From Treponema sp. (GTDB lineage: Bacteria > Spirochaetota > Spirochaetia > Treponematales > Treponemataceae), in the NCBI GenBank assembly GCA_024681195.1, contig JAILBH010000055.1:1-40001 (forward strand): a stretch of DNA of 40,001 nucleotides, read 5' to 3'. Below, one piece after another: positions 1 through 40,001 of this stretch (position 1 is its first letter; each line of letters starts with the position of its first letter). The translations under genes and the position numbers were made by a program. Under the pieces are notes generated by a model, which had not been told where the DNA came from, made no database searches, and worked only from the letters and a program-made list of their open reading frames with translations.

Positions 1-141
1 CTGCCATTTACTCTATCCATAAGCATAGGTACTGTAGAATACTCAAGCAATCACAATGACTTATCTGAGCTTTTAAAAGCAGCCGATAAGAATCTTTATG
101 AAGAAAAGAAAATAAAGCACGCACAGCGCGACAAAGCTTAA
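1..141 (+). CDS. C-terminal fragment of a GGDEF (diguanylate cyclase-like) protein
   Basis: Open frame 1 from the window edge: LPFTLSISIGTVEYSSNHNDLSELLKAADKNLYEEKK...RDKA*, matching the typical GGDEF C-terminus (SIGxA...LLxxADxALYxAK). Confidence 0.75.
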   Translation: MPFTLSISIGTVEYSSNHNDLSELLKAADKNLYEEKKIKHAQRDKA

Positions 142-1643
142 TGTTCACAATGACGGTATAATTCTTCCATCACTTGGCTGCTTTTACACGGATAATCCGG
201 TTCTACATATCTGTCCGGCGAATCCTGATCTATACGGGTAAAATCGGTTTTAGAAATAAATGTTTTTATATGTGAGTTTGGAAGATAATTTCTTACAGTA
301 TCTCCATAACCACTTGGATCATTAGCCGGAGTTACTCCAATTATTTTGCCGATTCCGTTATCTTTTACATACTGCGGGAACATCATTGCAGAGCTAAAAC
401 TTCGTTCATTAGTGAGTACAAAAACGTTTCCTGTAAAAAGCAGTTCTTTTATCCTGTGATTTTTTCTAAGAGGCTTAGTATGCTTTACAACAAAAGGTCC
501 ATAACGGACATCCCAGCTTGATTCGTAAAAAGAATCAATATCAAGATATCGGAAAAAACTGTTGATTACGAGCGATGAACCGCCTCCATTTCCGCGGACA
601 TCAACTGCAACATTTTTGATACCCTTCTCTTTTACTTCGGTAAACATCTGATTAAGACAATTCTTGTACTGTTTATTATTCTCGCAAGAGGTAAGAGTCA
701 AAACTGCAAGACTATGTTCTTCATCAATCTGATAAGAAACAAAAGGCTTAGCCGAACCTTTGGCTTTGGTATCAACATTATTGTATTTATAATATTCTTC
801 AACAGTGACAAATTCGTCCGGACTGGCCTGTCGTTCAATGATTTTATTGTCATCATTTTTGAGCATATAGGTTACACCGTTAGCCGGCTCTAACTCAAGA
901 AAATCAAGCAGGTCAATTCTGATTGTATAATCTGCAAGATCTTTTAAAGCCCATTCATCTTTTTCATAACTGAATAAATCACTTTTTTGCAAAAGCAAAT
1001 CTTTATAAGAAAGTCCGTTTATTCCGTGAAAGCCATATTCAGAATCGTTTATATTTTTAACTTCCCTGTAATAAAGCACATCAGTATATTGAGGGAAGGA
1101 ACCCGTATGCGCATCATGCAGTGTAGAATAAACCCGTTGAACACAGCGCGCAAGTTCGTTAACCGTTACACCGTTTTTTTCACAGATTACAGCACGCTGT
1201 TTTTCGTAAGCAGCTTTTACAGTTTTATACTCAGAGCCTTTTTTATTGCGCATAGCCGGATGAATACGCTCCACCTGTTTATAGGCAAAATCCAGATCTT
1301 CCAGCGCCTGCTTTTGTGAAAGCACAAAATCATATTGAGGAGAAGAAGGAGCTGTCTTAAGCTTAAAAACCGCACTATTCCAGTAAGGCCAGAAAAACGC
1401 AAAGAAAATCACCGCCAGCCAGATCAGCCCGCCAAAAACAGAAAGTGTGATTTTTTTCCAGCGCTTACTTTTGCCGCAGCAATAAATCACGTCTGCCACC
1501 AGCGCCGCAACAACCAGCACCGCACAAATCCCCCGCGGCACATTAAAAATAAAAAAATCCACCGGCACCAAAAGCGCCACCAGCACAGTAATCAAAATAG
1601 AAGCAATAAAAAAACCTTTAGTTGAAACTTTAGCTTTGTCCAT
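138..1643 (-). CDS. S41-family (tail-specific) peptidase-like membrane protein
   Basis: ORF with N-terminal TM segments and the S41-like core [13 protein letters not shown]...[23 protein letters not shown]. Preferred start ATG at 1643 ([12 protein letters not shown]). Confidence 0.8.
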
Positions 1644-1649
1644 AATGCT

Positions 1650-1678
1650 ATTATATAAAAAACAAAAAATATTGTCAT
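1650..1678 (-). promoter_or_regulatory. sigma70-type promoter of the S41 gene (-35 ATGACA, 17-bp spacer, -10 TATAAT; 6 nt to ATG)
   Basis: Reverse strand ATGACA-N17-TATAAT-AGCATT-ATG. Confidence 0.65.
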
Positions 1679-1696
1679 TGAATAAGATTTCAGCTA

Positions 1697-1775
1697 GTCC
1701 TGTCACGGAGTGGAAAACGACCTCGGACAGGTTTCTTCAGCTGGACGGGGTCGTTTTCCACGTGAGTGACAGGAC
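1697..1775. repeat. 79-bp hyphenated inverted repeat / possible MITE-like or regulatory palindrome
   Basis: GTCCTGTCAC(1697-1706)...GTGACAGGAC(1766-1775) and TGGAAAACGACC(1711-1722)...GGTCGTTTTCCA(1749-1760) are perfect complements: 22 bp in two nested stems. Confidence 0.9.
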
Positions 1776-1833
1776 CATATTAATACATATCATATTTGCA
1801 CTATCTCTTCATTTTCTATATAATACTCTCATT

Positions 1834-3030
1834 ATGGCAAAGATACAGATGAAAAATGCTATCGCCGAACTCGACGGCGATGAAATGACAAGAGTTTTGT
1901 GGAAGGTAATTAAGGACGAGCTCCTTTTGCCTTATATTGATTTGAAAACTGAATACTATGATCTTGGACTTAAGAGTCGTGATGACTCAGATGATAAAAT
2001 TACTTACGAAGCAGCTGCAGCTATCAAACGTCTTCATGTTGGTGTAAAGTGTGCAACAATCACTTCTAACCAGGCACGCGTAGAAGAATATCACCTTAAA
2101 CAGCTTACCCCTAGCCCAAACGGAATTATCCGTGCCGAGCTTGACGGTACTGTTTTCCGTGAGCCAATTTTTGTAAACAATATTCATGGAACAGTAAGCT
2201 GCTGGAAAAAGCCAATTGTTCTTGGCCGCCATGCCTACGGTGATGTTTATAAAAACTGTGAAATTAAATGTCCTACTGCAGGAAAAGCAGAGCTTGTATT
2301 TACAGGCGTAGACGGAAAAGAAATCCGTAAGACTATTATGGATATGAAGGGTCCCGGAATTATTCAGGGTATCCACAACATGGACGAATCCATCGCAAAT
2401 TTTGCACGCTGCTGCTTTACTTATGCACTCGACCGCAAGATTAGCGTATGGTTTGGTGCAAAAGACACAATCAGCAAAATCTACGACGGAACCTTTAAGG
2501 CAATTTTCCAGCAAGTGTTCGATGAAGAATACAAAGCTAAGTTTGACGCTGCAGGCATTGAATATTTTTATACCCTGATTGATGATGCCGTAGCTCGTGT
2601 TATGAGAAGCGAAGGCGGCTTTATGTGGGCAACCAAAAACTACGACGGCGACGTTATGAGCGATATGATTGCTTCTGCATGCGGCTCTCTTGCAATGATG
2701 ACCTCTGTTCTTGTAAGCCCTGACGGAAACTTTGAATATGAAGCAAGCCACGGCACAGTTCAAAAGCACTACTACCGCTACCTCAAGGGAGAAAAAACTT
2801 CTACAAACCCTGTTGCAACAATTTTTGCCTGGACCGGTGCCCTTGCAAAACGCGGTGAACTTGACGGAACTCCAGAACTGGTTGATTTTGCAAAGCGCCT
2901 CGAAAAAGCAACTCTTCAGACAATCGAAGAAGGCTACATGACAGGTGACATTGCCCGCATTGCAGACCCTGCCGCTAAAGAAGTACTTGATTCATGGCAA
3001 TTTATAGAAGCTATCAAGAACCGCCTTTAA
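1834..3030 (+). CDS. icd: NADP-dependent isocitrate dehydrogenase, eukaryotic-type subfamily
   Basis: [23 protein letters not shown]..., [59 protein letters not shown]. Start chosen at ATG 1834 rather than the ORF's upstream Met. Confidence 0.93.
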
Positions 3031-3637
3031 TATAACTGTATTCATTCCTAACCCGGCGGGAATATCTTACTCCCAGGTTAATATGGTATGAATAACAGCC
3101 TTCAAACTTTTGAATATTCTTATTCTGCCCCAGATTTGGATTATCTAAAGAAACAAAGTTTCGGTTTATGATAGTCCAGCCTGGTGATACAGGAAGTTCA
3201 AAACCAATAGTCAATCCAAGTCCTAAATAATTCATGTGCCATTCATCTGTAAGCTGGTACATGTAATGCATGCCAAGACTTCCCGAAAAAATCACATACT
3301 TAAAATAGTCATAATCGTAGTATGCACCAAAATAACTGTCAAAAGCATAATTTACTACATTGCGTGGATGCTGCTCCATGCCGTTAAATGCCTGATAAAA
3401 TGGATAATATGCACTAACATCAAGTTCAAGATCTACCAGAGGAAGTCCAACGGTTTTTGTTGTAAAGTATGCACCTATCATCATGTTTTCACGGACAAAA
3501 TTGGAGCGGTCAGTCAGCTTTTCAACACGTGTTACCTGCGCATAGCTCACTCCTTCATCAAATACAACATCTACATCAAGAGCAAAGGCAGCGGCACACA
3601 AACTCAAAATTGCAATTATAGTAAAGAATTTTTTCAC
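3014..3637 (-). CDS. Exported protein, possibly outer-membrane beta-barrel
   Basis: Signal peptide [19 protein letters not shown] plus Tyr/Phe/Gly-rich alternating strands. Confidence 0.6.
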
Positions 3638-3649
3638 AATCAGCCTCGT

Positions 3650-4015
3650 CTAACGCGCAGTATGATAAAGCGTAAGAATTTTTGTAGTATTATTTGCAGT
3701 CCAGGTAAGATAAAGCATGGCACCGCGTATATCCCATTCTGTGTTTCTTGTATACTGACTGTCACCTTTTATTGTAAAAATAAGAACATTGTCTATTACA
3801 GACCATTCACCGGAATAAGAAATAATCTGGTTATCTGAATCTTTTATTGTTGCCGAAAAAGTACCGTCATCTATAAACTGGATCTTATTTCCATCATTGT
3901 CACTCCATGTCCCATAAAGCGGGCTTGGTGTATAGCACGAACAAAATAGAGTTCCTATTAAAACTGCCAAAGCTGCAAAAATTGTAATTTTAGTTTTCAT
4001 ATTATTTTCCTTCAT
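3650..4015 (-). CDS. Small lipoprotein
   Basis: MKTKITIFAALAVLIGTLFCSCYTPSPLYGTWSDNDGNKIQFIDDGTFSATI: lipobox-like signal and a lipocalin-like GTW..DG..I.F..DGTF motif. The start overlaps the upstream stop (TGATG). Confidence 0.65.
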   Translation of the reverse strand: MKENNMKTKITIFAALAVLIGTLFCSCYTPSPLYGTWSDNDGNKIQFIDDGTFSATIKDSDNQIISYSGEWSVIDNVLIFTIKGDSQYTRNTEWDIRGAMLYLTWTANNTTKILTLYHTAR

Positions 4016-6291
4016 CAGTTTTCTTCTCCCACGGCCCAGTCTACATTTCCTTCACTCAAAATTGTATCTCCGTTCTTATTGCGGGTAGAAACAAGATAGT
4101 AGCCTCCACCTGCTCTACCACCTTTAATTTCGAGGCTGTTATATTTAGCATAACCAGGATACATACCGCTGTTTGCGGCAGTTACTGTTCCGTCCATAGT
4201 TCCATTTGCACTCATGTTTGCACTGGTATTTGTATCTCCTGTAATCAAAAAGGCAATACCAAAATCAGAGTTTCCACCTGCATATAAGTCTGCATAATTA
4301 TTATAATGCATAAGAATTCTTGCACCCAAACCGTCGATCTTTGCATTATAAGAAAGACTTCCACTTATTTCTCCATTAACCGATTCTGAGCCAAGCTTGT
4401 CTGTATCCTTTGATTTATGCATGAGGGTTAATTTGGTTTGAGATTTTTTAACAGTCTTGTTGTATTCACGGAACCACTGATCACGGGTAAGAGCACCATA
4501 ACCACGGGTATCTTCACTCTGATCATTACTCTTTTTTCCCTGACCAAGGAGATTTAAGGAAACAACCTTATAATAATAAAAAGTTCCGGCACGTGCGGTT
4601 TCGTTATTATCAATAAATTCCAAAGTTCCTGTTACCGGCTCATCAGAAATTTTTCTAAAAGAAGAATCCGGTTTTGTAGAACGGTATACATGGTAACCTG
4701 CCGGAGTATCATCTGCAGGAGGGGCCCACGTAATCTTTACAGGATAAACTCCGTTTGTATTTGCGTTATAATTCTGAAGTCCATCGAGCCCGGAAGTCTT
4801 ACTTGCAGCAACATTGACAGGAGCTTTTGGACAAGGAGCAATTATTGTACCAGGTGCACTTTGGCCAATGTCTCCATTGTTAGTTACAATACGGAAGTAC
4901 GGATGGCGCTCTGTTTCATAAGAATAATAGCCGTCCGAATCTACAGTAACTGTTGGATCATCTTTTGTAAGATGAAGAGCCACCTCATAGCTTTCGTCAA
5001 AATTAATACTGTTAGAATAATATATATTATAAGAATAACTTACATCAGCATCATCATAGCCGACAGCAGGACTCCAACGGATTTTAACCTTTACAGGATT
5101 AGACGAATCTGCTACTTCACAGCTTGAAGGCGCACTCAAAAGCCAGCCGACAGCAGGAACTGCTGCTCCAGGTCCGGTTTTACTGAAAGAAGATTTTAAT
5201 GCCTGTCCTGCATTTTCTCCTGTTTTGGCAGTTGCGATTGTCTGAACATAATAATAGTATTTTACGCCAGGCTTAAGCACAGAAGAATCTGTAAACGAAG
5301 TTCCGGTAACTCCATTTGAAACAAGCTTATAAATTGTATCTGTATCACTTGTTCTGTAAATGGTGTATTTTACATCATCATAATTATTACCTGCATTAAA
5401 AGCATCCCAGGTAATTGTAAGCTTATCTAAAGACTTACCTTTACCGTTTGTTACCTGAATATTTTCAGGACAAGTTGGCGCACCTTCTTTACCGGAATAT
5501 CCAAGTGCCAGTCCCGTAAACGCAGACTCCGAACCACTTGAAAGCACAGCGCAAACCTTGTAATAAAATTCCACACCCTTTTCGCTTGCAGTTAATTCAT
5601 TCCTGTAGGAATTCTTATTTCCTTTTACTGAGTCCAAAAACTCCATACCAAGGCCGTTTTCCTTTTCTCCACGGTAAATGATATAAGAGGCAGCATCCGG
5701 AACACCAGACCAGGTAACTGTGATGTATTCAGTGCTTTCTCCCTTGTCTGCTTCTATTGCCGAAGGAGGACGCAAAAGCCAGCCGCGGGTATCGTTAGAA
5801 ATTGGTGTAAACTCACTTGATTCTAAGCCTTGTTTTATATTTTCTGCACTTACTCTGTAATAATAAAACTTCTCATACTGTTTGTTTTGTGAGCCCGGAG
5901 ATGGCAAAATAAGATCGTTGTAATTATTTGTATAAACATATTTATTGATTACTTCAAAATCACCTTCTTCTGGAACGGTAACTTCGCCGCTTTCGGGATC
6001 GGGACTAACAACTGCCCGTTCTACGCGGTAAGAGGTTGCATAAGGAACTTCGTCCCAGTGAAGCTTTACAGTACCGCTGTACATTCCCTTAGAAACAAAA
6101 AGCTGTTTTGGAATAGAAAGCTCAGTGACTTCTTTTTCTTTATAAAACAAGTCGTTCAAATTAATCTTTTGAGTTTTGGTATCCATATCAGTTTTTGATT
6201 CATACCAGGTATAGCAACCGGTGAACTGCAGCATAAGAAGTGCCCCGCAAACAAGAGCAGTAATTTTTTTCGCATTATTCAACTTAATCAT
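4015..6291 (-). CDS. Fibronectin type III-rich lipoprotein, 758 aa
   Basis: Lipobox LQFTGC; repeated Fn3 B-strand motifs VKLHWDEVPYATSYRVERA, ITVTWSGVPDAASYIIYRG, LTITWDAF...YTIYRT, VKIRWSPAVGY...YNIYYS, VKITWAPPADDTPAGYHVYRS. Confidence 0.85.
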   Translation of the reverse strand: MIKLNNAKKITALVCGALLMLQFTGCYTWYESKTDMDTKTQKINLNDLFYKEKEVTELSIPKQLFVSKGMYSGTVKLHWDEVPYATSYRVERAVVSPDPESGEVTVPEEGDFEVINKYVYTNNYNDLILPSPGSQNKQYEKFYYYRVSAENIKQGLESSEFTPISNDTRGWLLRPPSAIEADKGESTEYITVTWSGVPDAASYIIYRGEKENGLGMEFLDSVKGNKNSYRNELTASEKGVEFYYKVCAVLSSGSESAFTGLALGYSGKEGAPTCPENIQVTNGKGKSLDKLTITWDAFNAGNNYDDVKYTIYRTSDTDTIYKLVSNGVTGTSFTDSSVLKPGVKYYYYVQTIATAKTGENAGQALKSSFSKTGPGAAVPAVGWLLSAPSSCEVADSSNPVKVKIRWSPAVGYDDADVSYSYNIYYSNSINFDESYEVALHLTKDDPTVTVDSDGYYSYETERHPYFRIVTNNGDIGQSAPGTIIAPCPKAPVNVAASKTSGLDGLQNYNANTNGVYPVKITWAPPADDTPAGYHVYRSTKPDSSFRKISDEPVTGTLEFIDNNETARAGTFYYYKVVSLNLLGQGKKSNDQSEDTRGYGALTRDQWFREYNKTVKKSQTKLTLMHKSKDTDKLGSESVNGEISGSLSYNAKIDGLGARILMHYNNYADLYAGGNSDFGIAFLITGDTNTSANMSANGTMDGTVTAANSGMYPGYAKYNSLEIKGGRAGGGYYLVSTRNKNGDTILSEGNVDWAVGEEN

Positions 6292-6300
6292 TCTGCTCTC

Positions 6301-9300
6301 CTAGTTCCACCAGCCGTAACTTGAATTCTTATAATATGATGTATCGTCACCATAAATTTTAAACGGAACAAAAATTCTTCTTACATCACCACTATAATTT
6401 TGACCATTAATATATGCGACTTTTTGATCAGTTAATTCGAAAGATATTGAACCTGTATAACAATCAGGCATTTTATTATCAAGTTTTTTAGCTGTAATTT
6501 TTGTTGATAAAATTGTTTTTGGATAACCACCTATTCCAGCCTGACTTCTCTTTGCAGTACCTGTACATGATATTGATAATTGAGATTGTACAATTCCAGA
6601 AGGCACCTCAAATTCTGGAGCATAATTTGTATAAGTAAATATAAAATCAGGGCTCAATGCACCTTGATGATTATAAACAACACTACTATCAGGAAGTGAA
6701 TCATTCTTATCATCAAGTTTACCAATATAATCCATTGGATTTGAAAAAAGTACCATTACCATTTTTGCAAATTCCAAGTCTGTAATCTCTCTATACCCAT
6801 AAACACTATTATCCTTACCCAGTTCATAGGAAGCACCACCGCGGGAAAGAGTAATTGCATAATAATGTCTTGCATCACGCAGAACCTGAAGATGTCCTTT
6901 TGTAACAGGATTATTCTTACTTCCATCCATCAAAACTGTCGGTTTAAGAGACAATTCCGTACCATTGTGTTTTGTAACTGTTGTATTAACAAGGCCTGTT
7001 CCTGTGCTCACGTAATGCATATCTTTATCAAGGGTTGCAACCTCGGTCCAGGTATTTCCAAGATTATAGTTACAGATAGAAAGAATTGCGCTGTCCGGTC
7101 CGAGAGAACGCTTACTGTAATCCCATTCATCCCAATCAACACGTTCAGAATTGTTACTACCTGTATGTACTTTATAATCTACTGCAAGCAGATAACCCTT
7201 GTTTGCTTTTTCTACCGGAACATCTGTGTAAGTATATGCTGTTTCCAGTGTCGCAAGTCCACCGTTTGTCGAATCCTGAAGCAACGACTGTGGAACCTTT
7301 GTAAGTTCACTTGTAGAACGTCCATAAGCGACCAGATATTCAAAGGCCTCGGTTTTTGTATCAGGTGAGAATGGCGGTATAAATGGTTTTGTCTTTGTCT
7401 TTGTATTTGAACTTTCAAATTCAACCGAAAGCTTCTTCCATTTGTTTTCTACAGAGCCATCATCATTATAGCCCCTGTAATAAAGGACAGGACTACTTGA
7501 TATATCTACTGTATTTGGTTTAGTCCATTCAACAATCTGCTTTTCAGAACTTTCAGATTTTTGAGCATGAACATTTAATCCAAAACCTTTTGCAACTCCA
7601 GTCTTTGGTTCAAGATTTGTATATGCAACAGTATTTGAAGTGCTGTCTGCTTTTACAGGAACAACCGTATAATCAAAAGGAAGTCCCCATTCAATACAAG
7701 CCTGATTTATTGTATAAGGATTTGTTACATCAATATTATCAACAGCTTTATCTATAAATGTGTAAGTGCCATTACTGTTTTCACGAATTTCAGCATAATT
7801 ATTATCTACCGCAGCTTCATTAACAGCAATTGAACTACCATCAAAGAAATAGATATCTTCATCTGCAACCCGACTATTGCGTGTAATTATATAACCAGCC
7901 GCACCTTCTATTTTATTCCACTGAATAGTAATCGATTTTTCTTCTATTCCCAGTACTTTTGTGCCGGCAAGAGCAGGACCCAGAGTACATACAGCTATTG
8001 CCTGGCTCTTAGTAGTGTCACTGTCATTTTGTGCCGTTACAGTAAGATTGATTTTCTTTCCCGATACATTTGCGTTATTGTATCCATCAGGCTCTGTAAT
8101 AACACATTCATATACATCCTCGCCTTCTAAAAGCCGAATGACTGTATTTGTATCGTTTACAAGCTCCACATCTGAGCCGTCATATTTTGCAGAAACAGTA
8201 TAGTTGGAATCAAGGGCCTTCTGAACCTTTGGCCAGGTTACTGTAATAGTATTGTAATCATAAGTTGTAAACGAAGGTTCTGCAGTTCCCAGAGTTTCAA
8301 AAATCATTTCTTCAAGCTCCGTTCCATCTGTAAAAATCTTTGCAGTTTCTGAAATTCCCGTAGAAGCTTCCAGTTCATAAATACGTCTGCTTCCAGAAAC
8401 AACACCTGTGTGTGAATAGGTAACAATTTTTCCGTCTGTCCAATTTTGCTCCGGAGTAATTACCTTAAACTCTTTGTTACCTTTCTGGCTGCCGTTCATT
8501 TCCCACCAGTGAATTGTATAAACGTATTTGCTGTTATATTTCCAGGATAAATTAAATTTGTCGGCATATCCGTCTTCTACAGAGAAATTTTCTATTTTTG
8601 GAATAGAGTTTACATCATCAGTTACTATATATTTTCCGGACGCAGGAATAGTATAAAAGTTTGCCTCAGCGCTTTCACAATCTGCCACATCCGTTCCGGC
8701 CACACATACAAAAAGTGTATATAAGTAATAACCATTTTGAGGACTACCCTGTACTGGTGCAAATTCATCTACCTTAGAATTGATGCTTTCTACAGAACTA
8801 AAAGTCAACCATTCCGGCTCACCGTCCTGAGTAACGCCATCATCAAGCGCAAGTTTTTCTTTCTTTATAAAATATGAATAAGGCACACCACGGTTTTCAA
8901 ATTTTAAATTATACTTAAAGGAGATATCTGTAAATGTATTTCCTTCACTATTCTTCACATAATCTGATTTTATTGAGAACTGAGGTACACCAACAGTCCA
9001 GCCATCCACCTCTTGTGTACAGCTGCTTTCGGAAGTAATTCTTTTTCCCTTAATATCATCTGTAATTGATTGGACATAATATGAATAAACTTTACCACGG
9101 TTTTCGCTTTCGATTGTATCTGTGAAAGTAATTGTTGCGCCAATGAAATATTTATCATATGGAGAATTGTCAAGATGTGAACAGGTAGTCTTATCGGCAT
9201 CTGTAAAGACAATTTCTGTTTCACCCTGCTTAAGGGGCTGATTATCTGTGAGTTTAAGCCTTAAAGTTCCAATTTTCTTAATTTTATCATTATCTTTTCT

Positions 9301-10164
9301 ATAAATTTCGAAATAAATCGGATGCAGCACAAAACCGCTGGAACCAGAATTTTCCCTGTACCACGCACCAGAAGGAGTCTGCCATGAAAGTACTACTTCC
9401 GAAAGGCTTTGTCCCTTTGTAACAGTAAAGCCGGCAGGAGCATCAGGAAGAACACGATGTGCAGTTTCGGCCGAATATTGACCACTTGGTTCCTTATTTC
9501 CGTTCTGAGTATTTACAGCTTCTACTTCAAAAAGATATTCAGTCTTAGAAATAAGGCCATCAATCCTTATGTTACGAGTATTACCAGTTACAGTCAAAGT
9601 TTTGAATTTGATATTTGGTGAAGTTTTGAGACTTGTGTATACATAAAAGTTTATGTCATTCTGATATGTAAGATCGGAACAATTATCCATCCACCATTCA
9701 ACGGTAACAGAATCCCCTTCTTCCGAAGCTTCAATCTCTGTAATAATTGGTACGGCCAGCGAAGAACCCATTACAACCACACTTTTTGCAGAAACTGTTC
9801 CGTAGTAGTTTACGGCACAGATACAATAGTATTTAGTCACACCGGCTTCTTCATCTACAATTATTTCTGTTTCGTCGCCCTTGGTTTCTGAAATTTTATT
9901 AAAGACATCATATGGAGTTGCAGCAGAATAAATATAATATTGAACCGCATTTTTTACGGGAGTCCAGCTTAAGGTTACAGCCTTGCTTTCTCCGTGACTT
10001 GCTTCAATTTTATCTGGAGGAAGAATAAAATCGTCATAATCGGCGGCATTCTTTTTTTCGTCAAAATCGAATGTTGTTGCAGAAACAATATCGTTCTTAC
10101 AAGCCACAAACATAAATGCAAGCAAAAAAAAACTTATTAAACCAAAATATCTGAACGCCTTCAT
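6301..10164 (-). CDS. Giant fibronectin type III-rich lipoprotein, 1287 aa
   Basis: Lipobox FMFVAC; repeated Fn3-like motifs (VTLSWTPVKNAVQYYIYSA, VVLSWQTPSGAW, FNLSWKYNSKYVYTIHW, ITIQWNKIEGAAGYIITRN). Confidence 0.85.
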   Translation of the reverse strand: MKAFRYFGLISFFLLAFMFVACKNDIVSATTFDFDEKKNAADYDDFILPPDKIEASHGESKAVTLSWTPVKNAVQYYIYSAATPYDVFNKISETKGDETEIIVDEEAGVTKYYCICAVNYYGTVSAKSVVVMGSSLAVPIITEIEASEEGDSVTVEWWMDNCSDLTYQNDINFYVYTSLKTSPNIKFKTLTVTGNTRNIRIDGLISKTEYLFEVEAVNTQNGNKEPSGQYSAETAHRVLPDAPAGFTVTKGQSLSEVVLSWQTPSGAWYRENSGSSGFVLHPIYFEIYRKDNDKIKKIGTLRLKLTDNQPLKQGETEIVFTDADKTTCSHLDNSPYDKYFIGATITFTDTIESENRGKVYSYYVQSITDDIKGKRITSESSCTQEVDGWTVGVPQFSIKSDYVKNSEGNTFTDISFKYNLKFENRGVPYSYFIKKEKLALDDGVTQDGEPEWLTFSSVESINSKVDEFAPVQGSPQNGYYLYTLFVCVAGTDVADCESAEANFYTIPASGKYIVTDDVNSIPKIENFSVEDGYADKFNLSWKYNSKYVYTIHWWEMNGSQKGNKEFKVITPEQNWTDGKIVTYSHTGVVSGSRRIYELEASTGISETAKIFTDGTELEEMIFETLGTAEPSFTTYDYNTITVTWPKVQKALDSNYTVSAKYDGSDVELVNDTNTVIRLLEGEDVYECVITEPDGYNNANVSGKKINLTVTAQNDSDTTKSQAIAVCTLGPALAGTKVLGIEEKSITIQWNKIEGAAGYIITRNSRVADEDIYFFDGSSIAVNEAAVDNNYAEIRENSNGTYTFIDKAVDNIDVTNPYTINQACIEWGLPFDYTVVPVKADSTSNTVAYTNLEPKTGVAKGFGLNVHAQKSESSEKQIVEWTKPNTVDISSSPVLYYRGYNDDGSVENKWKKLSVEFESSNTKTKTKPFIPPFSPDTKTEAFEYLVAYGRSTSELTKVPQSLLQDSTNGGLATLETAYTYTDVPVEKANKGYLLAVDYKVHTGSNNSERVDWDEWDYSKRSLGPDSAILSICNYNLGNTWTEVATLDKDMHYVSTGTGLVNTTVTKHNGTELSLKPTVLMDGSKNNPVTKGHLQVLRDARHYYAITLSRGGASYELGKDNSVYGYREITDLEFAKMVMVLFSNPMDYIGKLDDKNDSLPDSSVVYNHQGALSPDFIFTYTNYAPEFEVPSGIVQSQLSISCTGTAKRSQAGIGGYPKTILSTKITAKKLDNKMPDCYTGSISFELTDQKVAYINGQNYSGDVRRIFVPFKIYGDDTSYYKNSSYGWWN

Positions 10165-10173
10165 ATTACTTAT

Positions 10174-10202
10174 ATTCTATTAGATTTTGATGATTATGGC
10201 AA
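10174..10202 (-). promoter_or_regulatory. Promoter of the Fn3 lipoprotein cluster (-35 TTGCCA, 17 bp, -10 TAGAAT; 9 nt to ATG)
   Basis: Reverse strand TTGCCA-N17-TAGAAT-ATAAGTAAT-ATG. Confidence 0.6.
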
Positions 10203-10230
10203 ACGACACCCCAAAGAATGCATATAAACC

Positions 10231-10259
10231 TTGACTTTAGTCGTTGTGACATTTAAAAT
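10231..10259 (+). promoter_or_regulatory. Promoter of the YtfQ-like lipoprotein gene (-35 TTGACT, 17 bp, -10 TAAAAT; 8 nt to ATG)
   Basis: TTGACT at 10231-10236, TAAAAT at 10254-10259, ATG at 10268; no Shine-Dalgarno visible. Confidence 0.7.
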
Positions 10260-10267
10260 TAAAACAA

Positions 10268-11299
10268 ATGAGAGCTGTCAAAGTAACATATTATAAAAAA
10301 GCGTTTTTCCTTCTCTTAGCTGCTATTTTTTTTCTAACCCTTTCTGCCTGTACAAAAAAAGACAAGACAAACCGTAAAAATCAACAGGACAATTCTTTTG
10401 AATCAGACAGACTTATTCTTGGTTTTTCGCAGATTGGTTCCGAAAGTGCCTGGCGCACCCGAAACACTCAGTCAATTTTTGAAGCAGCCGAAGAAAACAA
10501 TGTTCAGATAATTTTTGATGATGCACAGCAAAAGCAGGAAAACCAGTTAAAAGCAATCCGCTCCTTTATTGTTTACCAGGTAGATGTTATTGCTTTTGTA
10601 CCGATTGTCGAAACCGGCTGGGACAATGTTCTTACAGAAGCAAAAGAAGCCGGCATTCCTGTTATTGTTGTTGACCGCCAGATTGATGCCGACGAGAGCC
10701 TTTATGCAGGCTTTCTTGGTGAAAACGGATTTGAAGAAGGCTACAGTGCAGCATTCTTTCTTACACAAAAATGCAAAAACAGAAATTCCCGTATTAATAT
10801 AGTCGAATTTTCGGGTACAGAAAATTCTTCGGTTGCAACAGAACGTGCAAACGGCTTTAGAAGTCTTATTCAAACAGATCCAAAGTTTTATATTGTTCAT
10901 TCCGAAGACGGAGACTTTTTGCGTTCCCGCGGTAAGGAAATGATGGATAGGATTCTTCGCGATAACCGGGGACTTTATCTGAACGGAGAACCAATTGACG
11001 TAATTTATTCACACAATGATTCTATGACGCTCGGACTTTTGGATTCGCTTGAAGAAAATGGAATAAGCTCCCGTAATGTAATTATAATTTCTATAGATGC
11101 TGAGCAAAAATGTATTGACGCACTTGTTGCAGGCAAGCTTAACTGTGTTGTTGAATGTAATCCAAATCTTGGTCCAACACTTATGGAGCTTGTAAAAAAG
11201 ATTCATACGGGCGAAGAGATTCCACGTGTTACCTACATGCACGAATCAATCTTTACCGAAAACGACGATTTTTCTACCTACAGTCCAAGAGGTTATTAA
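10268..11299 (+). CDS. YtfQ-like (galactofuranose-type) sugar-binding lipoprotein, likely sensory partner of the YesMN pair
   Basis: Lipobox LTLSAC; GFSQIGSESAWR, DAQQKQENQLKAIRSF, ETGWDNVLTEAKEAGIPVIVVDRQID: strong resemblance to E. coli YtfQ as recalled. Confidence 0.85.
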   Translation: MRAVKVTYYKKAFFLLLAAIFFLTLSACTKKDKTNRKNQQDNSFESDRLILGFSQIGSESAWRTRNTQSIFEAAEENNVQIIFDDAQQKQENQLKAIRSFIVYQVDVIAFVPIVETGWDNVLTEAKEAGIPVIVVDRQIDADESLYAGFLGENGFEEGYSAAFFLTQKCKNRNSRINIVEFSGTENSSVATERANGFRSLIQTDPKFYIVHSEDGDFLRSRGKEMMDRILRDNRGLYLNGEPIDVIYSHNDSMTLGLLDSLEENGISSRNVIIISIDAEQKCIDALVAGKLNCVVECNPNLGPTLMELVKKIHTGEEIPRVTYMHESIFTENDDFSTYSPRGY

Positions 11300-11317
11300 T
11301 CCACAGTTGCAAAGTTT

Positions 11318-12796
11318 ATGAAAAATCAAAAAAGCACAAGGTCATTAAAAGTTCACAGTCTCAAAAAAACTCTTCAGATTTCTTACATATTTCTTATTGG
11401 GATTATGATTATTCCAACTATTTATTCTGTAATTGTGTTGCAGATTCATACAAAACAGTATGACGATATAATCACCAACGTAAGTAAGGCCAACAGCATT
11501 AACCAGATTGCAAAATCCAACATTCCTAATACGCTTTGGGAAATTGTCTGCGGTAAAAAATCTTTTGAAACCGACCCGCCTTATAATATGGTTTCTGAAA
11601 TTTTTAAGGGAATTTCGGACATGCAGCTTCACACAAAAAGCGCAGAAAACAAACAGAAGTTAGAGGTAGCTTACAGAGCCTGCACCACACTTTCCAGAAA
11701 TATAGAAATGCTCGAAAAACAGATTAAAAGCGGCGGAACGGTTACACAAAACGAAATTTCGCTGGATGAAATTAGAACCATTACCTCGCTGTTTTCGGAT
11801 ATTATGCAGGATTTTATTCTTTCGGAAATTGAATCTGCGAACGAAACAAACGCTTCCATTAAGCATTCTTCTATCATCCTTACAATCCTTCAGATTATAA
11901 TTATTCTGTTTTCACTGGCTGTTTCATTCAACGGTTATGTTACTGTTTCTAAATCTATTACACGGCCGCTTTCGGACATGAAGGAGCTTTCTACACAAAT
12001 TTCGCAGGGAAACTTAGAAGCACGAACAAAGGTTCCTGCTGTTGAAGAACTTGTTCCACTTGCAAGCAACATGAACCAGATGGCCGAGCAGATTGACCTT
12101 CTTATTAAAAAGAATGTTGAGGAGCAGAAGAATATTCAGAAGGCAGAAATGAAGGCACTTCAGGCTCAGATTACTCCACACTTTTTGTACAACACTTTTG
12201 ATACAATCATCTGGCTTGCCGAAGAAGAAAAAACCGAAGAAGTTGTGCGCATTACCAAAGCTTTTTCTGACTTTCTGCGCATTTCTCTTAGCCGCGGACA
12301 TGAATGGATTACAATTGGACAGGAGCTGGATCACATTAAGAATTACCTTACCATTCAACAGATCCGCTACGCCGATATTTTAAATTACGAAATTGAAACA
12401 GACCCTTCGCTGCTGGATTTTAAAATTATAAAACTTGTTCTGCAGCCACTTGTAGAAAACGCAATTTATCACGGAATTAAAAACAAGCGGGGGCGCGGAC
12501 ACATTAAGGTTGCAGCTCAGTACACAGATGCAACTCACAGCTTTATTTCTTTTAGCGTAACTGATGACGGAGCCGGCTTTACACCGGAGCGTCTGGAACA
12601 GGTTAAAAACGAACTTGAACACGCTTCTGATGATACAGAAAAACTTAGTTCTGTTTATGGTGTTTACAATGTTCACCGCAAGCTCAAGCTTTATTACGGA
12701 GACAAAACCGACGGTCTTGTGATACAATCAGAGCATAAGAAAGGAAGTACCATAAGCTTTACTATTCCATGTGTTTTTGAGGAGCAGAATGTATAG
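11318..12796 (+). CDS. YesM/LytS-type sensor histidine kinase (HAMP, His_kinase, HATPase)
   Basis: QAQITPHFLYNTFDTIIWLAE phosphoacceptor motif, LVLQPLVENAIYHGIKNK N-box, DDGAGF G-box; two TM segments; HAMP. Confidence 0.95.
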   Translation: MKNQKSTRSLKVHSLKKTLQISYIFLIGIMIIPTIYSVIVLQIHTKQYDDIITNVSKANSINQIAKSNIPNTLWEIVCGKKSFETDPPYNMVSEIFKGISDMQLHTKSAENKQKLEVAYRACTTLSRNIEMLEKQIKSGGTVTQNEISLDEIRTITSLFSDIMQDFILSEIESANETNASIKHSSIILTILQIIIILFSLAVSFNGYVTVSKSITRPLSDMKELSTQISQGNLEARTKVPAVEELVPLASNMNQMAEQIDLLIKKNVEEQKNIQKAEMKALQAQITPHFLYNTFDTIIWLAEEEKTEEVVRITKAFSDFLRISLSRGHEWITIGQELDHIKNYLTIQQIRYADILNYEIETDPSLLDFKIIKLVLQPLVENAIYHGIKNKRGRGHIKVAAQYTDATHSFISFSVTDDGAGFTPERLEQVKNELEHASDDTEKLSSVYGVYNVHRKLKLYYGDKTDGLVIQSEHKKGSTISFTIPCVFEEQNV

Positions 12797-14378
12797 CGTT
12801 TTTCTTGTAGATGATGAGCCTATTGTTCTCGAAGGAATCCGTTCCAAAATAAACTGGGAAGAAGCCGGTTTTTCTTTTGCCGGAGAAGCAACTGACGGCG
12901 AAATTGCCCTTTCCATGATTCACGAACTCAAACCCGATATCCTCATTACAGATATTAAAATGCCTTTTATGGACGGACTGGAGCTTAGTGCTGCAATTAA
13001 GAAAACCCAGCCGTGGATTAAAATTATAATCCTTTCGGGTCACGATGAATTTGACTATGCAAAAAAAGCAATTTCAATCGGGGTTGAAGACTATCTTTTA
13101 AAGCCGTTTACCTCCGAAGAAGTTATAACAAGCCTTAAAAAAATTGCAGCCCAAATTGACCGCGAACGCACACAGCTCAGCGATATTTCGCGCATGAAAG
13201 AAGAGCTTAAAACTCACGAAAAGCTTGTACAAAAAGAATTCTTAAACAATCTTGTTCATGGTTCTGCAGATATGACAAATCTTATGTCAAAATGCCAGGA
13301 GCTTGGAATAGATTTACTTTCACGCTGCTACAAGCTCATCATAAGCCGTGTAGAAAGCCGCAGTCACAATATGACAAATCAGCAGGAAGCCTGCAGCCGC
13401 CTGAATTCATATTCCGGAACCTGGGAACAAACCTATTCATTCTTTCATCACTCAAACCGCCTTGTCTGCATCTGCAAGGGTTCAAGTCCCGATGAACTTG
13501 ATGAAACTGTTTTCCGACTGGCCGAAACTATAGAACACATTGCAACTCAAAACGAAGACTGCTATGTAATTACAGGAATTGGAAAAACTGTAGATCACCT
13601 GTCTCTTATTCCTTCTTCCTACGAAGATGCAAAAAAAATTACAGAAGCCGACAACTCCAAAAATCCGCAGAACCTTATTATAAGCAGCGACGATATTTCT
13701 CCAGGCACAACCAATGGATACCTGGAGCTCAAAGAAAATGATCCGCTTGTAGACCGCCTTAAATATGCTTCCAAAAATGATGTTTCGGCAATCATAGAAG
13801 AATCAATGGCACTCATATACGACAACCCGGGTCAGTTTAATGTATTTGCTTCTTACCTGCTTGTTGATATGATTTTTGCCGTGTCTAAGCTTGTCGAAAG
13901 CCTTGGTGGAGACATAAAGCAACTTAATCCCGAAATTTTGCAAAGACAATTTGTAGATAATGCAGTTCGCGACGAAAATAACTTTGTAAAAACCCTGGAA
14001 GGAGTTTTAAACTTTGCCCTTGAATATCGCGACTCCAGAATGACAGGAAAATACGGAGACACAATCTTAAAAGCAAAAAAATATATAGAAGAAAATTACG
14101 CAGATCAGAATACTACTCTTACAAGTGTTGCCGAAGCCGTTGCAATGAGTCCAAATCACTTTAGTTCAATTTTCTCTCACGAATGCAAAACAACCTTTAT
14201 TGAATATCTTACAAATGTACGCATAGAAAACGCAAAACGTCTTATGAAAGAAACCGACATGAAAGGCTATGACATTGCCTATGAATGCGGTTTTAGCGAT
14301 CCTCACTACTTCAGCTACATCTTTAAAAAAAATACGGGGCTTTCGCCCCGTGAGTACAAACTCAGTGTAGAAAAATAA
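12789..14378 (+). CDS. YesN-type response regulator, receiver plus AraC-family HTH
   Basis: MYSVFLVDDEPIVLEGI...LITDIKMPFMDGLEL...LLKPF; C-terminal IAYECGFSDPHYFSYIFKKNTGLSPREYK. Confidence 0.95.
   Translation: MYSVFLVDDEPIVLEGIRSKINWEEAGFSFAGEATDGEIALSMIHELKPDILITDIKMPFMDGLELSAAIKKTQPWIKIIILSGHDEFDYAKKAISIGVEDYLLKPFTSEEVITSLKKIAAQIDRERTQLSDISRMKEELKTHEKLVQKEFLNNLVHGSADMTNLMSKCQELGIDLLSRCYKLIISRVESRSHNMTNQQEACSRLNSYSGTWEQTYSFFHHSNRLVCICKGSSPDELDETVFRLAETIEHIATQNEDCYVITGIGKTVDHLSLIPSSYEDAKKITEADNSKNPQNLIISSDDISPGTTNGYLELKENDPLVDRLKYASKNDVSAIIEESMALIYDNPGQFNVFASYLLVDMIFAVSKLVESLGGDIKQLNPEILQRQFVDNAVRDENNFVKTLEGVLNFALEYRDSRMTGKYGDTILKAKKYIEENYADQNTTLTSVAEAVAMSPNHFSSIFSHECKTTFIEYLTNVRIENAKRLMKETDMKGYDIAYECGFSDPHYFSYIFKKNTGLSPREYKLSVEK
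14325..14351 (-). terminator. Rho-independent terminator for the ytf-type operon, embedded in yesN
   Basis: Reverse strand ACGGGGC-GAAA-GCCCCGT-A-TTTTTTTT: perfect 7-bp GC-rich stem, GNRA tetraloop, U8 tract, directly downstream of the permease stop (14380). Confidence 0.85.
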
Positions 14379-14379
14379 A

Positions 14380-15441
14380 TTAACCGGCCATGTTACCAAG
14401 TTTCTTCTTGCGCTGAGCAAGGATTACGCTCTGAAGGAGGATAAAGAAACAGAGCATAAGACCTGTAGTAATACTCTGCCAGTATGGTTCACGCAAGCCC
14501 GATGCTACAACAATATTGTTAATAGTTTTGAGCGACATTACACCAAACAGAGTTCCTACAACACTTCCAACACCACCGCTAAGAAGGGTACCGCCAATAA
14601 TTGAAGAAGCAATAGCCTGCATTTCGGCACCTGTTGCGTTAGAAGCGTTTCCAGCACCAGTATGAAGCAGATAACAAAAGCCTGCAATTCCGGCAAGAAC
14701 GCCACACAGAACATATGCAAAAAATTGAGTTCTTCGAACATTAATACCAAGCATAAGGGCACTTTCCTGGTTACCTCCTACAGCATAGAGGTTGCGTCCA
14801 AAGCGTGTCCATTTGAGCATTGCCCAAAGAATTAATACAACAATAAGCGCAATAACAACGCCTACTTCAATAGAAGACGGAATCCATCTTCCATTACGTG
14901 CATAAGTTCCAAGGAAAGGAATATCTATATAGCAGTCTTTTACTGCCAGAAAGGCCGGGTTTGAAGCTGTACGAGGTACCTTACTTACAATTGTAGTCAT
15001 ACCGCGTGTAAAGAACATACCAGCAAGAGTTACAATAAACGGCTGAATCTTAAGGAAAGCAACAAAATATCCCTGAACAAGTCCCATTGCAAGACCAATT
15101 CCAAGAGAAATCAAAAGCGAACTGAATAATCCGCCGCCCTTGTCTTCCATAAATACAACAGAAGCCATTGTAATTAAAGCTATTGAACCACCAACCGAAA
15201 TATCAATTCCGCCGGTAATCATTACGATTGTAAGACCACATGCAGTAACAATAAGATAAGCATTATTATTGAACAAATCCAAAAACTGCTGAGGATTCAA
15301 AAATCCGCCGCCCCAAATGGCCATTGCAAGCACATACATACAAACAAAAGTACAGATTGTAATTGTAAGCAGCAGGGTTGTATTAGAAAGCGGCTGTCTG
15401 TTTTCTTTTTTTCCAAAAAGGTTAGTAAAGATATTTGCCAT
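14380..15441 (-). CDS. yjfF: Sugar ABC transporter permease, YjfF-like
   Basis: RbsC/YjfF family: LIVTACGLTIVMITGGIDISVGGSIAL, GGNQESALMLGINVRR; operon position after the YtfT-like gene. Confidence 0.8.
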   Translation of the reverse strand: MANIFTNLFGKKENRQPLSNTTLLLTITICTFVCMYVLAMAIWGGGFLNPQQFLDLFNNNAYLIVTACGLTIVMITGGIDISVGGSIALITMASVVFMEDKGGGLFSSLLISLGIGLAMGLVQGYFVAFLKIQPFIVTLAGMFFTRGMTTIVSKVPRTASNPAFLAVKDCYIDIPFLGTYARNGRWIPSSIEVGVVIALIVVLILWAMLKWTRFGRNLYAVGGNQESALMLGINVRRTQFFAYVLCGVLAGIAGFCYLLHTGAGNASNATGAEMQAIASSIIGGTLLSGGVGSVVGTLFGVMSLKTINNIVVASGLREPYWQSITTGLMLCFFILLQSVILAQRKKKLGNMAG

Positions 15442-15443
15442 AA

Positions 15444-16541
15444 TTATTTAGCCTCCTCTACTGCTGGTACAGGAACTGCTTTTTTTGCTGCAGCCTTTTC
15501 CATAATCTTATTCTTAAGAAGACCAATCCATTTCTTAACTACAGGAGAACCGGCAACTACAATAATGATAATTACAATTGCTTTGTAAGCCTTAACTGCT
15601 GTAGAAGAAACCTTCATTGCATAAAGTGTAATGGTCAAAGCCTGAATAATATAGGCACCCAGAATAGAACCGGAAAGCTTAAACTTACCGCCACCCAGGG
15701 AGTTACCACCAATTGCAACAGCAAGAATGGCATCCATTTCTATATCAAGCAGAATTGTTTCGTGATTAATAAGTCCAATACGACATACGTTGATGGAACC
15801 TGCCATTGTAACGCACACACCAAGAATTACGAATACAACAAGCTTCCAGACTACAGGATTAATTCCGTTTAGTTTGGCTGCACGCTCGTTTATACCTACA
15901 GATTGAATATACAAACTCAAGGTTGTCTTTTTGAGCAGCAGGTTTAAGAGCACAATAAAAATCACAACAACAATAATTGGAGTTGGAATTGCAATGTGCG
16001 GAATAAAACCACCAATATAAGTAAGCAACGGACTTTCTACGTTAGGAGTTGCACCACCATTAATCCAGTAAGCAATTGGACGACCAGCTGTATACAGAAT
16101 CAAAGATGCAATCATAGGCTGAATATTAAACTTAGCAATGAGAACCCCATTGAACAGACAGAAAACAATTGCAACCAGACAAGCCAGAATAAGTCCAACA
16201 AGAATTGTTCCAGGATTAATGCTCCATGCACGTAAAACCTTTACAAATACAGAGCCTGCAATGGCGGCTGCAGCACCAATAGAAATATCCTGACCTTTAG
16301 TAGCCGAAGTTACCAGAGTCATTCCTATAGAAAGAATTACCAGCTCCGAAGCACCGTTTAAGATACTTATTAAGTTTCCCGAAAGTACAGTGTTTCCAAA
16401 GTTATTCTTTTTAATAACAATGGAAAAGAAGCTTGGATCACGAATCAGATTGAATATTACAAGAATCAGCAGGGCAACAATTGGAATTGCAAGCTGAGAC
16501 TGAAAAAGTTTTTTTACCCAATTTGTAAATTTATTAGCCAT
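15444..16541 (-). CDS. ytfT: Sugar ABC transporter permease, YtfT-like
   Basis: SELVILSIGMTLVTSATKGQDISIGAAAAIAG, VGINERAAKLNGINP; start MANKFTNWVKK at 16541. Confidence 0.8.
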   Translation of the reverse strand: MANKFTNWVKKLFQSQLAIPIVALLILVIFNLIRDPSFFSIVIKKNNFGNTVLSGNLISILNGASELVILSIGMTLVTSATKGQDISIGAAAAIAGSVFVKVLRAWSINPGTILVGLILACLVAIVFCLFNGVLIAKFNIQPMIASLILYTAGRPIAYWINGGATPNVESPLLTYIGGFIPHIAIPTPIIVVVIFIVLLNLLLKKTTLSLYIQSVGINERAAKLNGINPVVWKLVVFVILGVCVTMAGSINVCRIGLINHETILLDIEMDAILAVAIGGNSLGGGKFKLSGSILGAYIIQALTITLYAMKVSSTAVKAYKAIVIIIIVVAGSPVVKKWIGLLKNKIMEKAAAKKAVPVPAVEEAK

Positions 16542-18051
16542 TTTGAGCCTTACCTCCCGCAATAGTCTGCATAATTACATCTTGACGCAGCATTGCATCC
16601 TTAAGCTCGCCTACAATTTTTCGGTCGCGCATAACGATGAGCCTCTGACAAACAGAAAGCATCTCTTCAATTTCAGAAGAAATAAAGGTAACACTTACGC
16701 CCTCTTCTGCAAGCTTAAGTACCTGCTTCTGAATTTCAATTTTTGTACCAACGTCAATACCACGTGTAGGCTCGTCAAGAATCAGGAATTGAGGATGAGT
16801 CAAAAGCCAGCGTGCCAGAATTACCTTCTGCTGGTTTCCTCCACTCAAAGACTTAATTGGTGTTTCCTTAGAAGCAGTTTTAATATCCAGCAGTTCAATA
16901 TATTCATCTGCAAGCTTTTCAGATTCTGCGCGGCTAAGAGGTTTTGTAAAGCCATTTAATACCTGCAGAGCAAGAATAATATTTTCTCTTACAGAAAGAT
17001 CCTGGATAATTCCGTCTCCCTTGCGGTCTTCCGGAAGATAACCTATTCCATTCTGCATTGCATCCTTTGGTTTGGTAATCTTAACATCGCGGCCATTTAC
17101 CTTAACCTTACCACCAGTTACACGGTCTGCAGCAAAGATTGCGCGTACGCTTTCGCTTCGTCCGGACCCCAAAAGTCCTGTAAAACCGTTTACTTCACCC
17201 TTATTAATAAGGAAGTCAAAAGGCTTAACACCTTCACTTGAACTAAGGCCTTCTGCCTCGTAAACAACAGTTCCGGCCCCTGTGTATGGGCGTTTGCTGT
17301 TTTTAAGATTGGTCATATCTTCCATATCTTTACCAAGCATGGCCGAAATAAGCTTAACTCGTGGCAACTCGCTCACAGTGTATTCACCAACAAGCTCACC
17401 ATTACGCAAAACAGTAATCTTATCACAAACCTCGTAAACCTGTTCAAGGAAGTGGGTAATAAAAATAATGCCTACACCACGACTCTTAAGATCGCGCATA
17501 AGCATAAATAATTCTTCTACTTCATTTTCATCAAGAGAAGAAGTTGGTTCGTCAAGAATTAAAACCTTACAATCCATATCAACAGCACGTGCAATAGCAA
17601 CCATCTGTTGAACAGCAAGAGAGCAGGTTCCAAGTTGCTGACCAGCCTTTGCAGGAATGTTTAATTTTTGCAACAGCACAGCTGCCGATTTTTCCTGGGC
17701 GCGGCGGTTTACAAACTTGTAATTTCCTCGTCCTATATACATATTCTCTGCAACCGTAAGGTTAGGACAGAGAGTTATTTCCTGATATACTGTGGCAATA
17801 CCCAGATTCTGGGCATCCTGTGGAGAACGGATAGAAACAGATTCATCGTAACCGGCAATTTTGATTTCTCCGGCATCTTTTTCATAAACACCGGTCAAAA
17901 CCTTAACCAGAGTTGATTTACCTGCACCGTTTTCTCCCATGAGCGCATGAATTTCACCTTTCCTAAGCGTAAAGTCAACATTCTGCAGTGCCTTTACACC
18001 CGGAAATTCCTTGCAAATTCCGCGCATTGATAAAATTACATTTTCTTCCAT
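16534..18051 (-). CDS. ytfR: Sugar ABC transporter ATP-binding protein (two ABC domains), YtfR-like
   Basis: GENGAGKST, LILDEPTSSLD, GLLGSGRSE, LSGGNQQKVILARWL, LILDEPTRGIDVGTK. Confidence 0.9.
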   Translation of the reverse strand: MEENVILSMRGICKEFPGVKALQNVDFTLRKGEIHALMGENGAGKSTLVKVLTGVYEKDAGEIKIAGYDESVSIRSPQDAQNLGIATVYQEITLCPNLTVAENMYIGRGNYKFVNRRAQEKSAAVLLQKLNIPAKAGQQLGTCSLAVQQMVAIARAVDMDCKVLILDEPTSSLDENEVEELFMLMRDLKSRGVGIIFITHFLEQVYEVCDKITVLRNGELVGEYTVSELPRVKLISAMLGKDMEDMTNLKNSKRPYTGAGTVVYEAEGLSSSEGVKPFDFLINKGEVNGFTGLLGSGRSESVRAIFAADRVTGGKVKVNGRDVKITKPKDAMQNGIGYLPEDRKGDGIIQDLSVRENIILALQVLNGFTKPLSRAESEKLADEYIELLDIKTASKETPIKSLSGGNQQKVILARWLLTHPQFLILDEPTRGIDVGTKIEIQKQVLKLAEEGVSVTFISSEIEEMLSVCQRLIVMRDRKIVGELKDAMLRQDVIMQTIAGGKAQNG

Positions 18052-18103
18052 TTTTCAAACCCTGAAACTGTCGGGTCAAAAGCCCGGGGATCTTCAAAAA
18101 AAA

Positions 18104-18136
18104 CGGCGTAAAATATGGGACACACACTTTACGCCG
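18104..18136 (-). terminator. Intra-operon hairpin/attenuating terminator between the binding-protein and ATPase genes
   Basis: Reverse strand CGGCGTAAA...TTTACGCCG followed by a U-rich tract (TTTTTTTT). Confidence 0.75.
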
Positions 18137-18160
18137 AAAAGTCAAATTAAGGAGTTAGTC

Positions 18161-19123
18161 TTAGTCACCAAGACCGTATGTATCAATGTCAGACTGTGTA
18201 AGCTTCTTAGCATCAAATCCTTTTTCTTCAGAAATGATTTTCTTAGAAGGTACATTACCAGACTTAATCATGTTTTCAATAACAGAAGCCTGGAATGGAG
18301 AACACTGTCCATCATAGTTCCAGTTTCCAGCAAGGAGTTCACGGAGAGCCCACTTGTTACAGTCAAAGCCCATTACAACTACTTTTCCGTTTACACCGTG
18401 TGTAATACCAGCTTCATCCAAAGCTGCAACAGCACCCTTAGCCATACCATCGTTTTCTGCATAGATTACGTTGAAATCATCACCAGAGTTGATTACAGAT
18501 TCAACAATCTTCTTAGCTTCTGCTTCGTCCCATGTAGCTGTCTGCTGAACAACCTTCTTCATTGTTCCCTTAGCAAATTCAGCATCCAAAGCACCTGTAC
18601 GACCAATCTGAGCGTCAGATCCCATAGCACCCTGAATATGGATTACATTGTATTCAGAAAGATTCTGGGCCTTAAGCCAAGAAACAGCTGTTTCACCTTC
18701 TTTAGCCATGTCAGATACAACAGCAGCTTCGTAAAGATCTTCGCTTACGTTGATCATGCGGTCAAAAAGGAATACTTTAATTCCAGCTTTCTGAGCCTTT
18801 TTAAGAACAGAATCCCATCCGTCTGTAGCAGCAGCAGAAAGAAGAATATAATCAACGCCTTCTGTAATGAACTGAGAAGCAGCATTAAGCTGTTCATCAT
18901 TCTTAAGGCTGTAGAAACTCTTAACGTCATAACCCTTAGCAGCAGTAAATACAGTTTCAAAGTCCTTTACGTTTGCAGCGCGATATCCAGACTCTGATGG
19001 TGGATTGTTAACGATACCAATCTTAATAGTACCATCACCTTTTTTAGCAGATTTCTTTGAACAAGAAACGAACAAAGAAGCTACACACATAAGTGCAACA
19101 GCAACAATTACGCTTTTTTTCAT
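18161..19123 (-). CDS. Divergent sugar-binding lipoprotein of the ytf-type ABC operon
   Basis: Lipobox LFVSC; periplasmic-binding-protein fold (IKIGIVNNPPSESGYR..., AGIKVFLFDRMINVSEDLY, VIYAENDGMAKGAVAALDEAG); consensus AGGAGG upstream. Confidence 0.85.
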   Translation of the reverse strand: MKKSVIVAVALMCVASLFVSCSKKSAKKGDGTIKIGIVNNPPSESGYRAANVKDFETVFTAAKGYDVKSFYSLKNDEQLNAASQFITEGVDYILLSAAATDGWDSVLKKAQKAGIKVFLFDRMINVSEDLYEAAVVSDMAKEGETAVSWLKAQNLSEYNVIHIQGAMGSDAQIGRTGALDAEFAKGTMKKVVQQTATWDEAEAKKIVESVINSGDDFNVIYAENDGMAKGAVAALDEAGITHGVNGKVVVMGFDCNKWALRELLAGNWNYDGQCSPFQASVIENMIKSGNVPSKKIISEEKGFDAKKLTQSDIDTYGLGD

Positions 19124-19166
19124 CTAATTTTCCTCCTAATAGATGTTTTTAATTGTTTATGTCTGG

Positions 19167-19195
19167 ATTTTAATACCGGCGAGTCAGTTTTTGAA
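19167..19195 (-). promoter_or_regulatory. Promoter of the ytf-type operon (-35 TTCAAA, 17 bp, -10 TAAAAT)
   Basis: Reverse strand TTCAAA-N17-TAAAAT, then a leader with AGGAGG before ATG 19123. Confidence 0.55.
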
Positions 19196-19232
19196 TGCAA
19201 AAATTTAGGAATTTGTGTGCAAATTTTTAAGA
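19196..19232. promoter_or_regulatory. Candidate YesN operator: two 15-bp direct repeats at 22-bp spacing abutting the -35
   Basis: TGCAAAAATTTAGGA (19196-19210) and TGCAAATTTTTAAGA (19218-19232), 12/15 identical, start-to-start 22 bp. Confidence 0.45.
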
Positions 19233-19276
19233 AGTTTCCCCTATGTTTTGCCATTTTTTTGGACTTTTGCGGAAAA

Positions 19277-19301
19277 TTAGAAATTTTAGTTAGAAATTTT
19301 A
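19277..19301. repeat. Tandem direct repeat TTAGAAATTTTA x2
   Basis: TTAGAAATTTTA at 19277-19288 and 19290-19301 (13-bp period). Confidence 0.8.
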
Positions 19302-19327
19302 TGCGATTTGGTTAACTTTTTTCTGAA

Positions 19328-20161
19328 TTAAAAAGTACCCTTAAACTCTATATTAAACCTTGCACAAAGCGTCTGGTACTGATTTTTGTAAGTCTCATCT
19401 AACAAACCTGTTACATATAACAGGGGGGCCGTCTCCCCCCTCGGCCGCACTTCGTTGCGTCCTCCCCCCTGTGCAGGGGACACCCCCGCAACGCCCCCGT
19501 AACAAACCTCCAGAGAATGTCGTACAACTCCATCGACAGAATCAACTACCTTAAGTTCATTGCCGCAAACCTTTTGAATAACATCCCGTAAATGCAAAAA
19601 GTGTGTACAGCCAAGAATAATTGTATCGCAGTCCTGAGAGCAAAAAAATTCTACCGCAGGAAGGACAGCCTGTTCGCATTCTTCGGGAGTTGCAGTAAAA
19701 GATTTTTTTTCTATAAATTCAACAAGCTCTGCATCGCCCCTTGTAACAAGAGTACAGTCGCTTGCAAAGTTTTTCATAAGTTCATCATTATAAGGATTGT
19801 TTACAGTTGCCTTTGTTGCTAAAAGTCCAAGCCGCCTTTTTTTAGAAATTCCTGCCGCAAGCTTAATGGCAGGAACAGTTCCAACAAACTTTACATCAGG
19901 AATCCGTCGGCGCAGTTCCTCAAGTGCATTAACAGAAATTGTATTACAGGCCACAACAATTACGCGCGGTTCAAAAGCTTCACAAACTTTTTTTGCAAGT
20001 GGAACTACGCAGTCAACAACTTCTTCGTGAGATTTTTCGCCATAAGGAAAATTCTTATTATCTGCAATATAAACACATTTTGCATCACTTTTTTTAGAGA
20101 GAAGACTGTTCATGTAAGGAATGCCACCGGCACCGCTGTCTATAAATGCAAAATCAGTCAT
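19328..20161 (-). CDS. murI: Glutamate racemase carrying a repeat-derived insertion near its C-terminus
   Basis: MTDFAFIDSGAGGIPYMN, VVACNTISVNALEELR, TIILGCTHFLHL, LYVTG. Preferred start ATG 20161; the upstream ORF extension is REP-derived. Confidence 0.9.
   Translation of the reverse strand: MTDFAFIDSGAGGIPYMNSLLSKKSDAKCVYIADNKNFPYGEKSHEEVVDCVVPLAKKVCEAFEPRVIVVACNTISVNALEELRRRIPDVKFVGTVPAIKLAAGISKKRRLGLLATKATVNNPYNDELMKNFASDCTLVTRGDAELVEFIEKKSFTATPEECEQAVLPAVEFFCSQDCDTIILGCTHFLHLRDVIQKVCGNELKVVDSVDGVVRHSLEVCYGGVAGVSPAQGGGRNEVRPRGETAPLLYVTGLLDETYKNQYQTLCARFNIEFKGTF
19423..19499. repeat. GC-rich structured repeat-like element within murI
   Basis: GGGGGGCCGTCTCCCCCCTCGGCCG... CGTTGCG(19453-19459)/CGCAACG(19487-19493) stem, inner CCCCTG/CAGGGG and GGCCG/CGGCC stems; far more G+C than its surroundings. 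Confidence 0.75.
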
Positions 20162-20162
20162 A

Positions 20163-20468
20163 TCAGTCACCAAAAAGTGCGTTAAAGGCATTGCGGGCCG
20201 CAGAAGCCTTGTCATTACCAGTCTGCGCTCCCTGAGCTCCAGTCTGCGGTCCCTGAGCCTGTCGAAGGGCCCTAAAATAATCACAAAAGTTGCTTCTTTC
20301 CTTGTCGGTCACCATATCTGCAGAGCTTTCGCGGCAGTCATTATGGGCACCAGACTCATAAAAATCACAAGCCCTGCATACATGCAGATCTGCATGGCAA
20401 AGTGGACATTCATCCCCGCGAACCGGTTTTTCAATAGAAATTTCTTTTTTACATTTCCAGCAAATCAT
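20163..20468 (-). CDS. Small zinc-ribbon protein with REP-derived C-terminal segment
   Basis: CWKC...CPLC...CRAC...C cysteine pairs; tail FRALRQAQGPQTGAQGAQTGN translated from REP sequence. Confidence 0.75.
   Translation of the reverse strand: MICWKCKKEISIEKPVRGDECPLCHADLHVCRACDFYESGAHNDCRESSADMVTDKERSNFCDYFRALRQAQGPQTGAQGAQTGNDKASAARNAFNALFGD
20218..20259. repeat. 21-bp tandem duplication within the zinc-ribbon gene
   Basis: CCAGTCTGCGCTCCCTGAGCT (20218-20238) followed by CCAGTCTGCGGTCCCTGAGCC (20239-20259). Confidence 0.9.
20249..20271. repeat. REP-type palindromic unit
   Basis: GTCCCTGAGCCTGTCGAAGGGCC; same core as 35124-35183. Confidence 0.85.
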
Positions 20469-20470
20469 AG

Positions 20471-20499
20471 TTGAATGATACACCTTTTAACTATAAAAT
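20471..20499 (+). promoter_or_regulatory. Promoter of the pentapeptide-repeat gene (-35 TTGAAT, 17 bp, -10 TAAAAT; 9 nt to ATG)
   Basis: TTGAAT 20471-20476, TAAAAT 20494-20499, ATG 20509. Confidence 0.6.
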
Positions 20500-20508
20500 A
20501 AAAGAGTA

Positions 20509-21156
20509 ATGTTTTCAGAAAACCCATGTCTTGTAAGGCATTGCCGCAATATTGCACTTTCAACCTTTGATGCACAAGGCAATCTTACAGAAGAAAAAAA
20601 CTATTGTCTCGACCACATGCCTAATCCGGGCGAATTTAAAGAAAAAATCTACGAGTATATAGCTTCGCACGAAAAAATAATCGGACTTACAGCCTGCGGT
20701 CTAATCTTCAAGGATATAGATTTTACCAACAAACAGTTTTATGGCTGTAATTTTCATCATTGCACATTCATGAACATACATTCAGAAAACGTAAAAACCC
20801 ACATGTGCGTTTTCGATTTTGCGGTTTTTAATGACTGCTCGTTTATCAAAAGCAATTCCATGTTTACTTCATTTTCGGGCAGCACCTTTTCTCATACACT
20901 TTTTACTTCCAGCGATATGATTCAGGATAATTTTAACGGCATCAAAGCTTTTCAGTCTTCTTTTGATGATTCAGACCTGTTCAATTCGCGGTTTATTATG
21001 GCAACCTTAGTAGATACGTCCATGCAAAACTGTAATCTTAAGCACACGCTTTTTTATAATTCAGAACGACAGAATGTATCGTTTAAAATGTCTAACACAA
21101 GGGAAGCTTTATTTGACCTTCACGGCAGCGAGCTTTCCAAAGGAGATTCATTATGA
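20509..21156 (+). CDS. Pentapeptide-repeat-like protein
   Basis: Degenerate pentapeptide pattern: DIDFTNKQFYGCNFHHCTFMNI...FDFAVFNDCSFIKSNSMFTSFSGSTF...DDSDLFNSRFIMATLVDTSMQNCNLKHTLF. Confidence 0.8.
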   Translation: MFSENPCLVRHCRNIALSTFDAQGNLTEEKNYCLDHMPNPGEFKEKIYEYIASHEKIIGLTACGLIFKDIDFTNKQFYGCNFHHCTFMNIHSENVKTHMCVFDFAVFNDCSFIKSNSMFTSFSGSTFSHTLFTSSDMIQDNFNGIKAFQSSFDDSDLFNSRFIMATLVDTSMQNCNLKHTLFYNSERQNVSFKMSNTREALFDLHGSELSKGDSL

Positions 21157-21713
21157 AAGTTTATTTCCACCTGAATCTCAAAGGCTTTTCAAACTGCTAT
21201 GTTGTGGTAAACGAAAATACCCATGAGGCAATTATAATTGATCCGGGTAAAATCACAGACGGAATAATTTCTCAAATAGAAGAACAGCATCTAAAGCTTA
21301 CCGCAGTTCTGGTAACTCACAACCACTCAAGCCATGTAGACGGAATTAAAACCCTTCAAAAAATTTACAATGTAAAAGTGTATGCTGCCGACTGGGAAGT
21401 TGCAAAAAACAATACAAATGTTCTTATGGGAGACGGAAAACTTTATCTTGCAAAAATGCCCATCCGTTATTTTTCAATGCCTGGACACACAACAGATTCC
21501 ATTGTTTACAAAATAGGAAACCTTATTTTTACAGGTGATGTTCTTTTTGCAGGCTCCATGGGAAGTACAAACTCAAGCTATTCAGAAGTGATTTTACGCA
21601 CAGGTATAGAAAATACTATTTTTTCTCAACTTGATTCAGTAATCCTTATGCCGGGTCACGGACCTCCATCTACAATAGAAGCCTCGCGCATTTTTACAAT
21701 GGATATAGAATAG
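21153..21713 (+). CDS. Metallo-beta-lactamase-fold hydrolase (glyoxalase II-like) with altered metal motif
   Basis: THNHSSHVDG, PGHTTDSIVY, FTGDVLFAGSMG, ILMPGHGPPSTI; ATGA overlap with the upstream gene. Confidence 0.85.
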   Translation: MKVYFHLNLKGFSNCYVVVNENTHEAIIIDPGKITDGIISQIEEQHLKLTAVLVTHNHSSHVDGIKTLQKIYNVKVYAADWEVAKNNTNVLMGDGKLYLAKMPIRYFSMPGHTTDSIVYKIGNLIFTGDVLFAGSMGSTNSSYSEVILRTGIENTIFSQLDSVILMPGHGPPSTIEASRIFTMDIE

Positions 21714-23525
21714 TTATCTGTTTATAAGGGCAACATTACCGCCCTTAATGCCGTAGGTATCGTAGGTATAATCATTCAAAATTACAGCTGCATCCTCAAA
21801 GCCTTTTGCATTTGTAGCACGTACATATTCTGCAAGCTGCGGTGTAAACACTCGTACCGAATAAAGGTTCGCACGTCCAACAAAATATTCAGGAACATTT
21901 GCAATGCTCTGCTGCATTATATATGCCATAAATTCATTATGCATTAAATATTCATCTTCTATGTCGTAACCAAGCCCAGTCTGCGATTCAAAAAAATCAA
22001 GCAAAAACTGACGGCTATCCGGATCAAAGGTATAATAAACTGCAGCCACAAAATTCCGGAAAGCTTCATCACGGAAAAACAGCGTATGCCAGGCTTCGTG
22101 TGCAAGCAGATAAGACCTTGTATAAGGTGCAGTCTCACGCGAAATTGAAACCAGTCCACCCTCTCCTGCCTTTACAAGATTTCCATCCGGAACAAGCAGT
22201 CCGTTTGCCAGAAGAATTTCTTTGAGTGTCAGTTCTTCCTTACAAAGCGGAAAATTCTCTTTTGTTGCCTGATTAAAAAATGCTGCAAGAGAATCTGCAG
22301 AATAATCGTGAGCGTTGTATCCGTGTTTGCCTGCTAAAACTTCATCAGACCAGAGCTTTCCTTTATAACCCCGCTTTTCTACATAATAAGCAAGCCGGCG
22401 GAAAAAGTTATTTTGAATATTATAATCAGCAATATCAAAGAAAAGAATTCCCGGGTATCGGTCCCATTCATAAACCTCATATTCCTTTTGTCTCCAGTTC
22501 TGCTGATTATAATTCAATATAAGTCCAGGGTCAGTTTTTATAGCCTTAAACTGAACAGTTTTGGAATCTGCTTCATAAAGGTCACTTGACTGCATCAAAA
22601 GAGAGGTAATGCATTCACGGTCTTCCGCAATTTCTACATTACTGAACGGAGCTTTTAGAGAAGCAGCAGGAAACTCAAGTCTGTTTACCTGACTGGCATT
22701 GCGCACATAAAGCTTTTCGCCGCCAATTGTAATTCTTGCAGTTTTATCTTTAAGCTCTTCCTGATCCGAAAGTGTAAGTATAATCTTTGGCATAAAAGAG
22801 TCAAAAGTATTTTGAACAGGAAAAGCAAGAGTTCCTCCAGAAAAATCTGCAGTTGTACACAAAAAGTTTACAACTCCACCGTTAGAAGCAAATCCGTAAA
22901 AAGGAACTTCTGTGCTTATATCAAAACCAATCATTGCAGGTGCAGCACAGGCACTTACAACACGACACTGCACACTTGAACGGATAAAAAATCCTGTTGG
23001 GAGATTTGAATCAAAATGCTCGGATTTAGGAAGCGCCATAGAAAAATCTACCGCTACAGGAGCTGTATCGCCGTAAGAAAGTTTTTTTTCTAAATCTGCA
23101 TATACAGAAATTTTAGAAGTAAATGGTTCCTTAAGCTTTCCATGATTATCAAAATCTTCCTGATAAAGAATTCCAAAATTAAACGGTATTGAAGCTCCGG
23201 CGGTTAATAATTCCTTTTGTGATTCTGTCGGGAAAAACTCTACCCTGATTACCAAAGCCGCACTTTTATTTTTTGCATATATCTTAGAAAAGTATTCTTT
23301 GTGAGCGGCAGAAAAACCAAACCAGGCTTCTCCGTTTTCTTTAATTGTACCTTTGCGGGCAGCCGGATTTTTTGCAACCAGATTAAGAGAATCGGGTTCA
23401 AATAAAACAGAAGAAATTCTGCTGTTCTTTACACAGATAACCGAAGTCAAAACTATAAGCAAAACCGCAGCAACTGGTAATAAAATATATAAAGCTTTTT
23501 TTTGCGTAACCTTTTTTTCATCCAT
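21714..23525 (-). CDS. Membrane-anchored protein with putative zincin metalloprotease domain
   Basis: N-terminal TM (ALYILLPVAAVLLIVLTSVICV); SYLLAHEAWHTLFF (HExxH) and downstream NEFMAY. Confidence 0.7.
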   Translation of the reverse strand: MDEKKVTQKKALYILLPVAAVLLIVLTSVICVKNSRISSVLFEPDSLNLVAKNPAARKGTIKENGEAWFGFSAAHKEYFSKIYAKNKSAALVIRVEFFPTESQKELLTAGASIPFNFGILYQEDFDNHGKLKEPFTSKISVYADLEKKLSYGDTAPVAVDFSMALPKSEHFDSNLPTGFFIRSSVQCRVVSACAAPAMIGFDISTEVPFYGFASNGGVVNFLCTTADFSGGTLAFPVQNTFDSFMPKIILTLSDQEELKDKTARITIGGEKLYVRNASQVNRLEFPAASLKAPFSNVEIAEDRECITSLLMQSSDLYEADSKTVQFKAIKTDPGLILNYNQQNWRQKEYEVYEWDRYPGILFFDIADYNIQNNFFRRLAYYVEKRGYKGKLWSDEVLAGKHGYNAHDYSADSLAAFFNQATKENFPLCKEELTLKEILLANGLLVPDGNLVKAGEGGLVSISRETAPYTRSYLLAHEAWHTLFFRDEAFRNFVAAVYYTFDPDSRQFLLDFFESQTGLGYDIEDEYLMHNEFMAYIMQQSIANVPEYFVGRANLYSVRVFTPQLAEYVRATNAKGFEDAAVILNDYTYDTYGIKGGNVALINR

Positions 23526-23583
23526 AAAAGTAACTATATCATTTTATTAAAAAAGTTTATACTATCCATATAAGGTTTATTAA

Positions 23584-24036
23584 ATGCAAAACCAGATTGT
23601 AATTGTACCGCATCCAACAGAGGAATTACTTCTCATTAAACTGCAAAAAAAACTGATCCGCCAATTCTTTACCAGCGACGGACTCATTTTTGCGTGCCAG
23701 CCGCTTTGGATACCATCTGTCTTTGAAACAGTAGAAGCAGCAAAAGCAGAAATTACACAAATTACTCTGCAAAACCCCGAATTTGATTCAGACAAAAATC
23801 AAATTTTCTGCCCCGTAAAAATCCAGTCCAAAAACAAAGCAGATAAACTTTGTGACCAGACCTCAACCCTTCCACTGGTTCAGTTTGAAAACGCCACAGC
23901 CCCCGCAGCACCCATGTTAAAAAAAGAAGAGCTGTTCCCCCTTAGTCTCAAAATTTTTAGACTGGGTGAATCCAGCTCCCCTTGTAACGGCCTTCACGAA
24001 CTGACTGCCGCTGTATGGAAAAAGCTTTCCAGATAA
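23584..24036 (+). CDS. Hypothetical protein, 150 aa
   Basis: Intact ORF in a gap between opposing genes, AAGG upstream; no recognisable family. Confidence 0.6.
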   Translation: MQNQIVIVPHPTEELLLIKLQKKLIRQFFTSDGLIFACQPLWIPSVFETVEAAKAEITQITLQNPEFDSDKNQIFCPVKIQSKNKADKLCDQTSTLPLVQFENATAPAAPMLKKEELFPLSLKIFRLGESSSPCNGLHELTAAVWKKLSR

Positions 24037-24039
24037 TCC

Positions 24040-24528
24040 TTACATTACAACAGAACCACGATCCATTGCAGTAAGACCGGTTTTCACATATTCCAGGATT
24101 CCGTATGGCTCAAGCAAACGGATAAGGCTTTCTATTTTTTCTTCGCTTCCGGTTGCTTCTACTACCACAGAATCAATTCCCACATCAACAATGTGTGCAC
24201 GGAAAATATCACAGGTTTCAATAATAGTTCCACGGTTATTTCCTTCGGCACGAACTTTAATAAGAGCCATTTCGCGCTGGCAGGTAGAACCACTTTCACA
24301 TTTTTTAATGGAAAGAACTTCTACAAGCTTTGCCAGCTGTTTTTGAATCTGTTCAAGAATGTACTCATCACCCTTAACAACAACAGTCATACGTGACTGC
24401 TCAGGATTAGAAGTTTCGCACACTGTAAGAGAGTCAATATTATAACCACGACGGCTGAACAATCCAGACACACGAGAAAGCACACCAGCTTTGTTTTCTA
24501 CAAGAATGCTAAGTACAAATTTTTCCAT
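24040..24528 (-). CDS. ilvH: Acetolactate synthase small (regulatory) subunit
   Basis: MEKFVLSILVENKAGVLSRVSGLFSRRGYNIDSLTV...SRMTVVVKGDE...REMALIKVRA. Start ATG 24528. Confidence 0.93.
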   Translation of the reverse strand: MEKFVLSILVENKAGVLSRVSGLFSRRGYNIDSLTVCETSNPEQSRMTVVVKGDEYILEQIQKQLAKLVEVLSIKKCESGSTCQREMALIKVRAEGNNRGTIIETCDIFRAHIVDVGIDSVVVEATGSEEKIESLIRLLEPYGILEYVKTGLTAMDRGSVVM

Positions 24529-24529
24529 A

Positions 24530-27031
24530 TTATCGCTCCATATTAAAACTAACTGTTCTAAGAATATCTCCAAATACACCTGCTGCAGTTACTCCGGCAC
24601 CTGCACCATAACCACGTACAGTCAAAGGAATTGGCTGATAGCGTTCAGTATAGAATACAAATGCGTTTTCGCCACCCTTTACACTGAACAGAGGATCCTC
24701 ATTAGAAACCTCCATCATACCAACAGTTGCCTTTCCATCCTTAATTGTAGCACCCATGCGAAGTACCATATTCTTTTTCTTAAGGTCGGCAATCTTCTTT
24801 GCAAAGTAAGCATCCACCTGAGGAAGCTTTTCTAAGAATTCCTCAACTGTTCCACTTGCATCAAAGTCTTTAGGGAAGACTGGAAGCATTTCAATATCTG
24901 TAAGTTCAATATCGTAACCGGATTCGCGGGCAATAATGAGAGCCTTTCGTGCAACATCCTTTCCTTCAAGGTCATCACGAGGATCAGGTTCTGTATAACG
25001 CAATTCTTTTGCTTCAAGCACAGCCTTGCTGAATGGAACGCCTTCATCAAGCTTACCAAAAATATAAGAAAGAGAACCGGACATAATTCCGTTAAAGCTT
25101 TCCAGCTTGTCACCGGATTTATACAGATTCTGCAGAGTATCAATAATTGGAAGGCCGGCACCTACGTTTGTTTCGTAAAGGAAGCGGCGATGCATCTTGT
25201 TTGCAACACGGCGCAGCTCATGATAGAACTTAATATCCATTGAGTTTGCACGTTTGTTTGGAGTTGCAATGCTCATACCGGCGTTTAAGATATCCAGATA
25301 ACGTTCCGGAAGATCGTAGCTGGCAGTACAGTCTACAAATACCGGATTGAGTGGTTTTTTCTCTTTTACAAACTTGATGATGTCGTCTACGTTCTTGTTT
25401 GAATTGAACGGGAACATAGGCTTTTTCATCTGTTCACGCCAGTCGCTAAGATCAAGACCGTCTTCGTTCAAAATCATACCGTCAATTGTAGTAATACAAA
25501 GCACCTTAATGTCTACATTTTCCTTAAGGAGCTTTTCGCGCTGCTCGTGAATCTGGTCAATCATTGTTCCACCAATTGTACCGGCACCAAAAGCAAATAC
25601 TTCGATAGTCTGAGCAGTGTGGAAAAAGAATTGATGAATTGCGCGAACAGCAGTATCTGCATATTCACATTCAATTACGGCACTAATACAGCGCTCGCTG
25701 GATCCCTGAGCAATTGCCAGAATATTAATATCCTGACTAGAAAGAGCATTAAGGAATTTTCCTGCAACACCACGGTTACTGATCATTCCGTCTCCAACAA
25801 TGCTTACAATTGCGCAGTCATGACGTACATCAATTTCGTCAATCAATTTTTCGCGGATTTCGAGTTCAAATTTTTGAGCAAGAGCATCGCGTACCTTTGG
25901 GGCTTCGCTGTCGCGTACACAAAAAGAAATTGTATATTCAGAAGAAGACTGTGTAATCAAAAGAATAGAAGAGCCGGCTCCCGAAACAGCAGAGAAAATC
26001 TTGCTGGCCATTCCTGTGCGTCCGCGCATCAAAGAGCCGCCAATGCTTATCATAGAAACATGCTTAAGGGAAGAAATTCCACAAACGCTTGATTTTCTGT
26101 GTTCAAAAGGTCCCTTACCAATTCTGGTTCCGCGAGCACTCGGGTTATGACTGTTTAAGCTCCAGGCTTCAATTCCCTTTGCCTGAAGAGGAGCAATTGT
26201 TTTTGGATGCAATACCTTAGAACCAAAGAAAGAAAGCTCCATAGCTTCTTCGTAAGACATATCGTCTACAAGAATTGCATCTTTAACAACACGAGGATCT
26301 GCAGTATAAACACCGTCAACATCCGTCCAGAATTCTACACGCTTAACACGAAGAGCGGCACCAATAATTGCGGCCGAAAAGTCTGAACCGTTACGACCGA
26401 GCAAGCCCATAACAGGCTTTGCTTCTGAACCGGCGCTCCAGGTACATATAAAGCCCGGGAACAAAAGGATGCGTGTCTGACTTGGACTTGCACCGTCACG
26501 GAAAGGAGCACAGGCTTCATTACAAAGAGAATAGTCGGCCTCACCTTCCTTCTGGTTTCCGGTAGTAAATACATATTTTCTTGAATCAAGGAAAATTACG
26601 CTCTGCTTTTTTGCAAGAAGAACATTTTCCATAATTGGAGCCGAAAGCAGCTCTCCCATTCCCATAATGCGGCAATGAACTGTGTCCGGGCATTCACCAA
26701 AAGACACACAGCCGGCAAGCAATTTATCTAATTCTACAAAATTCGGTTCAAGACGTGCCATCACCTTTTCGGCATCAAAGCCAGGCAGCTTGGACTGAAG
26801 TTCGAGACAAATTTCATTGTGAGTATTGCGTATATCTGTTACATAATTTGTTCCGGCAATTCCGGAAATACAGGCGTCAATTGCAGACTGAAGAGTATTA
26901 GAAATTCCTGCAACTGCACTTACAATAACAGAAAGACGGTCTTCCTTAGAACGTGAAATAATAATTTCACTGGAAGCCAGGATGCGGCGGGCATTAGCCA
27001 TTGACGTGCCGCCAAATTTAAGAGTAATCAT
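24530..27031 (-). CDS. thrA: Bifunctional aspartokinase / homoserine dehydrogenase
   Basis: MITLKFGGTSMANA, FWTDVDGVYTADPRVV, ACT repeats, then homoserine dehydrogenase FAFGAGTIGGTMIDQI, YETNVGAGLPIIDTLQ, GIMSGSLSYIF. Confidence 0.95.
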   Translation of the reverse strand: MITLKFGGTSMANARRILASSEIIISRSKEDRLSVIVSAVAGISNTLQSAIDACISGIAGTNYVTDIRNTHNEICLELQSKLPGFDAEKVMARLEPNFVELDKLLAGCVSFGECPDTVHCRIMGMGELLSAPIMENVLLAKKQSVIFLDSRKYVFTTGNQKEGEADYSLCNEACAPFRDGASPSQTRILLFPGFICTWSAGSEAKPVMGLLGRNGSDFSAAIIGAALRVKRVEFWTDVDGVYTADPRVVKDAILVDDMSYEEAMELSFFGSKVLHPKTIAPLQAKGIEAWSLNSHNPSARGTRIGKGPFEHRKSSVCGISSLKHVSMISIGGSLMRGRTGMASKIFSAVSGAGSSILLITQSSSEYTISFCVRDSEAPKVRDALAQKFELEIREKLIDEIDVRHDCAIVSIVGDGMISNRGVAGKFLNALSSQDINILAIAQGSSERCISAVIECEYADTAVRAIHQFFFHTAQTIEVFAFGAGTIGGTMIDQIHEQREKLLKENVDIKVLCITTIDGMILNEDGLDLSDWREQMKKPMFPFNSNKNVDDIIKFVKEKKPLNPVFVDCTASYDLPERYLDILNAGMSIATPNKRANSMDIKFYHELRRVANKMHRRFLYETNVGAGLPIIDTLQNLYKSGDKLESFNGIMSGSLSYIFGKLDEGVPFSKAVLEAKELRYTEPDPRDDLEGKDVARKALIIARESGYDIELTDIEMLPVFPKDFDASGTVEEFLEKLPQVDAYFAKKIADLKKKNMVLRMGATIKDGKATVGMMEVSNEDPLFSVKGGENAFVFYTERYQPIPLTVRGYGAGAGVTAAGVFGDILRTVSFNMER

Positions 27032-27090
27032 AAAAACCTTCCCGCTGAAAACCGCAATTTCCCCGGTATCTTGGGCGAGCTATGTACCGT

Positions 27091-27115
27091 GGTGGTTGAG
27101 CATGTCGAAACCCCC
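27091..27115. repeat. Solitary REP-like unit with different stem
   Basis: GGTGGTT-GAGCATGTCGA-AACCCCC; shares core GAGCNTGTCGA with the other REPs but has GGTT/AACC instead of CCCT/AGGG. Confidence 0.6.
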
Positions 27116-27174
27116 CGCACACGTCGGCATTCAGCTGTAGTAAATATTACTTCTATAATATTGTTTTTCAAAAC

Positions 27175-28098
27175 TTATTTCAACAATGACTCTAATTCTT
27201 CCAGCAGCATCACCTTAAGCCCACGCTTCTCCAGTTTTTTTACATGCTCCGGATGCGGCTGTTCAATAAAAACTGCATTGCCCTTTCCGGTAAGATGTTC
27301 GCCTGTCATTCCGCCGTTGTCATAGATTTTTTTTACAAGTTCAAAAGCTGTATCCACATCACGCAGAATCTTGTGATCAAGTTCAAACCGCATTCCCTGA
27401 ACAGTTTTAAAATGAGGCATAGGACTAATTTTTCCATAAAGTCTCTTAATTTTTTCTGTCATCTCGCGGCGGTAAGCACGTTCTTCTGCCTGCTGGAGAA
27501 TCTGTTCATTAGAAACAAAGCAGTTCTTCCCTTCCGGCGAAGTCAAAATCTCTTCAACAGCCTGGCCCGTCCGTATACATTCAGCTTTAAGACAAAGCAT
27601 AGTCATCATAGCATCATCAACCGACTTGTGAGACATAAACTTTTCAAGATTTACACCAAACTCACCAGCCCAGTCAACAAGCTTCTGTTTTTTCTCATAC
27701 TTACGTTCAAGGTAGCGTTCAAGATCAAAAGCACGAAACTGAATATAAGGAAGTCCATAACGCTCGTTTGCATTATTTACAAAACCAACATCGTTACTTA
27801 CGGCAAAACCCGCAATATAACGGTTACCTGTAGTAAAAAGTTTTTTTATTTCCTTATAATAGGCTTCATAATTCGGTTTGATTCTAAAATAATCCTTAGA
27901 ATAGGCAAGCTTACAGTCCCCCTTTCCCGAAAGCAGATACCAGTCAAAATCACACTCCGGATTCATTACAACATCTTCGGATTCAATAACGTTTAAATCA
28001 TCGTCGCAGATAACGTAACCAAGAGAACAGATTTTTCCTATTCCTTCAAAGGTGTTTGCACATTCACAGTCAAAAAAAACAAAGGTTTTATGATTCAT
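27175..28098 (-). CDS. DEDDh 3'-5' exonuclease-like protein with C-terminal BRCT-like region
   Basis: FVFFDCECAN, AGFAVSNDVGFV, HKSVDDAMMTMLCL; C-terminal GGMTGEHLTGKGNAVFIEQ...LKVMLLEELESLL. Confidence 0.75.
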   Translation of the reverse strand: MNHKTFVFFDCECANTFEGIGKICSLGYVICDDDLNVIESEDVVMNPECDFDWYLLSGKGDCKLAYSKDYFRIKPNYEAYYKEIKKLFTTGNRYIAGFAVSNDVGFVNNANERYGLPYIQFRAFDLERYLERKYEKKQKLVDWAGEFGVNLEKFMSHKSVDDAMMTMLCLKAECIRTGQAVEEILTSPEGKNCFVSNEQILQQAEERAYRREMTEKIKRLYGKISPMPHFKTVQGMRFELDHKILRDVDTAFELVKKIYDNGGMTGEHLTGKGNAVFIEQPHPEHVKKLEKRGLKVMLLEELESLLK

Positions 28099-28142
28099 AC
28101 AAACATATTATCACAATTTACATTTTCTTACTATGAAGAATA

Positions 28143-29699
28143 CTATTTTACAGCCTGTTGTGCACGTTCCAATACATCCTGAACACCGCTGTCCAGTTTT
28201 TCATCATATAAAGCATAACCAACAGTTGCCGAAACACGTTCCCAAGGATCAAGACCTTTTAATGACTTAAGAGATTCAAATTCTTCATTAATTATCCGGA
28301 CAAGCTGTTCAATATTTCTATAATCAGAATTTTCAAGAACTACTGCAAATATATCTTCATCAAATCTAAAGACAGGAGAATGTTTAAAGACTTCACAGAC
28401 AATTTCGCAAAGGCTTTTAATTGCTATGTTTCCACGGTCCTGTCCAAAATTTTCATTGGTTCGTTTAAGATTCTTCAGTTTGATTAATCCAAAACCAAAG
28501 TCATCTTTACCCCCCATCGCCTGCTCTTTTATTCTAAGCATTTCGGAATCAAAAGAATTTTTATTTCTTATTCCAGTCAGAGAATCTTTATATGCAAGTT
28601 CATTCATAATCCGGGCCTGCTGTTTTGCGTCTATAAGTTCCTTGTTGGTAGCAAGAAGATTACGCATATATTTTTCCAGTTCCTGAATCATGTCTGCAAA
28701 CTGTTTACCAAGCAAATCAATTTCATTCCACCCACGGAAGTTTGATTTAATTTCATAAGTAATCTTAAGATCCTTTTCTATAGAAAACTTTCTGACCTGA
28801 CTTTCCAAAAGTAAAATTTTTCTTATATATCTTTGACTTATTAATAATAAAAGCAGAATCAATAATATTGTAAGACCAATTGCCATTACACCGCTCTGCC
28901 ATAAAGTATTATTCAAAATTGTTTTATTGATTTTATCTACATTTATTTCTGTTCCAATAAGACCATACTTTTGTCCATTAATAATCAGCGGAACATAGTA
29001 AGCATAAGTATAACCCCACTCATTATCCCAAACCTGAAAGTCATCCTGCATCTTGCCGGTAAACCAGGTATTCCATTGAACAGGATACCTTGAAGGAGGA
29101 TTAATATATTCATCACCAAGATAAAGATATTCTCCCTCTTCTGCTTTTTTTCCATCGGGGCTCTTATGAGTTCTTTCTCCGTCAATCATATAAACCATTA
29201 TGGATTCTTCTTCTTTTGGGACCAGATAATATGTATATGGAAGATCAAAGGCTTTTCTGGCATGTTCAAAAGTCAATAGCCAGTATTCGTGCCAGTAAAT
29301 AAAATATGCTTTCTTTTCTTCGTCACTTAAATTTGCAAAACGTATATCAGAAGGCTTGCTTAAATGTTCAGGATCTGAATTAGCAACCAGAACCTGGAAA
29401 TCCATATATGCCGAACCATATTCATCAAAATCATAAGGAATATCAACTTCGGCAAAATGTTCCATATAATAATTCTGATAATTGATAAATTCTTCACCAG
29501 AATTCTGAATTAATTTTTCCAGATAAAGACCAACATTTCGAACATGCTCCAGACATAATTTCTTGTAAGATTTCATCTGGTTTGTATATATTGCAATTCC
29601 TGTAAAAATCAGAATACAGATAGAAAATACAGCAAAAATTACTGAAAATTTAAAACGTAAACTGTCGGTTTCTCTAAACGCTCTCTTTTTCTTTTCCAT
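28143..29699 (-). CDS. Membrane protein with periplasmic sensor region and degenerate GGDEF domain
   Basis: Two TM segments flanking about 230 aa; LAYKDSLTGIRNKNSFDSE ... VFRFDEDIFAVVLE in place of RYGGDEFAVLL. Start ATG 29699 preferred. Confidence 0.8.
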   Translation of the reverse strand: MEKKKRAFRETDSLRFKFSVIFAVFSICILIFTGIAIYTNQMKSYKKLCLEHVRNVGLYLEKLIQNSGEEFINYQNYYMEHFAEVDIPYDFDEYGSAYMDFQVLVANSDPEHLSKPSDIRFANLSDEEKKAYFIYWHEYWLLTFEHARKAFDLPYTYYLVPKEEESIMVYMIDGERTHKSPDGKKAEEGEYLYLGDEYINPPSRYPVQWNTWFTGKMQDDFQVWDNEWGYTYAYYVPLIINGQKYGLIGTEINVDKINKTILNNTLWQSGVMAIGLTILLILLLLLISQRYIRKILLLESQVRKFSIEKDLKITYEIKSNFRGWNEIDLLGKQFADMIQELEKYMRNLLATNKELIDAKQQARIMNELAYKDSLTGIRNKNSFDSEMLRIKEQAMGGKDDFGFGLIKLKNLKRTNENFGQDRGNIAIKSLCEIVCEVFKHSPVFRFDEDIFAVVLENSDYRNIEQLVRIINEEFESLKSLKGLDPWERVSATVGYALYDEKLDSGVQDVLERAQQAVK

Positions 29700-29707
29700 A
29701 AACATTA

Positions 29708-29735
29708 ATTATACCATAGAAAGTGATATTTTAAA
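29708..29735 (-). promoter_or_regulatory. Promoter of the degenerate GGDEF gene (-10 TATAAT, 8 nt to ATG; weak -35 TTTAAA)
   Basis: Reverse strand TTTAAA-N16-TATAAT-TAATGTTT-ATG. Confidence 0.5.
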
Positions 29736-29791
29736 GAAAAAATAAATATCTTTAACCTACTAAAATAATTGGTAAATTTAACCCTTTTATG

Positions 29792-29820
29792 TTGTGCAAG
29801 ACTAACAATTTCAGTATATT
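29792..29820 (+). promoter_or_regulatory. Promoter of the suf operon (-10 TATATT, 6 nt to ATG; weak -35 TTGTGC)
   Basis: TTGTGC 29792-29797, 17-bp spacer, TATATT 29815-29820, ATG 29827. Confidence 0.45.
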
Positions 29821-29826
29821 AGTATC

Positions 29827-30564
29827 ATGTTATTAGATATTATTAATTTAAATGCAGGTCTTGAGGACGGCAAACAGATTCTCAAAGACCTGAATATACA
29901 GATTGGTCAGGGCGAAATTCACGCCCTTATGGGTCCTAATGGAGCCGGCAAATCATCACTGGGAAACACCATCATGGGTAACCCGGTTTATCAGATTACC
30001 GGCGGTAAAATTATCTTCAAAGATACAGACATCACAGAAGAATCAGCAGACAAAAGGGCAAAGCTCGGAATGTTTATGTCATTCCAAAGCCCTATTGAAA
30101 TTCCAGGCATCAGTCTGGAATCATTTCTGCGCTCTGCCCTTCAGCAGATTACCGGTGAGCATGTTAAACTCTTTCAGTTCCAGAAGGAATTACAAAGATG
30201 TATGGAGCTTCTGGACATGAAGAGTGAATATGCTAAGCGCGATCTGAATGTAGGTTTTTCTGGAGGAGAACGCAAAAAAGCAGAAATTCTTCAGCTTCTC
30301 ATGCTCAAACCAGCATTTGCTATTCTTGACGAAACAGATTCTGGTCTTGATGTTGATGCAATTCGTGTTGTAGCAAAGGGAATCGAAGAATACCGCAGAC
30401 TTACAAACGGTTCTCTTCTTATCATTACCCACAGCACAAAGATTCTTGAAGGTCTGAACGTTGATTACACTCACGTTCTTGTAAAGGGACACATCGTAAA
30501 AACCGGTGATGGAAAGCTGTTTGAGTACATAAACGAAAACGGCTATGAGGAATTTGAAGCTTAA
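29827..30564 (+). CDS. sufC: Fe-S assembly ATPase SufC
   Basis: ALMGPNGAGKSSLGNTIMG, NVGFSGGERKKAEILQLL, AILDETDSGLDVDAIRVV. Confidence 0.95.
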   Translation: MLLDIINLNAGLEDGKQILKDLNIQIGQGEIHALMGPNGAGKSSLGNTIMGNPVYQITGGKIIFKDTDITEESADKRAKLGMFMSFQSPIEIPGISLESFLRSALQQITGEHVKLFQFQKELQRCMELLDMKSEYAKRDLNVGFSGGERKKAEILQLLMLKPAFAILDETDSGLDVDAIRVVAKGIEEYRRLTNGSLLIITHSTKILEGLNVDYTHVLVKGHIVKTGDGKLFEYINENGYEEFEA

Positions 30565-31976
30565 TGGCAGAAAGACAGCAAATCGCAGATATAAATCAGG
30601 ATTTTTACAATTTCCGTTATGAAGAATCCGAAAAAGATTTCTACCGTATAGAAAGCGGACTTACACCGGAAATTATAGAAAAAATCTCTGAAGAAAAAGG
30701 CGACCCGGACTGGATGAGAGAATTCCGCCTTAAGTCGCTCGAAATATACAATCAGTTAAAGGTTCCAAAATGGGGACCTTCCATCGAAGGTCTTAACATA
30801 GAAAACATTTCTACCTATGTCCGTCCAAAAACTCAGATGAGCGGAAAGTGGGAAGATGTTCCAGATGATATAAAAGAGACCTTTGAAAAGCTTGGTATTC
30901 CGGAAGCAGAACGAAAATCTCTTGCCGGAGTTGGTGCTCAGTATGATTCAGAGCTTGTTTATCACAACGTTCAGAAGGAAGTTGCAAAACAGGGTGTTAT
31001 CTACCTTGGTTTTGAAGAGGCATTAAAATCCGAAGATTGGGGTCCAATGGTAAAAGAGTATTTTATGACTCTCATTACACCAAAGGATCACAAATTTGCA
31101 GCCCTTCATGGAGCTGTATGGTCGGGAGGCTCTTTTGTATATGTTCCAAAGGGTGTACATCTAAGCTTCCCTCTTCAGTCATACTTCCGTTTGAATGCAA
31201 AGGGTGCCGGTCAGTTTGAACATACTCTTATTATAGTAGATGAAGGTGCAGATCTTCACTTTATAGAAGGTTGTTCTGCTCCAAAATACAATGTAGCAAA
31301 CCTGCATGCAGGTGCCGTTGAACTTTTTATTAAAAAAGGCGGACATCTGCGTTATTCAACAATCGAAAACTGGTCAAAGAACATGTATAATCTCAACACA
31401 AAACGCGCAAAAGTGGAGGAAAATGGCGCAATTGAATGGATTAGCGGTTCTTTTGGATCACACATTTCGTACCTTTATCCCGAAAGTGACCTTGTAGGAC
31501 GCGGAGCAAAGGCAGAATTTACAGGAATTACTTTTGCAGGAGCCGGACAAAGCCTGGATACAGGAGCCAAGATGATTCACCTTGCTCCAGAAACAACCAG
31601 CCTTATTTCTACCAAGTCAATTTCCAAGGGTGGTGGCGTAAGTATTTACCGTTCCGCTGTTTATATTGATAAAAAGGCAAAGGGAAGTAAAACAAGTATT
31701 TCCTGCGAAAGTCTTATGCTGGACCCTCAGAGCCGCAGCGATACAGTTCCTGCCATGCAGATTATGACAGATGAATGTGACGTTGGACATGAGGCAAAAA
31801 TTGGACGCATTTCTAGTGATGCAATCTTCTATCTTATGTCACGAGGCATTAGTGAAGATGATGCACGCAGTATGATTGTAAGCGGTTTTGCAAATCCTGT
31901 AAGCAAGGAATTACCGCTTGAATATGCTGTAGAAATGAACAATCTTATCAAGATTGAAATGCACGGTAATATGTGA
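30564..31976 (+). CDS. sufB: Fe-S assembly scaffold SufB
   Basis: DWMREFRLKSLEIY, WSGGSFVYVPKGVHLSFPLQSYFR, FIEGCSAPKYNVANLHAG; TAATG overlap with sufC. Confidence 0.96.
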   Translation: MAERQQIADINQDFYNFRYEESEKDFYRIESGLTPEIIEKISEEKGDPDWMREFRLKSLEIYNQLKVPKWGPSIEGLNIENISTYVRPKTQMSGKWEDVPDDIKETFEKLGIPEAERKSLAGVGAQYDSELVYHNVQKEVAKQGVIYLGFEEALKSEDWGPMVKEYFMTLITPKDHKFAALHGAVWSGGSFVYVPKGVHLSFPLQSYFRLNAKGAGQFEHTLIIVDEGADLHFIEGCSAPKYNVANLHAGAVELFIKKGGHLRYSTIENWSKNMYNLNTKRAKVEENGAIEWISGSFGSHISYLYPESDLVGRGAKAEFTGITFAGAGQSLDTGAKMIHLAPETTSLISTKSISKGGGVSIYRSAVYIDKKAKGSKTSISCESLMLDPQSRSDTVPAMQIMTDECDVGHEAKIGRISSDAIFYLMSRGISEDDARSMIVSGFANPVSKELPLEYAVEMNNLIKIEMHGNM

Positions 31977-32023
31977 GCAAGGCCGCTGGCGGCCTGTGAT
32001 ATACCTTATTTAGAGGAACTAGA

Positions 32024-33094
32024 ATGATTGAAAATTTAAAACTTAATCCAATCACATATCTTACGTGGTCCTGGATGAAAATAAATAACGACACCATAAC
32101 TGTGAACCCAAGCTTTACCGAAAACAATGGTAAAGAAATCAAAGTTCCAGAAGGTGTAACTGTAACAACCGGCAAATCAATTAAAACTGAGCTTGCCGAA
32201 CCAAACTATTCCATTGGAGACGCTGCCGCAAAGCTTATTAGCGACAATGCAAAAGATGGAAAAATTTATACAATTAAGGGAACTCTTAAAGAGCCTTTAA
32301 TCATAAGATTAGAATCGCCGGACGGTGTAAATGAATGCACTCAGCAGATAATACACGCTCTTCCAGATTCAAAGGGAGAAGTTATTATTGTAAGTTCTTC
32401 GGCTGATAAATCTGCAGGTGGAATGACAGCCCTGCTTACAAAGGTTTATCTTGAAGAAAATGCTGATATTCAGATTTCAAAAGTTCAGCTGCTTGGTTCT
32501 GCAATGAATCAGATTGATGAAACAGCCATGGTTCAGGGACCGGATTCAAAGGCAAACTTTGTGCAGGTAGAACTTGGTGGTTCACATATTGATGAAGGCT
32601 TTCACTCTACCCTTTTAGGAAACCGTTCTGTATTTAATTCACACATGGGTTATCTTTGCCGCAATGAACAGTATCTGGATACAAACCAGACTGTTGTTCA
32701 TAAAGGAAAGAAAACCATCTGCGACATGTTTACAGATGGAACCATAAAAGACCGTTCCACAAAGGTTTATCGTGGTACAATTGACATGGTAACCGGTTGC
32801 TGCGGCTCTACTGGTAATGAAATGGAAGGCACCTTAAACCTGTCTCCAGATGCACTCGAAAAATCTGCCCCAATTATTTTGTGTGGCGAAGACGATATTG
32901 CAGCAGAGCATGGTTCAACAATCGGGAAGCTTTCTAAAGATATTCTTTTCTATTTCCAGTCCCGAGGAATTGATCAGGCACTTGCAGAAGAACTGCTTTC
33001 AAGAGCAAAAATTACTGCTGCTGCCGACAAAATTGGAAGTGAAGAGATTCAGACCCAGATAAGCGATTATCTCAAAATGATATACGGAAACTAA
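32024..33094 (+). CDS. sufD: Fe-S assembly protein SufD
   Basis: SufB/D beta-helix region, TTKVYRGTIDMVTG, EDDIAAEHGSTIGKLSKDILFYFQSRGI. Confidence 0.9.
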   Translation: MIENLKLNPITYLTWSWMKINNDTITVNPSFTENNGKEIKVPEGVTVTTGKSIKTELAEPNYSIGDAAAKLISDNAKDGKIYTIKGTLKEPLIIRLESPDGVNECTQQIIHALPDSKGEVIIVSSSADKSAGGMTALLTKVYLEENADIQISKVQLLGSAMNQIDETAMVQGPDSKANFVQVELGGSHIDEGFHSTLLGNRSVFNSHMGYLCRNEQYLDTNQTVVHKGKKTICDMFTDGTIKDRSTKVYRGTIDMVTGCCGSTGNEMEGTLNLSPDALEKSAPIILCGEDDIAAEHGSTIGKLSKDILFYFQSRGIDQALAEELLSRAKITAAADKIGSEEIQTQISDYLKMIYGN

Positions 33095-33108
33095 GTTTTA
33101 GTTTTATC

Positions 33109-33147
33109 AAAAAAAAACAGAAAGGAAAATCCTTTCTGTTTTTTTTT
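33109..33147. terminator. Bidirectional Rho-independent terminator
   Basis: A-run + CAGAAAGGA(33118-33126)-AAA-TCCTTTCTG(33130-33138) + T-run, between convergent genes. Confidence 0.9.
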
Positions 33148-33149
33148 AA

Positions 33150-33725
33150 CTAGCGTGAAACCGGAATCAACCTTGGCTTATTCTTGTTTGAAATAACATA
33201 ACCACCAATTGCAATACCAAGTCCACCACCGGCAAGAGCACCAAAAGGAAGAAGCGCAGATTTATCACCCTCTTCAAAACTAACAAGTAAGAAACCGGAG
33301 CCAATACCACAGGCAATACATCCAATAATTGTTCCTGCAAAACCAATTTTATCCAAAACAGGATTTCCTCTTTCTACATCAAACTCAAGAAAATCGCTGT
33401 CAATATTCAAAGCCTGTACAGAAGATCTACTAAAGCCTATATATTTTGAGTTTTCAATATTATCCAAAGTTACTTCGCCAGAACCTGTAGCAATAAGCTT
33501 TTTACCCAAAAAGCTTGGATATTTAGAAACATAAATCTTTGGAGTCCATGTAGGATCAAGGACATTAAATTTAATTACAACCTGATCAATTTGAACAGGA
33601 GTCTGTTCTTCCTGAACAGAAACTGGCTCTTCCTGAATAACACTCTCTTCTGAAACTGATTCCTGTGCAAAAACGCCGGCAAAAACTGTAAGAATAAAAA
33701 TTGCACATACAAATAATTTTTTCAT
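33150..33725 (-). CDS. Exported hypothetical protein interrupting the suf locus
   Basis: Signal peptide MKKLFVCAIFILTVFAGVFAQ, Glu/Val-rich linker, C-terminal Gly-rich TM segments; AAGGAGA upstream. Confidence 0.75.
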   Translation of the reverse strand: MKKLFVCAIFILTVFAGVFAQESVSEESVIQEEPVSVQEEQTPVQIDQVVIKFNVLDPTWTPKIYVSKYPSFLGKKLIATGSGEVTLDNIENSKYIGFSRSSVQALNIDSDFLEFDVERGNPVLDKIGFAGTIIGCIACGIGSGFLLVSFEEGDKSALLPFGALAGGGLGIAIGGYVISNKNKPRLIPVSR

Positions 33726-33869
33726 TTTTTTCTCCTTTTTTTGTAAATCAATAATTTTATATCAAATTATTTAAATGTTATCAATGTCAGATTTAAGATA
33801 ATTGCACAAATCCAAAAAATCATCTAAAATAAAAAAACATTTACACATAAGTTTACTAGGTATATAAAT

Positions 33870-35114
33870 ATGGAAAATAAATATAGAAAAGATTTCCCTT
33901 TTTTTAAGGCTATTGATGAAAATGAAGCCGTAGAAAACAAGGGACTCATATATTTTGATACAGCAGCAACCGCACAGCGTCCTTTTATCGTACTTAATGC
34001 GATGACACACTTTTATGCTACAGAAAATGCCAACCCGCTGCGAGGCCTTTATTCTCTAAGCGAACGTGCAACCATGGCTTACGAAAATGCACGTCAGACA
34101 GTTGCAAATTTTATTAATACAAAACAAACCGAAGAAATAATTTTTACCCGCAATGCTTCCGAAAGCTTGAACCTGGTTGCATACAGCTGGGGACTCAACA
34201 ATCTGCACCAAGGCGACGAAATCTGTATAACAATAATGGAGCATCACTCAAACATAGTTCCATGGCAGATGGTTTGCCAGAAAACCGGTGCAAAGCTTGT
34301 ATTCCTTGAATGCGATAAGGAAACTGGTATAATCAGCGACCAGGAAATTGCTGCAAAAATCACGCCACGCACAAAGATAGTTTCTGTAGTTCACGTGAGC
34401 AACGTGCTTGGTGTTACAAATCCTGTAAAAAAAATAGGTCAGGCTGCCCACTCAGTTGGAGCAATCTTTATTGTAGACGGCGCACAATCTGCACCACATA
34501 TGAAGGTAGACGTTCAGGAATTTGACGCAGACTTTTTTGCAATGAGCGCCCACAAGCTTTGCGGTCCTATGGGAATTGGCGCCCTCTACGGAAAATATGA
34601 ACTGCTTGAAAAAATGGAGCCCTTCCTCCGTGGCGGCGAGATGATTGAATACGTTACCCGCGAAAAAGCCACCTGGGCAGAAGTTCCACACAAGTTTGAA
34701 GCCGGAACAGTAAGTGCCGGAGATGCAGTTGGAATGGCTACTGCAATCCGCTATATTAATTCAATTGGTCTGGACAATATTAAAAAACACGACGCTGCCC
34801 TTGCCTGCCGCATGATAGACGGAATGACAAAAATTCCTCACATAAACATAATCGGGCCAAAGGACGGAAATAAGCGCTGTGGAATCGTTACTTTCACAAT
34901 AGATGGTGTTCACCCGCACGATGTAGCAACCCTCTTGAGCGAAGAACATATTGCTATTCGCGCCGGCCATCACTGCGCACAACCGCTTGGCCAGTATCTT
35001 GGTCAGACCGCAACCGCACGAGCAAGTCTGTATTTTTACAACACAGAAGAAGAAGTGGACAAATTCCTCGAAAAACTGTCACATCTGAGAGAATGGTCAG
35101 GATATAAAGACTAA
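33870..35114 (+). CDS. sufS: Cysteine desulfurase SufS
   Basis: GLIYFDTAATAQRP, EHHSNIVPWQ, VDGAQSAPHMKVD, FAMSAHKLCGPMGIGALYG, IAIRAGHHCAQPLG. Confidence 0.95.
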   Translation: MENKYRKDFPFFKAIDENEAVENKGLIYFDTAATAQRPFIVLNAMTHFYATENANPLRGLYSLSERATMAYENARQTVANFINTKQTEEIIFTRNASESLNLVAYSWGLNNLHQGDEICITIMEHHSNIVPWQMVCQKTGAKLVFLECDKETGIISDQEIAAKITPRTKIVSVVHVSNVLGVTNPVKKIGQAAHSVGAIFIVDGAQSAPHMKVDVQEFDADFFAMSAHKLCGPMGIGALYGKYELLEKMEPFLRGGEMIEYVTREKATWAEVPHKFEAGTVSAGDAVGMATAIRYINSIGLDNIKKHDAALACRMIDGMTKIPHINIIGPKDGNKRCGIVTFTIDGVHPHDVATLLSEEHIAIRAGHHCAQPLGQYLGQTATARASLYFYNTEEEVDKFLEKLSHLREWSGYKD

Positions 35115-35123
35115 TGGTAAAGA

Positions 35124-35183
35124 GGCCCTTCGACAGGCTCAGGGACCCCGGTATGCGTGATCCCTGAGCTTGTCGAAGGGGCC
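35124..35183. repeat. REP doublet in inverted orientation (REPIN-like)
   Basis: GGCCCTTCGACAGGCTCAGGGACC (35124-35147) and TCCCTGAGCTTGTCGAAGGGGCC (35161-35183). Confidence 0.85.
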
Positions 35184-35201
35184 ACAAAATAAGGAATAAA
35201 T

Positions 35202-35630
35202 ATGGACACAAAAGAACTCTACCGCGAAATACTCAACGAACACAACATAAACCCAAGCCACAAGGCAGACATGGATTCGCCAACCTTTTGTCTTGAAGGC
35301 GTAAACCCAAGCTGTGGAGACCAGATTACGCTCCAGTTAAAGGTTGATGAAAGCGGAGTAATCACAGATGCAAGCTTCACCGGAAGCGGCTGTGCAATCA
35401 GTCAGGCAAGTGTAGACATGATGGCAGATTTAGTAATCGGCAAAACAAAAGAAGAAGCCCTCGAACTTGCAGACATATTCGACCGTATGATTAAAGAAAA
35501 AGTAACAGAAGAAGATCTTGAACGTCTGGACGAAGCTGCAGCCCTTCAGGACATTTCGCATATGCCAGCCCGGGTTAAGTGTGCAATGCTGGGGTGGCGG
35601 ACAATGAAGGAAATGCTACTCTTGAAATAA
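35202..35630 (+). CDS. sufU: SufU/IscU-like Fe-S scaffold or sulfurtransferase
   Basis: LYREILNEHNINPSHK, NPSCGDQITLQL, GSGCAISQASVDMM, RVKCAMLGWRTMKEML. Confidence 0.93.
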   Translation: MDTKELYREILNEHNINPSHKADMDSPTFCLEGVNPSCGDQITLQLKVDESGVITDASFTGSGCAISQASVDMMADLVIGKTKEEALELADIFDRMIKEKVTEEDLERLDEAAALQDISHMPARVKCAMLGWRTMKEMLLLK

Positions 35631-35662
35631 GCCCTTTTTTATGATATAGTATTTTATTCCTT

Positions 35663-35736
35663 GGTGCTGTAGCTCATCTGGATAGAGCAGCTGCCTTCTA
35701 AGCAGCAGGTAGACGGTTCGAGCCCGCCCAGCATCA
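35663..35736 (+). tRNA. tRNA-Arg (anticodon UCU)
   Basis: 74-nt cloverleaf: GGTGCTG/CAGCATC acceptor, GCTC/GAGC D-stem, GCTGC-CTTCTAA-GCAGC anticodon arm, TTCGAGC T-loop. Confidence 0.93.
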
Positions 35737-35743
35737 TTTTTTT

Positions 35744-36478
35744 TTAATCAGTGATTTTTATTTGTCCCAGATAGTGAATAGGACTATAGACAGGATTATA
35801 ACTTTCATCATAATTCATAAATACACTAAAAAGACAAACATAATAAGTTTTTGCAGCGTCAGGACTTGATGATAAACTCTTTGCATCATCATCACCCGAA
35901 ACCGGTTCTTTATAAAAGTCTGCTGTTGCAGAATTTCCATCTCCAATGCCAAAGAAATTAAAGGAATTTCCATTTGTACGACAAGGAACTCCTGCATAAG
36001 CACCATCAATATCTACGCGGGAATCAAAACCTTCGGCATCTTTAGTTAATCGGATAAGAACAGTATGACTTCCATTACTCAGGGTAACCGACTCCATATC
36101 GTTAGAAGCAATACCGTCAGCCTTTACCTTTAATTCTTTGTAGCCGTAATCAATCATTCTGGTTGAAGAGGTTGCTTTTTTAGTATCATCAGACAGCAAG
36201 CCTACAAGAGTATTATATTCGTTATTAAGGGTACTATTCCTGTTATAGATTTTATAATAGACATAAGTATGTCCAAGATTATTTGCATTGGAAAGTTTTT
36301 GAACAGAAAATTCAAAAGACCTGTGAAGGAAGTCAGAATCATTATTCGGAACGTTTGAATCACTTACAGGATCTGCATAAATGTCTTTTATTACATCAAG
36401 ACCGCAGGCACAAAAAAAGCATACGCAGCACAAAACTAAAAGCGAAAAACTTATTTTGCAGACGTATGCTTTCTTCAA
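35744..36478 (-). CDS. Hypothetical lipoprotein, 244 aa
   Basis: Cys-rich signal LLVLCCVCFFCACG (lipobox-like) with soluble domain. Confidence 0.7.
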   Translation of the reverse strand: MKKAYVCKISFSLLVLCCVCFFCACGLDVIKDIYADPVSDSNVPNNDSDFLHRSFEFSVQKLSNANNLGHTYVYYKIYNRNSTLNNEYNTLVGLLSDDTKKATSSTRMIDYGYKELKVKADGIASNDMESVTLSNGSHTVLIRLTKDAEGFDSRVDIDGAYAGVPCRTNGNSFNFFGIGDGNSATADFYKEPVSGDDDAKSLSSSPDAAKTYYVCLFSVFMNYDESYNPVYSPIHYLGQIKITD

Positions 36479-36495
36479 TTTGTTATAAATACCTG

Positions 36496-37170
36496 TTAAA
36501 GCTTTCCTTCTGCTTCAAGAGCAATAAGTCTGCTCTTTGCAGTGTCTGCCCATTCGTTATCTGTAAACTTGTCTACAAGAGTTTTATAAACTTCTGCGGC
36601 TGCAGCATAATCACCTTTTGTATCAAGAATACGTGCATAAGAAAAATAAGCATGAGAAGCCATTCCAAACTCAGGGAATTCAGCAGCTGTTTTATAAGCC
36701 TCTGCAGCATCATCAAGCTTCTTCATTTCTTCAAGTGCAACACCTTTGTTGTAAATACAAATTGGTGCAGTATAAGACTTCTTTCCTTTGGTATAAGCTG
36801 CATCATAATAGCTTACAGTTGATTCATAATCAGCAAGGATATAAGAAAGTTCTGCAGCAAGCATATTTGCGCGAACACCGGCAATTCCGCTCTTCTTTGT
36901 ATAAGGAGCAAGGTTTTCAATGCATTCAGCAGCAAGCTTGTTTACTTCTGAATCCTCAGTATCTGCAGGTTTTTCTACCAGATCATAATAGTAAGCTTCA
37001 ATAGCAGCCAGATCCTTCTTAGCAGCAGAAGCCTTAAATACTTCTACAAAAACAAAGCCCAACACAAGAACAAGAATTACAATAAAAGAAACAATTACTC
37101 CCTTTCTGTTTTTCTCAAGAAAAGCATTAAGCTTTGAACTGGCTGTATTTTTTTCATTTTTTTCTGCCAT
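36496..37170 (-). CDS. Membrane-anchored TPR protein
   Basis: N-terminal TM (GVIVSFIVILVLVLGFVFVEVF) and TPR-like repeats (YNKGVALEEMKKLDDAAEAYKTAAE, SYARILDTKGDYAAAAEVYKTLVDKF). Confidence 0.8.
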   Translation of the reverse strand: MAEKNEKNTASSKLNAFLEKNRKGVIVSFIVILVLVLGFVFVEVFKASAAKKDLAAIEAYYYDLVEKPADTEDSEVNKLAAECIENLAPYTKKSGIAGVRANMLAAELSYILADYESTVSYYDAAYTKGKKSYTAPICIYNKGVALEEMKKLDDAAEAYKTAAEFPEFGMASHAYFSYARILDTKGDYAAAAEVYKTLVDKFTDNEWADTAKSRLIALEAEGKL

Positions 37171-37193
37171 TTTACTAACCTCAATTGTTATAT

Positions 37194-38126
37194 CTATTTA
37201 CGGATACCCAGTTCATCAATCAAACGAATTACATAGGTCCGTTGAATTCCAAGAATCTTAGCAGTCTTTGTCTGATTCCAGCCGTTTTCTTCAAGCACCC
37301 TTGTTACATAGGCTTTCTTAAAAACGTTGACTGCATTCTTTAAGGTTCTGTCTTCACCAAGGTTTTGAACAGTCCCCAGGACAGATTCTTCACTGCCCGT
37401 TCCAGCCTTAAGTGCCATATCCGAAGTTTTTATAAAAGGCGGTTCACCCACAATAAAAGCCCTTGTTACGGCATTCTTAAGTTCATCAATGTTACCCTGC
37501 CAGAAGTAATTGAGCATTACATCCTTTGCCTCCTGAGAAAAGCCTTCAAATGGAATTCCGGTTTTAGCCTTAAGCCTTCCAAAAAAATATCCGGCAATAG
37601 CAGGAATGTCTTCCTTACGCTGACGTAAAGGAAGCAGGTTTACAGGAACCGTGCTCATAAGATAGTACAAATCATTAGAAAACAGTCCCTGATCTATTTT
37701 ATCTTCCAGGTTTACCTGAGTAGAAAAAATAAAACGAAGGTTTTTCTTTTCTGCTCTTATTCCATTCATAAGCTCCATAAGCTTTTGCTGAAGCCCGGAA
37801 GAAAGGTTTTCTACACTACTGATAAAAATTGTTTTTCGTAAGAACTCGTACGAAGGAAGCTGAGAAACAAGTTCAAAGAATTTCTGAATCTCCTGTTCGG
37901 AATAAGCCCGGCAGTCGAGTTCAAAAAAATCTTCGGGATTGTTCTTTCCCTGAATATGAACAAGAAGTGCAAAAAGCCTCTTTCCTGTTCCCCTTTCGCC
38001 TTTTAGCAGAATACAAGAGTTATTCTTACACAGAACAAAAGAAATTTTCTTCAGTTCCTGAACATACTGGCTGTCTCCTGCAAAGGAATCCGTACTGCAA
38101 TATTCTAAATTTTTCAAAGCGCCCAC
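37194..38126 (-). CDS. Degenerate sigma54-activator (AAA+)-like protein with Fis-type HTH
   Basis: GERGTGKRLFALLVH Walker A-like; LPLRQRKEDIPAIAGYFF; C-terminal VTRVLEENGWNQTKTAKILGIQRTYVIRLIDELGI. Lacks GAFTGA, Walker B acids and arginine fingers. Confidence 0.85.
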   Translation of the reverse strand: MGALKNLEYCSTDSFAGDSQYVQELKKISFVLCKNNSCILLKGERGTGKRLFALLVHIQGKNNPEDFFELDCRAYSEQEIQKFFELVSQLPSYEFLRKTIFISSVENLSSGLQQKLMELMNGIRAEKKNLRFIFSTQVNLEDKIDQGLFSNDLYYLMSTVPVNLLPLRQRKEDIPAIAGYFFGRLKAKTGIPFEGFSQEAKDVMLNYFWQGNIDELKNAVTRAFIVGEPPFIKTSDMALKAGTGSEESVLGTVQNLGEDRTLKNAVNVFKKAYVTRVLEENGWNQTKTAKILGIQRTYVIRLIDELGIRK

Positions 38127-38150
38127 CCTTCCTAAAACTTAGAATGAATA

Positions 38151-38186
38151 AAACGCATTGCAGTCTTGCGGACATACAATGCGTTT
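38151..38186 (-). terminator. Hairpin downstream of rpsA, probable terminator
   Basis: Reverse strand AAACGCATTG-N16-CAATGCGTTTTATT, located after the rpsA stop (38222). Confidence 0.65.
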
Positions 38187-38221
38187 ACCTTACAGAAAAA
38201 TTATAATATCAGCAAGAAATA

Positions 38222-39937
38222 TTAGTCATTTTTCTTTGTGTTCAAAAGGTCGCCCAGTGTGTATGCTCCATCTCCGTCATCATCATTGTTTGACATGTAC
38301 TGAGAAATTTCATCACGCTGCTGCTTTCTCTTGAATTCACGAACAGAAAAAGCTACTTTCTCTTTTTCGGTGTTTACATCAACTACATATACGTTGATCT
38401 TGTCACCTACTTTATATTTTGTAACAGCTTCTTCAAAAGGAACTTCCTTATCATCGCTAAGGTTAGCCTTGTTTACAAGACCTTCAATTCCGTTTGGAGC
38501 TTTTACAAAAAGACCGAATTCTGTAATAGAAGTAATTTCTCCTTCCAAAGTAGAGCCCGGTTTATATTCATTGGCAAATGCCTTCCAAGGATCATCTGTA
38601 AGCTGCTTAATACCAACCTTGATTTTGTGATCATCAGGATTGCATTCAAGAACAACAACATCAATTTCCTGTCCTACAGAAAGCTCGCTTCCAGGATGTT
38701 TAACCTTCTTAGTCCATGAAATATCATCTGCATGGAGGAAGCCGTCAATTCCGTCTTCCAGAGCAATAAAGGCACCAATATTTGTTACCTTTACAACCTT
38801 ACCCTTAACCTTAGTTCCGGCAGCGTAACGTTCTGCAATTGAATCCCATGGATTTTCCTGTGTCTGCTTAAGACCAAGAGAAACACGGCCAGCCTGAATG
38901 TCGTAGCCAAGAATCATAACCTCAACTTCGTCACCAACACCAACCATATCACCAGGCTTGTTAATCTTCTTTGTCCAAGAGAACTCAGAAATATGAACAA
39001 GACCTTCAATTCCCTTTTCAAGTTCAACAAATGCGCCAAACTCTGTAAGCTTTGTTACCTTACCCTTTACAATATCATTTACATGATATTTTTCTTCAAA
39101 GTGTACCCATGGATCTTCAGAGAAGTGCTTAAGAGAAAGATTAATTCTCTTATCCTCCGGATCAAGACGGATAACCTTAAGTTCGATTTCCTGTCCCTTC
39201 TTTACAAAATCCTTAGGACGAGCTACGTGACCCCAGCTCATATCGTTGATGTGGCGAAGACCATCAAAGCCTCCCAAATCAATAAATGCACCAAAGCTTG
39301 TAAAGCTCTTTACAGTACCTTTTACTGTATCACCAATCTGAACTGAACCAAAGAATGCATCACGTTTTTCATTGATTTCTTCTTCAAGGAACTTGCGGCG
39401 GTTAACCACAGGGTTCAACTTATTATCTGAATAAAGTCTTTCGATATAGAACTTTGATTTTGTTCCAAGTAATGACTCAGGCTTATCAACCTTTTCTGCG
39501 TCAGCCTGGCTGATTGGCAGGAATGCCATACGATCAACACCAAGATCAACTTCGTAACCGCTCTTAACAACCTTTGCAATAGTACCAGTTACCGGAGTCT
39601 TGTCCTTGTATGCCTGCTGAACTTCTTTTAAATAACGCTTTGAATCAGCCTTTTTCTTAGAAAGCACAGGACCACTAGAATTGTGTCCTGTCAACAACGC
39701 CTGAACCTTATCCCCTTCTTTCGGCAGGTCGCCTGCGAACTCCTCTGCAGGGATCAATCCCTCTGATTTGTCTCCAATGTCAACATAAACATAATCGTTA
39801 GTAATCTGAACAACTACGCCTTCTACTAACTGACCAGCCTGTGGTGCATTGAATTCTTTAAGGGACTCCTCTAATTGTGTCTGAAAGTCGCCCTTGGAGT
39901 TCTGAGCTTCTTCCTTTTCCACTTCCATTTCTTCCAT
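38222..39937 (-). CDS. rpsA: 30S ribosomal protein S1
   Basis: Repeated S1 domains (VKGTVKSFTSFGAFIDLGGFDGLRHINDMSW, VKGKVTKLTEFGAFVELEKGIEGLVHISEFSW, VKGKVVKVTNIGAFIALEDGIDGFLHADDISW). Confidence 0.96.
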   Translation of the reverse strand: MEEMEVEKEEAQNSKGDFQTQLEESLKEFNAPQAGQLVEGVVVQITNDYVYVDIGDKSEGLIPAEEFAGDLPKEGDKVQALLTGHNSSGPVLSKKKADSKRYLKEVQQAYKDKTPVTGTIAKVVKSGYEVDLGVDRMAFLPISQADAEKVDKPESLLGTKSKFYIERLYSDNKLNPVVNRRKFLEEEINEKRDAFFGSVQIGDTVKGTVKSFTSFGAFIDLGGFDGLRHINDMSWGHVARPKDFVKKGQEIELKVIRLDPEDKRINLSLKHFSEDPWVHFEEKYHVNDIVKGKVTKLTEFGAFVELEKGIEGLVHISEFSWTKKINKPGDMVGVGDEVEVMILGYDIQAGRVSLGLKQTQENPWDSIAERYAAGTKVKGKVVKVTNIGAFIALEDGIDGFLHADDISWTKKVKHPGSELSVGQEIDVVVLECNPDDHKIKVGIKQLTDDPWKAFANEYKPGSTLEGEITSITEFGLFVKAPNGIEGLVNKANLSDDKEVPFEEAVTKYKVGDKINVYVVDVNTEKEKVAFSVREFKRKQQRDEISQYMSNNDDDGDGAYTLGDLLNTKKND

Positions 39938-39952
39938 TGTATAACCTTTTGT

Positions 39953-40001
39953 TTATGAAATTTGTCTTTCTATTATCGCACAAACTTCTTCAATCGTCAA
40001 G
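39953..40001 (-). CDS. cmk: C-terminal fragment, probably cytidylate kinase
   Basis: Reverse-strand frame from the window edge: LTIEEVCAIIERQIS*, ending 15 nt upstream of the rpsA start; cmk-rpsA adjacency is common. Confidence 0.45.
   Translation of the reverse strand, partial: LTIEEVCAIIERQIS

Follow-up and report, generated by a model that had tools for sequence, protein, structure and literature searches.

The palindrome between icd and its divergent neighbour

The window analysed here, a 40,001-nucleotide stretch of Treponema sp. DNA, raises the question of why a 79 bp palindrome (positions 1697–1775) should lie between two divergent promoters, and whether it is peculiar to this site or one of many. 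The flanking genes are an S41 peptidase-family gene on the minus strand (138–1643) and icd, an isocitrate dehydrogenase-family gene, on the plus strand (1834–3030). The location given in the original prediction, which was made from the letters of the window, was borne out: the promoter predicted for the S41 peptidase-family gene (1644–1678, minus strand) has an exact TATAAT and a −35 box with one mismatch, that of icd (1795–1825, plus strand) has TTGCAC and TATAAT, and both, which are consensus matches only, face outward from the palindrome. The gaps from the palindrome to the two −35 boxes are 18 and 19 bp (about 20 bp had been estimated) and the palindrome is outside both predicted transcripts.

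A check of the letters confirmed the arrangement of nested stems, internal loop and 26-nt centre, with two corrections. On the plus strand the outer stem is a perfect 10 bp as described (5′ arm GTCCTGTCAC, 1697–1706; 3′ arm GTGACAGGAC, 1766–1775) but the inner stem, also perfect, has 13 bp rather than 12 (5′ arm GTGGAAAACGACC, 1710–1722; 3′ arm GGTCGTTTTCCAC, 1749–1761), and the asymmetry between the stems is 3/4 nt (GGA, 1707–1709; GTGA, 1762–1765) and not 4/5 nt. The centre (1723–1748) is an apical module that reads TCG-GA-CAG-GTTTCTTCA-GCTG-GA-CGG, with a conserved C-A-R/Y-T-G closing stem, G.A mismatches and a pyrimidine-rich loop. As had been noted, the element is richer in GC than its AT-rich surroundings (0.57 compared with 0.19 and 0.22 in the flanks) and has no U-tract next to it. 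Folded as RNA, the plus strand has a minimum free energy of −55.4 kcal/mol (z −8.5; none of 200 shuffles equalled it) and the minus strand one of −47.1 kcal/mol.

Copies in the host genome and its relatives

No further copy lies inside the window, so the original prediction was right on this point, and the other copies that it proposed looking for were found elsewhere in the host genome. BLAST searches of 59 genomes gave seven copies outside the window at E ≤ 0.01 (one weak second copy in the host genome, G000, and six in two other genomes of the same genus), which favours a dispersed repeat and rules out a singleton. A covariance model built from eight copies found 17 sites in G000 and scored in 17 of the 200 genomes of the genus, although the per-genome counts of this model are to be read as ‘at least’, at most 23 candidates having been scored in each genome. 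With a second model, built from 106 copies, G000 again had 17 sites, G059 about 18, G136 11 and G212 about 40 (antisense matches of the palindrome excluded). Altogether the positive genomes have between 1 and about 40 copies each. Sequence similarity is how most REP-like repeats come to be recognised, whereas this family is largely invisible to BLAST and emerges only with a structure model.

Across the order, covariance-model matches were confined to one of 92 genera, which rules out a wide taxonomic spread, and a scan of the class with the apical pattern returned the same genus plus one single-mismatch match elsewhere (G644). Those pattern matches that come from named records belong to Treponema MAGs, of which several are from ruminant stomachs. 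In a tree of icd from 28 genomes all tested short-form carriers fall in one clade (support 100/100), which also includes two genomes with only the long form (see below) and one genome without the element. The window palindrome is best explained as a member of a family of intergenic hairpins that are dispersed, passed on vertically and confined to one mostly-rumen Treponema clade. No Rfam family (Rfam 15) was matched above its gathering threshold, and neither Rfam nor the excerpts of open-access literature examined contain a description of the family. Elsewhere in the window a tRNA gene (35663–35736) matches RF00005 with 58 bits.

Stems that change in pairs around conserved loops

In an early alignment of the BLAST copies the unpaired positions and the central motif were held in common and both stems covaried. 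Among 106 distinct copies, 28 of the 29 stem pairs change on both sides and standard pairs occupy 91.7% of stem cells. The covariation score was 0.707, compared with 0.185 after shuffling and 0.071–0.133 with slid partners, in an alignment that was fitted to the structure and is therefore biased toward pairing; an eight-copy MAFFT alignment agrees (0.612 compared with 0.203). Compensatory change thus goes beyond the controls, as expected of a nucleic acid element conserved in structure.

The internal loop has the form G-[G/T]-A on its 5′ side, where the first G and last A are invariant in the 106 copies, and G-N-R-A on its 3′ side, where they are nearly so, which suggests that these outer residues form sheared G.A pairs. 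The apical module of the family is G-A-C-A-A-C...G-T-T-G-G-C (or CAGG...GCTGG) around a short pyrimidine-rich loop. That the stems are free to change while they remain paired, with the loops conserved but switched in sequence across a whole lineage (see below), suggests that the loops are read by something in the cell. A possible pairing of the apical loop (UCCC/UCUC) with the 3′ side of the internal loop (GGGA) was noticed and on inspection had no covariation support.

Stem mismatches are overwhelmingly of the A.G/G.A kind (188, compared with 10 C.T/T.C) and in the inner stem G.U exceeds A.C by 42 to 5 (one column pair with recurrent A.C set aside). These two asymmetries place the functional fold on one strand, here the plus strand. 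G.U accounts for only about 2–3% of stem pairs, a rarity suggesting that matching of the arms is maintained at the DNA level. Template switching is described as creating and maintaining hairpins in such a manner (PMC8794818), and the family is an example of the fast paired-arm evolution ascribed to that process.

Loop types and inheritance of individual sites

The types of apical loop include ATCATCCC and TTTCTC. The ATCA[T/C] loop is present in all 36 copies of a sub-lineage made up of G014, G216, G210, G059, G003, G212 and G208 (the last counted here though absent from the icd tree) but in only one of the 54 copies of G127, G209, G132, G025, G131, G136 and G018, most of which are TTTCTC-like; the copies of G000 are mostly ATCA-type. 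The probability attached to this split between sub-lineages (p = 2e-24) counts copies as independent and so overstates it, though the difference itself is clear. The switch is visible at several orthologous sites, e.g. L083/L131, L118/L138 and L068/L135. Whole-element gene conversion does not explain it, because no homogenisation of stems is seen within genomes. The switch is put down either to a change in a trans-acting reader, with the loops following suit, or to a mobile variant that seeded the sites anew.

By flanking sequence 36 locus pairs are orthologous, to which the pair formed by the icd loci of G000 and G212 is added. Outer-arm identity is 0.72 at orthologous loci in the same orientation and 0.40 between other copies; the corresponding values for the inner arms are 0.67 and 0.63. 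On these figures the outer stem is inherited locus by locus and the inner stem is nearly saturated. At a few orthologous loci the orientation of the element is reversed. Conservation at orthologous loci, upstream of icd in particular, had been put forward as a test. Some loci are shared, icd in G212 among them, which together with the further genomic copies favours a dispersed repeat; the icd genes of most relatives lack the element. The region upstream of icd was read in a number of positive genomes, and of these G212 alone shares the form seen in the window, while G018 has a long form and G136 has an apparent remnant.

Relation to described repeats

The family is best filed as a variant of the REP-like or stem-loop repeat kind, matched to no described family. 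REP or GTAG-tagged palindromes and their RAYT proteins (PMC3733652, PMC2817692 and PMC8266576) offer a close likeness, in that the palindromes are dispersed and intergenic with one strand distinguished, and have G.A mismatches and, at the base of the inner hairpin, a GGAG/GTAG tetranucleotide. In a REP this tag is unpaired beneath a conserved hairpin; most of the 106 copies have GGAG/GTAG, but with the last G paired and the tag within the outer stem. A REP unit, moreover, is 20–40 bp with a conserved stem, whereas our hairpins are about 80 nt with nearly every stem pair changing, enclose the tag in a further stem, conserve their loops and have no RAYT in the host. The Y1/TnpA_REP transposase (PF01797) is absent from G000 and from 12 of 16 positive genomes, including G059, which is 99% complete (G000 is 77% complete, so absences there weigh less), and a RAYT/Y1 association was rejected. 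The REP-like character suggested in the original prediction therefore holds for behaviour and fails for membership, since the stem and ends are unconserved as well. PMC2267715 describes ERIC, BIME, NEMIS and other stem-loop repeats as multi-copy intergenic hairpins of unknown function, as here; the differences are that the present family belongs to a spirochaete clade and combines complete turnover of its stems with conserved loops and interchangeable apical modules. The alternative suggestion of a MITE, which would have conserved ends flanked by target duplications, found no support: terminal inverted repeats are not conserved, as judged from the low outer-stem identity of non-orthologous copies, and no target-site duplication was found in the sister-site comparison below.

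Integron attC sites are recognised as a folded strand, and their stems are variable yet paired; in both respects they resemble the hairpins described here. Unlike attC (RYYYAAC/GTTRRRY, in an array beside intI), the hairpins have no CATAAC/GTTATG ends and lie away from the integrases inspected. Integron integrase genes are present in 7 of 16 positive genomes and none was found in the host (77% complete). An attC origin was rejected, the model finding no element at integrase loci, attC-type ends being absent and the host having no integrase match. As a separate observation, integron integrase genes occur in several relatives (L225 and L224, G104:C31 and G059:C13), and G104 has attC-like repeats (CATAAC...GTTATG).

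A hairpin that may be read through its loops

We consider it somewhat better than an even chance that the palindromes are a REP-like inherited hairpin family in which a predicted trans-acting factor reads the loops on one strand, and of which some copies are used as terminators. The folded hairpin, as RNA or as single-stranded or extruded DNA, would be recognised by this factor through its two loops; the stems would serve only to hold the loops in place, and template switching during replication would keep the arms matched. Copies at the ends of genes would often double as intrinsic terminators, as judged from T-tract enrichment only. The window copy belongs to neither of the predicted transcripts, so the likeliest alternatives are that it works at the DNA level (as a cruciform, or as a spacer, where divergent transcription causes negative supercoiling) or that it is merely tolerated.

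Several findings fit this explanation poorly. No factor was found, the Y1 transposase being unassociated and the integron integrase inconsistently associated with the element; presence at icd is not conserved; orientation has been reversed at orthologous loci; G.U pairs are fewer than expected for an RNA under long selection; and re-seeding by a mobile variant, instead of co-evolution, could have produced the loop switch. We put forward only tentatively the further idea that hairpins throughout the genome co-evolve with a reader that acts in trans (a protein or an RNA), the loop code having changed in nearly all copies of one lineage while sites kept their outer stems and the apical module being swappable within a GNA/GNRA frame. 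With conserved loops, free stems and a loop switch throughout a lineage, the question of who reads the hairpins is testable, and pairs of genomes that differ in loop code are natural experiments.

Gene context

Gene context was assigned with a simple ORF heuristic and no annotation. On this basis the copies are mostly intergenic, and in tandem gene pairs the sense strand runs along transcription in 35 cases and against it in 12 (p = 0.001). Of 54 copies toward which the upstream neighbour reads, 27 are followed by a T-tract, compared with 5 of the 36 others (p = 6e-4); between divergent genes the figure is 3 of 24, and A-tracts around the copies behave symmetrically. Because T-tracts are enriched where the upstream gene reads toward the copy, many gene-end copies look like terminators. 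They share with intrinsic (bidirectional) terminators a long GC-rich hairpin and, in many copies 3′ of genes, the T-tract, but differ in their conserved loops, and the window copy, upstream of both genes and with no U-tract, does not qualify as an intrinsic terminator.

The sense bias and the T-tracts on the strand of the upstream gene, together with strand-specific mismatches in which G.U is preferred, argue for a cis-acting structured RNA on mRNAs, serving as a terminator or as a processing or stability hairpin. We regard this as possible but doubtful. A structured RNA had also been suggested in the original prediction and fits the strand-specific covariation, but the window copy, like many among the 24 that separate divergent genes, is outside predicted transcripts (as placed by weak consensus matches), G.U is low, the neighbouring genes have no apparent common function and there is no Rfam match.

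Long forms, turnover and mobility

A structural scan for long hairpins with the GNA/GNRA loop gave 119 distinct matches, compared with none for four permuted loops, in DNA mostly chosen for the family but including 400 kb from G059 and as much from G060. Some 16 of the matches are longer forms (about 100–200 nt) with other apical parts, of which GAGCCGATAC...GAGGCTCACC recurs in G060, G061, G127, G143 and G212. The usual apical module also occurs without the internal loop (L198, L206, L207 and L208). At L099 (G132:C3, about 24.6 kb) a GGAG hairpin is nested in the apical part of hairpins with the same internal-loop motif, and L245, from 1463 (G059:C1, about 341.5 kb), is a typical copy into whose apical loop a hairpin-bearing sequence is inserted. 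Comparison of seven sites in the sister genomes G018 and G136 showed that where one is occupied the other has a REP dimer, remnants, a long-form relative (L326) or unrelated sequence. The dimer, of CGTC type (GTCATTGCGAGCGAAGCG...), lies at L328 (G018:C53:30000–30600) where G136 has a GGAG hairpin, and REP-like remnants (L329 and L330) lie at further sites that hold a GGAG hairpin in G136. Palindrome families thus replace one another at the same intergenic sites.

These nested copies and exchanges would suit a selfish, non-autonomous mobile hairpin that passes through a single-stranded DNA intermediate and inserts into hairpins or terminator loops, its enzyme having been lost or unrecognised, as would genome-specific loop types, opposite orientations at orthologous sites and inner stems that are almost unrelated where outer stems are inherited. 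We nevertheless think such an origin unlikely: the distribution is vertical and clade-wide, most positive genomes are without the Y1 transposase, no flanking-gene family recurs beside copies as a mobile gene, the seven sister-genome sites included no clean empty site or duplication, and exact-pattern scans of viral contigs (IMG/VR) were negative.

A double-stranded operator through which icd and the S41 peptidase-family gene are co-regulated, also part of the original prediction, would account for the central position between the two predicted −35 boxes but is very improbable, and unlikely as a general explanation, as family copies also lie beside many unrelated genes, the conserved parts are unpaired and not palindromic, and the icd genes of most relatives are without the element.

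Three minor observations concern individual sites. In L142 (G208:C96:6817–6896) the internal loop is fully paired (GCGGAGC/GCTCCGC), as quasi-palindrome correction predicts. Two long-form hairpins of about 130 nt in G060 (L164 and L172) are found some 360 bp upstream of 16S rRNA genes. In the window itself (1820–1836) about 9 nt separate the predicted −10 box of icd from its ATG, a spacing at which the icd mRNA may be leaderless; that at the divergent gene is similar.
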